Assembly: GCA_003154115.1 (NCBI GenBank)
Contig: PMCF01000240.1
Span: forward strand, 7,813 to 71,812
DNA length: 64,000 nucleotides
Direction of reading: 5' to 3'
From: Anaerolineae bacterium
Lineage (GTDB): Bacteria; Chloroflexota; Anaerolineae; Fen-1058
Shown: piece by piece, positions 1 through 64,000 of the stretch
Layout of the letters: every line of letters begins with the position of its first letter
Numbering within the stretch: position 1 is the first letter of the stretch
Position numbers and translations under genes: made by a program
The notes under the pieces: model-generated
What the model saw: the letters and a program-made list of their open reading frames with translations, nothing else
Told to the model about the DNA's origin: nothing
Databases searched by the model: none

Positions 1-95
1 ATGTTCTCTCCGACAGGCTGCTAGACTCGCCACAACGATCCTCAACATTTATCAGCACGCTTCGCGTCAGCGTCCAATTTCATGCGGAGGCGTCC

Positions 96-3011
96 ATGTC
101 CAACCGATCGATCACCTCACGCTTTGGCGCATGGTGGGATGCACTGTCCGGCGCGTTCAGCCGCCCGCCGCGTGCCGCGCACGCGCCTCGGCCTACTCAA
201 CCCTTGAATCCCCGGCAATTTCAAGACACCGCCGTGGGCAGCGGCATCTTCGGGCGCTGGATCATCGATCGGGCCGGGCTGCCCGCTTACCGTTATGATT
301 TCGATCAATACCGCGACGATCGTGCCCGCTATCCCAATAGCGAAAACATCGATCGCCGCGATCACTGGCATCAAATCGGCAACGATCGCGTGACGGCGTT
401 GGTCTCCAATGATGGCACCGTGCAGGTTTATCTGTGCGATCGGGGTGGCGTATTTCTCAATCGCTTCGAAGCGCGCGGGCGTGAAGCCGAAGGGGAATCG
501 GGCGGCCTCACCGATCCGATCGGGCGGGTGCTGGCCTGGTTGGCCCGGGTCTATTTGAAACTCCGCTTCTGGTGGTATCAACTCCGGCATCATTTGCCCG
601 ATCCGCCCGTGACCGAGCCACGCGGCGCAAGCCTTGCCGAACCGATGCGTTACGCCGTTCCGCCTGAACCAGCTTATCCCCCTGCTCCGTTTGCTTATTC
701 CGGCGGCTTCGCTTATCTCGACGACGGCGTCGAAACCTGGGCCACCGCCTTCCGGTATCGTCCCGATCAGGCGCAGGTCGAGCGGGTCTTCGGCATGGGT
801 TACTACGACACGACGACGACGTATCGCGACCTGCGCGTGTCGCGTCATGTCTATGCGCCGCCGGGCAACGCGCCCTACGTGTTGATCGATGTCACGATCG
901 AGAATCGCAGCGATGCGGCGCGCGCCGTGCGCTACTACGAATATTGGGACGTGAACGTTCATCCATTGAAGTTGCAGTGGTTGCGCACCGGCCTCAGCGC
1001 CATCCTCGGCGACGACGAACGCCATGCCATTAACGATCGCTTTACGCCCGCCGTTAAATGGGATGATCGCTTACGCGCGCTGCGCTTTCATCAGACGCTG
1101 AAAGGACAACCGCCCACGCCCGAAGCCAGCCCGATCGATTGGGCGCCCGCCGACGTTTTTCTGGCCGATCTCAATGCCACTGATCCGGCCGCGCGCTTTA
1201 CGCGGGTCCAGGCTTTCTTTGGCAAAGGCGACGCGATCCAACCTGATGCAGTAAAGCTGCGCCAGGATAGCGATGTAGACGATATCAACGCCCTCGACAA
1301 TCCTATGCCGCACTGTCTGGTGCTGCGCCACGATCGGCAGTTGAACGCCCATCAATCCGTCACCCTGCGCTTTGCCTATGGCGCATTGCGCACCGATCGG
1401 GACGCCGCGACGCTGGAAGATTATCGAGCGCAATCAGCCGTTGCCGCCTTGAGCGATCACTGGCGCACCCAACTCGCTTACTTCACCACCGGGCAGCATC
1501 CTGTCTTACAGCGTGAAGCGGCCTGGCACGCTTACAATCTGCTCGCCGCAACGGTGTATGGCGACTATTACGGCGTGCATCTGGTGCCGCAAGGCTCGGC
1601 CTACTTGTATCTGCACGGCGCCGATGGTGCTCCGCGCGATCAAGGCCTGTTCGTTTTGCCGCTGACTTATCTTCGTCCGGCGTTGGCGCGCGAGACGCTG
1701 CAGTTGATCATGCGTCTGACCCATGCGGACACCGGTGAGATTCCCTACGCCTTTGCGGGCTATGGCATTCACGACGGAGCAAATTGTCACGAACACCCGT
1801 CTGATCTCGATCTGTACTTCCTGCTGGGATTGTGTGAATACATCAGCGCCACCGGCGATGTGGCCTTCTTCGCCAGCGAAGAAACTTACTATCCACGCGG
1901 CAGCCGATCGGGCACCGTGCTCGATCACGTCCGCACTGCCGTCGATCACTTGCGGCACACCGTCGGCCTGGGTCCCCACGGACTGCTGCGCGTCAGCGAC
2001 GGTGACTGGTCGGATTCGATCGTGCTGGAAACCGCGCTCAAAAACCTGACCACGATCTCATATGAGAAAACATGCGCACGCGGCGAATCGATTCCCAACA
2101 CGCAGCTGGCCCTATACGTGCTGCCGCGCACAGCGGCGTTGATCGAAGCGTATGATCCGGAATTGGCGTGGCAGTTGCGACGCTTCACGCAAGTCTTGAA
2201 GGACAACGTCAAGGCCATGTGGCGCGTCGACGGCTGGTTCGTGCGCGCCGTGTTGCGCTCGCATCAGGATGAAGCCGTTTACTGGAAAGAAAACGAAATC
2301 GATCTGGAAGCGCAGCCGTGGGCGTTGATCAGCGGACTGGCCGCCGAGATGAAAGTCGAAGATCGCTTGCTGGAAACGATCGGCAACTATCTCGATCGGC
2401 CTTCCCCCATCGGCGCGACGTTGACCTCACGCGGCATGGTGTGGCCCGCCATCTCGCAACTGCTTACGTGGGGCTACGCGCACAGTCGTCCCGATCTGGC
2501 CTGGCGATCATTCCAACGCCACACCTATGCCGAACATGCGCGCACCTTTCCTGAGGTCTGGTTCAACATCTGGTCAGGGCCGGATGGTATCAATTCGTCC
2601 GACGGGCGCACCTGGATCAGTCCCCTTACGCCGATGACGGACTTCCCCGTCATGAACGCCAATCAAGATGCGCTGGCGCTGCTCGGCTTGCTGCGCGTCT
2701 GCGGCATCGAGCCGCACCCCTCGGGTGATGGCTTGATCATCGCGCCGCAAGCGCCGCCGGAATACTTCGCGCTCGATCTGCCGCTGCTGCGCTTAGATGT
2801 AGAACCGGGTCGCATCGCGGGGGAATATCGGGCGCAGGTCACAGGCGAGCGCGTCTTGCACGTCCGTGTGCCGCGCGGCGCATCACAAATCAGCGCCAGC
2901 GTGAAAGACGAGCTGGGCCAAACCGCCATTACAAATGACAACGAAGTGGTGCTGCGTCTCTCATTTGAAGCACAGCGCAGCGTGTCATTTGAAGTGCGCT
3001 GGCAAACTTGA
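96..3011 (+). CDS. GH94/GT36-like glycoside phosphorylase (cellobiose/chitobiose phosphorylase family)
   Basis: 971-aa ORF with GGAGG upstream of the ATG; family-like segments YYEYWDVNVHPL, YLRPALARETLQLIMRLTHADTGEIPYAFAGYG, SDLDLYFLLGLCEYISATGD, DGDWSD, ENEIDLEAQPWALISGLA. Confidence 0.8.
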   Translation: MSNRSITSRFGAWWDALSGAFSRPPRAAHAPRPTQPLNPRQFQDTAVGSGIFGRWIIDRAGLPAYRYDFDQYRDDRARYPNSENIDRRDHWHQIGNDRVTALVSNDGTVQVYLCDRGGVFLNRFEARGREAEGESGGLTDPIGRVLAWLARVYLKLRFWWYQLRHHLPDPPVTEPRGASLAEPMRYAVPPEPAYPPAPFAYSGGFAYLDDGVETWATAFRYRPDQAQVERVFGMGYYDTTTTYRDLRVSRHVYAPPGNAPYVLIDVTIENRSDAARAVRYYEYWDVNVHPLKLQWLRTGLSAILGDDERHAINDRFTPAVKWDDRLRALRFHQTLKGQPPTPEASPIDWAPADVFLADLNATDPAARFTRVQAFFGKGDAIQPDAVKLRQDSDVDDINALDNPMPHCLVLRHDRQLNAHQSVTLRFAYGALRTDRDAATLEDYRAQSAVAALSDHWRTQLAYFTTGQHPVLQREAAWHAYNLLAATVYGDYYGVHLVPQGSAYLYLHGADGAPRDQGLFVLPLTYLRPALARETLQLIMRLTHADTGEIPYAFAGYGIHDGANCHEHPSDLDLYFLLGLCEYISATGDVAFFASEETYYPRGSRSGTVLDHVRTAVDHLRHTVGLGPHGLLRVSDGDWSDSIVLETALKNLTTISYEKTCARGESIPNTQLALYVLPRTAALIEAYDPELAWQLRRFTQVLKDNVKAMWRVDGWFVRAVLRSHQDEAVYWKENEIDLEAQPWALISGLAAEMKVEDRLLETIGNYLDRPSPIGATLTSRGMVWPAISQLLTWGYAHSRPDLAWRSFQRHTYAEHARTFPEVWFNIWSGPDGINSSDGRTWISPLTPMTDFPVMNANQDALALLGLLRVCGIEPHPSGDGLIIAPQAPPEYFALDLPLLRLDVEPGRIAGEYRAQVTGERVLHVRVPRGASQISASVKDELGQTAITNDNEVVLRLSFEAQRSVSFEVRWQT

Positions 3012-3087
3012 TTTCAAGCGAAAGAGCGCACGTGAAAGAATGGATCAAGTGGGGCGCACCAGAAAAATAAACAAGGTATTCATAGTC

Positions 3088-3213
3088 TCTAACCGTCTCT
3101 TACCGCCTCTCGACATATCCCGTTTTTTACCGCTATTTTTGACGAAAGATATACGCCCTGCCGGAGAACTCCTCGCGCATTCCAACTCGTCGCAAACCTT
3201 GAAGTCACAGAAT
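3088..3213 (+). promoter_or_regulatory. Composite promoter site A: TCTAACC (3088)/TCTTACCGC (3098), TTGACGAAAGATATAC (3139), CAAAC (3193), -10 CAGAAT (3208)
   Basis: Element order and 54/15-bp spacings identical to the sites at 20956-21092(-), 21278-21416 and 47511-47647. Confidence 0.75.
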
Positions 3214-3295
3214 ACTACAAACCCGCCCAACTCACCCGGCGGACTTCACGCGTTGGGAACTTAATGGTTTGTCCAAAACGAAGAGGAGAATTGCT

Positions 3296-6200
3296 ATGAA
3301 AACTGGAACTCAATCACCGCTAGAAGTATTTGTTCGAGTATTGTGTGTGTTTGGCTTAGTCTTAAGCACCGTCTCAGCGTTGACATTGACGCCTGTGGCG
3401 CAACCCATTCCCGTGGCGCAGGCGGCGGGCAACTGCCCGTGCAGCATTTGGACAACTCCACCCACGCCTGCCGAAACCAGCATCTTTATCGGCTATCAGC
3501 AGGAAGTGGGTGTCAAGTTCCAAAGCGACACCAACGGCTATTTGTTGGGCTTGCGCTTCTATAAAGCAACCGAGGACACCTCCACTACTGAATTGGGGCA
3601 CTTGTGGTCAAGCACGGGTACTCTGCTGGCCGAAGTATTCTTTCATACCGGAAGCGCCACAGGCTGGCAGACGGCCTATTTTGATGTGCCGGTGCCTATC
3701 ACCGCCAATACCACCTACATTGCTGCGTACTATGACACGCCCGGCTATTTCGCGCGCACAACCAATGGACTGGCTTCGGCTATCAACAACTCGCCACTGC
3801 ACACGCTGGCTAATGCTGGCATCATGAGCTATGGCCCTCCCAGCAGCTTCCCCACCATCAGCGGGAGTGACAACTACTGGGTGGACGTAGTCTTCAACTC
3901 GACCGTGCCGCCGGACACTACTCCTCCTACTGTTTCGTCCACTTCACCGGCCAGCGGCGCAGCCAACGTCGCGCCGGGGACAAGCCTCACCGCGCAATTT
4001 AGTGAGCCATTGAGCGCAGCCAGCGTCACCAGCACCAGCGTTCAATTATTAGATGCGACTAATGCTCAGGTTCCGGGGCAGGTATCTTACAACGGCCTGA
4101 TTCATCAAGCCGTGCTGGTTCCATATTCCACGCTCAAGTACTCCGCCTCTTATACGTTCGTCATCAAAGGCGGCGCGAATGGCGTCAAGGATCAAGCCGG
4201 TAACGCACTGGTGAACAATTACAACGCCGCCTTCACGACCGGCGCGTTTCCCGCTCCCTTGCCCGGCGAAGGTTACGGTGGGCCGATTTTGATCGTCGCC
4301 AATTCCGGCTATCCCTTCAGCCGTTACTATACCGAAATCTTGCGCGCCGAGGGCTTCAACGCTTACACCCTCACCGACATCTCAAACGTCACCTCGGCCT
4401 TGCTGGCAAATTACGATGCTGTCATTCTAGGTGAAATGCCGCTTACCTCGGCCCAGGTCACCCTGTTCAATAACTGGGTCAACAACGGCGGCAACCTCAT
4501 CGCCATGCGGCCTGATAAGCAGCTCGCCAGCCTCTTGGGACTTAGCGACGCTTCATCCGTCCTTCCGAATGCCTATCTCCAGGTCAATACCTCCGTTGCG
4601 CCCGGCACGGGGATTTATTCCCAGACCATGCAATATCATGGCGTCGCCGATCTTTATACCCTGAACGGGGCGACGTCTGTAGCGACACTGTATACCAGTG
4701 CCGTAACCCCTACCTTGAATCCAGCGATTACCATGCAGAGTGTGGGAACCAGCGGCGGAAAGGCGGCGGCCTTCACGTATGATCTGGCCCGCTCGATCGT
4801 TTATACGCGGCAAGGCAATCCCATTTGGGCCGGACAAGATCGTGATGGCGAAGGCGTCGTCCGCGCCAACGACATGTTCTATGGCAATTCAATGAATGAT
4901 CCTCAATCCGACTGGCTTGACCTCAGCAAAGTCGCCGTTCCGCAAGCCGACGAGCAACAACGCCTATTGGCGAACATGATTCTCAATATGAATCTCAACA
5001 AGAAGCCGCTGCCACGCTTCTGGTATTACCCACGAGGGCTGAAAGCGGTCGTCGTCATGACCGGTGATGATCACGGTGGCGGCGGCACCTCCGGTCGGTT
5101 TGATACTTATATTGCCAATAGCCCAGTAGGATGTTCTGTCGCAAACTGGGAATGCATTCGCAGCACTTCTTACATCTACGTGAGTCCCAACCTATCCGCG
5201 ACGCAACTAGCGGCCTACAATTCTCAAGGTTTTGAAATCGCCGCGCATATCGATACAGATTGCTCGTCCTATACACCCGCTTCAGCAGAAGCCTATTTCG
5301 TGGAACACCTCAATATCTTTTCTGAGGCTTATCCCAGCTTACCAGCACCTACAACGAATCGCACCCACTGCGTTGTGTGGAGCGATTGGGGCACCAAGTT
5401 CAAAGTCGAACTCAATCATGGGATCCGCCTCAATGCCGACTATTATTCTTTTTCCAATCCAGCGAACCTGATGGCCGCAGTGCCTGGCTTCTTCACAGGT
5501 TCTGGTTTCCCAATGCGTTTCGCCGATGTTGACGGTACGTTGTTTGATGATTATCAAGCCACAACCCAAATCAATGATGATTCCGGGCAGGATCCGATGA
5601 CATGGATCAACGCCTTGCTTGATCGCGCCTTGGGTCCTGAAGGATATTATGGGGTGTTCACCGCGAACATGCACACCGATGTGCCACCTAGCGGCGGCTC
5701 TGACTTCATTCTGGCCGCGGCCAAGGCGCGCAACGTCCCCGTCATCTCCGCGCGGCAAATGCTGCAATGGCTTGACGCGCGTCAGGCCTCTTCCTTTAGC
5801 AACTTCGCCTGGAACGGCAGCGTATTGACGTTCAGCCTCACCCAGAACGCCAACGCAAACGGCTTGCAGGCCATGCTGCCATTCAACTCAGCCAATGGAT
5901 CGCTGGTCAGCGTCACACGCAACGGAACGGCCGTCCCCTACTCGGTGCTGACTATCAAAGGCGTGGCCTACGCTTTCTTCACCGGCACAAGTGGATCATA
6001 CAGCGCCACCTACGCCATCGATACGACACCGCCCACCGTGTCCAGCGTTTCGCCTGCCTCGAATGCGATCAGCGTTCCGATCACCAGCACGGTCACCGCA
6101 CAGTTCAGCGAATCGATCGACCCGGCGACCTTAACGTCCAGCACCTTCATCGTGCGCGACGCGTCCAGCAATCCCGTCCAGGGCGCCCTGTCTTATGATG

Positions 6201-9200
6201 CCCTGGCTCGCCAGGCCGCATTAGCGCCTGTCGTGCCGTTGGGCTACTCGGCGCGGTACACTGCCACGCTCAAAGGTGGCAGTACAGGTATCAAAGATAT
6301 TGCCGGGAATCCGCTAGTTTCCGATGTGGTGTGGTCGTTCACCACCGAAGCCGCGCCCGTGCCTCAAACCTGCCCCTGCCACATCTGGACAAGTCCGGTT
6401 ACACCTGCACAGCCTGCCATCTCGGACGGACAACCGATCGAGGTCGGCGTGAAATTCCGCTCTGACGTGAACGGCTATATCACCGGCTTGCGCTTCTACA
6501 AGGGAAGCGGGAACACGGGGACACACACCGGTCATCTATGGACGAGCGCGGGTGCCTTGCTGGCAACGGCTACTTTCGTCAATGAAACCGCCTCTGACTG
6601 GCAGACCGTTATCTTCGCGTCGCCCGTCCCGATCAATGCCAATACCACCTATGTCGCTTCGTACTATTCGTCGGGAGGCTACTTCGCCTATAACGCCAAT
6701 TACTTCACAGGCAATATCAACAACGCACCGCTGCACGCGCTAGCCTCCGGTGTTGACGGCCCGAATGGCGTCTACGTTTACGGCGCGAGCGCTTTCCCGA
6801 GCGCCGGTTCCAATGCCAACTACTGGGTGGATGTGGTGTTCGAAACCACCGCGGCCAATGACACCACGCCACCTGTGGTGCAGTCGGTCAGTCCGGCGAG
6901 TGGTGTCACCGATGCCAGCCCGGCAGGGAACATTGGCGTCACGTTTAACGAAGTGTTGAGCGCCACATCAGTCACCACGGCTACCTTTGTTCTGCGTGAC
7001 GCCGCCAACGCCATCGTGCCAGCCACCGTCACGTACAGCATCGGCAGCAGCACCATCGTGCTCGCTCCATCATCTCCCCTGGTCGCTGGGGCAACATACA
7101 CCGCTACTGTTCTGGGCGGATCGAACGGCGTGAAAGATCAAGCCGGTAACGCGCTGGTCAACAACTACACCTGGTCGTTCACCATCGCCACACCGCAGGC
7201 CTGTCCGTGCAACATCTGGAGCAGCAGCGTCACCCCGGCACAACCCGCCGTGTCAGATGGTACCGCCATCGAGGTTGGAGTCAAGTTCCGCGCTGATAGC
7301 GATGGCTACATCACCGGCTTGCGCTTCTACAAAGGCTCGGCCAACACCGGCACCCATGTCGGGCACTTGTGGTCCAGCACGGGTACCCTGCTGGCCACCG
7401 CCACCTATGCCAACGAAACGGCTTCGGGCTGGCAAACTGTCGTCTTCGCTACCCCGGTCGCCATTAGCGCTAATACCACCTACGTAGGTTCGTACTACTC
7501 ACCGGCGGGTTACTTTGCATACGATCCGGCCTATTTCACCACCGGCGTGGATAATGCGCCATTGCGCGCCCTGGCCGCTGGTGTCGATGGTCCCAACGGC
7601 GTGTACCTTTACGGATCAGCCGCCTTCCCGACCAATGGCAGCAACAGCAACTACTGGGTCGATGTAGTCTATTCTGCCAGCGTGGCGACCGACACCACGC
7701 CGCCCACCGTCACGAACACTTCGCCCATCAATGGCGCAACCGGTGTTGCCGCAGGAACGAATGTCAATGCCACGTTCAGCGAAGCACTGAATGCTACGAC
7801 GGTAAACACAGGCACCTTCGAATTACGCGATCCGGCCAATGCTTTGGTCGCCGCTGTGGTGAGTTATAACGGCGGCACAAACACTGCCACGCTTACGCCG
7901 AGCGGTCCGCTCTCGCCCGGTGTCATTTATACAGCGACAGTGAAAGGTGGCAGCGTTGGCGTGAAAGACCTCGCGGGCAACGCGCTCGCGAGCAATTACC
8001 TTTTTTCGTTCTTGACGGCCGTGCCACAGAACTGCCCTTGCAATATCTGGCCCAGCAATCCTGTGCCCGGCGTTGATGCGATTTCCGATGGCAGCCCGAT
8101 CGAAGTAGGCGTGAAATTCCGATCGGATATTGGCGGTTACATTACCGGTCTGCGCTTCTACAAGGGGATCGCGAATACCGGCACTCACCTCGGCCATCTG
8201 TGGAGCAGCACCGGGACTCTGCTGGCGACCGCTACTTTTGCGAATGAAACGGCGTCGGGCTGGCAAACAGTAACCTTTGATGCTCCGGTGGCTATCAATG
8301 CCAACACCACCTATGTCGCTTCCTACTATTCTCCGCTTGGATTTTTTGCGCTGAACAGCAGCTACTTTGCCGCAGGCGCTGACAATGCGCCGCTGCACGC
8401 CCTAGCGAGCGGCATCGATGGACCCAACGGGGTGTACTTCTACAATGGCAGCGGATTCCCGACCGGTGGTGGTAACAACAATTACTGGGTAGATGTCATT
8501 TTCCAGACCAGTCTTGTTCCACCCACGGTGACTGGTGTGTCCCCGATCAATGCGGCGACAAATGTCACTGTCACTACCACCATCACTGCGGCTTTCAGCA
8601 CAGCGCTGGATGCGGCATCCGTGAATACAACGACCATCCAGTTAAGTGATCCCACAAATGCGGTTGTCCCGGCAACTGTCGCGTATGATCTTGCGTCACA
8701 CGTCGCCACCTTGCAGCCGAATACAGCCTTACAGGCCAATACCATTTACACCGGGCGGATCAAAGGCGGCAGTGGTGGAGTGCGCGCTGCCACCGGTGTG
8801 CCAGTGGCGGCCGACTATGTCTGGACATTCACCACGGTGGCCGGGCAGACCTGCCCGTGCAGTATCTGGAACGGGTTACCGTCCACTCCTGCGTATGATG
8901 CCGTAACCGATAACCAGCCGATCGAGATAGGCGTGAAATTCCGTGCGGACGTGAGTGGCTTCGTCACCGGCCTCCGCATCTATAAGGGTGCGGCTGACAC
9001 GGGCACACACATCGGTCACTTGTGGGCCAGTGATGGCACATTATTAGCGACTGTGAATTTTGTGAACGAGACCACGTCGGGCTGGCAAGAGGCGCTGCTC
9101 GCCGCGCCTGTGCGCATCAACGCGAATACGACCTATGTCGTGTCGTATCTTTCATCGGCTGGCTACTTTGCGCTGGACGGCGGCTACTTCACGACAGGCG

Positions 9201-11434
9201 TCGACAATCCTCCGTTGCACGCGCCAGCCAGCAACGTTGTTGGCGGAAATGGAGTTTATCTCTATACGCCGACAGGCGGTTTCCCCAATCAAACTTACAA
9301 CGCAGGCAATTACTGGGTTGATGTTGTATTCCGTCCCAACCAGCCGCCCGTCGCCGCCGGTGATAGTGTCACCACCGACGAAGACACCGCGTTGAATATC
9401 ACCGCGCCAGGTGTGCTGGCGAATGACAGCGATCCCGATCTGGATCAACTTACAGCGCTACTGATCGGATCCCCGGCACACGGTCAGCTAACCTTAAACA
9501 GCGATGGCTCGTTCGTCTACACGCCGACACTCAACTTCAATGGTGTAGATTCTTTTGCCTATCAAGCCAGCGATGGGGCGTTGACGTCTAACACGGCCAG
9601 CGTAACGATTACGGTTAATCCCGTGAACGATCCGCCAGTGGCAAATAGCCAATCGGTAACCACCAATGCGAATTCGCCGGTAGCGATCACGCTCTCGGCC
9701 AGCGATGTCGATCTCGATCCGCTGACGTATAGCATCGTCGCGTCACCGGCCCATGGTTCCCTGTCTGGCGCCGCGCCCAATGTGACCTACACTCCCAGCG
9801 CCAACTACAGCGGAGCCGATAGTTTCACGTTCAAGGCCAATGACGGACAGGTCGATTCTAATGTCGCCACGGTATCCATCAACGTGAACGCCCCTGTGCC
9901 CACTTTGACGAGCATAAGCCCATCGGTTGGTACTGCGGGTGGCGTAACCTTCACGCTTGTCGTCACCGGCACGAACTTCGTGAGCGGATCAATTGTCCGC
10001 TGGAATGGCGCGAATCGCACCACGACTTTCGTCAGCAGCACGCGCCTGCAGGCCAGCATTCCCGCCACTGATCTCGCCGCGGCCGGCACGGCTAGTGTGA
10101 CGGTGTTCAACTCCACGCCGGGTGGCGGCACGTCAAGCGCCTTAACGTTCACGATCAATAATCCCGCGCCGACGATCAGCGCACTGGGACCGAGTACAGC
10201 CGTCGCAGGTGATCCGGCTCTGACCTTGATTGTCACCGGGACTAGCTTTGTAAGTGGTTCCATCGTGCGCTGGAACGGCGCGAATCGCACCACCACCTTC
10301 GTGAGCAGTACACGCTTAACGGCCAGCATTCTGGCGACAGATGTGTTGACGGCAGGAACTTACAGTGTGACGGTATTCAGTCCCGCGCCAGGCGGCGGCA
10401 CGTCAAGCGCCTTAACGTTCACGATCAATAATCCCGCGCCGACGATCAGCGCTATCGGGCCCAGCACCAGTATCGCTGGCAGCGCTGCCATCACCTTGAT
10501 CGTCACCGGCACCAACTTCGTGAGCGGATCAATTGTCCGCTGGAATGGCGCGAATCGCACCACCACCTTCGTGAGCAGCATACGTCTGACAGCCAGCGTC
10601 CCGGCCACCGATCTAGCAACCGCCGGCACGGCCAGTGTGACCGTGTTCAATCCAACACCTGGCGGCGGCACGTCGGGCACGTTGACCTTCACGATCAATA
10701 ACCCTGTTCCAACGATCAGCGCCCTAGGGCCGAGTACAGCCGTCGCAGGTGATCCGGCTCTGACCTTGATTGTCACCGGGACTAACTTTGTAAGTGGTTC
10801 CATCGTGCGCTGGAACGGCGCGAATCGCACGACCACCTTCGTCAACGGCACTCGCTTGACAGCGAGCATCCCGGCCATTGATCTCGCCACGGCGGGGAAC
10901 TTTAATGTGACGGTGTTTAATCCCACCCCTGGTGGTGGCACGTCGAGCTCACTGGCCTTCAATGTCGCGACCAACCGACTCGCTAATCCACGCTTTGAAC
11001 TCGATGCCAACGCCGATGGCCTACCGGACAGCTGGACCAGCGACAGCCGCTTCACGCGCAGTAGCACGGCGGTGCATGGCGGCAGCTTTGCCGGTCGCCA
11101 CTTTGCCGCCAACAACGCGACTTACACCATTCAACAGCTCGTGAGCGGCCTCAGTGCCGGCACCACCTATCAGTTCACTGGCTGGACTAACATCCCGCCG
11201 ACCAGCGACACGTTCACGTACCGCCTAACGATCATCTGGCGCAATACTGGGGGCAACACCTTGCGCACGGATGTTGTCAAGGCCTACACGGCAACGACAG
11301 GCGGCAGTTGGGATCAAGCCACCGCCAGTCTGGTTGCGCCAACGGGCACGGCCTCGGCCCTCGTGAACATGGAAGTGACGAGTCTCAACGCGACGATTTA
11401 CGCGGACGACTTTACGCTGCGCAGTGTGCCCTGA
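3296..11434 (+). CDS. Giant secreted multidomain protein: signal peptide, 5x DUF4082-like, 5x SbsA/Big_5 Ig-like, ThuA-like plus polysaccharide-deacetylase-like core, 2 cadherin-like/Tandem-95 units, 4x IPT/TIG, C-terminal CBM4/9-like domain
   Basis: ORF 3269-11434; best start ATG 3296 after aagaggagaa; repeated CPCxIW...[20 protein letters not shown], DTTPPTVxxxSPxxG, [27 protein letters not shown]. Confidence 0.85.
3430..9340 (+). repeat. Dispersed/tandem DUF4082+Ig-like coding repeats; CPC codons at 6371, 7202 and 8033 are exactly 831 bp apart
   Basis: Measured from sequence: tgcccctgccac 6371, tgtccgtgcaac 7202, tgcccttgcaat 8033, then tgcccgtgcagt 8852 (819 bp). Confidence 0.85.
9901..10960 (+). 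repeat. Four tandem IPT/TIG-coding units (about 270 bp) forming a 540-bp higher-order ABAB repeat
   Basis: Line 9961 vs 10501 nearly identical; line 10201 vs 10741 nearly identical; offset exactly 540. Confidence 0.9.
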
Positions 11435-11457
11435 TCGAATCCGGCAGCACCCGAAGC

Positions 11458-11489
11458 AAAACGCCCCTCGCAGATTGAGGGGCGTTTTT
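11458..11489. terminator. Bidirectional rho-independent terminator between convergent genes
   Basis: AAAACGCCCCTC-gcagatt-GAGGGGCGTTTT+T; perfect 12-bp stem, A-tract on the left and T-tract on the right. Confidence 0.9.
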
Positions 11490-11509
11490 GATCGGCAGGA
11501 ATCAGTCGC

Positions 11510-12823
11510 TTACGCGCCTGGCAGTGAAGTCTTCAAGAGTTTTTCTGTGGCTTCACGCGCATGCCGCGTCACCGATTCACCATTGGTCAGCGCCGGATAA
11601 ATCTGCGCCGCATTCACGAGGTACAAATCTTTGATCGGTGTTTCCATGCTCGGAATCAGATTCATCCCATTCAACGGATGAATCGGCTCCACCAGCCGCT
11701 CGCGGTGCACGAACATGTGCTTGACCGAATCACGGCGGAAGTCCGGGAACATTTGCTCCAGAGTTTTCAACCACGTCTCACGCACTTCAGCATCACTCAG
11801 TTTGAACCATTCACTGCCCGGCACGGTGTATTTGGGCAAATAGACCAGATGATTGCCGCCCACATCTTTGGGATCGATGTAAGCCGTTGTCTCAATGATG
11901 CCCGTAAAGGGGATGCTGTCATCCGTGATGTAGAGCGTCCAATAGTTGGTTAAAGGCCGATCGAGCACCAGCAGCGGGCACACGATGCCGAGATAATCGG
12001 TCTTACCCAGAAAATCCCGATAGTCCTGCGGCAGCCCCGGCGTCAGCCGCGTGAACAGCGGCGTCTGCATCGTTACCACCACCCGATCGAACTCCTGCAG
12101 CCCGGCGGCCGTCTGGACGCCTTTGAGTTGTCCAGCGCGCGCGACAACTTCCTGCACTGGCGTCTTCAGCAAAATCTCGCCGCCGGCCTGGCGGATCTGG
12201 TTCGCCATCGCTTCAATCAAAGTAATGTAGCCGCCGATCAAGTAACCGGCCATTTCTTTTTGATTCGCGCCCGAGCGCGTGGACGACATGCGATTGAGGC
12301 GCGACCAGATATACGTGGCCGGAGTATTCTCAAAACTCCCGTCGAATTTGGCGCGCAGCATAGGCCGCCAGAATCTTTCAAATGTGCGCCGGCCACTGAC
12401 CTGTGTCAACCACTTCTCGACGTTAATGGCCTCGACCCGGTTGAGATTGCGCTCTAACCGCGCATATACGATCGTCAAACCCAGGCGAAAACGATCGATG
12501 AGACTGAGCGGTGGAAAGGTCATAAAGTCCTTCATGTCATTCATCTCGAAGAATTGACCCTGCTGATAAAACGCCGTCTTAGTCTCACGCGCACGATACC
12601 GATCGGCGATACCCAGGTCCGCAAACAGTGCTTGCAGGTGCGAATCGCTGGTCAGGATCGCGTGATAAAACCGATCGATGTTGTAGCCGTCCATCTTGAT
12701 AGGCCCGGCCAGGCCGCCAAGCGTATCACTCGCTTCGTAGATCGTCACCTTGACGCCCTGCTTCGTCAGGAAGTAGCCCAACGTAATACCCAGAATGCCC
12801 CCGCCAATAATTCCGATTCGCAT
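11510..12823 (-). CDS. NAD(P)/FAD-dependent oxidoreductase (amine oxidase/protoporphyrinogen-oxidase-like fold)
   Basis: MRIGIIGGGILGITLGYFLTKQGVKVTIYEASDTLGGLAG dinucleotide-binding motif. Confidence 0.8.
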   Translation of the reverse strand: MRIGIIGGGILGITLGYFLTKQGVKVTIYEASDTLGGLAGPIKMDGYNIDRFYHAILTSDSHLQALFADLGIADRYRARETKTAFYQQGQFFEMNDMKDFMTFPPLSLIDRFRLGLTIVYARLERNLNRVEAINVEKWLTQVSGRRTFERFWRPMLRAKFDGSFENTPATYIWSRLNRMSSTRSGANQKEMAGYLIGGYITLIEAMANQIRQAGGEILLKTPVQEVVARAGQLKGVQTAAGLQEFDRVVVTMQTPLFTRLTPGLPQDYRDFLGKTDYLGIVCPLLVLDRPLTNYWTLYITDDSIPFTGIIETTAYIDPKDVGGNHLVYLPKYTVPGSEWFKLSDAEVRETWLKTLEQMFPDFRRDSVKHMFVHRERLVEPIHPLNGMNLIPSMETPIKDLYLVNAAQIYPALTNGESVTRHAREATEKLLKTSLPGA

Positions 12824-12841
12824 GCTTGAACTCTCCGCAAA

Positions 12842-12873
12842 CGCTCGCAGCTGCTGAACCGCAGCTGCGAGCG
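12842..12873 (-). other. Perfect 13-bp stem hairpin in the leader between wecB and the FAD oxidoreductase gene
   Basis: CGCTCGCAGCTGC-tgaacc-GCAGCTGCGAGCG. Confidence 0.7.
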
Positions 12874-12948
12874 CACACTCATCTAAAATGCCGCTCGGCC
12901 ACCTCGGCTAAGCGGCAAGTCTATCATCATTCTACACCCGCGCGCTAC

Positions 12949-14070
12949 TTAGATCGTCACCATTTGAGCGGGCGCCGGCACGGCCACACGATCGTAATTC
13001 TGCCCGAATTCCAACGCGCCGTTGCTGATGATGTCGGTGATACGCTCAGCCGCGTGCCCATCACCAAATAACGGCGGATGCTCAACGGGCGGCATAAAGT
13101 CACGTACCGTAGTGATAATCAGTTCGGGATTGGCGCCAACCAGCTGATTCCAGCCCACTTCAACCGTTTCATGCAACTCTGTTTCATCACGCAAGGTGAT
13201 GCAGGGTATGGACAGGAAGTAGGCTTCGCGCTGCACGCCGCCCGAGTCAGTCAGGATGGCCCGCGCGTTGCTCTCCAACATCAACATATCCAGATAGCCA
13301 ACCGGTTCGATCGCCAGGACATGCGGCGCGAAAGATAATCCCAAGCGATCGATTACGGCCTGCGTGCGCGGATGAACGGGAAACACGATCGGCTCACGAA
13401 TCGCATTGAACGCGCCGACGATCCGGCGCAAGTTCTCAGGGCTGTCCGTGTTGACGGCACGATGCACCGTCGCCAGCAAGTAATAGCCGGCGAGCAGCCC
13501 GGTGCGCGAGAGAATGGTAGACGTCGCACGCGCCACGGGGAGGTTCTGCTGCAAAGCATCCAGCATGACATCGCCGCTGTAGTGCACACCCTTGACAATT
13601 CCCTCTTCGGCCAGATGCCGCACCGCGGTCTGGGTAACACAGAACAGCAGATCCGCGAGGCGATCGGCGACCAGCCGATTAATCTCTTCCGGCATGCGTT
13701 TGTTATAGGAGCGCTCGCCAGCCTCGATGTGGACGAGCGGAATGTGCATTTTCGCCGCCGCCAGGGCGCCGACCAGGGTCGAATTGGTGTCGCCGCGGAT
13801 AACCACACAGTCCGGCTTCATGTCGAGCAGCGCGCGTTCCAGGCTCATCAGCATCTCGCCGGTCTGTTCGCCATGGCTGCCCGAGCCTACTTCCAGGTCG
13901 ATATCCGGCTCCGGCAGCTGCAAATGCTCAAAGAAGACCCGCGACATGCGATAGTCGTAATGCTGACCCGTATGAATGAGGATTTCGCGATGCTTCCGGC
14001 GCAACGCCCGGCTGACCGGCGCGGCCTGGATAAATTCCGGACGGGCACCCACGATCGACACAATCTTCAT
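12949..14070 (-). CDS. wecB: UDP-N-acetylglucosamine 2-epimerase (non-hydrolysing, WecB/WbpI family)
   Basis: MKIVSIVGARPEFIQAAPVSRALRRKHREILIHTGQHYDYRMS...HIEAGERSYNKRMPEEINR...DSGGVQREAYF; start refined to 14070 (ATGA overlap with upstream GT2). Confidence 0.9.
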   Translation of the reverse strand: MKIVSIVGARPEFIQAAPVSRALRRKHREILIHTGQHYDYRMSRVFFEHLQLPEPDIDLEVGSGSHGEQTGEMLMSLERALLDMKPDCVVIRGDTNSTLVGALAAAKMHIPLVHIEAGERSYNKRMPEEINRLVADRLADLLFCVTQTAVRHLAEEGIVKGVHYSGDVMLDALQQNLPVARATSTILSRTGLLAGYYLLATVHRAVNTDSPENLRRIVGAFNAIREPIVFPVHPRTQAVIDRLGLSFAPHVLAIEPVGYLDMLMLESNARAILTDSGGVQREAYFLSIPCITLRDETELHETVEVGWNQLVGANPELIITTVRDFMPPVEHPPLFGDGHAAERITDIISNGALEFGQNYDRVAVPAPAQMVTI

Positions 14071-14819
14071 GCGGCGCTCTCCGGCTCCAGCGGCTCTGGC
14101 AGCGGTGCCAGCTTCAAACGCCGCAACACCACACTCCACTGAAAGCGCAGATGCGCCCGGATGATACGGAAAATCTTGGCTTTGGAGGCGCCGGCGGCGC
14201 GCGAGTGCAGAACCGTGGGATACTCGGCAACCCGGTAGCCCATCAACATGGCATTGACCATCAATTCGGTCCCCGCGAGGAAGCCGTTCGAATAGAAAGG
14301 AACCCGGCGCGTTACTTCACGCCGATAAGCGCGGAAGAGCGCCGTGTAGGTGGAAATGTGTCGATCGACAATGATCTGATAGATGAAGGATGAACCCCGA
14401 CTGAGAATAATGCGATAGTGCGGCACGTTTTCGATGCCGCCCGCGCGGTGATACGGCGAAGCGGTCACAATGTCGATGTCAGACTTGAGGTAGGCCAACA
14501 GCAATGGAATCTCGTCAAACCGATAGGTTCCATCGCTATCCGCTGTGACAACCACTTCTCCTTCAGCCTTGCTGAAGCCCGTGCGAATCGCCGCACCCAG
14601 ACCCAGATTCCGGGGATGCTGCACGATGCGCATGTCGGTCTGCCTGGCCGTGATCTCTTGCAACCGCGCATACGTGGCGTCAGTGCTGCCATCATCGACA
14701 TACACCACTTCCACGGTGCGATCGCGCCGGAGTTGTTCCACCACCGGGAACAACTTGGTTACCAGATCGGGCACACTGTCTTCCTCATTACAGCATGGAA
14801 TAACAATTGAGACATCCAT
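14067..14819 (-). CDS. GT2 family glycosyltransferase (dolichol-phosphate mannosyltransferase-like)
   Basis: MDVSIVIPCCNEEDSVPDLVTKLFPVVEQL...VVYVDDGSTDATY. Confidence 0.88.
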   Translation of the reverse strand: MDVSIVIPCCNEEDSVPDLVTKLFPVVEQLRRDRTVEVVYVDDGSTDATYARLQEITARQTDMRIVQHPRNLGLGAAIRTGFSKAEGEVVVTADSDGTYRFDEIPLLLAYLKSDIDIVTASPYHRAGGIENVPHYRIILSRGSSFIYQIIVDRHISTYTALFRAYRREVTRRVPFYSNGFLAGTELMVNAMLMGYRVAEYPTVLHSRAAGASKAKIFRIIRAHLRFQWSVVLRRLKLAPLPEPLEPESAA

Positions 14820-14823
14820 TCCA

Positions 14824-15837
14824 CTATTCCTTACTTTCTTCGCGTGCAGAATTTACCGGCGCAGACACGGGGTCGACGCGCGAACTCTGACGCGCCATGT
14901 CTGAAATTTGCGCAGCGTATTCCATCGCCTTCAAGCCGTCCTCCACACTCACCAGCGGCGGCCGATTCTCGCGCACACACCCGACAAAATGCTGCAGCTC
15001 CAGCAGCAGCGGTTCCGCCGCCGGAATGTGGATGTTTTCAACGATGCTTTCCTGCCGATACTTGGTGCCCTTGTATTCGTGCATCAACCGCCGGTGAATC
15101 GAGACGCTTTTGCTGAGCAGATCGCCTTCCACATAAGCGCTTTGGGCGGTGATATCCACGCGCCGCACCTTCGATTGCGTGACGCGCGAAGCGATCAGCG
15201 TCGCAATCGGACCATCGCGAAAAACAAAATTGGCTACAGCGTGATCAATCGCGCCGTTCATGACGGCCCGGCCCGAAGCCGTGACACTTTCCACCGGCAG
15301 GCCCACCAGGTTGAGCAAAATGTCGATGTCGTGGATCATCAAATCGTTGATGACGTTGACATCCTTATTGCTCGTATCGAACGGATTTTGCCGGCGAATT
15401 AAGATCGCCACAACCGATAAATCATCCGCTACGTTTTTGAGTTCGATAAACGTCGGGTTGAAACGCTCGATATGGCCCACCTGCACCACCAGGCCGCTCT
15501 TGCGCGCCTCTTGCACCAGCGTGTGGCTTTGCTCCAACGTATAAGCCAACGGCTTCTCGATCAAAGTATGCACGCCGGCGATAAACGCTTCCATAGCCAA
15601 ATCGAAGTGATAGGGCGTCGGCGTCGCAATGGTCACGACGTCGACTTCGCGCAACAGATCGATCGGAGAATCGAAATAGCGCGCCTCGTACCGCTCGGCA
15701 ATCTCGTGCCCGCGCACATGGTTCACATCAAACACGCCGACGAACTCCACCCCGCGCATGTTGGCATACACGCGGCAGTGCCGCTCGCCCATCACGCCTG
15801 CGCCAATCACGCCCGCCCGAATCAATTTCATGGTCAT
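14824..15837 (-). CDS. Gfo/Idh/MocA family oxidoreductase (WlbA/WbpB-like)
   Basis: AGVIGAGVMGERHCRVYANMRGVEFVGVFDVN; EKPLAYTLEQSHTLVQEA. Confidence 0.85.
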   Translation of the reverse strand: MTMKLIRAGVIGAGVMGERHCRVYANMRGVEFVGVFDVNHVRGHEIAERYEARYFDSPIDLLREVDVVTIATPTPYHFDLAMEAFIAGVHTLIEKPLAYTLEQSHTLVQEARKSGLVVQVGHIERFNPTFIELKNVADDLSVVAILIRRQNPFDTSNKDVNVINDLMIHDIDILLNLVGLPVESVTASGRAVMNGAIDHAVANFVFRDGPIATLIASRVTQSKVRRVDITAQSAYVEGDLLSKSVSIHRRLMHEYKGTKYRQESIVENIHIPAAEPLLLELQHFVGCVRENRPPLVSVEDGLKAMEYAAQISDMARQSSRVDPVSAPVNSAREESKE

Positions 15838-15921
15838 GCTAAGCTCCTAAAAAAATACCTGTACTGGATGTTTAGAATAGACTCCCGAAGTTTTCGGAAA
15901 CGTCGGAAGTGAGTGGTTGAG

Positions 15922-17022
15922 CTAATCCAAACGAGAAGGCCGTTTCGCCACGCGGCGCGCTACAGCGATCAGCCCGAGAGCAGCGGCCGCGCTGCCCAAC
16001 AGAAGCCATACAACGCTGCCACCCGCTTGATTGACAGCCGTCAGGTCCAACAGCGTCACCGCCGTCGGCGGCGTGGTTTGAACGATCACACTGTTCACCC
16101 GGGGCGTCGCCAGGGCCGTGCCATTCAACGTCACGCGATACTGGAGGTATTGACCTGTCGTGTTGATGTCCCCTGCTACCGCCGTCCAAGTACCATCGGT
16201 CGGCGGGTTGAGATTACCCGAGCGTGTCTCGAACGCAAGCGACGTGCCCGTTGGCAGATAAGTGTCAGTCGTCAGCGTGACCCAGGTAGTTGAAGTGACA
16301 ACTGAGTCAAATGCGCGCGATTCAAACGTGCATGATGTTGGCGAGTAAGGAGCCATGCGGACCCAATCAATGATATACGTACCTACTCCGTTATCGCTAA
16401 ACAACGGGGAGCGATTTGTGAGATCCACGGCTTGTGTGTCAACCGAAGCATCGTCAATATAGTAGGTGACGTTTGTACCATTCCAATCGATCCGAAAGCG
16501 GTGCATTCCCCCTAGATACCCTGCGCCGAGTGCCACATCTGTAGTAGTTCGTGCGTATAAATCCGTACCTGTGCCGTCGGTTGTAAAGTAAGCCCAGGGC
16601 GAATACAGCCCGACGGGGTCAATAGAAGAAAAGCCCCCAAACTGATAGAGCGTGTTTGTAAACAGCCCCATATACTCTATGGAGGAAGCGCTAGTGACAG
16701 CGGGCCCATAGACCGCCGCGTTGTCAACCGTCAGCTGTCCACCGTTCACAGTGACAGATCCACCCGACTGCCATGTCTGGGTAATCCATCCAGAAGGCAA
16801 GCTGCCACCTGAAAAATCCGAAGCCATGGTCGGTAACAGGGTTACCTCACCGTTAATGCCGTCCGAGGTCGACGGCCCGACGAAGCACGAGCCGACTGTG
16901 CCTGCCGAAAAATTGGACACAGTGGTATCAACATGTCCCACATCGGCCAAGGCCACGCTCACCAGCAGCAGGCACAGAGCCGCCACACTAACAACTAATA
17001 GAGATTTACGAATGATCGACAT
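15922..17022 (-). CDS. Secreted, C-terminally membrane-anchored protein with concanavalin-like/LamG-type beta-sandwich (tentative)
   Basis: Start refined to 17022 (AAGGAGG SD); signal peptide MSIIRKSLLVVSVAALCLLLVSVALA; C-terminal VVWLLLGSAAAALGLIAVARRVAKR. Confidence 0.65.
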   Translation of the reverse strand: MSIIRKSLLVVSVAALCLLLVSVALADVGHVDTTVSNFSAGTVGSCFVGPSTSDGINGEVTLLPTMASDFSGGSLPSGWITQTWQSGGSVTVNGGQLTVDNAAVYGPAVTSASSIEYMGLFTNTLYQFGGFSSIDPVGLYSPWAYFTTDGTGTDLYARTTTDVALGAGYLGGMHRFRIDWNGTNVTYYIDDASVDTQAVDLTNRSPLFSDNGVGTYIIDWVRMAPYSPTSCTFESRAFDSVVTSTTWVTLTTDTYLPTGTSLAFETRSGNLNPPTDGTWTAVAGDINTTGQYLQYRVTLNGTALATPRVNSVIVQTTPPTAVTLLDLTAVNQAGGSVVWLLLGSAAAALGLIAVARRVAKRPSRLD

Positions 17023-17063
17023 GACACGCCTCCTTAAGAATGGAACGGGCGCAACGCTGAGGC

Positions 17064-20000
17064 TTAACGTCTCAACGCGCGCCGCTTTATCACGCTCACC
17101 ACTACGATTCCCCCGATACACAACGCTAGCAAGCCTCCCATGGCAAGCAGCAGATCCTGATCAACCACATGGGCCGAGAGTGACATCAGACGGATGGCGG
17201 TAGGCTCGTTTCCGCTAACCCACCCGGCGACAAAGGCCGTCCCTCCGAGAGTTGAAGCCGGTATATTGGTAATAACATAGCTACTCCCTATCTTCGAAAC
17301 AGGTCCGGTCCAGCTCCAGATAGGCCAACATGTCAAGGGAGAATTGCGTGTGTCGCAAGCTGTACCGACTAAATTGTTTGGGCTAACATAGCTCATCTGC
17401 GGGGGGTATGCGACTACATCCGCGCATTTCGCCATGTTAATGGGCACTGACAAATCCCAGGTACCAGTGGCGCCAGATTCAAGAAAGATGTCAAAGTAGC
17501 TAGAGCAAATTTGGGTGCGCGCCGAATCAAAATAGGGCTGGACGTTGCCATGACTGATCATGACCACTTGCCCGCTGCCGGTGGTGGCCGTGATCCGCGC
17601 TGTGCCATACAATCCATCGGCCAACGCGGCGCCGTTACTGCCAACCGTCCAGGTGATTACCGGCGCGCCCAGGCGCGTATTCCAACTGGCATCAGCCAGA
17701 CCCTGGGGAGGAGAGGAATAAGTCGATATCCCCCACCAGTTATGGACTAATCCTGCACATCCACCCGGCGTATCGCTACAGGCTCGCGAGAACCCAGTAA
17801 TATTATTGGCATACCCTTGCGGAAGACCGGTCCCCGTCAGCGTAAAGACCGTGCTCCCGCTAATGGTAGTTGTCAGGTTGACACCGTACAGGGTGACATT
17901 CCCTGCCCCAACATTGAATAGGATCTTATTCGTCCCGGTCCAGCGGATCGTATTCAACTGTCCGGGCATGCTGCGCAGCGTCACGTTACGTACTCCCCCA
18001 TTCCCTGTGCTCACCGTCGAAGAAACGGTATTGACACCTGAGATGACGATGGTGCCATTAAAATCGGTGGCGGTCAGGGCGCTTTGCAGGGCATTGAAAC
18101 AGGGCAGTAGACCGCCACATACTCCCGTGGGAGAAAGATATGTAATCGGCTGCAATTTCTGATACTGCGCGACATACGACCCGGCGCGGCTGTCAAAGAC
18201 TGCATAGTTGATACCTTTGATGGTTTGTATGGTATACGGCAGAGGACTGCCATCCCGCGTTAGCGCAACCAGTGTTCCATCAACGTAGCTATTGGGCAGT
18301 AAGGCCTGAATTCCATTCGCATAAGTGCCGGTGATGACATTGAAGGTCAGCGTGGACGTGAAAGTGGAGGTAGTCCACGTCATATTCTGAAACGACGAGG
18401 CATTGCGCCCATCCAACCACCGCAACATTTGGAGCGATGACACAACTGGTACGCCGTAGCTCTTGGTCAAGGTGATCACTTGGGAACCCACATCGCCCGG
18501 CGTAGCCGTATCGGTGTGAATATTCAGAGTGAAGACCCCGTAATAACCTTCGGCTTGCACCGCCCGATCGAGAAAAGTGGTCAACCAGGTAATCATACTA
18601 AACGAGCTACGCGGGTCGCCGGCATCATCAGGCAATTGGGTTGTTGCCTGATAGACGTCGAATAGAGAGCCGTTCGTGTCGGCAAAGCGCATGGGCATGG
18701 CCGAGCCTGTCAAGAGACCAGGCTGGGTGATATCCCATGCATTGGGCGTAAACAAAGCCGCATACAAGGAGTAATAGTTGGTATCCAGACGGACGCCATT
18801 GTTTGCGGAAACATTGACCTGAGTGGCCCAATCGTTCCACACAACGCAATGGGTACGATTGGTCTGGGGCGCGGGCAAGTTGGGATAGGCCGCAGCAAAG
18901 GCACTCAGCTGCGTGGTAAACGCCGTTGCCAGGCTGGCAGGCGTATAGCTGCCGCAGTCAGTTAAAATGTGAGCGGCGACCTCAAACCCCTGAGCATTGT
19001 AGGCCGCTAATTCCGTGTCGGAAAAATTACTACTCACGTAGATGTAAGAAGTGCTGCGAATACACTGCCAATCATCTACCGAGCATCCAACCGGGCTGCT
19101 GGCAATGAAATCATCAAAGCGGACCTTGGTTCCCCCTAAGCCGTGATCATCCCCCGTCATGACCACCGCGGCCTTCTCGCCACGCGGCAAGTACCAGAAA
19201 CGCGGCAGCGGCTTCTTGTCAGAATTCATGGACAAAATCATATTCGCCAGCAAACGCTGCTGCTCGTCGGCCTGTGGGATGGCGATCTTGCTGGTATCCA
19301 GCCAATCGGGCTGTGGATCAATCCAGGCGTTTCCGAAGAACAGATCGTTGGAACGGACGATGCCATCCCCATCACGATCCTCACCCGCCCACAGCGGATT
19401 GCCCTGGCGGGTGTAAACAATCGAGCGCGCCAGATCATACGTGAAAGCCGCCGCCTGTCCGCCATTGGACCCTACACTTCGCAGCGTTACAGCAGGGTTC
19501 GAAGTCGCTAGAGCTGCGGTAGAGTAGAGCGTCGCCACCGCGGTAGCCCCGTTCAGAGCATAACGATCCGCCACACCATGATATTGAATAGTGGGCGTTA
19601 CAATTCCGGCGCCGGGCGCAACCGCCGTATCGACAAGCAAATAGGCATCTGACAGGAAATCGTTCGCGTCAGTCAACCCCAGCAGGCTAGCCAACTGCTT
19701 GTCGGGCCGCATGGCGATGAGGTTGCCGCCGGCCGTAACCCAATCGGTAAACGTCGTCACTTGCGCCGCCGAGAGCGGCATTTCACCCAGAATCACCACA
19801 TCGTAATTCGCTAACAGCGCCGCATTGACTTGGGAAATGTCCGTTAAGGTATACGCATTAAACCCTTCTGTGCGGAGAATTTCCGTATAGTAGCGACTAA
19901 AAGGATAGCCCGCATTCGCCACGATCAAGATCGGTCCGCCCGGTCCTTCATTAGAAAGCGCCGCTGGGGGTGCACCGGTCGTAAACGACCAACTGTCATC

Positions 20001-20915
20001 GCTGGCCAGCGCGTTACCAGACAGGTCTTTCACCCCGCTGGCGCCGCCCTTAACCCGCGCCGTATAAGAGGTTGAAAATTTAAGCGCAGAAATTGGCACC
20101 AGATTAACGGCGTGCGAAAAATTATCGGCAGAAATCGTGGCCGTAACCAGGTTGTTTGACGGATCACGCAATTCGACCGTAGTAGAGGTAACCGTCGTGG
20201 TAGACAATGCCTCGCTAAACCGCGCCTCAATTACTGAACCAATGTCAACGTTAGTAGCGCCCGCCGCCGGCGTAACACTCAGAACGGTAGGCGGAACGAC
20301 ATCTGTAGGATAAGTGGGATTGAAAATGACATCCACCCAAAAATTATCATTGCCAGAGGTGCCAGGATATCTATCGGGTGGTCCTGCCTGGAAATAACCA
20401 GCCTGGGATTGCGTATGAAGTGGAGAATTGTTTATAGGGGAGTTCAGGTCATTAGAGTCAGGAGAGGCTGTGCGTGCGAAATAGCCAATACTTGAGTAGT
20501 AAGAAGCAATGTAGTCTGTCCCCGCCACAATCGACACAGGCGTCTGAAAGTAAGCTGTCTGCCAACCGGAAGCCGTTTCAGCCTGAAAATTGGCAACCGC
20601 TACCAGCGTGCCACCTACTGTCCACAAATGTCCCCAATGGGTTGTCTGCGTATCGCTAATGGCCTTATAAAAGCGAAGTCCGGTCAAATAGCCATTTTGA
20701 TCCGCAGAGAACCTGACGCCCAACTCTTGCGAATAACCCTGGGTTACATTCGTTTCCAGCGGAGCTGGAAGTGTATCCCAAATGCTGCATGGGCACGCCA
20801 TAGGCGCTTGCACTGGCGCGGGAGCAACCGTAGCCTGCGCGGTAGAGGCAAAAGTGAATATCAGGACAAAGATCAAAATCACTTGAGCGATGCGTGTGTT
20901 GATGGCTGGATTCAT
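17064..20915 (-). CDS. Secreted protein paralogous to the N-terminal part of the 3296 product (DUF4082, Ig-like, ThuA-like, deacetylase-like core) with C-terminal TM anchor
   Basis: Start refined to 20915 (AGGAG SD); [56 protein letters not shown] and [12 protein letters not shown] match the 3296 protein. Confidence 0.85.
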   Translation of the reverse strand: MNPAINTRIAQVILIFVLIFTFASTAQATVAPAPVQAPMACPCSIWDTLPAPLETNVTQGYSQELGVRFSADQNGYLTGLRFYKAISDTQTTHWGHLWTVGGTLVAVANFQAETASGWQTAYFQTPVSIVAGTDYIASYYSSIGYFARTASPDSNDLNSPINNSPLHTQSQAGYFQAGPPDRYPGTSGNDNFWVDVIFNPTYPTDVVPPTVLSVTPAAGATNVDIGSVIEARFSEALSTTTVTSTTVELRDPSNNLVTATISADNFSHAVNLVPISALKFSTSYTARVKGGASGVKDLSGNALASDDSWSFTTGAPPAALSNEGPGGPILIVANAGYPFSRYYTEILRTEGFNAYTLTDISQVNAALLANYDVVILGEMPLSAAQVTTFTDWVTAGGNLIAMRPDKQLASLLGLTDANDFLSDAYLLVDTAVAPGAGIVTPTIQYHGVADRYALNGATAVATLYSTAALATSNPAVTLRSVGSNGGQAAAFTYDLARSIVYTRQGNPLWAGEDRDGDGIVRSNDLFFGNAWIDPQPDWLDTSKIAIPQADEQQRLLANMILSMNSDKKPLPRFWYLPRGEKAAVVMTGDDHGLGGTKVRFDDFIASSPVGCSVDDWQCIRSTSYIYVSSNFSDTELAAYNAQGFEVAAHILTDCGSYTPASLATAFTTQLSAFAAAYPNLPAPQTNRTHCVVWNDWATQVNVSANNGVRLDTNYYSLYAALFTPNAWDITQPGLLTGSAMPMRFADTNGSLFDVYQATTQLPDDAGDPRSSFSMITWLTTFLDRAVQAEGYYGVFTLNIHTDTATPGDVGSQVITLTKSYGVPVVSSLQMLRWLDGRNASSFQNMTWTTSTFTSTLTFNVITGTYANGIQALLPNSYVDGTLVALTRDGSPLPYTIQTIKGINYAVFDSRAGSYVAQYQKLQPITYLSPTGVCGGLLPCFNALQSALTATDFNGTIVISGVNTVSSTVSTGNGGVRNVTLRSMPGQLNTIRWTGTNKILFNVGAGNVTLYGVNLTTTISGSTVFTLTGTGLPQGYANNITGFSRACSDTPGGCAGLVHNWWGISTYSSPPQGLADASWNTRLGAPVITWTVGSNGAALADGLYGTARITATTGSGQVVMISHGNVQPYFDSARTQICSSYFDIFLESGATGTWDLSVPINMAKCADVVAYPPQMSYVSPNNLVGTACDTRNSPLTCWPIWSWTGPVSKIGSSYVITNIPASTLGGTAFVAGWVSGNEPTAIRLMSLSAHVVDQDLLLAMGGLLALCIGGIVVVSVIKRRALRR

Positions 20916-20955
20916 AATCAATATTCTCCTTGGCAACCCTATAAACAACATCTTG

Positions 20956-21092
20956 ATTGTAAGCGCCCGTAGTTTGCAAGCAGTGTGAGAAAAAGTGCGA
21001 CACTTGGTTTCATGGTATATTTTTCGTCAAAAACCTTTGACGAGTACCTATCAGGCACTCAATTGTGGCAAATCGCGTTAGAGCAGGTTAGA
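20956..21092 (-). promoter_or_regulatory. Composite promoter site D (minus): TCTAACC (21092-21086)/TCTAACG (21082-21076), TTGACGAAAAATATAC (from 21030), CAAAC (20976), -10 TACAAT (20961-20956)
   Basis: Exact 54- and 15-bp spacings shared with the other three sites. Confidence 0.75.
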
Positions 21093-21277
21093 TTTTTTCA
21101 TGCATCATCCCTCTCAAGCAGTCTGGTCCAGAATCCTTCTAAGTTCGACCACCTGCTGAATAACGTCCGAGAACGAATCGAAGACGCGTTTGACATTTTA
21201 CAAAGAAGCCAGATTTACGGCAACTATTCCGGCGCACTTCCTCACCAGGAGCTAGACCAGCAAGTGCGTCAAAGAAA

Positions 21278-21416
21278 TCTAACCCGCTCTAACGCAACCT
21301 GCGACACTCGCTGCGCCTGGATAAAAATCCTAACATGTTTTTTGACGAAAGCCATACACAACACTCGCTGAAACCGGGATTGCTTCAACCACTCACAAAC
21401 CCGCCTGCACGATAAT
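21278..21416 (+). promoter_or_regulatory. Composite promoter site B: TCTAACC (21278)/TCTAACG (21288), TTGACGAAAGCCATAC (21342), CAAAC (21396), -10 GATAAT (21411)
   Basis: Exact 54- and 15-bp spacings shared with the other three sites. Confidence 0.75.
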
Positions 21417-21453
21417 TCAATCGGTACAAACTACGCTAAGGCAGGAGTTGGGA

Positions 21454-22728
21454 ATGGTAGCGAGTTCAATTGGAACAAAGGCATCGACGGCGACCACGCC
21501 GGCAGACACAACCGCCTACTCTTTATCCGTGGTGATCCCGGCATATAATGAAGAAGGTGGCATTGCCGAGATTCTCGATCGGGTGCTGAGCATCCAGGCA
21601 GATTTGCAAAGAATCGGCGTGGCCGGTCCGGAAGTGTTGGTGGTCGACGATGGCAGCAAGGATCGCACCGCCGAAATCATTCAGACGTACCCCCAGGTGC
21701 GGCTGATCAAACATCAGAAAAATCGCGGGTATGGCGGCGCGCTTAAGACCGGCTTCGCCAATGCCCAGGGCAACTTGCTCGCCTTTTTAGACGCCGATGG
21801 CACTTATCCGCCTGAATATTTTCCGCAACTCTGTGAAGCCATCATTCAAAATGGCGCTGAATTGGTCGTTGGGTCGCGTATGGCTGGCGCCAAGAGCGAA
21901 ATGCCCAAGACCCGCCGTCTGGGCAATCTGATCTTTGCCCGATTGGTCAGCATCATCGGCAATCAAAAAGTCTCCGACAGCGCCAGCGGCCAACGTGTTT
22001 TTAAGCGCGAAGTGCTGGAACGTTTGTACCCCCTGCCCGATGGCTTGAACTTCACTCCCGTCATGAGTACCCGCGCTATTCACGAGGGCGTGAAAATGGT
22101 CGAAGTTCCCATTCCTTATAGCGAGCGTGTAGGACGATCCAAGCTCAGTGTCGTAAATGACGGTCTGCGCTTTTTGAACTCCATCGTATTGACGGCACTG
22201 TCTTATAACCCGGTCCGCATTCTGGGTTTGCTGGGGTTGAGCGGTGTTGGCTTCGCCGCGTTGGTCGCCGCGGTGCTGATAACGCTGCGCTTAAGCGGCG
22301 TCACCCAGTTGCAGACTCGGGGAGTCTTCGCAGTCTTCACCGCGTTGGTACTGGGCGTAGCAGGTGTCAGCTTGTTCACGCTGGGCGCGATGTTCAACTA
22401 TCTGGTTGCCATCTTCCAGAAACGCGTCGTGCAGCGCGGCCTGTTTGGCAAGCGCCTATTCGATCCACCCCTGGAAACACATTTCGGCACGCTGGGCGCC
22501 CTATTGGTCAGCTTCGGGGTTGTTGCGTCCGTGGTATTATTTATCTTGACGCTGAATGGGTGGACGCTAGAGCAGTTATGGTTGTGGATGATCGCTGGCG
22601 CGATGGCGGCCCTGATCGGGGTGCAGCTGATCGTCTCACGCGTGATTATGAATGTGCTGGCCGACTTGAGCCAGCGTGAAATCAAACAAGGCGAGGATAT
22701 GCGCGGGAATCCTATCAAGCCGGCTTAG
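21454..22728 (+). CDS. GT2 glycosyltransferase with C-terminal TM helices (DPM1/bactoprenol glycosyltransferase-like)
   Basis: SVVIPAYNEEGGIAEILDRVL...VLVVDDGSKDRTAEI...LDADGTYPPEY; AGGAG then ATG 21454 (ORF track uses TTG 21448). Confidence 0.88.
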   Translation: MVASSIGTKASTATTPADTTAYSLSVVIPAYNEEGGIAEILDRVLSIQADLQRIGVAGPEVLVVDDGSKDRTAEIIQTYPQVRLIKHQKNRGYGGALKTGFANAQGNLLAFLDADGTYPPEYFPQLCEAIIQNGAELVVGSRMAGAKSEMPKTRRLGNLIFARLVSIIGNQKVSDSASGQRVFKREVLERLYPLPDGLNFTPVMSTRAIHEGVKMVEVPIPYSERVGRSKLSVVNDGLRFLNSIVLTALSYNPVRILGLLGLSGVGFAALVAAVLITLRLSGVTQLQTRGVFAVFTALVLGVAGVSLFTLGAMFNYLVAIFQKRVVQRGLFGKRLFDPPLETHFGTLGALLVSFGVVASVVLFILTLNGWTLEQLWLWMIAGAMAALIGVQLIVSRVIMNVLADLSQREIKQGEDMRGNPIKPA

Positions 22729-22763
22729 CCAGTGTAACAAAAGAGAGATAGGGAGGATATAGT

Positions 22764-24497
22764 ATGAGCGACAAAATTGAATTGCTTGATCCAGAAACAC
22801 AATTGAAGTTAAATTTGGGAACGCACTCGGTCAAGGCGTTGCCCATGGCCAAATTTCCCGACGCCGATCTGGCGGTGCGCGCCAAAGGTATTCGCCGCCC
22901 GCCTTACAAAGTCGATATTTTACTGGTGAATCCACCCACACCCGATCAGGCGATCTGGATTCGCAGCCAACATCGGGTGGGCCGCCGCAGCCGCGAGAAT
23001 ATGATCTGGCCGCAGATGGAACTAGCGCAGATGGCGGCCATGCTCATGCCCGATTACACGGTAGAGATCATCGATGCGAATGCCTTGCGCATGAGCTGGC
23101 CGGAGTTCGAGGCAAAACTCAAAGAGCTGCGCCCGCGCTTTTATCTCACGCAAGTGACCGCCCCCACGCTGACCAACGACATGTATGGCGCGTTCCTGGC
23201 GCGCAGCCTGGGCGCCATCACCATCGCGTTCGGCACGCACGTGACGCCGATGCCGCGCGAAACGCTGGAGCAATTTCCCGCGCTCGATTTTGTGCTGCGC
23301 GGTGAACCCGAATTGACCCTGCGCGAATTGATGGATACCATCATGGCCGCCAACGGTCTATGGAAAGTGGCCGACGGCAAACTGCTGCGCGCCGATGGCA
23401 AGCCTGCCGACGAGAACGGCCATTTGGCTTACATGATGAAGGATGCCGATCCGATGTGGACTCCGGCGTGGGCGCTTGAGACCACCGATGCGCCGCTGCC
23501 CGACGAACGCATGCGGTTAACGCCCACCCGCCTGACCGCGATTCGCGGGTTGGCCTGGCGGCTCAACAGTGAAGTGAGGGTCAACTGGGATCGCCCGTTT
23601 ATCCGTAACCTCGACGATCTACCGATTCCGGCGCATCACATGTTGCCCTTCGACAAGTACCGCATTCCAGGCATCAAAGGCGCTTACACGTTCATCGTCA
23701 CCAGTCGCGGCTGCACGGCCGGCTGCAAGTATTGCATCAAACACGTCAGCTATCAATTTTCCATTCGCCTGCGCTCGCCAGAGAACATCATGGAAGAGCT
23801 GCGCGTATTGAAGAAGCTGGGCATCAAGCACGTACACATGTATGCTGATCTTTTCACCGTCAATCGCGAGCAGGTGATCAAGCTCTGCCAGTTGATGATT
23901 CAAGAAAACCTGGGCCTCAGCTGGACGTGCAACAGCCGCGTGGACTACGTGGACGAAGAAATGCTCAAGCTCATGAGCCGATCGGGCTGCACCTACATTT
24001 CATGGGGCATCGAAAGCGCCAACGAACAAATTCTCAAGAAAGCGGCCAAAGGCTATCGGCTGGAGCAAGCTCCGCGCGCTTTGAAATGGGCGCACCAGGC
24101 CGGCATCAAAAACTGGGGCTACTTCATCATCGGCCTGCCCGGTGAAACGCTCGAAACTATTCAGCAGACCATCAAGTTTTCCAAAGCCCTGCCGCTGGAC
24201 ATCGCCCTGTTCCACGTCGCCGCGCCCTATCCCGGCACACCCTTCTTCTTTGAAGTTCTGGAGAATAATTGGTTCAGGCCGGGCACGCAGTGGGAACAGG
24301 TGGATATGGACAAATCCACTGTATTGGACTACCAGGGCTTGACGGCCGAGCAGTTGGAGTACTGGCAAAAGAAAGCCTTTCGCGAATGGGCGTTTCGGCC
24401 AGGCCCGGTGTGGTTTTTCATCAAGACGATTAACGGCCCACGGGTCTTCAAGTCGGCCGTTGAGATTGCGTTGGGGACGTTGGGCTGGGTGAAGTAA
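22764..24497 (+). CDS. B12-binding-domain radical SAM protein
   Basis: N-terminal VDILLVNPPTPDQ...MLMPDYTVEIIDANAL; radical SAM motif RGCTAGCKYC (CxxxCxxC); WGIESANEQILKKAAKG. Confidence 0.88.
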   Translation: MSDKIELLDPETQLKLNLGTHSVKALPMAKFPDADLAVRAKGIRRPPYKVDILLVNPPTPDQAIWIRSQHRVGRRSRENMIWPQMELAQMAAMLMPDYTVEIIDANALRMSWPEFEAKLKELRPRFYLTQVTAPTLTNDMYGAFLARSLGAITIAFGTHVTPMPRETLEQFPALDFVLRGEPELTLRELMDTIMAANGLWKVADGKLLRADGKPADENGHLAYMMKDADPMWTPAWALETTDAPLPDERMRLTPTRLTAIRGLAWRLNSEVRVNWDRPFIRNLDDLPIPAHHMLPFDKYRIPGIKGAYTFIVTSRGCTAGCKYCIKHVSYQFSIRLRSPENIMEELRVLKKLGIKHVHMYADLFTVNREQVIKLCQLMIQENLGLSWTCNSRVDYVDEEMLKLMSRSGCTYISWGIESANEQILKKAAKGYRLEQAPRALKWAHQAGIKNWGYFIIGLPGETLETIQQTIKFSKALPLDIALFHVAAPYPGTPFFFEVLENNWFRPGTQWEQVDMDKSTVLDYQGLTAEQLEYWQKKAFREWAFRPGPVWFFIKTINGPRVFKSAVEIALGTLGWVK

Positions 24498-24535
24498 TCG
24501 CTCGACCCGCACCGGGCAACATCGACTTGACCTTC

Positions 24536-24581
24536 ATCCCAGGCCGTTGACGAAGCATCGGCCGGATTAACGGCCTGGGAT
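24536..24581 (+). other. Perfect 13-bp inverted repeat directly upstream of the start codon at 24588
   Basis: ATCCCAGGCCGTT-(20 nt)-AACGGCCTGGGAT, then cacgttATG. Confidence 0.75.
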
Positions 24582-24587
24582 CACGTT

Positions 24588-26201
24588 ATGCGACCGATGA
24601 CACGACGCCGCTTCGTTTTTGACTGGCAAATCTGGCTGTTGCTGATCGCCGCCCTGCTGAGCGGATCGCTAGCTTACAACACCCGGCTGGCGATATTTCA
24701 ACTCAGCCTCATCACGTTGGGTGTGGCCGTGTATCTGGTCATGGCGAATCTCCCCGATCCATTACAGCGGGGTCAGGCCGCATCCCGATCGGTTTTAGCT
24801 GGCATCCTGGCGCTGCTGCCTGCTATCATCGCCGTGTATTTTTTTCTAACCAATGACTGGTCGTACTGGATCGGCAAACTTAGCTTCTTCGATCCGGTGT
24901 TGCGCGTTCTGACCGCGTGGCCACTGAGCTCGAGCGGGCTGGGTGTCAACCCGAATGTAATCGGCGGCGTCATCGCGGCGCTGTTGCCGCTGCAAATCTA
25001 TGCTTTGCGGCACGCGCGTCGCGGCATTGCCGCCTTGTTGATAGGCGTGTCGAGCGCGGCTCTGGTGTTCAGCGAAACACGCGGCGCGTGGCTCGCGCTG
25101 ATCTTGATCACGGGCATATGGCTGCTGTGGCGCGCGATCGCTCGGCGACAAACCAATCAGCGACGCGCGCGCTGGCAGTGGTTGATCATCGTGGTCGTGC
25201 TTGGCCTAGCGGGCGCGACGTTGCTGATCGTCACACCACTAGGCAGCTGGCTGCTGGGCCTGGGCGGTGATCGGACACAAATCTGGCACAACAGTCTCGA
25301 TTTGATCGGCGACTATCCTGTAACAGGATTCGGGCTGGGCGACTTTGAAATGACGTATTCGACCTATGTCCTGCTGATCCATGTCGGCCACACCATGCAT
25401 GCGCACAATCTGTGGCTGGATGTCTGGTTGAACCTGGGGCTGTTGGGTCTGTTGGCGCTGGTGGGATTGGTGGTGAATGCCGTTTGGCCCAAGCCATCAC
25501 CTTCGCCGTGGCGCATGGCGGCGCTGATGACATTGGGGGTCATACTCCTGCACACGCTGGTCGATGATTCGATCTTCGGCTATGGCGGTGCTGCTCTCCC
25601 GATCATTTTCATTCCGTTGGGGCTGCTGGCTCGATCGGGTACGGAACCAGCGCCGGCGCGCTGGCAACCGGCCAGGGTCAGCTGGGGTGTGGCGGCAATC
25701 GGACTAATCATCGGACTGATCATCCCGCCGGGTCGTGCGCTGCTAGCCGCGAATCTGGGCGCATTGCAACAGACGCGGCAAGAGCTGGCGGTTTATCACT
25801 GGCCGGAAGTACCCATTCAAGATATACTGCGCCAAACGACGGGGCTTGATCTGGCAGGAGCGGTGCAGCAGTATCAAACGGCGCTGGCGCTAGACGCGAA
25901 TAATGTCACGGCGCTGCGCCGTCTGGCGCAAATCGAACTGGCGCGTCAGGAATACGATCAGGCTTGCACACATCTGGCAGCCGCTTTTGCCGTGAACCCC
26001 GGACAACGCGCCACGCGCCAGTTGCTGGGCGAATGTGCCGCCTTAGCCGGGCAAACCGATCGGGCGGTGATGCTGTGGAGCAGTCTCGATGTGGGCCAGG
26101 CGCAGTTATCCAATCGGCAGTATTGGTATGCCGATTATTTGCACGACCAAACGCGGGGTGACTTGCTGAAGCAAGCCATCGATACTTTACCGAGTAACTA
26201 A
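24588..26201 (+). CDS. O-antigen ligase/polymerase-like membrane protein with C-terminal TPR-like region
   Basis: Multiple TM segments; Wzy/WaaL-like HAHNLWLDVWLNLGLLGLLALVGLV; C-terminal LALDANNVTALRRLAQIELARQEYDQA. Confidence 0.75.
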   Translation: MRPMTRRRFVFDWQIWLLLIAALLSGSLAYNTRLAIFQLSLITLGVAVYLVMANLPDPLQRGQAASRSVLAGILALLPAIIAVYFFLTNDWSYWIGKLSFFDPVLRVLTAWPLSSSGLGVNPNVIGGVIAALLPLQIYALRHARRGIAALLIGVSSAALVFSETRGAWLALILITGIWLLWRAIARRQTNQRRARWQWLIIVVVLGLAGATLLIVTPLGSWLLGLGGDRTQIWHNSLDLIGDYPVTGFGLGDFEMTYSTYVLLIHVGHTMHAHNLWLDVWLNLGLLGLLALVGLVVNAVWPKPSPSPWRMAALMTLGVILLHTLVDDSIFGYGGAALPIIFIPLGLLARSGTEPAPARWQPARVSWGVAAIGLIIGLIIPPGRALLAANLGALQQTRQELAVYHWPEVPIQDILRQTTGLDLAGAVQQYQTALALDANNVTALRRLAQIELARQEYDQACTHLAAAFAVNPGQRATRQLLGECAALAGQTDRAVMLWSSLDVGQAQLSNRQYWYADYLHDQTRGDLLKQAIDTLPSN

Positions 26202-26203
26202 TC

Positions 26204-28900
26204 TTGATTCGTCCAAAACCTTTCCTGATTTTTTGCGGCCTGCTACTGGGCGCCCTCGCGCTCACAATGCGCGTCACGGCTCAGGCCGACACGACACCCT
26301 GGCTTCCTCCGATCAATGTCTCGCGGTCGGGCGCGGCTACGCAGCCCATCAACGCCGTAACACCCGATGGTGTGCAACATGTGGTGTGGTGGGATGAAAC
26401 CGTCGGGGCACTCTATGCGCACAATACCGCCAGCCTCACCGCGACAACCTGGTCGCCGCCCACGGTCATCGGTGAAATATTCGGCGATCGCCAGATCGAT
26501 TTGCAGACCAAGCAGGTCATCGCGCAAACGGCGCCCAGAGATTGGCGGCTGGCGGCAACCACCACTGGCCATGTTTCGGTGTTTTGGATCAACGACAAGA
26601 AAAGCTTTTTGACCGGACAAGTGCAGGGTCAGACGTTTGGCAAGATCGAAGAGTTGGCCACTATGGCCAGCGCGCTGGAAGTCGAGCCTGATGCCGCCGG
26701 TGGGTTGCAGTTGATCTACGTGGATAACACCGACAGCGTCACTCGGCCGGCGGGAATCTACTATCGACACCAAACAGAAGCCGGCTGGAGCCAGCCCACG
26801 TTGATCTACGCCTCGCCCTACTTCCGCGCGCTCAAGCCGCAGAACATTTATATCAGCATCGCAGGCGATGGCGACAAAGCCGCGCTGGCTTCCTGGGACG
26901 ATCCGCAACTCGGGCGAAGTGTCTTCGCCCGATCGGCCGATGGCGGCTTAACGTGGAGTGCACCTCAGGTCGTCGGCGCGACCACCAGCAACACAGCCGG
27001 CCGCGCCCAACACGCATATCAGATTGCCGTGCCCGCGCAGCGCGGCTCATTCCTGCAGCTGTGGCAGAATCCCACCACGGGTGGTTGCGGCTTTGTGCAA
27101 AGTCAATCGACCGATGGCGGCCAGAGCTGGAATGCGCCGCAGAAAGTGCTGTCCGGTTATCAACGCTGTCTGGAAAAATTATCCTTTTCGCCCGGTGATA
27201 AGGGTGAGGTGTGGCTCACCGGACGCTTACCCGTGCAAGATGCCAATACGCGCATCAACGCTGTGACACTGGCAAGCTGGACCGATGGGCGCTGGTCAAC
27301 GCCGATCGAGATGAGTTTGAATTTCTACGATCAAGCCACCAGTCGCACCGTCAATCTCAGCTGTCTTAATGTCGCCTTCAACGGCCCGGCGGCCGGCATC
27401 GCTGGCTGTGATGCGCAGAATGACATCTGGGTGGCGCGCAACGCCGTGCCCCTGAATGAGATTGGCAGCTCTACCCATTCAGCATGGGATGACAAACAGC
27501 AACTGTCAGACGGCATGGGTGGAGTCGCAGTAGAAGGTGTCCCGGCACTGGCGGTCGATTCGGCGGGCAAGTTCTATGCGTTGTGGAGTCAATCGCCCAC
27601 TGACACCCAGGCTAACTCATTGCTCTATGCCGCGGTGTATGATAGCAATCGATGGGGGCGCACGGTCGCCGTGCTGCGCTCGCCAGAGCGACCGGGGGAC
27701 ATTCCCAGCGCGGCCATTAAACCCGCCCTGGCGATCGATCCACAAGACAAAATCCACCTGGTGTGGAACAACGGCACGAATGGCCAAGTGCTATACAGCT
27801 GGGCCTACGCGCACGATTTTGCCAGCTCGGCGGGTTGGGCGGAACCGATCGGGTTGCCGACCCCCACCGGTCTGATTGGCTGGCCGGACATCGTGGCCGA
27901 TCCACATGGGCAGCGACTCTACGTCGCCTATGCCGTTCCCTATAACGAACAGCGCGGCATCTATCTGACCCGATCAAATGACGGCGGATCAACGTGGCTG
28001 ACGCCAACGCTAGTCTTCGACGGCGCGTCAGCCTCGCACCAGGTACCCAGCGTGGATAAGGTGCGTCTGGCTTTTGACGCCGCCGCCGATGTATTGCACG
28101 CGGTGTGGGTGCGTCCAAATTTGCCGGGTGCGCTCGGCCCGCAAGCGATTTACTATGCGCGTTCGGTCGATGGCGGGCAGACCTGGAGTGAGCCCTTCAA
28201 GGTGGTTGAAGGCGCGGTCGATTGGCCACGCGTGGCCGTGCCAGGTGCAGGCCAGGTCTACATCGCCTGGAATCAAGAATCGGCGACCGCGGCCGTAGTA
28301 TCCACTGTGCCGTATAGTGCCTGGGGGATGTTCTCGCCAGAGATGGGTTCACGCTGGGGGACAGCCAGCACTATCTCTGGTTTTGAAAAGGTGAGCGGCC
28401 CGTTAAGCCTGACCAGCGACGGTTCAGGACAGTTACACGTCACCGCCGTCAGTCAGGTCGGGGGCCAGGAGAGCGCGCTGTATCACGCGCAATGGAATGG
28501 GCAAGGTTGGGGCGAACGCGAGATCATAGGGCTAGGACAGGAAGCAACTGCGGGCAATACCGTCGTCGCGGCGCTGGCACCTCAAGTCGGACGATTGCAA
28601 GCGGTGCTGCGACTGTTGACCTGGAATCAAGCAGGCGACGGCCAGTTTGAAGCATTTGGCACCGGGCGCAGTGTGACGCCCGTAGCGCTGACGCCGTTGC
28701 CGACGTTTACACCGCAGCCCACCCCCACCCTCAAACCGACGAGCACACCGGAACCCACGGCCACGCCGCGGCCGCAGATCAAGAACTCGGATCAACAGAC
28801 CGGTAGCAGCGGCCCGAATGGACTGGGGCTCGGAGCGTTACTGGCGGCTGTGGTGGTCGTGCTAGTTTTTGCCATGACGATCTGGCGGCAGAGGCGTTAA
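26204..28900 (+). CDS. Secreted BNR/Asp-box (sialidase-like beta-propeller) protein with PT-rich linker and C-terminal TM anchor
   Basis: Asp-box motifs SADGGLTW, STDGGQSW, SNDGGSTW, SVDGGQTW; TPTPTLKPTSTPEPTATP; ALLAAVVVVLVFAMTIWRQRR*; TTG start per ORF track. Confidence 0.8.
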   Translation: MIRPKPFLIFCGLLLGALALTMRVTAQADTTPWLPPINVSRSGAATQPINAVTPDGVQHVVWWDETVGALYAHNTASLTATTWSPPTVIGEIFGDRQIDLQTKQVIAQTAPRDWRLAATTTGHVSVFWINDKKSFLTGQVQGQTFGKIEELATMASALEVEPDAAGGLQLIYVDNTDSVTRPAGIYYRHQTEAGWSQPTLIYASPYFRALKPQNIYISIAGDGDKAALASWDDPQLGRSVFARSADGGLTWSAPQVVGATTSNTAGRAQHAYQIAVPAQRGSFLQLWQNPTTGGCGFVQSQSTDGGQSWNAPQKVLSGYQRCLEKLSFSPGDKGEVWLTGRLPVQDANTRINAVTLASWTDGRWSTPIEMSLNFYDQATSRTVNLSCLNVAFNGPAAGIAGCDAQNDIWVARNAVPLNEIGSSTHSAWDDKQQLSDGMGGVAVEGVPALAVDSAGKFYALWSQSPTDTQANSLLYAAVYDSNRWGRTVAVLRSPERPGDIPSAAIKPALAIDPQDKIHLVWNNGTNGQVLYSWAYAHDFASSAGWAEPIGLPTPTGLIGWPDIVADPHGQRLYVAYAVPYNEQRGIYLTRSNDGGSTWLTPTLVFDGASASHQVPSVDKVRLAFDAAADVLHAVWVRPNLPGALGPQAIYYARSVDGGQTWSEPFKVVEGAVDWPRVAVPGAGQVYIAWNQESATAAVVSTVPYSAWGMFSPEMGSRWGTASTISGFEKVSGPLSLTSDGSGQLHVTAVSQVGGQESALYHAQWNGQGWGEREIIGLGQEATAGNTVVAALAPQVGRLQAVLRLLTWNQAGDGQFEAFGTGRSVTPVALTPLPTFTPQPTPTLKPTSTPEPTATPRPQIKNSDQQTGSSGPNGLGLGALLAAVVVVLVFAMTIWRQRR

Positions 28901-28916
28901 CTTTCAAGGATGATCG

Positions 28917-29849
28917 ATGACGATTTATCTGGTTACGGGCGGAGCCGGCTTCATTGGATCTCATATTGTAGCAACGCTAGTGCAGCAGGGCGCAACAGTA
29001 CGAGTGCTGGATAATTTCTCGACCGGCAAACGCAGCAATCTGGCGCACCGCTCCGGCGCAGAAGTGATCGAAGGTGATGTACGCGAACGAGACACCGTGC
29101 GCGCCGCGATGCGCCAGGTGGATTATGTGCTGCATCTGGCGGCGCAAATCAGTGTGCCGCGTTCGATGGACGATCCGGCTTTGAATCACGCGGTGAACGT
29201 CGATGGCACGTTGAATGTGCTGGAAGCGGCCCGCGAATGGTCGGTGAAGCGCGTGGTGCTGTCCAGTTCGTGCGCGGTCTATGGCGACAACACCGATCTG
29301 CCGCTGACCGAGGCATCATCACTCAAGCCGTTATCGCCGTATGCGGCCTCAAAGTTGATTGGCGAGGTATACTGTCAAACATATGCGCGCGCCTTCGGTG
29401 TGCCAGCAGTGTGTCTGCGCTATTTCAATATCTACGGGCCGCGTCAGGATCCGGCCAGCGAATATGCCGCGGTGATTCCCAAATTCATCCAGCGCATGCA
29501 AAACGGGCAAGCCCCTGTGGTTTATGGCGATGGCACACAGAGCCGCGATTTTGTCTACGTGGGTGATGTGGTGCGCGCGAATCTCCGGGCCTGTGAGCGA
29601 ACAGAAGCGATCGGGCAGGTATATAACATCGCAACCGGGCGCGGCCTGTCACTCCTGGAACTGATCGCCGCGCTCAACGAACTGCTGCACACGAACTATG
29701 TGCCCGATTTTCAGGCGCCGCGCGCGGGTGACATCAAGCACAGCCGGGGTAGCGGAGAATTGATCGCTGCCGAATTGGGGTTCCGTCCGGCCGTGCAAAT
29801 CGGCGACGGTTTACAGCACATCTTAGCGTTCCAACGGATCGCCGTTTGA
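28917..29849 (+). CDS. NAD-dependent epimerase/dehydratase (GalE-like extended SDR)
   Basis: MTIYLVTGGAGFIGSHIVATLVQQG; SSCAVYG; SPYAASKLIGE; YFNIYGPRQDP. Confidence 0.88.
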   Translation: MTIYLVTGGAGFIGSHIVATLVQQGATVRVLDNFSTGKRSNLAHRSGAEVIEGDVRERDTVRAAMRQVDYVLHLAAQISVPRSMDDPALNHAVNVDGTLNVLEAAREWSVKRVVLSSSCAVYGDNTDLPLTEASSLKPLSPYAASKLIGEVYCQTYARAFGVPAVCLRYFNIYGPRQDPASEYAAVIPKFIQRMQNGQAPVVYGDGTQSRDFVYVGDVVRANLRACERTEAIGQVYNIATGRGLSLLELIAALNELLHTNYVPDFQAPRAGDIKHSRGSGELIAAELGFRPAVQIGDGLQHILAFQRIAV

Positions 29850-29869
29850 ACGTGTGACACGAGGATAAC

Positions 29870-30511
29870 ATGGATCAAAAGTTTTTTGCCCATCCCACCG
29901 CCGATGTTTCACCTCAAGCGGCGATCGGTGAAGGCACCAAAATCTGGCAGCACTGCCAGGTGCGCGAAGGTGTCGTGCTGGGTCGCAATTGCATCCTGAG
30001 CAAAGGCGTCTACATCGATTCTGATGTGCACATCGGCGACAATGTCAAAATTCAGAACGGCATTTCAGTCTATCATGGCGTCACACTGGAAGACGGCGTG
30101 TTTTGCGGACCGCACTGCGTCTTCACCAACGATCGTCAGCCGCGCGCCATCAACCCGGACGGCTCACTGAAAAGCGCCGACGATTGGGTGGTGAGCGAGA
30201 CGCTGGTGAGGACCGGCGCGTCGATCGGCGCGCATGCCACCATCGTGTGTGGTACCACGATCGGGCGCTGGGCCATGATCGGCGCAGGCGCGGTCGTCAC
30301 ACGCGATGTGCCCGATTACGGCCTGGTCTATGGCAATCCGGCGCGGCTGCACGGCTTTGTCTGCGCGTGCGGCGAGAAATTGCCTGTACCCGCTCAGACC
30401 CCATCCGATCCCGTCCCACCAAAAGATGGGGATTATTCCATGAAACTGACCTGCGCCAAATGCGGCGCACTGATCGACATTCCAGCGATCGTATTTGCTC
30501 AGCTGGTTTAA
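29870..30511 (+). CDS. Left-handed beta-helix acetyltransferase (WbpD/WlbB-like), C-terminal CxCG...CxxCG zinc-ribbon-like tail interrupted by a 27-bp repeat
   Basis: Hexapeptide repeats IGEGTKIWQHCQVREGVVLGRNCILSKGVYIDSDVHIGDNVKIQNG; tail VCACGEKL...TCAKCG. Confidence 0.85.
   Translation: MDQKFFAHPTADVSPQAAIGEGTKIWQHCQVREGVVLGRNCILSKGVYIDSDVHIGDNVKIQNGISVYHGVTLEDGVFCGPHCVFTNDRQPRAINPDGSLKSADDWVVSETLVRTGASIGAHATIVCGTTIGRWAMIGAGAVVTRDVPDYGLVYGNPARLHGFVCACGEKLPVPAQTPSDPVPPKDGDYSMKLTCAKCGALIDIPAIVFAQLV
30414..30442 (+). repeat. 27-bp start-junction repeat, copy 1 (inside the acetyltransferase CDS)
   Basis: tCCCACCAAAAGATGGGGATTATTCCATg; in-frame peptide PPKDGDYSM. Confidence 0.9.
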
Positions 30512-30529
30512 GCGCAAGTTCGAGCCATT

Positions 30530-30556
30530 CCCACCAAAAGATGGGGATTATCTCAT
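30530..30556 (+). repeat. 27-bp start-junction repeat, copy 2
   Basis: CCCACCAAAAGATGGGGATTATCTCAT, about 30 bp upstream of the aminotransferase ATG. Confidence 0.9.
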
Positions 30557-30586
30557 AAACTCGTATCCCATTTTTAAGGAGCTATC

Positions 30587-31657
30587 ATGATTCCTGTTTC
30601 TAAGCCGTACATTGGTGAAGCCGAAAAGCAAGCGGTGATGGAAGTGCTGGACAGTGGCATGCTCGCGGCCGGTCCGCGCACCGCCAAATTTGAAGAACGT
30701 TTCGCGCAGGTCTGCGGCGTCAAGCACGCCATTGCGACCTCGTCGGGTACTACGGCGCTGCACCTGGCGCTGCTGGCCCATGGCCTAGGCGCAGGCGACG
30801 AAGTGATCACCACGCCGTTTACTTTCATCGCTTCAGCCAACAGCATCTTATTCACGGGCGCAAAGCCGGTCTTTGTGGACATCGATCCAGAGACCTTCAA
30901 CATCGATCCGCGGCAAGTTGAAAAGGCGATCACACCGCGCACCAAAGCCATCATGCCGGTGCACCTGTACGGCTACGTGTGCGACATGGACGCGCTGCAA
31001 GCCATTGCCGATCGGCACGGGCTGTCCATCGTGGAAGATGCCTGCCAGGCAGTCGGCGCCGCCTACCACGGCCAGCAGGCCGGCAGTTTTGGGACGGGCT
31101 GCTTCAGCCTGTACGCCACCAAGAACGTGATGTCGGGTGAAGGCGGCATGATCACCACCAACAATGAGGCCATCAACGAGAAGTGCCGGATGCTGCGCAA
31201 TCACGGTATGAAGCGCCGCTACTATCACGATATGCTAGGCTTCAATTTCCGCATGACGGACCTCTGCGCCGCGATCGGGTTGGTGCAACTCGATCGGCTA
31301 GAGGAGTTCACCGCCAGACGCCGCGCCAATGCCGCCTACTTCAACGCCCACATCGAAAGCGTCATCACGCCCAAAGTCAAGGCGGGCTACGATCACGTTT
31401 GGCACCAGTACACCATTCGGGTTGATGGCAAGCGCGATCGCGATGCGGCACTGAAGCAGTTGAGTGAGGCGGGCATCGGCACGGGCATCTTCTATCCGGT
31501 GCCGGCGCATCAACAAGAGTACATGCGCGAGATCGTGGGCGAGGTCAGTCTACCCGTGGCCGAGCAGTTAGCGCAGGAAGTCATTTCACTGCCGGTGCAT
31601 CCGCAGTTGAGTCAGGACGATCTGGAAACCATTGTGCGTGAAGTGAATAAATTGTAG
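30587..31657 (+). CDS. DegT/DnrJ/EryC1/StrS aminotransferase (WbpE/WlbC-like)
   Basis: MIPVSKPYIGEAEKQAVMEVLDSGMLAAGPRTAKFEE; SGTTALHLAL; DACQAVGAAYHGQQAGSFGTGCFSLYATKN. Confidence 0.9.
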   Translation: MIPVSKPYIGEAEKQAVMEVLDSGMLAAGPRTAKFEERFAQVCGVKHAIATSSGTTALHLALLAHGLGAGDEVITTPFTFIASANSILFTGAKPVFVDIDPETFNIDPRQVEKAITPRTKAIMPVHLYGYVCDMDALQAIADRHGLSIVEDACQAVGAAYHGQQAGSFGTGCFSLYATKNVMSGEGGMITTNNEAINEKCRMLRNHGMKRRYYHDMLGFNFRMTDLCAAIGLVQLDRLEEFTARRRANAAYFNAHIESVITPKVKAGYDHVWHQYTIRVDGKRDRDAALKQLSEAGIGTGIFYPVPAHQQEYMREIVGEVSLPVAEQLAQEVISLPVHPQLSQDDLETIVREVNKL

Positions 31658-31686
31658 ATGGAAGAATCCCCGTCTATTGGTGGGAT
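31658..31686 (-). repeat. 27-bp start-junction repeat, copy 3, inverted
   Basis: Reverse complement ATCCCACCAATAGACGGGGATTCTTCCAT; lies between stop 31657 and ATG 31687. Confidence 0.85.
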
Positions 31687-32469
31687 ATGAGAGCCAACTT
31701 ACTCGAACTCTATCAAGCCCGCGAATTGCTGTACATGTGGACCCGCCGCGAAGTGCTGGCGCGTTACAAACAGTCGATGCTAGGCGCCGGCTGGGCGATT
31801 CTGCAACCATTAGCCATGATGCTGGTCTACGTGGTGGTGTTCACCACCATCGTCAAAGTGGACACCGGCGGCATTCCGTATCCCATCTTTGCCTACACCG
31901 CGCTGGTGCCGTGGACGTTCTTTTCATCGGCCATCAGCACCGGCGTGCCCAGTCTGGTGACCAATATGGGGCTGGTCACTAAAATCTACTTTCCGCGCGA
32001 AGTGCTGCCCATGGCCAACATCGGGGCGCGGTTGGTCGATTTTCTCTGGGCCTCGCTTTTGCTGGTGGCCATGTTGATTCTGTACCACGCCCCCCTCACT
32101 TTGAATCTGCTCTGGTTGCCGCTGCTGCTGCTGATTCAGATCGTGCTGACCGTGGGCGTGGTGTTGTTCGCAGCCGCGCTCAATGTGTCCTATCGCGACG
32201 TCGGGCAATTGATTCCGCTCATCGTGCAAATCTGGCTATACGCTTCACCGGTGATCTACTCGGTCGAGTCGGTGCCGGTACAGTATCAAACGCTGTACTA
32301 TCTCAATCCGATGGCAGGCCTCATTGGCGGTTATCGCTCGGTGCTGCTGCTGGGCCAACCGCCGGATGCCACCGGTCTGGTGCTGGCAACCATCGTCTCG
32401 CTGATCGCCTGTGTGATCGGGTACGTGTATTTCAAAAAGGTCGAGTCTACTTTCGCGGATATTATCTGA
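31687..32469 (+). CDS. wzm: ABC-2 polysaccharide exporter permease (Wzm-like)
   Basis: MRANLLELYQARELLYMWTRREVLARYKQSMLGAGWAILQPLAMM; six hydrophobic segments; next to Wzt. Confidence 0.88.
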   Translation: MRANLLELYQARELLYMWTRREVLARYKQSMLGAGWAILQPLAMMLVYVVVFTTIVKVDTGGIPYPIFAYTALVPWTFFSSAISTGVPSLVTNMGLVTKIYFPREVLPMANIGARLVDFLWASLLLVAMLILYHAPLTLNLLWLPLLLLIQIVLTVGVVLFAAALNVSYRDVGQLIPLIVQIWLYASPVIYSVESVPVQYQTLYYLNPMAGLIGGYRSVLLLGQPPDATGLVLATIVSLIACVIGYVYFKKVESTFADII

Positions 32470-32497
32470 TCCTACCAGTAGATGGGGATTATTTCAT
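32469..32497 (+). repeat. 27-bp start-junction repeat, copy 4 (diverged at the 5' end)
   Basis: ATCCTACCAGTAGATGGGGATTATTTCAT overlapping ATG 32496. Confidence 0.88.
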
Positions 32498-33812
32498 GCA
32501 ACCAGCCATTCGTTTTGATCACGTTTCTAAACGCTACCAGCTTGGCGAGCAGCGCCGCAGTCTGCGCGATGTTGCCTCGGGTCTGGGGCGGCGGTTGCGC
32601 GGTGGTCCGCGCGAAGACCCCAGCGCCAAGTTCTTGTGGGCTGTGCGCGATCTGAGTTTCGAAGTGAATCCCGGCGAGGTGCTGGGCATCATCGGGCCGA
32701 ACGGGTCCGGCAAGACCACGTCGCTGAAGCTGTTGTCGCGCATCACCTATCCCACCGAAGGCCGCGTCACCATTCAGGGCCGGGTGGCGTCGCTCATTGA
32801 GTTGGGGGCGGGCTTTCACGCCGAGCTCACCGGGCGCGAAAATGTCTACCTCAACGGCACAATCCTCGGGCTGAGCCGCAAAGAGATCGCGGCGCGCTTC
32901 GACGACATTGTCGGCTTTGCAGAACTGGAGAAGTTCATCGATACGCCCGTCAAGCGCTATTCGTCGGGCATGTACGCGCGACTGGGCTTCAGCGTAGCGG
33001 TTCACGTCAGCCCCGACGTGCTGCTGGTGGACGAGGTCCTGGCCGTGGGCGATCAGGCTTTTCAGAATCGCTGCTTCGAGCGGATGCGGCAGATGCGCTC
33101 TTCCGAGCGAGCGCTGGTATTCATCTCGCACAATATGTTTGCGGTGCGAGCACTGTGTACCAAGGTGCTGTTCCTGAAGAACGGAAAACCGATCGCGCAG
33201 GGGACACCTGACGAGGCGATTCGCGCCTATCAGAATTTTTCTGCACAGGAAGAAACTCACGCCGAGCAGACGCCCGACAGCACCCTGGCGCAAGAAGAAA
33301 AAATGGACAGCACACCCATCCGCATTACGGGCGCGGCTTTCCTGAACACCGCGCATCAGTCGGTGGAGGTGTTTGAGTTTGGCGCAAAGATGATCGTGCG
33401 GCTGCGTTATCGAGCGACGCAGCCCGTGGAGAATCCCACGTTTTCCTTCGTGTTCTTCCGGGGTGATGGCGCAGTGTGCGAAGGCTCTTCGACCATTCTG
33501 TGCGAGCGATCGGCGGGCCTGGTCACAGGCGACGGCTATGTGGAGTTTGAGATTCCGCAGCTGACGTTGATTCCCGGGATGTACACCATGGAAGTGGCCA
33601 TCACCAATCAGCACGTGGTAGTGTATGACTTCGATCACCGGCCTGAGCAGTTCATGGTGGAAAGCAAGAGGGCGCTGCACTTCCCGCGCTTCATAGCGAT
33701 GTATCCGGGCGAATGGCGCATCGTGCAGGGCAATGCCGAGCCGTTCGTGTTAGGCAATTTCGATACGCCCGTGGGGCCGCCCCAACCGATCGGGTTGGCT
33801 GACACCCGATGA
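32496..33812 (+). CDS. wzt: ABC exporter ATP-binding protein with C-terminal carbohydrate-binding domain (Wzt-like)
   Basis: Walker A GPNGSGKTTSLK, signature YSSGMYARLGF, Walker B VLLVDEVLAVGD; about 180-aa C-terminal Wzt_C-like extension. Confidence 0.9.
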   Translation: MQPAIRFDHVSKRYQLGEQRRSLRDVASGLGRRLRGGPREDPSAKFLWAVRDLSFEVNPGEVLGIIGPNGSGKTTSLKLLSRITYPTEGRVTIQGRVASLIELGAGFHAELTGRENVYLNGTILGLSRKEIAARFDDIVGFAELEKFIDTPVKRYSSGMYARLGFSVAVHVSPDVLLVDEVLAVGDQAFQNRCFERMRQMRSSERALVFISHNMFAVRALCTKVLFLKNGKPIAQGTPDEAIRAYQNFSAQEETHAEQTPDSTLAQEEKMDSTPIRITGAAFLNTAHQSVEVFEFGAKMIVRLRYRATQPVENPTFSFVFFRGDGAVCEGSSTILCERSAGLVTGDGYVEFEIPQLTLIPGMYTMEVAITNQHVVVYDFDHRPEQFMVESKRALHFPRFIAMYPGEWRIVQGNAEPFVLGNFDTPVGPPQPIGLADTR

Positions 33813-33858
33813 CTGTCTTGCAACGCACTCATTTGAGCACGTTTTTCCGAGAAGATCG

Positions 33859-33886
33859 ATCCCACCAAAAGATGGGATTATTTCAT
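33859..33886 (+). repeat. 27-bp start-junction repeat, copy 5 (tandem unit 1)
   Basis: ATCCCACCAAAAGATGGGATTATTTCAT (one G shorter). Confidence 0.92.
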
Positions 33887-33913
33887 CCCACCAAAAGATG
33901 GGGATTATTTCAT
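33887..33913 (+). repeat. 27-bp start-junction repeat, copy 6 (tandem unit 2)
   Basis: CCCACCAAAAGATGGGGATTATTTCAT. Confidence 0.95.
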
Positions 33914-33940
33914 CCCACCAAAAGATGGGGATTATTTCAT
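33914..33940 (+). repeat. 27-bp start-junction repeat, copy 7 (tandem unit 3)
   Basis: CCCACCAAAAGATGGGGATTATTTCAT overlapping ATG 33939. Confidence 0.95.
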
Positions 33941-35843
33941 GACTGACTCTGCTTCTTCCTCCAACTTAGCGACCACGCTGCACAAGATTCCGGGCTACCG
34001 GCCGGTGCGCTCGGCGATCTGGTATTTGACGCAATATCTGCGCAACTACGCAGCCTGGCCACCGCTGTATCTGTTGTGGGTCTTGCCACGCACGTTATAC
34101 CGGCTCCTGCGCGATGTCGTTTTTGTGAAAGATGATCCCGCTGATCCGATCATGGCTTATGCCTACAACACTGCATCCAACCTCACCTGGTATGCGCGCT
34201 TAGCGGCCGACATCCGTTACTTCGGGCCGAACGGCTATGCCTACAACGATGCCTTGGGGACGGCGGCGGGTGATCGGTTCTTTCAACACACGCTGTCATA
34301 CGGTTGGCTGTTTGGAAAACTTGGTCCGCGCCGCTATTCAATTTTATCCGGTGCGATCTGGCTGGCGTCGATTGTGTTGATGGGCGTCCTGACCGGGCAA
34401 GTCGGGTTAAGCCTGATCGTCGTGTTGTTGGCGGCAGCCTGTCCGGCCTTCGTCGTCTCACTGTGCCATGTCAACAAGCCCGAAATTTTAGGCTGGGCGT
34501 TTTTACCGATGGCGCTGTACTTCATCGCGCAGGGCAATGTGCTGTGGGCGGCCAGCATGTTGTTTGTGTTGTCGATCACCAGCATCACCATGGTCATTCC
34601 GGCGGCCGGCTTTGCGGGCCTGTTGTGGATCACGGGCTGGCTGCCGTTTTGGTCAATGGTGCTGATCGGGTTGCCGACGGCCATCAAGGTGGGCGTTCAA
34701 TTCTTGCGTTTCATGCTGCGCGTAGGGCTGCGGCAATACACCGAGGTCATCGGCGGCAGCGGCAAGAGCAAGACGCTCACTAATCCGCAGGTGATCAAAT
34801 ACATGCGCACCATCGTGCACGGGCAGAAGGCGTGGATGCTGTTGCACACACTGTCTGCGCTGGCGCTGTGGCTGGCCGGTGTGCCGTTTGGTTTTGCGCT
34901 GGCGTTGCTGACGCCCGTCATCGTTTTGTTCATCAACTATCGCGGGTTTCGCTGGGCCGATCAGCCCACGTTTGGCCGCCTGTTTGTGGCCTTTGGCGCG
35001 CCGTATGTGCTGCTGTTTCCCGGTTGGGTCAGCCTCATCGGCTTCATCATCGTCTTCTTAGCTGTGCATCCGCGCATGGCGGTCGAAGCGGGCGGCATCG
35101 ATATGTCGCACTTGATCGGCGGCGACCGTCTGTCCAACTATCCTTACACCACGCCCATTCACCTGGGGAAGCCCACCGCCGATCGGGTGCGGCAGTTCTT
35201 CTCGACCGTAGCGAACGGCGAGCGTGTGGCCTGGGAAGCAGCCGATCCTTTCAGCGCTTCACTGGGCGGTTATCGCCATGTCAGTTTTTTCCTGGAATGG
35301 GCGGTCAACGATCGGCACATCGAGATCATCCCGGGCGAATGGCTGCGCGCCACGCAGACCGACTGGTATCTCGATCGCTGGTCAAAAATCAACGACGACA
35401 TCGCTCCGGCCGAATGCGTCGAGGCGTGCCGCGAGGGCGGCGTGCAATATCTGTTGACCAGTCTGCCCGGTCTCACTCAGAATTTGATCGCGGGCGGCTT
35501 CCAGTTGATCGATCAACTCAGCGCGGACACGCTGCGCCAATCCTGTCTGGGCAGCCTCATGACGCCCGATCGGACCCTGCATCTTTTGAGAGTCCCAGAG
35601 CCGATCAGTCTGCTGGACCCCGGCGCCAACCCGGCGCGTCAGGCCAACCAGCTGACATTTGAAGGCCGCGCCAACACGCCCTATTTCCTCAAGTACAATT
35701 TTCATCCGGGCTGGTCGGGTGCTGTCAGCGGGCAACCACTTAAAATCGTTAAGAGCCGCCGGGGCGCATTGACCGGCATGGAAATCACCACGCCGGTTGA
35801 CGGCACGGTTATGCTGCGCTTTCACGGCGGGGGCTTGTTGTAA
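33939..35843 (+). CDS. Polytopic membrane protein of unknown function (possible GT-C-like glycosyltransferase)
   Basis: 634 aa with many TM segments plus a soluble C-terminal region; no family confidently recognised. Confidence 0.6.
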   Translation: MTDSASSSNLATTLHKIPGYRPVRSAIWYLTQYLRNYAAWPPLYLLWVLPRTLYRLLRDVVFVKDDPADPIMAYAYNTASNLTWYARLAADIRYFGPNGYAYNDALGTAAGDRFFQHTLSYGWLFGKLGPRRYSILSGAIWLASIVLMGVLTGQVGLSLIVVLLAAACPAFVVSLCHVNKPEILGWAFLPMALYFIAQGNVLWAASMLFVLSITSITMVIPAAGFAGLLWITGWLPFWSMVLIGLPTAIKVGVQFLRFMLRVGLRQYTEVIGGSGKSKTLTNPQVIKYMRTIVHGQKAWMLLHTLSALALWLAGVPFGFALALLTPVIVLFINYRGFRWADQPTFGRLFVAFGAPYVLLFPGWVSLIGFIIVFLAVHPRMAVEAGGIDMSHLIGGDRLSNYPYTTPIHLGKPTADRVRQFFSTVANGERVAWEAADPFSASLGGYRHVSFFLEWAVNDRHIEIIPGEWLRATQTDWYLDRWSKINDDIAPAECVEACREGGVQYLLTSLPGLTQNLIAGGFQLIDQLSADTLRQSCLGSLMTPDRTLHLLRVPEPISLLDPGANPARQANQLTFEGRANTPYFLKYNFHPGWSGAVSGQPLKIVKSRRGALTGMEITTPVDGTVMLRFHGGGLL

Positions 35844-35864
35844 AAATTTCAAGGAGAAAAGTTC

Positions 35865-36998
35865 ATGGGAGAAAAAGTCTTAGTCACGGGCGGCGCCGGC
35901 TTCATCGGATCGCATCTGGTGGATGCGCTGCTGCAAGCGGGCCACACGGTGCGCGTCTTCGATAGCCTGGAGCCGCAAGTGCATGGCGGCCTGCGCGAGT
36001 TGGGCCGTTGGCCCGATTATCTGAGCAGCGAATGCGAGCGCGTGCTGGGGGATGTGCGCGATCGAGCCGCATTGCAGAAAGCCATCGACAGCATGGATGT
36101 AATCTTTCACGAAGCCGCCGCGGTGGGCGTGGGCCAATCGATGTACGAAGTGCATCGCTATGTGGACATCAACACGCTGGGCACGGCCAACCTGCTGGAT
36201 ATCCTGGCAAACGATAAGCACAGCGTCCGCAAGTTGATGGTGGCGTCATCCATGTCGATCTATGGCGAAGGGGCGTATCACTGCGCGACGCACGGCAAGG
36301 TCTATCCACGACTGCGCCCGGCTGCGCAATTGGCCCAACGCGACTGGGAGATGCACTGTCCGATGTGCGAGGCCAGCGTCGCAACCCTGTCTACCGACGA
36401 AGAAAAATCGCTGTTTTCCACCAGCATTTACGCCATCTCCAAGAAAGATCAAGAAGAGATGTGCCTGTGCGTCGGTCGCGCCTATAACCTGCCCACGGTG
36501 GCGCTGCGCTATTTCAATGTCTATGGCCCGCGCCAGTCGTTGTCTAATCCGTACACGGGTGTGGCCGCCATCTTCTCATCACGGTTGTTGAACAACAACT
36601 CGCCCATCGTGTACGAAGATGGCCTGCAAAGCCGCGACTTCATCCACGTCAGCGACATCGTGCAAGCCAATCTGCTGGCCATGACGGCCGCAACCGCAGT
36701 GAACGATTATTTCAATGTGGGCACGGGCCGCACGACCACCGTGTTGGATGTCGCCAGGGTAATGGGGCGGGCGTTGGGCAAAGACATCGAACCGACCATT
36801 GTCAACAAATTCCGCGAGGGCGATATTCGCCATTGCGTGTCGGACATTTCCAAGGCGCAGCGTGTGCTGGGCTATCAGCCGCGCGTTCAATTTGAAGCTG
36901 GCATGCAGGAATTGGCCGAGTGGGTCAGTCACCAGCAAGCTGTTGATCTGGTGGAAAAAGCGCGGCAAGAACTTGAGAAGCGCAAGTTGGTCCAGTAG
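35865..36998 (+). CDS. NAD-dependent epimerase/dehydratase (extended SDR, nucleotide-sugar 4-epimerase-like)
   Basis: MGEKVLVTGGAGFIGSHLVDALLQAGHTVRVFDSLEPQ; SIYAISKKDQEE; YFNVYGPRQSLSNPYTGVAAIFSSRLL. Confidence 0.88.
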   Translation: MGEKVLVTGGAGFIGSHLVDALLQAGHTVRVFDSLEPQVHGGLRELGRWPDYLSSECERVLGDVRDRAALQKAIDSMDVIFHEAAAVGVGQSMYEVHRYVDINTLGTANLLDILANDKHSVRKLMVASSMSIYGEGAYHCATHGKVYPRLRPAAQLAQRDWEMHCPMCEASVATLSTDEEKSLFSTSIYAISKKDQEEMCLCVGRAYNLPTVALRYFNVYGPRQSLSNPYTGVAAIFSSRLLNNNSPIVYEDGLQSRDFIHVSDIVQANLLAMTAATAVNDYFNVGTGRTTTVLDVARVMGRALGKDIEPTIVNKFREGDIRHCVSDISKAQRVLGYQPRVQFEAGMQELAEWVSHQQAVDLVEKARQELEKRKLVQ

Positions 36999-37023
36999 AC
37001 TTTAGCGGAAGTAGAGCCAGGGC

Positions 37024-38499
37024 ATGTCCCGTTCCAGATTGCCGGCACGTTCAATCGGTGGGTGGCTGGCCGTGGGGGTGATACTCGCCGCCACGGCTAT
37101 CTTGACGCGTCCCTTGACCAGCGTGCGCGCTCAGGCTAACACCGTAAAGTGGGATCAGCCCGTCAAGATTTCCAACGATACCGGCCAGACCTTCTATCCG
37201 ACGATTGTGGTTGATCTGGACGGTAATGTGCACATTTTCTGGGCGCAGGGCGGCATCGGGGCCAGCTACGCTGATTCGATCTATCATTCGATGTATGACG
37301 GGCAATCCTGGTCGGAACCGCGTGATCTGTTTATCGCGCAAGAAGGCGAATCGTTCAATTTTCCCAGCGCGGCCATCTCCGCCGATGGGAACATTCAGCT
37401 GGTCTGGGCGAGCAGTGGCGGGACGTATTACGCTTCAGCGCCGGCCGTGCAAGCCGGCAACGTCAGGGCGTGGAGTCCAGCGCAGATCATCGCCCCAGCC
37501 GGGGTGGTCAGTCAGCCACGCATCGTCGTCGATCCGGTCAACAACGTCTTTCACGTTTTATTTACGCAGCGCATCCCAGGCACTAATGTCTCCTATCTCA
37601 AATCGACCGATGGCGGCCAGTCCTGGAGTGATCCGATCGCTGTGTCGCAGCTGGTTCCCGGCGATCCGCAAATTCCCGAGGCGGTGCGCGCGGCGCTCGA
37701 TAGTAAAGGTCGCCTGCACGTCGTCTGGTCTGAAAATTACCCGCCCCTATTCGTTAGCCGTCACGTCTACTATGTCCGCTCGGACGATCTGGGCGAGACG
37801 TGGAGTACGCCAACTGATCTATCCGATCTGACGCGTGACGACGATTGGGACGCCGCCATTCACGTGGTGGTCGACAATGAGGACAACGTCGATGTGGTAT
37901 GGACATGCGGCGTGAACCCGGGCCGCTGCTATCGCCGTAGCGGCGATCATGGCAATTCATGGTCCAGCGCGCAGCATTTGTTTGAAGGGCTGGTGGGCAT
38001 CTCGGGTTGGGACAGCATGGCGGCTGATAAGACGGGCAATGTCTTCTGGCTGGGCGCGCTGCGATATCCGCAAGCGCAATACTCCAGCATCCTGAACAAC
38101 AATCGCTGGCAGGAACCGCCGCAAGCCGTCATCACCGAGCAGGATTCTGAAACACTGGCGAACGGGCACTTTCCGCAAATGGTCATTAATCGCGGCAATC
38201 AGATTCATATCGCGTTTGTCGAACTGGATCACGGCCCCATCTGGTATCTGCACGGCACCACATCGGAAGCGGCGCAGCCCTTGCCGCCCACGCCCACGCC
38301 TGTGCCTACCGCCACACCCATCAGACAACCGACCGAGATACGGCCCACTACCACCCCGGAGCCGACCAAGCGTCCGCTGGTTTCTAAAGATTTAGTGAAT
38401 CCCGATCCCGGCCTGCGTCCGATCTTGTGGGCGGCGGGGCCTGTCATCCTAATTGTGCTGGGCGCCATTGGCTGGACGCTGTGGCGCAATCGGCATTGA
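37024..38499 (+). CDS. Secreted BNR/Asp-box (sialidase-like) protein with C-terminal TM anchor; paralogous in type to 26204-28900
   Basis: STDGGQSW, SDDLGETW, SGDHGNSW; PT-rich linker; ILWAAGPVILIVLGAIGWTLWRNRH*. Confidence 0.8.
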   Translation: MSRSRLPARSIGGWLAVGVILAATAILTRPLTSVRAQANTVKWDQPVKISNDTGQTFYPTIVVDLDGNVHIFWAQGGIGASYADSIYHSMYDGQSWSEPRDLFIAQEGESFNFPSAAISADGNIQLVWASSGGTYYASAPAVQAGNVRAWSPAQIIAPAGVVSQPRIVVDPVNNVFHVLFTQRIPGTNVSYLKSTDGGQSWSDPIAVSQLVPGDPQIPEAVRAALDSKGRLHVVWSENYPPLFVSRHVYYVRSDDLGETWSTPTDLSDLTRDDDWDAAIHVVVDNEDNVDVVWTCGVNPGRCYRRSGDHGNSWSSAQHLFEGLVGISGWDSMAADKTGNVFWLGALRYPQAQYSSILNNNRWQEPPQAVITEQDSETLANGHFPQMVINRGNQIHIAFVELDHGPIWYLHGTTSEAAQPLPPTPTPVPTATPIRQPTEIRPTTTPEPTKRPLVSKDLVNPDPGLRPILWAAGPVILIVLGAIGWTLWRNRH

Positions 38500-38507
38500 G
38501 TGCCATC

Positions 38508-39713
38508 ATGCCAACCATCAGTGTCGTCATTCCTGCCTACAATTCCGGCGCAACGATCGCCGCCACGATCAACAGCGTACTGCAGCAGACTTACACCGAT
38601 TTCGAGATCATCGTCATCGACGACGGCTCTACCGATGATACGCGTGCCAAGGTCGAAACCTTTGGCACACGCACTCGCTATGCTTATCAACGCAACAGCG
38701 AGCGATCGGCAGCGCGTAATCACGGCATTCGCCTCGCGCAGGGCAAGTACATCGCCTTCCTTGACGCCGACGATCAATGGTTGCCCGCTAAACTGGCGAA
38801 GCAAGTCGCCTTACTGGAGCGCAAGCCAGAACTGGCGTTGGTTTATTGCTGGGCCAATTTAATCGATCCCGTGGGGAACACGCGCGGCTTCATCGGACAG
38901 GATTTTCCGATCGAGCAGGCCGAGAACTGCCACGCATTTGAAGGGCTAGTGCTGGGCCGATCGATCCCCACATTGACTACGGTGATCCGCACGGCGTGCC
39001 TGCCGACCACTGGCGTTTTTGACGAGTCGATCTGCTACATCGAAGACTGGGATTTGTGGTTGCGCTTCGCGCTGCGCTACCCGATCGGCTTTGTGCCCGA
39101 AGCGCTGGCAAACTATCAACTGCACGGCTCGTTTTTGCCGGGGAGCATGCTGCGCTGCCGTGCGCCTGAAACACGACCGCAGGTGATTGAGAAAATATTT
39201 GATCAGGCCCAACGCGCGTCAATCGCTCTACCATCCGACCTGAAACAGCAGGCCCTGGCGCATGCCTGGTGGCGATCGAGTTTGATGCTGTATGCGGTGC
39301 AGCACAACGAAGAGGCCCAGGTTAGTTTGACGCAGGCATTTGCCAGCGATCGGGATTTCTTTCTGAACCGCCAGTTCGACTGGATTGAAGACCTGATCGC
39401 GTTCGCGATTTTTCTGTACGACACCAGCGCGCCGCCGCCCGAAGCCGAAGCGTTTGTGGCGCGCGTGTTCGATCAGCTGCCCGCTGTGGCGCAACCCTTG
39501 AGTCGCTATCGCCGCCAGGTGTTAGGACAGCTCAAGGCCGGCTACGCCTTTCAAGCCCTGGCCCTGAGCCAGCCAGCTCAGGCGCGCGATTTGATGCGCA
39601 GCGCAGTGGCCTATTATCCTTTGCTCGCGCGCAACTTAGGCGTCTTATCGATCTGTCTGCGCGGCACCTGGCTCGATCGGCTGCGACGGCGTGAGGCGTC
39701 GACCGCGCCATGA
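38508..39713 (+). CDS. GT2 family glycosyltransferase
   Basis: MPTISVVIPAYNSGATIAATINSVLQQTYTDFEIIVIDDGSTDDTR; start refined to 38508. Confidence 0.9.
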   Translation: MPTISVVIPAYNSGATIAATINSVLQQTYTDFEIIVIDDGSTDDTRAKVETFGTRTRYAYQRNSERSAARNHGIRLAQGKYIAFLDADDQWLPAKLAKQVALLERKPELALVYCWANLIDPVGNTRGFIGQDFPIEQAENCHAFEGLVLGRSIPTLTTVIRTACLPTTGVFDESICYIEDWDLWLRFALRYPIGFVPEALANYQLHGSFLPGSMLRCRAPETRPQVIEKIFDQAQRASIALPSDLKQQALAHAWWRSSLMLYAVQHNEEAQVSLTQAFASDRDFFLNRQFDWIEDLIAFAIFLYDTSAPPPEAEAFVARVFDQLPAVAQPLSRYRRQVLGQLKAGYAFQALALSQPAQARDLMRSAVAYYPLLARNLGVLSICLRGTWLDRLRRREASTAP

Positions 39714-40930
39714 ATTTTTGTTTCGTGACCATCACGTATCCCACGCATCACGCGCGTGAAGGCGCGGGGCTGGACACCCAACAGCTGGCGCGCGGCGTGG
39801 CGCAGCGAGGTCACACAGCCCACGTCGTGTGCGTTAGCGCCGACGGCTACGTGGCGCATGAAAATGACGAGGGCGTGTCGGTATCCTATGTGCCGCCCAG
39901 AAAAATTCCGGTCCGCCCTGCCCTGAGAATATTGGCTGCGCTGCCAGGCTTGCACGATCTGAAAGAAGCGTGGTGCGGCTGGGGCCTGATCGAAACGGCG
40001 TATGGTGCGTGGCGCGCAGTGAAGCGGCTGCACCGCCAACAGTCATTTGACGTGGTACAAGTCATCGACACTGGCGGGCTGGCACTGTTCTGCGGGCGGT
40101 CGTGGAAGCAGCATGTACCGATCATCATTCGCGGACACGGCTTCGTCGATCCGGCGCTGCCCGGCAGCCAGTGGTGCGGCGCGATCTTTCAGCAGCGACT
40201 TGAGCGAGCGGCGCTGCAGCGCGCTGATTTTGTGGCGGCGAATTCCGGTTATTTGCGCGATATCTACTGCGCGCACTATGGCGTATTGCCCGATCGCGCC
40301 GGCGTGTTGTACAATGGATTTGAACTACCGGCGCGCTCCGCCACCCGCTGGGATATACGGCAACTCATTGGCTGGGGGGCAGATGATCCGATCGTGTTGT
40401 ACGTGGGCCGCCTGGAATTCATGAAAGGGTGCGATGTGTTGTTCACCGCTATGCAGCAGGCGCGGCAGGTTCAATCAAACTTGCGACTGGTGCTGTTGGG
40501 CGAAACGCAGCCTGCCTTTCAAGACGAATACGCTGCCTTCATGCGCGCTCACGGCGCGTGGGCGTGGCATCCCGGCAATGTGCCACCTGCCGAAGTCTCA
40601 CGTGCACTGCGCGAAGCGACGGTGCTGGCACATCCCTCGCGCAAAGAAACGTTCGGGCGCACGCTGGTCGAAGCGCAGCTGCACGGGGTGCCCGTCATCG
40701 GCACGAAGGTGGGCGGTGTGCCAGAGATTGTGTTGGACGGCGAGACGGGTTTGCTGGTCGAAGCGGGTCAAGATCGACCGTTGGCGCAAGCGCTGTTGCG
40801 TCTGGTGCAAGACCGAGAATTCGCCACACACATGGGGCAGCGCGCCCAAGCACGCGCCGAACAACTCTTTGGATTACCCGGCGTCATCGATCGGGAGATC
40901 GCGCTGGCCCAGACGTTAAAGTCAAGTTAG
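39710..40930 (+). CDS. GT4 family glycosyltransferase
   Basis: C-terminal HPSRKETFGRTLVEAQLHGVPVIGTKVGGVPEIV; ATGA overlap with upstream GT2. Confidence 0.88.
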   Translation: MNFCFVTITYPTHHAREGAGLDTQQLARGVAQRGHTAHVVCVSADGYVAHENDEGVSVSYVPPRKIPVRPALRILAALPGLHDLKEAWCGWGLIETAYGAWRAVKRLHRQQSFDVVQVIDTGGLALFCGRSWKQHVPIIIRGHGFVDPALPGSQWCGAIFQQRLERAALQRADFVAANSGYLRDIYCAHYGVLPDRAGVLYNGFELPARSATRWDIRQLIGWGADDPIVLYVGRLEFMKGCDVLFTAMQQARQVQSNLRLVLLGETQPAFQDEYAAFMRAHGAWAWHPGNVPPAEVSRALREATVLAHPSRKETFGRTLVEAQLHGVPVIGTKVGGVPEIVLDGETGLLVEAGQDRPLAQALLRLVQDREFATHMGQRAQARAEQLFGLPGVIDREIALAQTLKSS

Positions 40931-40949
40931 TCGCGTTGGACTGAATACC

Positions 40950-42293
40950 ATGCGGATTGCGATCTTCGGACATTTCTATCCACCCACTCCCTGCGGCGGC
41001 GCGGGCTATTACACGGCCGCTCTGGCAGAAGGCTTGCAGCTCAGCGGACAGACCGTGGAGGTGTTGTGCGCCGATCGGTGGGGCGAAGGGCCAAAGTATT
41101 TCAACGGGTTCATCGACGAAAACATCAATCAGGTTCAGGTGCGCCGCCTCCACGTCAACTGGCTCAAAGCGCCGCGCCCGCTCGATTGGTTGTATGATAG
41201 TCCGGTGCTGGGCGAACAGGCGCAGCACTTTCTGGCGGAATTCAAGCCCGATGTCGTGCATGTGTCATCTTGCTACACGTTGTCAGCGCGGCCTGTGTTG
41301 GTAGCGCGCGAAATGCGGTTGCCCATCGTGATGCACCTGCACGATTACTGGCACATCTGCGCGCGGCACACTTTACTGCACAAAGATGATACAGTGTGCA
41401 GCGGGCCGGAGAGTACGCGCAAGTGTCAACAGTGCGTGTTGGCCGGGACCAAAGCGGAGACGCTGACTGGCAAAGTGCTGAACGCTTCACAGCAAGCGGC
41501 CCTGTTTGAAAATTTGAGCAAGGTAGAAGTGTTGACGCGGGTACCCTCGCTGCGTGGAATGCTGGGGGATTTTGCGCGCCGTCGTGAAATAACACTGACG
41601 GCCTGCGCCGCGGCCGACGTATTGATCACGCCCACCCGCTTTGCGCGCGACCTTCTCGTGGCCAATGGTGTCCCGGCCGAGCGATTGCAGGTCATGAACT
41701 GCGGCAACCGTGTGGAGTGGGCGGCGGACGTGCAGCGCACTTCAGCCGATCGGCTACGCGTGGGCTTTCTGGGGAATGTGATCAACATCAAAGGGGTGCA
41801 CGTCCTGATCGATGCTTATCGCCAGCTGTCCGATCGAGCGCGCGTGCAACTTCAAATCTGGGGCAACACTGAAGTCGAACCGGCGTATTACGCAGCGCAG
41901 CGCGCCTCGGCCCCAGCTGATGTGATCTGGGGTGGACGTTACACTCACGCCGATCTGGCGCGCATCCTGAGCAATCTCGATGTGCTGGTCGTCCCGTCGA
42001 TCTGGTACGAGATGCAAGGCTTGATCATTCAGGAGGCGTTTGCGGCGGGCGTGCCCGCCATCGTCAGCGATCAGACCAGCCTGACGGAGACGGTGACGCC
42101 GGAGCAAAACGGGCTGTACTTCCAGCGCGGCTCCGCACCCGATCTGGCCCGCCAGTTGCAGCGGCTGCTGGCTGAGCCCGATTTGCTGCCGCATTTGCGA
42201 TCGAACATCCTGCCGGTGCGCACGCTCGATCAGGATGTGCAGCGGTTGACGGCGCTCTATGCCGAATTAACAAACAGGATACATCCAGCATGA
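40950..42293 (+). CDS. GT4 family glycosyltransferase
   Basis: MRIAIFGHFYPPTPCGGAGYYTAALAEGL; VVPSIWYEMQGLIIQEAFAAGVPAIVSD. Confidence 0.88.
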   Translation: MRIAIFGHFYPPTPCGGAGYYTAALAEGLQLSGQTVEVLCADRWGEGPKYFNGFIDENINQVQVRRLHVNWLKAPRPLDWLYDSPVLGEQAQHFLAEFKPDVVHVSSCYTLSARPVLVAREMRLPIVMHLHDYWHICARHTLLHKDDTVCSGPESTRKCQQCVLAGTKAETLTGKVLNASQQAALFENLSKVEVLTRVPSLRGMLGDFARRREITLTACAAADVLITPTRFARDLLVANGVPAERLQVMNCGNRVEWAADVQRTSADRLRVGFLGNVINIKGVHVLIDAYRQLSDRARVQLQIWGNTEVEPAYYAAQRASAPADVIWGGRYTHADLARILSNLDVLVVPSIWYEMQGLIIQEAFAAGVPAIVSDQTSLTETVTPEQNGLYFQRGSAPDLARQLQRLLAEPDLLPHLRSNILPVRTLDQDVQRLTALYAELTNRIHPA

Positions 42294-43270
42294 CCGACCG
42301 TAGAACCAGCGCTTCAACTCAAGGCAAAACGTGGCCATTCACTTCGATCATTCTGCTCACGTGGAATCAGTGCCAGCTGACGACCGATTGTCTGGATTCA
42401 CTGGCCGATCTGGATTATCCCAAAGATCGCCTGCAAATCATCGTGTGTGACAATGGATCGCGGGACAACACCCCGGCCATTATTCGTGAGCGATATCCGC
42501 ACGTCGTCATGATCGAAAACGGCGATAATGTGGGCTTCGCGGCAGGCAACAATTCCGGTGTGCACCATGCGCTGCAAGGGTCTGCCGACTACATCATGCT
42601 GCTGAACAACGATACGGTGGTGGCGCCCGACATGCTGACGCGCCTGATTGAAGCGGCCGAGCGCGACCCGCAGATAGGCATTGTGACCCCCAAGATCTAT
42701 TACTTTGACGAACCTCAGCGCATCTGGTGCGCGGGCGCCGCCATCGACTGGCGCAACGGCGAGACCCGGCGCTTGCAGGCTGAAGAGATCGACACAGGGC
42801 AGTCAGAGTCCAATCATGGGGTAGGCTTTGCCAGCGGCTGCGCCATGTGCGTGCGCCGTTCCCTCGTCGATCAGAAGGGGCTGCTGGATGAACGTTTCTT
42901 CATTTATTACGAAGAAACGGAATGGTGTGTGCGCCTGTTGAGCGATGGTTTAGGCTGCCTGTATGTGCCCGGCAGCAAAGTGTGGCATAAAATCTCGTCG
43001 GCCATGCAGGCCGGATCGCCGCGTTCGGCCTACTACATGACCCGCAATCGACTGCTCTTCTTGCGGAAGACACAACACGGCTGGCGCGGACTGGTAGCAT
43101 TAAGCAGGGCGTTGGGCCGAGAAATCATATACATCACCGTGATGACCCTGCGCCCCAGGCACCGCGCACGCCGCGTCGAGCGCAATACCCGCGCGCATGG
43201 TGTACTCGATTTTCTGCGCGGACGCTTTGGCAAAATGCCGGAGTCCTATGTATCAACAGCCAAAAGTTAG
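42290..43270 (+). CDS. GT2 family glycosyltransferase (rhamnosyltransferase-like)
   Basis: TSIILLTWNQCQLTTDCLDSLADLDYPKDRLQIIVCDNGSRDNT...NVGFAAGNNSG; ATGA overlap. Confidence 0.88.
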   Translation: MTDRRTSASTQGKTWPFTSIILLTWNQCQLTTDCLDSLADLDYPKDRLQIIVCDNGSRDNTPAIIRERYPHVVMIENGDNVGFAAGNNSGVHHALQGSADYIMLLNNDTVVAPDMLTRLIEAAERDPQIGIVTPKIYYFDEPQRIWCAGAAIDWRNGETRRLQAEEIDTGQSESNHGVGFASGCAMCVRRSLVDQKGLLDERFFIYYEETEWCVRLLSDGLGCLYVPGSKVWHKISSAMQAGSPRSAYYMTRNRLLFLRKTQHGWRGLVALSRALGREIIYITVMTLRPRHRARRVERNTRAHGVLDFLRGRFGKMPESYVSTAKS

Positions 43271-43859
43271 CGGCGTCAATCCGCTCAAAAAATTACCCGC
43301 GCCTATCAAACGGCTGATCAGCAGGCTATACTGGCTGTCGCATGACGCTGCCGATTATTTTGCCGAGCTGACGGGCCTCATCCCGTCGCACACGCTGCGG
43401 TGCTGGATTTACCGTTATCTGTTCAGAGTTAAGATCGGGCAGAAGACTAGCCTTCATCGTGGCTGCCGCTTTTATCACCCGTCTGGAGTCCGGCTAGGGA
43501 ATCATTCGGTGATCAATCGCAATGTGCTACTGGACGGGCGCATGGGCATTACCATCGGGGACAATGTCAGCATTTCCGAAGGCACGTTCATCTTGACCTT
43601 GCAGCACGATCTTAACGACGCGATAAACTTTGACAACACGGGCGCGCCGATCGTGATCGAGGATTACGTGTTCATCGGCAGCAAAGCCATGCTGATGCCC
43701 GGTGTGACGATCGGGCGCGGGGCCGCAGTGGGCGCGGGCGCGATCGTGACGAAGAGCGTCGAAGCGTTTACCATCGTCGCCGGAGTGCCTGCCAAACCAA
43801 TCGGCACCCGGCGACAAGATTTGACTTATCAATTAGACTATCAGAAGTTCCTGGGCTAA
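43248..43859 (+). CDS. Left-handed beta-helix acyltransferase (WcaF/maltose-O-acetyltransferase-like)
   Basis: HPSGVRLGNHSVINRNVLLDGRMGITIGDNVSISEGTFI...VGAGAIVTKSVEAFTIVAGVPAKPIGTR; start refined to 43248. Confidence 0.85.
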   Translation: MYQQPKVSGVNPLKKLPAPIKRLISRLYWLSHDAADYFAELTGLIPSHTLRCWIYRYLFRVKIGQKTSLHRGCRFYHPSGVRLGNHSVINRNVLLDGRMGITIGDNVSISEGTFILTLQHDLNDAINFDNTGAPIVIEDYVFIGSKAMLMPGVTIGRGAAVGAGAIVTKSVEAFTIVAGVPAKPIGTRRQDLTYQLDYQKFLG

Positions 43860-45085
43860 TGCGCATCCTTTATCTTTCACCCTGGTTTCCTTATCCGTTG
43901 GATACCGGCTTTCGCATCCGGGTCTATCACATGCTGTCGGTCCTGGCGCAGCAGCATCGCGTGACGCTGCTGACGCTCGATCCGCAGGGTTGGGCGCCGG
44001 CACAGATCGAGCCGGTGAAGCCGCTGTGCGAGCACGTTGAGATTGTAGAGGCCGATCCGTTCAATCGGCCCAGGGCGCAACAGGCCACGCGCTTTTTGTC
44101 CTTCGGCCCGATCGTGGCGGCGCCCTTTGCCGAGATGAGCGCGCGGGTGCAACAACTCCACCGGCAGCAACCCTTCGACGTGGTCATTGCATCCAGCGTG
44201 ATGATGGCGGCCTATACGTTGGATTTGCCCCAGGTGACGCGCATCCTGGAAGAGCACAATTCCAATACCCGCTGGATGTACGATCGTTATCGGGCGCAGA
44301 GAACTGCCATGCAAAAATTGCGCTGTTGGGCCAGCTGGCGCAAATCGGCTCTGTACGAGGCCCGCCTGTTCCCGCACTTCGATCTGGTGACGATGGTGTC
44401 CGAGCAAGACGCGGCGGCCACGCGTAAACTGTTACACGGCAAGTCGCGCGTGGAAGTCTCACCGAATGGCGTCGATGCCGCACACTTCATCCCCGGTCTG
44501 GCCGAACCACAACCGGACACCTTGATCTTTGGCGGCGCGTTGACGTATGAAGCAAATTTTGAGGCGATGCACTATTTTCTGAAAGACGTGTATCCACTCA
44601 TCAAGCAACAGCGGCCCGACGTCACACTGCGCATCACGGGCTCAACCGGCAAAGCGCACCTGAGCGGACTGGCGCTGGACAAGAGCGTCATCCTGACCGG
44701 CTTCGTCGACGATGTGCGCCCAGTGGTGGCCGGCGCGTGGGTGTCCATCGCGCCGATTTTATCTGGCGGCGGCACCCGCCTGAAGATTCTGGAGTCGATG
44801 GCGCTAGGCACACCCGTGGTGTCCACCTCGAAAGGCGCGGAAGGTATCGAGGTGACGGACGGACAACATTTGCTCATCGCGGACGATGCCGCATCATTTG
44901 CGCGGCGCGTGGTCGAGTTGTTAGCCGATCGGGCGCTGCGAGAACGATTGACCCACACCGCACGGCATCTGGTGGTCAGCCAGTATGATTGGACGGCCAT
45001 TGCCCAGCGTTTTCTAAGCTGGATGGAGCAGGTAAAAGCGCAGGGAGCAAAGCCGTCCCACCAAAAGATGGGGATTATTCCATGA
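43859..45085 (+). CDS. GT4 family glycosyltransferase (TIGR03087-type sugar transferase-like); last 10 residues encoded by the 27-bp repeat
   Basis: MRILYLSPWFPYPLDTGFRIRVYHMLSVLAQQHRVTLLTLD; GGGTRLKILESMALGTPVVSTSKGAEGI; C-terminus SHQKMGIIP*. Confidence 0.87.
   Translation: MRILYLSPWFPYPLDTGFRIRVYHMLSVLAQQHRVTLLTLDPQGWAPAQIEPVKPLCEHVEIVEADPFNRPRAQQATRFLSFGPIVAAPFAEMSARVQQLHRQQPFDVVIASSVMMAAYTLDLPQVTRILEEHNSNTRWMYDRYRAQRTAMQKLRCWASWRKSALYEARLFPHFDLVTMVSEQDAAATRKLLHGKSRVEVSPNGVDAAHFIPGLAEPQPDTLIFGGALTYEANFEAMHYFLKDVYPLIKQQRPDVTLRITGSTGKAHLSGLALDKSVILTGFVDDVRPVVAGAWVSIAPILSGGGTRLKILESMALGTPVVSTSKGAEGIEVTDGQHLLIADDAASFARRVVELLADRALRERLTHTARHLVVSQYDWTAIAQRFLSWMEQVKAQGAKPSHQKMGIIP
45057..45083 (+). 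repeat. 27-bp start-junction repeat, copy 8
   Basis: CCCACCAAAAGATGGGGATTATTCCAT; creates the ATGA stop/start junction of the GT4 and O-antigen ligase genes. Confidence 0.93.
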
Positions 45086-46515
45086 TCACTCATTCCGTGC
45101 AGCGCGTCTTTGAAGATAAACGCTGGCGCACGGCGTTGATCATTCTTGGCGTGCTGGTGGTGGCGTTTGCATTGGGCCATCGTCCGTCACCGCTGTACCT
45201 GGCGTTGCCGGTGGCGCTGGCAGGCGCCTTGATCTTGCTGCGCTATCCAATCCTGGGACTGCCTCTTATGATCGTCGCAGCCCTGCTCGTCCCCATCGAG
45301 CTGAGCACCGGCACGGACGTGTCGCTGAATCCGGTGGCACTGCTGGTTCCAGTGCTGTTTGGCATTTGGGTGCTGACGCGCATGCACCATCAGGATTTGC
45401 GCCTGGCGCCATCCCTCACGACCAAACCGTTAATCTTTTTCCTGCTATCAGCCTTACTATCGTTCTTTATCGGTACACTCATTTGGGATCCGAATGTGCC
45501 TAAATCCGATCGCTTCCCGATCGTGCAAATGGCGCAGTGGGCGTTGTTCGTTTTTTCGGCGCTCGCTTTCTGGCTGGTCGGTAATCTGATCAAAAGCGAG
45601 CTCAATCTGAAACGACTGACGGCTTTCTTCTTGATCGTCGCAGGAACATTATCGATCTTGCGAATGGTACCGCCTATCTGGAACATGGTGGAACACTTCA
45701 CGACCTTTGCGTTGCTGCGGGCCCCTTTCTGGATGGCACTGGTGGCTTTAGCGCTGGGTCAATTGATTTTCAATACCGCACTCTCGCGCCGCTGGCAAAT
45801 TTTCCTGGCGCTGGCCGTCGTCGGGGTGTTTATCTATTCGTTCGTGGGCCAAGCTGAACGCACCTCCAATTGGGTGTCTGTCGGCGTAATTGTCTACACG
45901 CTGGCCTGGCTGCGCTTCCCGCGATTCCGCACGTTGTTTATCGTCGCGGCGATTCTGGGAGCAACCGTGTTTTTCCCCATCATCTATCAATTTGGTGGTG
46001 GCGATGCGAAATGGGATGAAAGTGGAGCATCTCGATTGGTGCTCAGTGGCCGCGTGATGGAAGTCTCCCTGCGGAATCCCATCACGGGTCTTGGCCCGGC
46101 AGCTTATCGGCCCTATGCCAATACCCGGCCACTGCAATATGGGTTGGCTTATTGGATTAATCCGCAAATCAATTCACACAACAACTACGTGGATCTATTC
46201 TCGCAGACCGGCATCGTCGGTTTGATTTTTTACTTCTGGTTCATCGTTTCCCTGTTCCGGGTGGGATTCCGCTTGCGCAAGACTTATCGCACCGGCTTTG
46301 CGGCGGGCTACGTCAACGCGATGGTTGCCGCATTGGCAGGAGTATGCGTGGTCATGCTCCTGCTCGACTGGTTTCTGCCCTTTGTCTATAATGTCGGCTT
46401 TCCGGGCTTTCAGGCCAGTGTGTTGTTGTGGATGTTTCTGGGCGGATTAGTGTCGCTGGAAAATATTGCCCGGCAGAGAAATTCAGCAAAGGTGGATGCT
46501 TCGCATGTCGCCTGA
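45082..46515 (+). CDS. O-antigen ligase/polymerase-like membrane protein
   Basis: Start refined to MITHSVQ at 45082; about 10 TM segments; NSHNNYVDLFSQTGIVGLIFYFWFI. Confidence 0.82.
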   Translation: MITHSVQRVFEDKRWRTALIILGVLVVAFALGHRPSPLYLALPVALAGALILLRYPILGLPLMIVAALLVPIELSTGTDVSLNPVALLVPVLFGIWVLTRMHHQDLRLAPSLTTKPLIFFLLSALLSFFIGTLIWDPNVPKSDRFPIVQMAQWALFVFSALAFWLVGNLIKSELNLKRLTAFFLIVAGTLSILRMVPPIWNMVEHFTTFALLRAPFWMALVALALGQLIFNTALSRRWQIFLALAVVGVFIYSFVGQAERTSNWVSVGVIVYTLAWLRFPRFRTLFIVAAILGATVFFPIIYQFGGGDAKWDESGASRLVLSGRVMEVSLRNPITGLGPAAYRPYANTRPLQYGLAYWINPQINSHNNYVDLFSQTGIVGLIFYFWFIVSLFRVGFRLRKTYRTGFAAGYVNAMVAALAGVCVVMLLLDWFLPFVYNVGFPGFQASVLLWMFLGGLVSLENIARQRNSAKVDASHVA

Positions 46516-47395
46516 TCTTACCATCTCGATTATTGCCGATAACGTAAAACTCGTGATCCCGTGCCTTCAGTCGGTATACGACCACACCCATCACCTCAGT
46601 GTAGAAGTGTTTCTGGTCGATAATGCCTCCGGCGACAACACGGGCAGCGCGGTCAAAGCCGCTTTTCCGCAGGTGGAGATTATTCGGAATGAAACGCGGC
46701 TGGGCTTTTCCACCAACAACAACCTCGCGTTGCAGCGCGGCACGGGCCGCTACCTGATGCTGCTCAACGACGATACCATTGTCAAAGACGGCGCGCTGGA
46801 TCGGCTGATCGAGTTTCTGGATGCTCATCCCGAAACCGGATCGGCGGGTAGTTATCTGCTCAACCCCGATGGAACCTTTCAGGCAGCCTTTGCGCGCTTC
46901 CCTAATCCCATTATCGAGGGCCTCTGGCCGGCAACTTTGTGGTCACATGAAGCGCCCCTGGACAGCGCGCCGTATGAAGTGGACAGCGTGTGCGGCGCGG
47001 CGATGGTGGTCCGGCGGGAGGCCGCCGATCAAGTCGGGTTGTTAGACACCCATTTCGATCCGATCTATTCGGAGGAAGTGGATTGGTGCTATCGTATCAA
47101 GCGGGCCGGCTGGAAAATCTACACGCTGCCACAGGCACAGGTGATTCACTACGGCAGTGTGACCATGAACCGCGCTGTGCCACGCCGCTATGAACTACTG
47201 CTCTCTCATAAAGTACTGTACTTCCGCAAGAATATCGGCGGGTTGGCGGCCAATACTTATCGGGTGTTGTTGATGAGCAGCACGCTGATCAAAGTCATCA
47301 CGTGGTCAGTTAAGAACATCTTGCAGCCTAACGAGCAAGCGCGTGAGAAACGCGATCTGCACCGCTACATTTTGACACGTATTCCTTCGTGGTAA
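46505..47395 (+). CDS. GT2 family glycosyltransferase
   Basis: SVEVFLVDNASGDNTG...LGFSTNNNLALQRGTGRYLMLLNDDT; start refined to 46505. Confidence 0.87.
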   Translation: MSPDLTISIIADNVKLVIPCLQSVYDHTHHLSVEVFLVDNASGDNTGSAVKAAFPQVEIIRNETRLGFSTNNNLALQRGTGRYLMLLNDDTIVKDGALDRLIEFLDAHPETGSAGSYLLNPDGTFQAAFARFPNPIIEGLWPATLWSHEAPLDSAPYEVDSVCGAAMVVRREAADQVGLLDTHFDPIYSEEVDWCYRIKRAGWKIYTLPQAQVIHYGSVTMNRAVPRRYELLLSHKVLYFRKNIGGLAANTYRVLLMSSTLIKVITWSVKNILQPNEQAREKRDLHRYILTRIPSW

Positions 47396-47412
47396 GGTTT
47401 CTGGAACAAGGG

Positions 47413-47447
47413 AACGCGCCGGAGTCAGTTGCTGACTCCGGCGCGTT
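47413..47447 (+). terminator. Stem-loop terminator-like element (perfect 16-bp stem, short T-run)
   Basis: AACGCGCCGGAGTCAG-ttg-CTGACTCCGGCGCGTT. Confidence 0.75.
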
Positions 47448-47510
47448 TGGCTGACTGGCGTTAAATAATCTCTGGTGCCAATCGAAAGTTGCCCCTATAG
47501 GGTCAAAGAA

Positions 47511-47647
47511 TCTAACCCTTCTAACCGCAACAAAACAAAAGGGCAAATCGGCTTGGCTTTTTCAAGCACATTTTGACGAAAGATTTACAGTATGAACCTG
47601 TGACACCCAGATCGTTAAACACTACGCAAACCTACTCCCGGTAAAAT
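47511..47647 (+). promoter_or_regulatory. Composite promoter site C: TCTAACC (47511)/TCTAACC (47520), TTGACGAAAGATTTAC (47573), CAAAC (47627), -10 TAAAAT (47642)
   Basis: Exact 54- and 15-bp spacings shared with the other three sites. Confidence 0.78.
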
Positions 47648-47698
47648 AAGAGTGGGGTTACAGGGATCGATTCGCGACGATCGAGGGGATAGATAGAA

Positions 47699-48877
47699 GT
47701 GCGCGTTACTTACGTCGTTCTTTCACCAACTTTCGGCATGCATCAGTACGCAGCCGATCTGGCCAATCGCTTTGCCGACCCTGAGAGTTATGGTGAGCCG
47801 CTAGCGCACGCCACAGTCATTACACCTCGTCAGGTTCCAGCCGATCGGTATGCGCCCACCGTGGATGTACAGTCCATCGCCACGGTAACCGGCACGGGGT
47901 TAAAAAGAAGCAACCTCAATCCGGCGACCTTCCAACAAGTGTATCGTGCGATCTTGGCCTCGCAACCGGATGTCGTTCATTTTACGGGTCCGCACCTCTG
48001 GAATCCGATTTTATTGTATCGCCTGCGCAGCCGGGGCATTCCAACGATACATACCATCCACGATGTGGATCCACATAGCGGCACAGGCTACGGACGCTTG
48101 TTATATGTGTGGAACAATTCAATCGTCCGCTGGGCCGGGCAGATTCTGGTTCATGGCCAAATGTATCGTGATCGATTGATCGCACAGGGCATCTCACCCG
48201 ATCGGGTTGTCTACACCCCGTTGCTCCATTTGTTCACCAGCTATGAAATGGAACAACGGTTGCGGTCTGCCGCACCGGAGATTAGCGATCAAAGGTATGC
48301 TTTGTTTTTCGCCCGACTTGAAGCCTATAAAGGCGTTGATGTACTCCTTGAGGCAATGCAGCAGCTAGCGCGCAGTGCCTCAACCGCACGCGTCATTATC
48401 GCGGGCAAGGGAGATTTAAGCCTGGTCGCACCGCAGGCTACCTTGCCTGCAGCGGTCGAACTACGCAATCACCTGATCGGCGATACCGAAGCCATCGACC
48501 TGTTCAGGCAGTGCAGTGTGGTTGTGTTGCCTTATCGTGACGCAACGCAGTCGGCGCTGATTGCCGCCGCTTTCTTCTTTCAGAAGCCTGTTATCGTAAC
48601 ACGCGCCGGAGCGCTGCCAGAATACGTGCGCGATGGCGAAACCGGCTGGATCATTCCTCCAAACGACACAGCTGCACTGTCCGACTGTCTGCGGGCCGCC
48701 TTTGCTGATCCGGCACGTCTAAGCCAGATGGGTCAGGCCGGACGCGCCTGGCTCGAACTGCAAAGTCGCGAGGAAAATCAGGTATTGAGGCGAATGTATG
48801 AGCAAGCCGGGAGTCACCAAGCGCTGGCCGCCCCGACGCACCAGCAAGCCAAGAAAGGCGATTACGCCCATGATTGA
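47699..48877 (+). CDS. GT4 family glycosyltransferase (GTG start)
   Basis: YALFFARLEAYKGVDVLLEAMQQLA; LPEYVRDGETGWIIPPNDTAAL. Confidence 0.87.
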   Translation: MRVTYVVLSPTFGMHQYAADLANRFADPESYGEPLAHATVITPRQVPADRYAPTVDVQSIATVTGTGLKRSNLNPATFQQVYRAILASQPDVVHFTGPHLWNPILLYRLRSRGIPTIHTIHDVDPHSGTGYGRLLYVWNNSIVRWAGQILVHGQMYRDRLIAQGISPDRVVYTPLLHLFTSYEMEQRLRSAAPEISDQRYALFFARLEAYKGVDVLLEAMQQLARSASTARVIIAGKGDLSLVAPQATLPAAVELRNHLIGDTEAIDLFRQCSVVVLPYRDATQSALIAAAFFFQKPVIVTRAGALPEYVRDGETGWIIPPNDTAALSDCLRAAFADPARLSQMGQAGRAWLELQSREENQVLRRMYEQAGSHQALAAPTHQQAKKGDYAHD

Positions 48878-50501
48878 AAATGCGTCGCGCGATGGTGATG
48901 CGTGGCCAAATCTCGCATCATCCCATAAAGGGGAAAGTTTGACCGGCATACCGAATACCACTAACAGAACTAGTCCTGCCGCGTCTGGAAACGTACCGCC
49001 AATGATGGCGCCGGCACGACCCGCAGCGGCCACGCCAGACACTGCGTCTTCACATGCCTCCGCGCCAGTCAGCCGCGCGCGAGCACGCTATTTCAACTTG
49101 CGCAATTCTGAACGCTATCTGGTCCTGGGCTTCCTCGATTTGCTGCTAGTCAACGTTGCACTTGTAGTGGCGCTGGCGTTGGCGGGAGAGTTTACACTTA
49201 CCCTGGGCAATATCTGGGCCAACAACAAATGGTTCATTACGCTGGCGATCGTCTGGCTGGGTTGCGCCAATTTCTTTGACTGCTACAGTCTGGCGCGAGC
49301 CGCGAGTACGACAGCAAGTATGCGTAACACACTCCTGGCTGTCATCGCAACCATCATCGTGTACACCCTCATTCCGTATTTGACACCGCCTCCCACGTCG
49401 CGCGGGACTGTCTTCTACTTTGCAGCGCTGGCGATCATCCTCCTCCTGGGTTGGCGCATCCTGTATGCCCAATTGTTTGTGCAGCCGTGGTTCCAGCAAC
49501 GTGCGCTGGTGGTCGGAGCTGGGGCGGCCGGCCTAGCGCTCATCACGGCCATGCGCGCGGCGCGTCGTGACGACGCCAACCCTTATCGCGGCACAGGCTA
49601 TGAAATCGTAGGCTTTATCGACGATAATACACGCTTGCGACACGAAGGCGTGGAAGGCGTTCCGGTCCTTGGCGATAATCAGCTCATGGCCGAGATGGCT
49701 CAGAAGTTGAGTGTCAATGAAATCATTCTGGCGATTACCAATGCGCAGACGATTTCCGACGAGATGATGAATGCGCTCCTTAACTGCCGAGAATTGGGCC
49801 TGCGCGTCGTGACCATGGCAACCGTTTATGAACGCCTTACCGGGCGTGTCCCCATTGATTATGTGGGGCGCGATTTGCAGCTTGTCCTCCCCATGGACGA
49901 TAATGCCATGGAGCGCGCCTTCAAGATTATCAAGCGTTTCATCGATTTTGTAACAGCTCTGTTGGGCATCGCGGCCATGGGAGTGGCGCTTGTGCCGATC
50001 TGGATCATCAACCGCTTCACCAGCCCCGGTCCGTTGTTCTACAAGCAACGCCGGGTAGGACAGGGTGGTAAAATATTCGCCATGTACAAGTTCCGCTCCA
50101 TGCGGCCTGATGCTGAACGCGGCACCGGTGCGGTGTGGGCAAAGCATGGCGACGATCGCATCACGCCGGCGGGCAAGTTTATGCGCAAGACACGGGTCGA
50201 TGAGCTGCCCCAATTCATCAACGTCCTGAAAGGGGAAATGAGCCTGATTGGCCCACGCCCCGAGCGGCCCGAATTCGTCAACGCCTTGGCCTTGATGGTG
50301 CCCTACTATCGCGCGCGGCATGCCGTTAAGCCAGGCATCACCGGCTGGGCTCAGGTCAAATTTGGCTATGGCAGCACGCATCAGGATACACGCATCAAAT
50401 TGGAGTACGACCTCTATTACGTGAAACATGCCAGTCCCCTGCTCGACACCTTGATCACCCTGCAAACACCGCTGATCATGCTTCTGGGACGAGGCACGTA
50501 A
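48870..50501 (+). CDS. Polyprenyl-phosphate sugar-1-phosphate transferase (WbaP/exopolysaccharide initiating transferase family)
   Basis: CoA-binding-like domain ALVVGAGAAGLALI; C-terminal RFTSPGPLFYKQRRVGQGGKIFAMYKFRSM...TRVDELPQFINVLKGEMSLIGPRPERPEFV. Confidence 0.93.
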   Translation: MIENASRDGDAWPNLASSHKGESLTGIPNTTNRTSPAASGNVPPMMAPARPAAATPDTASSHASAPVSRARARYFNLRNSERYLVLGFLDLLLVNVALVVALALAGEFTLTLGNIWANNKWFITLAIVWLGCANFFDCYSLARAASTTASMRNTLLAVIATIIVYTLIPYLTPPPTSRGTVFYFAALAIILLLGWRILYAQLFVQPWFQQRALVVGAGAAGLALITAMRAARRDDANPYRGTGYEIVGFIDDNTRLRHEGVEGVPVLGDNQLMAEMAQKLSVNEIILAITNAQTISDEMMNALLNCRELGLRVVTMATVYERLTGRVPIDYVGRDLQLVLPMDDNAMERAFKIIKRFIDFVTALLGIAAMGVALVPIWIINRFTSPGPLFYKQRRVGQGGKIFAMYKFRSMRPDAERGTGAVWAKHGDDRITPAGKFMRKTRVDELPQFINVLKGEMSLIGPRPERPEFVNALALMVPYYRARHAVKPGITGWAQVKFGYGSTHQDTRIKLEYDLYYVKHASPLLDTLITLQTPLIMLLGRGT

Positions 50502-50503
50502 CT

Positions 50504-51721
50504 GTGGCTCGCGTGCTTTACCTGACTCAGGTTTTGCCCTATCCCCTCAACACTGGCGCGCGAGTCCGGCAGTATTACGTGCTGCGCTATCTGTGTCAGC
50601 ATCATACTGTCACGCTTGTGTCATTTGTGCGTGACGATGATCGGCCGGAACACATCGAACATCTGAAATCCATCTGCGCCGCGGTATATCTGGTGCCCAT
50701 GCTGCGCTCGCGCTGGCGCGATCTGCGGGCGGTGGCGAAAAGCTTGCTGACCCGGCTTCCCATTATTATCGCGCGAGACGAAATCGAATCAATGAGCGCT
50801 TTACTCGCTCGCCTGGCAGCCGAAGAGCCATTTGATGTCATTCATGCCGATCAGGTTTCGATGTCTGAATATGGCCTGGCGGGAGGCCGGGCACGACGCG
50901 TGCTCGATCTGCATAATGCCATGTACGTGGTCACCGAACGTCTGGCTGCCAATGAACCGAATCTCTTGAAGCGCATTGTGCTGCGGCGTGAAGCCCAGGC
51001 CCTGAGCCGCTATGAAGCCAGGTTGTGCGCTCAGTACGATCGGGTAACCTTTGTCACCGCTGAAGATCGCGAGTTGATCCAAAGTCAAATCGATCGGCAG
51101 CGAATGCAGCTGCCCGCCGATCGGTTTACGACCATTCCGATCTGCATCGATCCTAGCGAGAAACAGCCGATCGTTCCGGTCGCGCATCCCCATCGTATCC
51201 TGTCGTTGGGTGTCATGTTCTGGCCGCCCAATGCCGAAGGCGCGCTGTGGTTTGCACGGGAAATGTGGCCGCGTATCCGGATGCAACATCCTGAACTGAC
51301 CTATACGATTGTCGGAAAGAACCCGCCTGAGGAGCTGCAACAACTGCATGGTCAAAACAATATCGAAGTCCTGGGATATGTGCCCGACTTGAATCAAGTT
51401 CTGGCTGAAACAGCAGCCTTCATCGTACCGCTGCGTGCTGGCGGCGGCATGCGCGTAAAGATTCTAGATACCTGGTGCTGGGGATTGCCCGTGGTCTCGA
51501 CCCGTATCGGCGCAGAGGGTATTCAGGTGCGCACCGGTGAAAACATCCTGCTGGCCGACGAGGCAGACGCCTTTGCCAGTGCAGTTCTGCAGCTGGTCGA
51601 AGACACTAACTTGAATCGCCAGCTGCGTGAGCGCGGCCGCCGCTGGGTAGAAGAAAACTACGACTGGCGGCGTATCTACACCGCCTGGGATGAAGTTTAT
51701 TCTGGATTAACACAAGCATGA
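50504..51721 (+). CDS. GT4 family glycosyltransferase (TIGR03087-type sugar transferase-like)
   Basis: MARVLYLTQVLPYPLNTGARVRQYYVLRYLCQHHTVTLVSF; PLRAGGGMRVKILDTWCWGLPVVSTRIGAEGI. Confidence 0.87.
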   Translation: MARVLYLTQVLPYPLNTGARVRQYYVLRYLCQHHTVTLVSFVRDDDRPEHIEHLKSICAAVYLVPMLRSRWRDLRAVAKSLLTRLPIIIARDEIESMSALLARLAAEEPFDVIHADQVSMSEYGLAGGRARRVLDLHNAMYVVTERLAANEPNLLKRIVLRREAQALSRYEARLCAQYDRVTFVTAEDRELIQSQIDRQRMQLPADRFTTIPICIDPSEKQPIVPVAHPHRILSLGVMFWPPNAEGALWFAREMWPRIRMQHPELTYTIVGKNPPEELQQLHGQNNIEVLGYVPDLNQVLAETAAFIVPLRAGGGMRVKILDTWCWGLPVVSTRIGAEGIQVRTGENILLADEADAFASAVLQLVEDTNLNRQLRERGRRWVEENYDWRRIYTAWDEVYSGLTQA

Positions 51722-53067
51722 CACTCAAAACACGTCGTTACCTCTTGATCATTCTATTTGTCTCCGTTGCCTTGCGTGTGCTGGTGGCTTTGTATCTGGG
51801 CAATGAAGTCGATGCGCCCCCACTGTTGACGGATCAGCGTTCATATGACGCGCTGGGTGAGCGGCTCATTACGGGCCATGGCTTCAGTTTCGATCGGGGA
51901 TGGTACCCGTTCACAGAGGCCAACACCCCCACGGCGCACTGGTCGTTCTTATATTCGCTCTGGGTTGCGGCAGTGTACGGCATCTTTGGCCCGAACCCGC
52001 TAGCGGTGCGCGTGATACAGGCAATCATTGGCGGTATTGTGTTGCCGCTCATCGTGTATTACTTCAGCACGACACTGTTTCAATCCTCGGCGTTTCAACC
52101 GCGCCTCACGAAGCGCGGTTTCACGACCGAACGGCTGGCGCTCCTGGCGGCGGGCATCAGCGCCGTTTATTTTTACTTTGTCTTGTATGCTGCAACATTA
52201 ATGACGGAGACTTTTTATCTGATCGCGCTGTTGTGGTCGCTACTGCTGATGATGCGGTTGGCCGAGCGGCCAACGCTTAGGCACGGTTTGTGGCTGGGCC
52301 TGATCCTGGGACTGACGACCTTGTTGCGCCAATCAGTCCTGCCATGGCTGATCGTTGCCGTCTTATGGCTGCTGCTGGTCGCTTACCGCGCGAAGGTGAT
52401 GCGACGAATGGCTGGTGCACTGCTAGTCACCGGTATGGTGATGGCAGTGATGATCGCGCCCTTCACCATTCGCAATTATTTAGCCTATGGCCAGTTCTTG
52501 CTGCTCAACTCTAACGCCGGTTACGCCATGTATTCCGCCCAACACCCGATGCAGGGCACCAACTTTCAGGAGTTTACTGGCGCACCCATGCCTGCGGACC
52601 TACAGGGCATGAACGAAGCGCAGATGGATCGGGAATTGATGCGGCGTGGGATTGGCTTCGTGACAGACGATCCGGGCCGCTATGTGCTGCTGTCGTTGAG
52701 CCGCATTCCCGATTACTTCGAGTTCTGGCCAACTGCGGATACATCCCTCATCAATAATATCGGACGTGTTGGCTCGTTCGGGCTATTGTTGCCGTTTTTC
52801 ATCTACGGTCTGGTACTGGCGTTGCGCTGGGCCGGTCCAGCGGCCCAGGGTGGCTGGGGGCGCTTTCTTACTTCGTCGCTAGCTTTGCTGCTATTGTTCA
52901 TGCTATGCTATTCTGCGTTGCATATTCTAACCTGGGCGATGCCGCGTTACCGCTTGCCAGTGGATTCTGTGGCCTTGTCATTCGCCGCATTGGCGGTGTA
53001 TGATCTCTTTAACAGGGTGCTGGGGCGCGTGAGGCACCAGCGTACGCTGGAAGTTGCTTCAGAGTAA
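51718..53067 (+). CDS. GT39/ArnT-like membrane glycosyltransferase
   Basis: VALRVLVALYLGNEVDAPPLLTDQRSYDALGERLITGHGFSF; multiple TM segments; ATGA overlap. Confidence 0.8.
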   Translation: MTLKTRRYLLIILFVSVALRVLVALYLGNEVDAPPLLTDQRSYDALGERLITGHGFSFDRGWYPFTEANTPTAHWSFLYSLWVAAVYGIFGPNPLAVRVIQAIIGGIVLPLIVYYFSTTLFQSSAFQPRLTKRGFTTERLALLAAGISAVYFYFVLYAATLMTETFYLIALLWSLLLMMRLAERPTLRHGLWLGLILGLTTLLRQSVLPWLIVAVLWLLLVAYRAKVMRRMAGALLVTGMVMAVMIAPFTIRNYLAYGQFLLLNSNAGYAMYSAQHPMQGTNFQEFTGAPMPADLQGMNEAQMDRELMRRGIGFVTDDPGRYVLLSLSRIPDYFEFWPTADTSLINNIGRVGSFGLLLPFFIYGLVLALRWAGPAAQGGWGRFLTSSLALLLLFMLCYSALHILTWAMPRYRLPVDSVALSFAALAVYDLFNRVLGRVRHQRTLEVASE

Positions 53068-53082
53068 GTCGAAGGATATAAT
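53054..53082 (+). promoter_or_regulatory. Candidate sigma70-type promoter for the BY-kinase gene
   Basis: TTGCTT (53054) - 17 bp - TATAAT (53077). Confidence 0.45.
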
Positions 53083-53134
53083 AGATTCAACCTGGTTTGA
53101 TCCATTTGGATGGTAGACGGGATTGGAATAATCT

Positions 53135-54769
53135 ATGGAACTACGGCAGTACTTCAATGTTGTGCTTAAATGGTGGTGGCTGATCGTCATCAGCGTCGTG
53201 GTGGCGGCGGGATCTAGTTTTCTGGGTGTGCGTTCTGCGCCCCGGAGTTACCTGTCTCGCACCACGTTGATGGTGGGGCAGCCGCCCGGTGCAGGCAACG
53301 CCTATGATGCGCAACAGATGGCTTCGTTTCTGAGCGATATGGCGCGGCGTGAACCGGTGCTACGTGCTGCGCTTGAAGCCCTGAACCTGACCTGGGACTG
53401 GGGAGTGTTGCAAGCCAGCGTCACCAGTCGTGTGGTCCCAGGCACTCAAATGCTGGAAATTGCGGTATTGGACACGGAACCCGATCGTTCGCAAGCGCTG
53501 ACGGAAGAGATTGCTCATCAATTGATCCTGATGAGTGCCAATACCACAAATCCCGAGATCATCAACGAGCAGCAGTACATTCAGCAACAGATCAAGGATT
53601 TGCGCGCCAATATTGACACGGCCAAAACAGAAATCCAGACCTTAGACAACACGATCGCCCAGGCCGCTACAGTGCGTCAGATCCAGGAGGCGCGCACGCG
53701 GCAAGATTCCCTGCGTGCTCAGGTATCGACCTGGCAAGCGACCTATGCTCAGTTATCAACTACTTTACAAAGCAGCGCGATTAACAACTTGAGCATTGTC
53801 GAGCCGGCGCGCTATGGTATCCAGGTTGGCTCCAGTACCACGATGAATGTGTTGATGGCGGCCGCGATCGGATTAGTGTTGTCCGTTGGCGCGGCCTTCC
53901 TGCTGGAATACCTGGATGATTCCTTGAAATCTTCGGAGGATGTCAATCGCGCATTGGGGCTGCCCACATTAGGACGAGTAGGATCGATTGAAGGTGATGA
54001 CTATCCTGACAAGCTGATCACGATTCATCAGCCGCGCTCTCCAACCGCCGAAGCCTATCGCATGCTGCGCACGAATCTGCAATTCAGTAGTGTCGATCAA
54101 TCATTGCAAACGCTTACTGTGACCAGTGCCAGCCCGGGGGAAGGGAAAAGCCTCACGGCGGCCAATTTAGCCATCGTGATAGCACAGTCTGGCGTGCGCG
54201 TCTTGCTAGTTGATGCTGACTTGCGTCGCCCGGCTCAGCACGAAATCTTCGGAATAGAAAATAACGGGGGCCTGACAGCACTGCTGGTAAAGAATCCGCC
54301 CTCACTATCCGAGGTGTTGCAAAGCTCAGCTCTCGAACAGCTGAAGATATTGACAACGGGAGCAATCCCGCCTAATCCGTCTGAGCTGCTTGGCTCGAAG
54401 CGCATGTTGAATGTGCTGGAAGCTGCCAAGCAAGAGTTTGAAATGATCATCTTTGACAGCCCGCCGATTCTGGCTGTGACGGATGCGAGCATACTGGCGA
54501 CACGAACCGATGTGACGCTGATGGTTGTCGATGCCGGGCATACACGCCGCGGGGCGGGGCAACATGCCAAAGAAACTTTGACGACGGTGGGAATCAATAT
54601 CGCGGGAGTGGTCTTAAACCGGGTGGCACAGCGTAACAGCAGGTATGCTTACGACTATACCGATGGCAAACGTAAGAAACGCCGCGACGCTTCATCACGC
54701 GATACGTTGCGCGCGTTATTCGGCGCCATAGGACGGTTTCCGCCGCGGCCCCGAAACAAAATATCCTGA
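53135..54769 (+). CDS. Wzz-domain + BY-kinase (Wzc/CpsCD-like polysaccharide co-polymerase)
   Basis: N-terminal MELRQYFNVVLKWWWLIVISVVVAAGSSFLGV; Walker A SASPGEGKSLTAANLA, A' VLLVDADLRRPAQHEIF, B MIIFDSPPI; terminal YAYDY. Confidence 0.9.
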   Translation: MELRQYFNVVLKWWWLIVISVVVAAGSSFLGVRSAPRSYLSRTTLMVGQPPGAGNAYDAQQMASFLSDMARREPVLRAALEALNLTWDWGVLQASVTSRVVPGTQMLEIAVLDTEPDRSQALTEEIAHQLILMSANTTNPEIINEQQYIQQQIKDLRANIDTAKTEIQTLDNTIAQAATVRQIQEARTRQDSLRAQVSTWQATYAQLSTTLQSSAINNLSIVEPARYGIQVGSSTTMNVLMAAAIGLVLSVGAAFLLEYLDDSLKSSEDVNRALGLPTLGRVGSIEGDDYPDKLITIHQPRSPTAEAYRMLRTNLQFSSVDQSLQTLTVTSASPGEGKSLTAANLAIVIAQSGVRVLLVDADLRRPAQHEIFGIENNGGLTALLVKNPPSLSEVLQSSALEQLKILTTGAIPPNPSELLGSKRMLNVLEAAKQEFEMIIFDSPPILAVTDASILATRTDVTLMVVDAGHTRRGAGQHAKETLTTVGINIAGVVLNRVAQRNSRYAYDYTDGKRKKRRDASSRDTLRALFGAIGRFPPRPRNKIS

Positions 54770-54849
54770 TCGAGCGTCCGTATCAACTGACCACCAGCCA
54801 GAGCAAACTGTTCACTAATGGCAGGACCGCGAGACAAGCCCGCGATTTC

Positions 54850-56613
54850 TTACCTTCTCAAAACAGGCAGCCAGACCAGGGCCGCATTTGCGATGAAAGC
54901 GGCTGACGCGGTCGATGTGCCGGCGATCGTATCGGTTAGTACCGCCTCGTTAACAATCGCTCCAGATACACCCAGCAAATTCGTTACAGGAAACGTTAGT
55001 GTAATCGGCTGACCAGCCGCAATGGTGCCGATCCATGTTATCTGGCGTTTCGCAGCGTTATAGAATGCTGTGCCGCCTGTCGCGCTGATTTGTCCGGGCT
55101 GGCTCACATTTGCGGGAAGATCATCGGTCAAGGTCATGGCCTGTCCCGTACCAAGCAGCGCCAAGGTATACGTCACCCGATCGTTTTGAGTGACAGTTAC
55201 AGGCCAGACACTTTTCTTGAGGCTCCCGATCGGATCTCCCCACGTGACAACCAACGTTGGGCGCACGGCCGCGTCCGTGAAATCCGAAGAGTAAAAATAA
55301 CGCCCGCTATGCATATCGCTATCGGCAGAATAAAATGCCAGCCGGACAGGTGCGCCTGCCGCATAAGATTCGGCAACTGCACGGCTAACGTCCCAGATGC
55401 GCGGCACGCCCGGATAACCGGGATTCGTGAGCGGATCGACTTCCAACTCACCAAGGTTTTCCCTGGCCAGCGGCGCATTATTCCACGTTAGCGTGTTTTC
55501 GCTCCAGTCATCGTTTACCGAAAGTACCTGGATAAACGAAGGCGTCGGCCCAGGATCCCATCCTTCACCCGCGTTGCCAAACTGGCGGAGAGTAACCGTA
55601 GCCGAGATAATCACTTTGCCGGCAGGCACGCTTCCAAGTGGAAATGTCACGTAGTATTTTGCAAAGCAGGGCCAATCGGCCAGTTTCGTCTGGTTCTGCA
55701 CGTTGAAGATCGTGCCGCCCGCATAATTGATCGATCCCCAACCGGCAAAGTAATCGGCTACATTTTGACCGCAGTTTGTCCAACCACCAACCTGCGCGTC
55801 AGGAACGCTGGCACCGTTCAGTCCCTGGCGGACCATTGTCTGTCCGCGCGAGACGGCAGGTTGATCAGGCGCATACGTCGGCAGACCAAAACGTAGCTGC
55901 CCCCACGACACAGGCTGTGTTCCATTCAAAGCAACCGGCCACGCTTTATCGGCCCGCGGAGGTCCAGCAGCTGAATCCCGATCATGCACCGCTACGCCCA
56001 GGCCCCATATCGTACCCTGAGGTGGGACCGATATCCCGAGGCTGCTGAACGGCACACGAAACTCGATGCTCCACCCTCGATTGTTCTGATCGACATTTAG
56101 ACCACCTTCAGTGGTGCTTTCCCATGCGAAATCCGTGGCTGTCGTAAACGACATTGGAGTAGTGACCCATTGACCGCTATTTCCACGGTAGGCTGCTTGC
56201 CAGCTGGAACGCGACTCCCACCAGTTCAATTGCCCATCAAAGCGATAGGCATTAGCCGTTAACGCGCTACCGGTGTTGCCGTCTTTGTTCAAATAGATGG
56301 TTACCGCATCCCAGTTGGTGAGATCGGCTGGCGAGGGTGATGTGTCATACCACAAACGCCGATCGAACGTGGCAACGTGAATGAAGATCTCTGAGTTATC
56401 GTAGCCTACACGCACATCGGAGTAATTCTCATCAGGTGTAACCTGGCCCAGCCAGGCCACCGCCGTATGACGATAATAAATCCCGTCTGGCAGATAGGGG
56501 GCATTGATGCGGTCCAACGTTGTAAGCGGCGCGGTGGCGCCGCTTACAACGTTGGAAGGATAAATGGCGACGAGGATCATCGTCCATAGTATCAGATATC
56601 GTACACTGCGCAT
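54850..56613 (-). CDS. Secreted CBM9/DOMON-like + DNRLRE + DUF11-like protein
   Basis: VRVGYDNSEIFIHVATFDRRLWYD; SINYAGGTIFNVQNQTKLADWPCFAKYYVTFPLGSVPAG...DDWSENTLTWNNAP; C-terminus ALVWLPVLRR*. Confidence 0.75.
   Translation of the reverse strand: MRSVRYLILWTMILVAIYPSNVVSGATAPLTTLDRINAPYLPDGIYYRHTAVAWLGQVTPDENYSDVRVGYDNSEIFIHVATFDRRLWYDTSPSPADLTNWDAVTIYLNKDGNTGSALTANAYRFDGQLNWWESRSSWQAAYRGNSGQWVTTPMSFTTATDFAWESTTEGGLNVDQNNRGWSIEFRVPFSSLGISVPPQGTIWGLGVAVHDRDSAAGPPRADKAWPVALNGTQPVSWGQLRFGLPTYAPDQPAVSRGQTMVRQGLNGASVPDAQVGGWTNCGQNVADYFAGWGSINYAGGTIFNVQNQTKLADWPCFAKYYVTFPLGSVPAGKVIISATVTLRQFGNAGEGWDPGPTPSFIQVLSVNDDWSENTLTWNNAPLARENLGELEVDPLTNPGYPGVPRIWDVSRAVAESYAAGAPVRLAFYSADSDMHSGRYFYSSDFTDAAVRPTLVVTWGDPIGSLKKSVWPVTVTQNDRVTYTLALLGTGQAMTLTDDLPANVSQPGQISATGGTAFYNAAKRQITWIGTIAAGQPITLTFPVTNLLGVSGAIVNEAVLTDTIAGTSTASAAFIANAALVWLPVLRR
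56514..56555 (-). other. Perfect 19-bp inverted repeat (4-nt loop) within the signal-peptide/mature junction coding sequence
   Basis: CCAACGTTGTAAGCGGCGC-ggtg-GCGCCGCTTACAACGTTGG. Confidence 0.9.
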
Positions 56614-56637
56614 GAATGACTCCTCCTATTTATGTGC

Positions 56638-59505
56638 CTACTGCGCCTCTAGCACCGCGAGCAAATTCTGGATATAGAACAGATCGCCGCGCGCGAATGC
56701 GGGTACGTCCAGATACTTGATCAATTCAGCACGCGATTGTTTGAGGATCAACGCTTTGGCCTGGAACAGGGCATTCACCTCATACAAAGGTTGAACAACA
56801 CCCTCCCGCCCGTGTTCGCCTGCTTTAGATATGAACCAATGCGGCGTAATCGTGTTGTAATAACTCACGGCCTCTTGCACTGTAGTTAAAGCATTGTCGT
56901 GTAGATATTGACCCAGTTCCGGTGTAAGATACATGAAGTTCCGAGCCGACGCCAGTACAATGCCGTAACTATCAACAAAGAGATCCCGTGCCGTGTTATC
57001 CTTGTTAAAGGTCGCTGACCGCAGCGAGAGCAAGTGATTCAGAATCGTGCGGATGCTTGGCGTTTCAGAATAGCCAGCCAGTTTTTGCAATTCCAAATAT
57101 CCCCAATATCCGGCGATGAAAGCATTATGCGCTTCAGGATATAACTGCAACGTGGCATCCGCCGGAGGTGGCTGCAGGTTATTCTTGTAAGTGTTGAACA
57201 GGGTTTGCGCCCCGCCAAAGACCTGCGCGTATTTCCAGAGTGCGTAGAAAGCCTGGGGCGCACAGTAGGACTGATTGTTTAGCCAATAGGTCCAACCAGC
57301 ATAGTTGCTGCTCCCGGAAGAACTGGCTCCAAACTGGCTACGTATTGCTTCGACTTCTGGCGGCAAGTCAAAGGCCTCGCGGGAGGCACCCGCCGCAAAG
57401 CCAATGGTGCCAATACCACAGGCCGGATAAGCTGCAAACTCCGCTTGAAGATACTGTTTGACTTGTTGCTGCAAGGTCGTATCTAAGAAAGGCAAGGCGC
57501 GGATGAGAGTCACATACGTGTCGCCAGGATTATGGAAGTAATCCTGCAACTTGTCGCCAACAACGGTGTTGGCTTGCAGATCGAACAGCCCAGAACTAAA
57601 GTATCCGGCCCGCAAATGGCCGGCGCTGAGGATCTTTTGCACCTCTGCCAGTAATTGTTGCTTCAATTCGTCAGTAGTAGGTACCGACACACCGGCATTC
57701 GTGATCTGGACGGTGGCAGCAACCGGCAAGACGGCCGGAGTACCAGTAAAGTTCCCTATGGCGATGATGCCATTATCACGGTGGACATAGAGCCGGCCCT
57801 TGTAAGGGATGGGGGCATTCTGATCACCGTGAGCTGAGTATTCGCCGTTATTCCCGCCGTAGGTCCACCATTCGCCGGGAAAGCCCGGAATAATCGTGTT
57901 CAAGTTGTAGTCCCAATACACCCACTCGCGGCTGGTGTTGCGATCGGGAAAACTGGCATTGGGAACGGTATAATCAAAGGCCCCGGCCGATCGGGATAAC
58001 GTGTGATTCCAGTAGATGAGCTTGCCCCCCGCCGAGTAAGCGATCGGCTCATCGGCCGCTGTCCAACGTGAGCTGGGTAGGCTGACATACGGCGTGCCGA
58101 CTTTCCAGCCCGTAATATGCCCACCGGCGATATAGGGCGCAGACATATAGACGTTGGCCATGTACATCACATTGTCAGCGCCAATAACCGGTGGATACCG
58201 ATTGCCTTCTCCCTTTGTACCCAACCACAGGAAAGGTGCATACTCAGCTGTACCGTTTCCGTTGAAGTCAAACGTATATTCCTGACCGGTGCTCCGGCTG
58301 AGGATGAATGTCGTACGACGCCAAGGCTTGCTCTCGAAATATTGTGTGACCCGTGAATCGTCAACGGTCACTGTCCCGGCAGCCCAACTTCCGACCTGTT
58401 GCCCGCGCGCACCGACCAGCGTACCACGGGGATCTGTCTGGTTATTGGGAAAGACGGCGTTAATGTCAAGCGTTTGGATGGGTCCATAGAATGGGTCAAC
58501 AAGTGATCGATAGTTGTTACTGCCCGCGAAGATCACCTTATCTTGATAAATCACCGGCCACCACGACTGAAAACCTGCGCCCGGTAGCTTAGCCGATTTC
58601 CAAACCTGTTGACCCGTTTCCGCATTGACGGCGTAGGCATAGGAGTCGTCTGAGGCGAAGTACACCACACCATCGGCATAAGCCGCCGAGAAGTGAATCG
58701 GACCGTCAGTTTTGAATTTCCACGCCAGCTGCCCACGTTGCGCATCTTCGTTGGAACGAATTGCGTAAAGATAGCCATCCCGGTTGCCCAGGTAAACCTT
58801 GTTATTGATCACCAGCGGATTAGTGTCAAAGCCACTCGAGGCTTCGTAAGTCCACAATTTCTGCCCTGTCAGGGCGTTAATCGCATGCAGCTTATGATCG
58901 TACCCGCCCACATAAGCCACCCCGTTAGAAATGGTGGGAGAGTTGCCCAGCGGCATTTCTGTTGGATAGACCCACTGCACCGCACCGGTAGCTGCATTCA
59001 ACGCATACAACCCGCGCGCTGTTGACACGTACAATAAATCGTTAACAGCAATAATCTGTACTTTCTGGGATATATAAGGCTCGATCGGTTTGTACCAGAT
59101 CGGGCGGAGGTTGCCCCGCACTTCCTCAGCTGTCCACGAGGTACGCTGTGGATTCGCACCAGCCATAGGCCAGCCAACCGATGAACCTGGAATTGGTGTA
59201 GAGGTCGGCATTGGGGTCGGCGTTGGTGATGCTTGCGGAGTCGGCGTCAATGTGGGAACGACTATTTTGGGATTAGCTAATACTGGCAGGAGGATCCGAT
59301 GCGAAAGCGTAACAACAGCCGTTTGTTTTATCAGTTCTGGCTGATGCTGCTCGAAAGGCGCAAGAGACGCAACGTCGCCCAGAGGGCTCAACCAGGTACT
59401 GCGGGCAATAGTAATTGATCCGGACTGACCCAAGATCAGTGAAATAACCGTGCCCACGCACATTAACCAAGCCATCAGTTTGTAAGTGTTTTTTAGGTTT
59501 CTCAT
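56638..59505 (-). CDS. Secreted PQQ-like beta-propeller repeat protein with PT-rich linker
   Basis: VSTARGLYALNAATGAVQWVYPT, VGGYDHKLHAINALTGQKLWTYEA, FASDDSYAYAVNAETGQQVWKS; start MRNLKNTYK favoured by AAGGA spacing (ORF track start 59514). Confidence 0.82.
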   Translation of the reverse strand: MRNLKNTYKLMAWLMCVGTVISLILGQSGSITIARSTWLSPLGDVASLAPFEQHQPELIKQTAVVTLSHRILLPVLANPKIVVPTLTPTPQASPTPTPMPTSTPIPGSSVGWPMAGANPQRTSWTAEEVRGNLRPIWYKPIEPYISQKVQIIAVNDLLYVSTARGLYALNAATGAVQWVYPTEMPLGNSPTISNGVAYVGGYDHKLHAINALTGQKLWTYEASSGFDTNPLVINNKVYLGNRDGYLYAIRSNEDAQRGQLAWKFKTDGPIHFSAAYADGVVYFASDDSYAYAVNAETGQQVWKSAKLPGAGFQSWWPVIYQDKVIFAGSNNYRSLVDPFYGPIQTLDINAVFPNNQTDPRGTLVGARGQQVGSWAAGTVTVDDSRVTQYFESKPWRRTTFILSRSTGQEYTFDFNGNGTAEYAPFLWLGTKGEGNRYPPVIGADNVMYMANVYMSAPYIAGGHITGWKVGTPYVSLPSSRWTAADEPIAYSAGGKLIYWNHTLSRSAGAFDYTVPNASFPDRNTSREWVYWDYNLNTIIPGFPGEWWTYGGNNGEYSAHGDQNAPIPYKGRLYVHRDNGIIAIGNFTGTPAVLPVAATVQITNAGVSVPTTDELKQQLLAEVQKILSAGHLRAGYFSSGLFDLQANTVVGDKLQDYFHNPGDTYVTLIRALPFLDTTLQQQVKQYLQAEFAAYPACGIGTIGFAAGASREAFDLPPEVEAIRSQFGASSSGSSNYAGWTYWLNNQSYCAPQAFYALWKYAQVFGGAQTLFNTYKNNLQPPPADATLQLYPEAHNAFIAGYWGYLELQKLAGYSETPSIRTILNHLLSLRSATFNKDNTARDLFVDSYGIVLASARNFMYLTPELGQYLHDNALTTVQEAVSYYNTITPHWFISKAGEHGREGVVQPLYEVNALFQAKALILKQSRAELIKYLDVPAFARGDLFYIQNLLAVLEAQ

Positions 59506-59746
59506 TAATTCCATCCTTTATCGCTTATAGTATTCAAACGGCCCGCAAACCATCATACCAACACGCCGCAAACCTGTCAGTAGTACACATGCCCTAAAAC
59601 CATTCGCAGGGCTAGGTACTTTTGTACTTTTGCGGACTTTATGTGTTTGCTCATACCCATTTCAAACAAACAGAGTGATCACCCACATCAGGTAATCGCT
59701 CATTCTCGGCTACATCCGCTTGGCTCCAGGCAAGTCGCCGGATAGT

Positions 59747-61792
59747 TTAGACAGGCGGCTCCACTCGCTTCTTTTCAAATTCATCCAATGATTCCCACAT
59801 CGCGCGCAAGGCCGTTACTTGCTCATCGATCTCGGCCTGCACGCGCTGTGCCCGTATGCCATCGATGTCTTTCGCCTTGATCAACAGCACCTGTGAATAC
59901 AGCTCGCCCAAGGCGGCCACGGTTTCTTCGCCGCGCAAGTCGACGCGCCGCATCATTCGGTCGAGTTCGTGCAGGGCCTGCAGTTGCCGCTGCCGCGCTG
60001 CCAAGGTCTGCCGCGCCGCATCTTGCACCTGCGTATCGTCATCCCAGTCAGCCGCTAAACGGGTTTCAAGCTGATCGACCGCACGCGGTACGGTACTGCG
60101 ATCCCGCCGGATCACCGGATCGCGCTCAAAGTCCTCCAAGCGCTGCGTCAGCCGATCGAGGTAGCCGATCCATTCGTCCAGGCGCGCGATGGAGCGATTC
60201 AGCCGATCGCGCAGCGCCCCATCACGGGCACGAGCGACGGTCTCGCAAATGCGGCGTTGCGACAGATGAGCATTGAGCAAGCGCGCCTGTCGAACTTGCG
60301 AGGCAGTCGTCAACCGTGAATCGGAAGATTCCAAGGGTGCCGCGGCTGCCGTGATCTGAGAATAGATGTACCACACGGCTAAACCCAATCCCAACACCGC
60401 CCCACTGAATACGACCCCGGCCAACAACATGGCCCGTACCCAGGTGTACTCGGGGTTACGCCCCACCAGTTCGCTGATGAGCCACACGACCGCGCCACCA
60501 CCGACGATCACGATGAAGGTATTGATTAGTGCGTTGCGGGTCTGGCGAATTTCTTGCGGTTGCGGACGCCGTCGGCGGCGCGGCACAGCCGATCGGAGAG
60601 CCGAGGCCCGCACGTGTCGTCTTTCACGCACGTAGGAGACAACTCCCGCGCTCAACATGAGCAAGCCAGGGATCATGAACGGCCAGATGCTGCCCAACGT
60701 GTTGATTCCGAAAGGGTCGCTCAACATGGAGAACGGCTGCATGGCCAACGCGCCGCCCATGGCGATCAACATGATGCCGCGCAGAAAATTCATAGTGAGT
60801 GGGTGTGATCGATCGCGGATGGCGAACAATGCACTGGTAGCGAAACACACGAGGCCGAGGCCAAGCGCCATGCTACGATTACCGTCGTCCCTTAAAGACA
60901 AACCGTAGAGAATGAGACCTACGCCGGCCAGGGAAAACAACACCATGACGGTAACCTCCAGCGCGGCCTGCGAAGCCGTCTGCGCCACCATCCCCTGCGG
61001 AAAGGTGGAATTGTAAGCATCTTGCAGCGCGGTGACGAAATCCTCAGCCAGATCGTAGCGGTTCTGAATTTTCCAGTTGGCCGAGCAGGTGATGACAGTC
61101 ATGATGGGCGGCGGCAATTTGTTGGCAGCCATAGAACGCGTGAGAATGTTTTGCTCGCCGAAGCGTTTGCCGCTGAGCAATTCGTAGAGAATGACGCCGA
61201 GCGAGAAGATGTCGGTGCGGCCGTCGATCGGTTTGCCGTCGCGCCGTTCGGGAGCGATATAGCCGCGCGTACCTGCCGAATCGTCGGTCGTGTTCGGCGC
61301 AGCAGCAATGCCAAAATCGGCCAACAAAACGCCGCCTGTAGCGGTAAGGAGAATGTTGGAAGGTTTGACATCGCGATGGATGACGCCACGGGAGTGAGCG
61401 TAAGCCAACGCATCGCCCACTTGCGAAACGATGCGGACCACTTCGGCCAACGGCTGTGGCCGCCCCAGACTGTCGGCTAAGGTGCCGCCGCGAACATACT
61501 GCATCACTAGATAGGGGCGGCCATCGGGGGTATAACCGCTATCATACAGCGGCAGGATGTTAGGGTGTTCGAGCCGCGCCAGCGTTTTAGCCTCACGTTC
61601 AAACTGCTGCACAAAGACCGGATTCTGGCCCAGATCGGTGTTTAACACTTTGAGCGCGACGTAGCGATCGAGGTCCGGCTGATAGGCTTTGTAGACTTGC
61701 GCCATACCGCCCGTGCCGAGACGTTCGACTACACGATACTTGCCCAGCTGCGCGCCGAGGAGATCAGAATCAACAGGGGTTGCGCTGCTCAT
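59747..61792 (-). CDS. PKN-type Ser/Thr protein kinase with C-terminal TM segments and coiled-coil-like tail
   Basis: [52 protein letters not shown]; start refined to 61792 (ATGA overlap with uvrB stop). Confidence 0.9.
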
Positions 61793-63810
61793 GCCGCCTC
61801 GCGGAGTTTCTCCCATTCAGGACGTGTGTCTTTTACATCGAGCTGCTGGCGCAAGTCAAAGATCTGATCGCGCAGCAGGGCGGCCTTTTCAAATTCCAGA
61901 TCTTTCGCCGCCTGCTTCATGTCCTTCTCCAATTCCTTGATCAACCGCGCCAATTCGTCCTTGGGCATCTTGCCCGCCACGGTATAGGATTCGCGCGGCT
62001 CGGCCACCGCGTGCTCTTCCTTGCTGATCAACGCCCGCACCGCTTTGACTACGCTCGCTGGAACAATACCATGCTCTTCATTATATTGCACCTGAATCTT
62101 GCGGCGGCGATTGGTCTCGTCGATGGCGCGCTGCATCGAAGCGGTGACCTTGTCGGCGTACATGATGACCTTGCCCTGCACGTGGCGCGCCGCACGCCCG
62201 ATGGTCTGAATCAGCGAAGTTTCACTCCGCAGAAAACCTTCCTTGTCGGCGTCGAGGATCGCCACCAACGAAACCTCCGGCAAGTCCAGCCCTTCGCGCA
62301 GTAGGTTGATGCCGACGACGACATCATAGTAACCCAGGCGCAGATCGCGCAGAATCTCAATGCGCTCGAACGTTTCTACTTCGCTATGCAAATAGTGCAC
62401 CTTGATGCCAATCTCTTTCAAGTAATCGGCCAGGTCCTCCGCCATGCGCTTGGTCAACGTTGTGACGAGCACCCGTTCGCCACGCCCGGTGCGCTCACGA
62501 ATCTGCCCGATGAGATCATCTACCTGTCCCTTGACGGGCTTCACTTCCACTTCGGGATCGATCAGGCCGGTCGGGCGGATGATCTGCTGGACGATGCTGG
62601 CCGAATGTTCCAACTCGTACGGGCCGGGCGTCGCAGTCGTGAAGATAGCCTGATTGATTCGCGCTTCGAACTCTTCAAACTTCAGTGGCCGATTATCCAC
62701 GGCGCTGGGCAAGCGGAACCCGTACTTGACCAGTTCCTCCTTGCGGCTCCGATCGCCGAGATGCATGCCGCGAATTTGCGGCAGCGTCATGTGACTCTCG
62801 TCGGCAACCAACAGGAAATCATCCGGGAAGTAATCGACCAACGTCCACGGCGGTTCACCAGCCGATCGGCCGTCGAAGTGCCGCGAATAATTCTCGATGC
62901 CGGAACAATACCCCACCTCGCGCAGCATTTCGAGATCGTACTTGGTGCGCTGCTCGATGCGCTGCGCTTCCAGGAACATATCGTTGTCCTTGAAGTATTT
63001 AAGGCGTTCCTGCAATTCTGCCTCAATCGACGCTTGCGCCTGCTGCAATTTTTCTTCCGACGTGATGAACTGCTTGGCCGGATAAATCTCCACACTCGCC
63101 TGCTCGGCCAGAATCTCGCCCGTCAACGGATGAATCTCGGTGAGGCGTTCCACGGTGTCACCCCAGAACTCGACGCGGTAGGCGGTCTCGGCGTAGGCGG
63201 GCTGCACTTCCAGCGTGTCGCCGCGCACGCGGAATTTGCCACGTCCAAAGGCAATGTCGTTGCGCTCGTATTGCAGATCGACGAGATGGCGCAGCAGCAC
63301 ATCCCGGCGGCGATTTTCACCTACCGCCAACTTGATCATCACCTTGCCCCAATCCTGCGGATTGCCGATGCCGTAGATGCACGACACCGAGGCTACGATG
63401 ATCACATCGCGCCGCGCAAACAGCGAAGACGTCGCGGCCAGGCGCAGCCGATCGAGTTCTTCGTTGATCGCGGTATCTTTCTCGATGTAGGTGTCCGTCC
63501 GCGCGATGTAAGCTTCCGGCTGGTAGTAGTCGTAGTACGAAACGAAGTAGTTGACGGCGTTCTTCGGAAAGAACTCCTTGAACTCAGAATACAGCTGCGC
63601 CGCCAGTGTTTTATTGTGCGCCATGATGAGCGCGGGCCGCTGGGTGCGTTCGATAATTTGCGCGACGGTGTACGTTTTGCCCGTGCCTGTGGCGCCCAGC
63701 AAGGTTTGATAGCGCTGTCCCCGCTTCAAGCCATCGACCAATTCTTCAATCGCCTGAGGCTGATCGCCCATCGGCTGGAAGTCGGAGACCAGTTCGAATT
63801 TCTGAGACAT
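61789..63810 (-). CDS. uvrB: Excinuclease ABC subunit B
   Basis: [83 protein letters not shown]-terminal UVR motif. Confidence 0.98.
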
Positions 63811-63849
63811 GTGAAAGTCCTTCCTGTTGAAATCAATCCAGCGTGAAGA

Positions 63850-64000
63850 TTATACCCGATTGCCGGCCGGGTTTTGGAATGCAATCCCGCACCATGCCAC
63901 ACACACCCAGCCCGCCGCTTGTCGCTCCACCACGATCGTTCCCGTATTGGGAATAGGCCGCCACTCGGCGAATACCGCCTCGGCGTTGGCCAGCATAACC
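63850..64000 (-). CDS. Possible 3' end of a further minus-strand CDS (partial)
   Basis: Open frame VMLANAEAVFAEWRPIPNTGTIVVERQAAGWVCVAWCGIAFQNPAGNRV* running off the window edge. Confidence 0.35.
   Translation of the reverse strand, partial: VMLANAEAVFAEWRPIPNTGTIVVERQAAGWVCVAWCGIAFQNPAGNRV

What the first reader, a model, noticed from the sequence alone, without database searches (positions are those of the whole stretch)
33859..33940. Perfect tandem array of three start-module repeats directly before a membrane-protein start codon
Seen: three head-to-tail units (28/27/27 bp, one lacking a G) with no spacer ending at ATG 33939. The first unit differs by a single-base loss, so copy number or frame could change by slippage. 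Each unit contains its own GGGGATTATTTCAT, so upstream units end in CATCC instead of CATG; only the last has a start codon.
Basis: partly seen in the sequence, partly recalled or inferred. Interest (0 to 1): 0.68.

Follow-up and report, generated by a model that had tools for sequence, protein, structure and literature searches.

The report
Small mobile repeat splitting start codons
The three repeats are copies of a 27-base element scattered through the genomes of one small group of Chloroflexota bacteria; it repeatedly inserts between the AT and the G of a gene's start codon and, because it ends in AT itself, rebuilds the start codon and supplies a new 5' leader.

Summary
The array is real: units of 26, 27 and 27 bp (33861-33940) after a 2-nt AT, ending at ATG 33939. 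The unit, CCCACC-N7-GGGGAYTRTYYC-RT, is not local. There are 51 near-consensus copies in this genome, copies in all five genomes of the order, and none in 55 other genomes of the class. A structured 66-bp long form shares both ends. Copies sit 3' of YNRT, and 34 of 52 terminal copies are followed by G; 19 of those 34 form a gene's start codon (null 8-9%, P~1e-11). For 15 genes (rpsJ, truA, glmS, tkt, sdhB, nuoM, selB and others) orthologues in related genomes have an intact empty site: the element split RT^G and its own 3' RT restored the codon. Removing the array here gives GAGAAG-ATCG-ATG-ACT. A 27-bp insert keeps frame and has no forward stop, so it is also tolerated in stop/start overlaps (45057). 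Best explanation: a non-autonomous mobile repeat that inserts 3' of YNRT, often inside start codons. Tandem arrays arise by re-insertion at the rebuilt codon and by local duplication. Y19-R26 covariation, the RT|G site and lack of target duplication resemble IS200/IS605 transposition, but no transposase was linked. Slippage switching is untested. Closest known kinds: MIRU, REP/RAYT.

The parts
33849..33854 (+). GAGAAG, candidate original Shine-Dalgarno of the 33939 gene, 4 nt upstream of the left AT
   Evidence: sequence; reconstructed empty site GAGAAG-ATCG-ATG-ACT; duplex energy with ACCUCCUUU -3.0 kcal/mol, weak; inference
33859..33860 (+). AT: left flank, inferred first two bases of the original, split start codon (target CGAT, fits YNRT)
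   Evidence: 67 left flanks in the family: T at -1 94%, R at -2 90%, Y at -4 91%; empty sites in relatives
33861..33886 (+). element copy 1 of the array, 26 nt (one G lost)
   Evidence: model match 24.1 bits
33887..33913 (+). element copy 2 of the array, 27 nt
   Evidence: 34.3 bits
33914..33940 (+). element copy 3, 27 nt; its last AT plus G33941 forms the start codon
33939..35843 (+). 634-aa predicted membrane protein of the polysaccharide cluster (no Pfam match), started by the element's AT + G
30415..30441 (+). 27-bp copy inside the hexapeptide acetyltransferase ORF 29870-30511 (adds 9 residues in frame; empty site CCC GTG AAA)
30530..30556 (+). 27-bp copy in the intergenic gap 30512-30586, not at a start codon
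31658..31684 (-). 27-bp copy in reverse orientation filling the gap between stop 31657 and ATG 31687
32471..32497 (+). 27-bp copy that splits the start codon of the Wzt-like ABC ATPase (32496-33812); the empty site reads ATC TGATG CAA, a stop/start overlap
45057..45083 (+). 27-bp copy in a GTGA stop/start overlap: gives the O-antigen ligase gene (45082-46515) an ATG and extends the upstream glycosyltransferase from AKP-stop to AKPSHQKMGIIP-stop

Best explanation
The array is three head-to-tail copies of a family-specific, dispersed, non-autonomous mobile repeat (short form 27 bp; structured long form mostly 66 bp). The element inserts immediately 3' of YNRT, most often between RT and G of an ATG or GTG start codon. 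Because it ends in YYCRT, the junction RT|G becomes a start codon again, and the element now provides the leader (GGGGAUUAUUUC-AUG). Its 27 bp (9 codons) carry no stop in any forward frame, so it can also sit in stop/start overlaps or inside ORFs without breaking either gene. The rebuilt YCAT|G is itself a target, so repeated insertion, plus local duplication, makes tandem arrays such as this one. SHOWN: the family, its flanks, the placement at start codons, the empty sites, and the covariation. INFERRED: movement through single-stranded DNA by an IS200/IS605-like (Y1) transposase acting in trans, and any effect on translation.
For: Copies: 51 in this genome, 29 in the other four genomes of the order, 0 in 55 other class genomes, reversed control 0. 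Flanks: RT mostly (AT 43, GT 13 of 67), Y at -4 91%, +1 G 39/65. Of 52 terminal copies 34 are followed by G, and 19 of these are starts of called genes; null 8.3% of intergenic RTG, P=1.6e-12, and 9.4% of intergenic YNRTG, P=1.3e-11. Empty orthologous starts in related genomes for 15 genes; clearest is G001 ...GTCG-ATG-AGC-CTG-CAA against G000 ...ACCG-AT|element|G-AGC-CTG-CAA, and nuoM, where GAGGTAACT is kept on both sides of the comparison. At L111, G004 has an ATGA overlap while G002 and G000 have the element. Single copies show no target duplication: left AT/own AT 29, GT/AT 11, AT/GT 4, GT/GT 2. Position 19/26 is T/A 68 times and C/G 16 times with no exception. The 66-bp hairpin is 100% paired with 13 double-change cells, 0/500 shuffles reaching that. 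Adjacent units in arrays are often different. For the mechanism: IS608 inserts 3' of TTAC and reads cleavage sites by base pairing with guide bases; ISDra2 prefers TTGAT|G (PMC5934647).
Against: No autonomous element with these ends was found. The Y1_Tnp genes in G000 (5), G001 (1), G002 (2) and G003 (1) are not flanked by the element, and no single type is shared by all genomes. TnpB (PF07282) is absent from G000-G003. Six viral records with copies carry no Y1_Tnp. The 33939 gene has no orthologue in the relatives, so its own empty site is a reconstruction. 18 of 52 terminal copies are not followed by G. Selection could contribute to the start-codon bias.
Confidence: 0.8

Rival explanations
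1. The motif is a conserved translational or transcriptional control element (shared leader bound by a regulator, sRNA or ribosome) that evolved at the starts of a regulon; tandem copies tune expression.
For: 19 of 34 CAT|G copies lie exactly at start codons in gene orientation. The last GGGG has the canonical distance to AUG and pairs with the anti-SD at -5.5 kcal/mol, against a median of -5.5 for called genes. GGGG is predicted to be mostly paired in the leader.
Against: The genes share no function (rpsJ, truA, glmS, transketolase, sdhB, nuoM, selB, Wzt, O-antigen ligase). Orthologues in the same family lack it. About half of the copies lie away from starts, some reversed or inside ORFs. No Rfam family matches. 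Predicted folding of the leader is no better than shuffled (z=0.11).
Confidence: 0.08
2. A local minisatellite made by replication slippage, whose copy number varies and phase-tunes the membrane protein.
For: Units 2 and 3 are identical and unit 1 differs by a single lost G; 5 of 12 tandem pairs in the family are identical.
Against: The unit occurs singly at dozens of unrelated loci, and 7 of 12 tandem pairs differ by 2-8 bases. Slippage may still act on this array after insertion.
Confidence: 0.07
3. Insertion is random at RT sites and start codons are merely where selection leaves copies unharmed.
For: A 27-bp insert that rebuilds RTG does little harm by its make-up; copies also survive in intergenic gaps.
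Against: Intergenic non-start YNRTG sites should be at least as safe, yet start codons hold 56% of RT|G copies against 9.4% expected.
Confidence: 0.25
4. It is a classical MITE moved by a DDE transposase with terminal inverted repeats and a 2-bp AT target duplication.
For: AT on both sides in 29 of 53 single copies; partly complementary ends ATCCC...GGGAT.
Against: Left and right dinucleotides do not track each other (GT/AT 11, AT/GT 4), whereas the right R covaries perfectly with position 19 inside the element. The element does not end in its complementary part.
Confidence: 0.08

Closest known systems
MIRU / ETR-F (VNTR3239) of Mycobacterium tuberculosis
   Same: Short dispersed repeats at gene junctions, single or in tandem, copy number varying; [quoted passage not shown] From memory, MIRUs were proposed to enter stop/start overlaps.
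   Different: 27/66 bp against 40-100 bp, and another phylum; no direct sequence comparison was run. Here the element splits RT|G and rebuilds the codon with its own end, shown at many loci, with YNRT left flanks.
REP / RAYT system
   Same: Small dispersed palindromic repeats, restricted to related genomes, thought to be mobilised in trans by a Y1 transposase (PMC3733652, PMC8266576).
   Different: No GTAG/CGTC tag; RAYT-like genes here are flanked by other repeats; REPs lie mostly downstream of genes (PMC3733652), this element lies often at starts.
IS200/IS605 insertion sequences (IS608, ISDra2) and their non-autonomous relatives
   Same: Insertion 3' of a short motif without duplication, preference for the next base (ISDra2 TTGAT|G), cleavage site read by pairing within the element (PMC5934647).
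   Different: No tnpA or tnpB with these ends found; the element is far smaller and the target motif is looser (YNRT).
Rickettsia palindromic elements
   Same: In-frame insertion of small repeats into protein-coding sequence (PMC10969869); compare 30415 and 45057 here.
   Different: RPEs are ~150 bp and sit in ORF interiors, not start codons.

Membership tests
MIRU (mycobacterial interspersed repetitive units) | 40-100 bp repeats dispersed at many intergenic loci, singly or in tandem | tested here: inconclusive
   Dispersed, single and tandem: yes. Size: 27 bp outside that range, 66 bp inside.
MIRU (mycobacterial interspersed repetitive units) | sequence homology to mycobacterial MIRU | not tested
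   No comparison with MIRU sequences was run; the element was found only in one Thermoflexales family among the genomes of its class.
REP (RAYT-mobilised) | GTAG or CGTC tag next to a palindrome | tested here: not met
   Consensus CCCACCNNNNRAYGGGGAYTRTYYCRT has neither.
REP (RAYT-mobilised) | a RAYT gene flanked by the repeat | tested here: not met
   Five Y1_Tnp loci in G000, four in relatives: none flanked.
IS200/IS605-type non-autonomous element | insertion 3' of a conserved motif, no target-site duplication | tested here: met
   YNRT left flank; left and right dinucleotides not coupled.
IS200/IS605-type non-autonomous element | subterminal hairpin and guide/cleavage-site complementarity | tested here: inconclusive
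   66-bp hairpin covaries; Y19-R26 covaries in all copies; no pairing with the left target seen.
IS200/IS605-type non-autonomous element | autonomous partner with the same ends | tested here: not met
   None found; draft genomes, so absence is weak evidence.
MITE (DDE type) | terminal inverted repeats and target-site duplication | tested here: not met
   No coupled duplication; ends not a full inverted repeat.
Known structured RNA (Rfam) | match to a covariance model | tested here: not met
   No match up to E=1 in five loci holding long forms.

The most novel reading that the evidence does not exclude
A bacterial mobile-element family whose preferred integration site is the start codon itself (YNRT^G): it cuts between AT and G, rebuilds the codon with its own terminal AT, replaces the 5' leader and can add further copies at the same point.
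Probability: 0.5. Interest if true: 0.82.

Novelty: new variant of a known kind. Interest (0 to 1): 0.66.

Why it matters
It would be a simple natural way for a parasite sequence to enter essential genes (rpsJ, glmS, nuoM) without killing the host, and a source of new leaders and of copy-number variation directly at start codons. It also bears on how small non-autonomous repeats such as MIRU and REP choose their sites, with empty and filled sites in related genomes to test against.

Tried and rejected
Riboswitch or other known RNA: no Rfam match. Whole-leader folding signal at the array: z=0.11. Two-base target duplication: not coupled. Autonomous element by shared ends: TCCCACCACGCC and GGGGAYTRTYYCRT searches gave only short, long and nested forms plus chance matches. 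Y1_Tnp and TnpB neighbours: none. Erysipelothrix MAG match L094: one 20-mer without the unit, taken as chance. Literature on insertion inside start codons: nothing found.

Full report
What is there. The window at 33859-33940 holds AT + 26 + 27 + 27 bases ending at ATG 33939. In the correct register the unit is CCCACCAAAAGATGGGGATTATTTCAT; the first copy has lost one G. The 634-aa downstream protein lies in a polysaccharide cluster next to a Wzt-like ABC ATPase, an ABC-2 permease, an aminotransferase and an O-antigen ligase.

It is a family. The unit recurs seven times within 30.4-45.1 kb of the window, besides the shortened first copy of the array, and the genome (7.7 Mb, 460 contigs) has 51 copies at one mismatch to CCCACCNNNNRAYGGGGAYTRTYYCRT. 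A sequence model finds 88 matches at E<=0.5, many partial. The other four genomes of the same family and order have 7, 10, 11 and 1; 55 further genomes of the class have none; the reversed control is zero. One contig of the same-genus genome is identical in length to the contig of a public record named Thermoflexales bacterium BIN19, which places the group in the Chloroflexota (placement from general knowledge). A longer form, mostly 66 bp, has the same two ends and an internal hairpin: CCCACCACGCC...GGCCCA-CCCCGCC-ACA-GGCGGGG-GAA-TGGGC...GGGGATTATTTCAT. Its stem is 100% paired in nine distinct sequences, with four pairs of the main helix changed on both sides and 0 of 500 shuffles reaching the number of double-change cells.

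Where it sits. Left flanks are YNRT (T at -1 94%, R at -2 90%, Y at -4 91%); the base after the 3' end is G in 39 of 65. In the fetched regions of this genome 34 of 52 terminal copies are followed by G. For 19 of these the resulting RTG is the start codon of a called gene (13 exactly as called, 6 in frame within 150 nt upstream), against 8.3% for RTG with an intergenic base upstream, P=1.6e-12, or 9.4% when the null is restricted to YNRTG, P=1.3e-11. The 5' ends reconstructed by removing the element have Shine-Dalgarno pairing of -3.9 kcal/mol on average against -2.7 for shuffles (18 sites), as expected if the sequence left of the element was the original leader.

Empty sites. A fused query of 18 N-termini was searched in the four relatives and start regions compared. 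Fifteen genes with the element in this genome have at least one relative without it at the same start codon: rpsJ, truA, glmS, tkt, sdhB, nuoM, selB, a phosphoglycerate-mutase-like gene, a DUF4139-like gene, a MobA-like gene, and the genes labelled L059a, L059b, L111, L056, L051 (gene names by recognition of the N-termini; only some were run against Pfam). rpsJ, truA, nuoM and selB are also occupied in the same-genus genome. nuoM and selB carry the long form alone here and long plus short there, so copy number at a start codon changes between species. In L111 the empty genome has an ATGA stop/start overlap; the occupied ones extend the upstream protein by nine residues and keep ATGA. The window copy at 45057 shows the same logic: AKP-TGA becomes AKPSHQKMGIIP-TGA, and the former GTG start becomes ATG. 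The copy at 32471 splits a TGATG overlap. No orthologue of the 33939 gene was found, so GAGAAG-ATCG-ATG-ACT is a reconstruction.

How it may work. Single copies show no target duplication, because the left and right dinucleotides vary independently. Position 19 in the element and position 26 in its last dinucleotide covary without exception (T/A 68, C/G 16; 0 of 500 shuffles). Insertion 3' of a short motif without duplication, an end motif resembling the target, and pairing between an internal base and the terminal motif are features of IS200/IS605 elements, whose member ISDra2 prefers TTGAT|G (PMC5934647). This is a working resemblance, not membership: no transposase with these ends was found, and Y1 genes present in the genomes are not associated with the element. 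The element is 9 codons long (22 for the 66-bp form) with no forward stop in most long copies, which fits tolerance in translated sequence.

The tandem array. The rebuilt YCAT|G is again a target. Of 12 tandem pairs in the family, 7 differ by 2-8 bases (separate insertions) and 5 are identical (local duplication or repeated use of one source). The window array belongs to the second group. Predicted pairing hides the GGGG of the last unit (4-14% unpaired for one to five copies), with the AUG little changed (0.63-0.72 unpaired); an effect on translation is therefore possible but unproven.

Comparison. The nearest precedent is ETR-F in M. tuberculosis, a tandem array that ends at the fpg1 start codon and is absent from other mycobacteria (PMC2734929). 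What appears new is the repeated, precise entry into the start codon with self-repair.

Limits. Draft genomes, one genome per species, a simple gene caller, and a sample biased to regions around the copies. The null model was computed on the same regions. The bias toward start codons could be targeting, selection, or both; these data do not separate the two.

Noticed in passing
L256, L257, L258, L259, L260, L261, L262, L263 (IMG/VR contigs): Copies of the element occur in contigs classed as viral; one 86.7-kb record (L257 and L259) holds several, next to HNH, DnaC-like and methyltransferase genes, plus a 72-bp form. In L256, L258 and L262 a copy is at a gene start. Phages may carry the element between hosts.
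   Followed up: partly
L049:11050-11240 and L063:5292-5441: Another small repeat with ends TACTCAGCC...GGCTGAGTA, containing TCATTCCCGCCTTCGCGGGAATCC, appears to be inserted inside copies of this element.
   Followed up: no
L241:920-1045 (-), L076 and L083 just upstream of the matched unit: A third length class of about 48 bp (CCCACCAAAGTCCGGGGACT-CCCAAAAAGATGGGACTTCGT-ATTTCGT), also a multiple of three.
   Followed up: no
window 31658-31684 (-): A reversed copy fills almost the whole 29-bp gap between a stop and the next ATG; its GGTGGG may serve as ribosome binding site for that gene.
   Followed up: no
L059:2514-3384: A copy sits in the start codon of a gene with a Pvc16_N domain, suggesting an extracellular contractile injection system cluster.
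   Followed up: no
L130 and L131 flanks: RAYT-like genes flanked by other hairpin repeats (CCTTGCGAGGG..CCCTCGCAAGG; GCGGATATACCATCCGC), probably their own REP-like families.
   Followed up: no
window 9962-10948: Tandem repeat of 270-bp units, 3.7 copies, apparently coding for a repeated protein domain.
   Followed up: no
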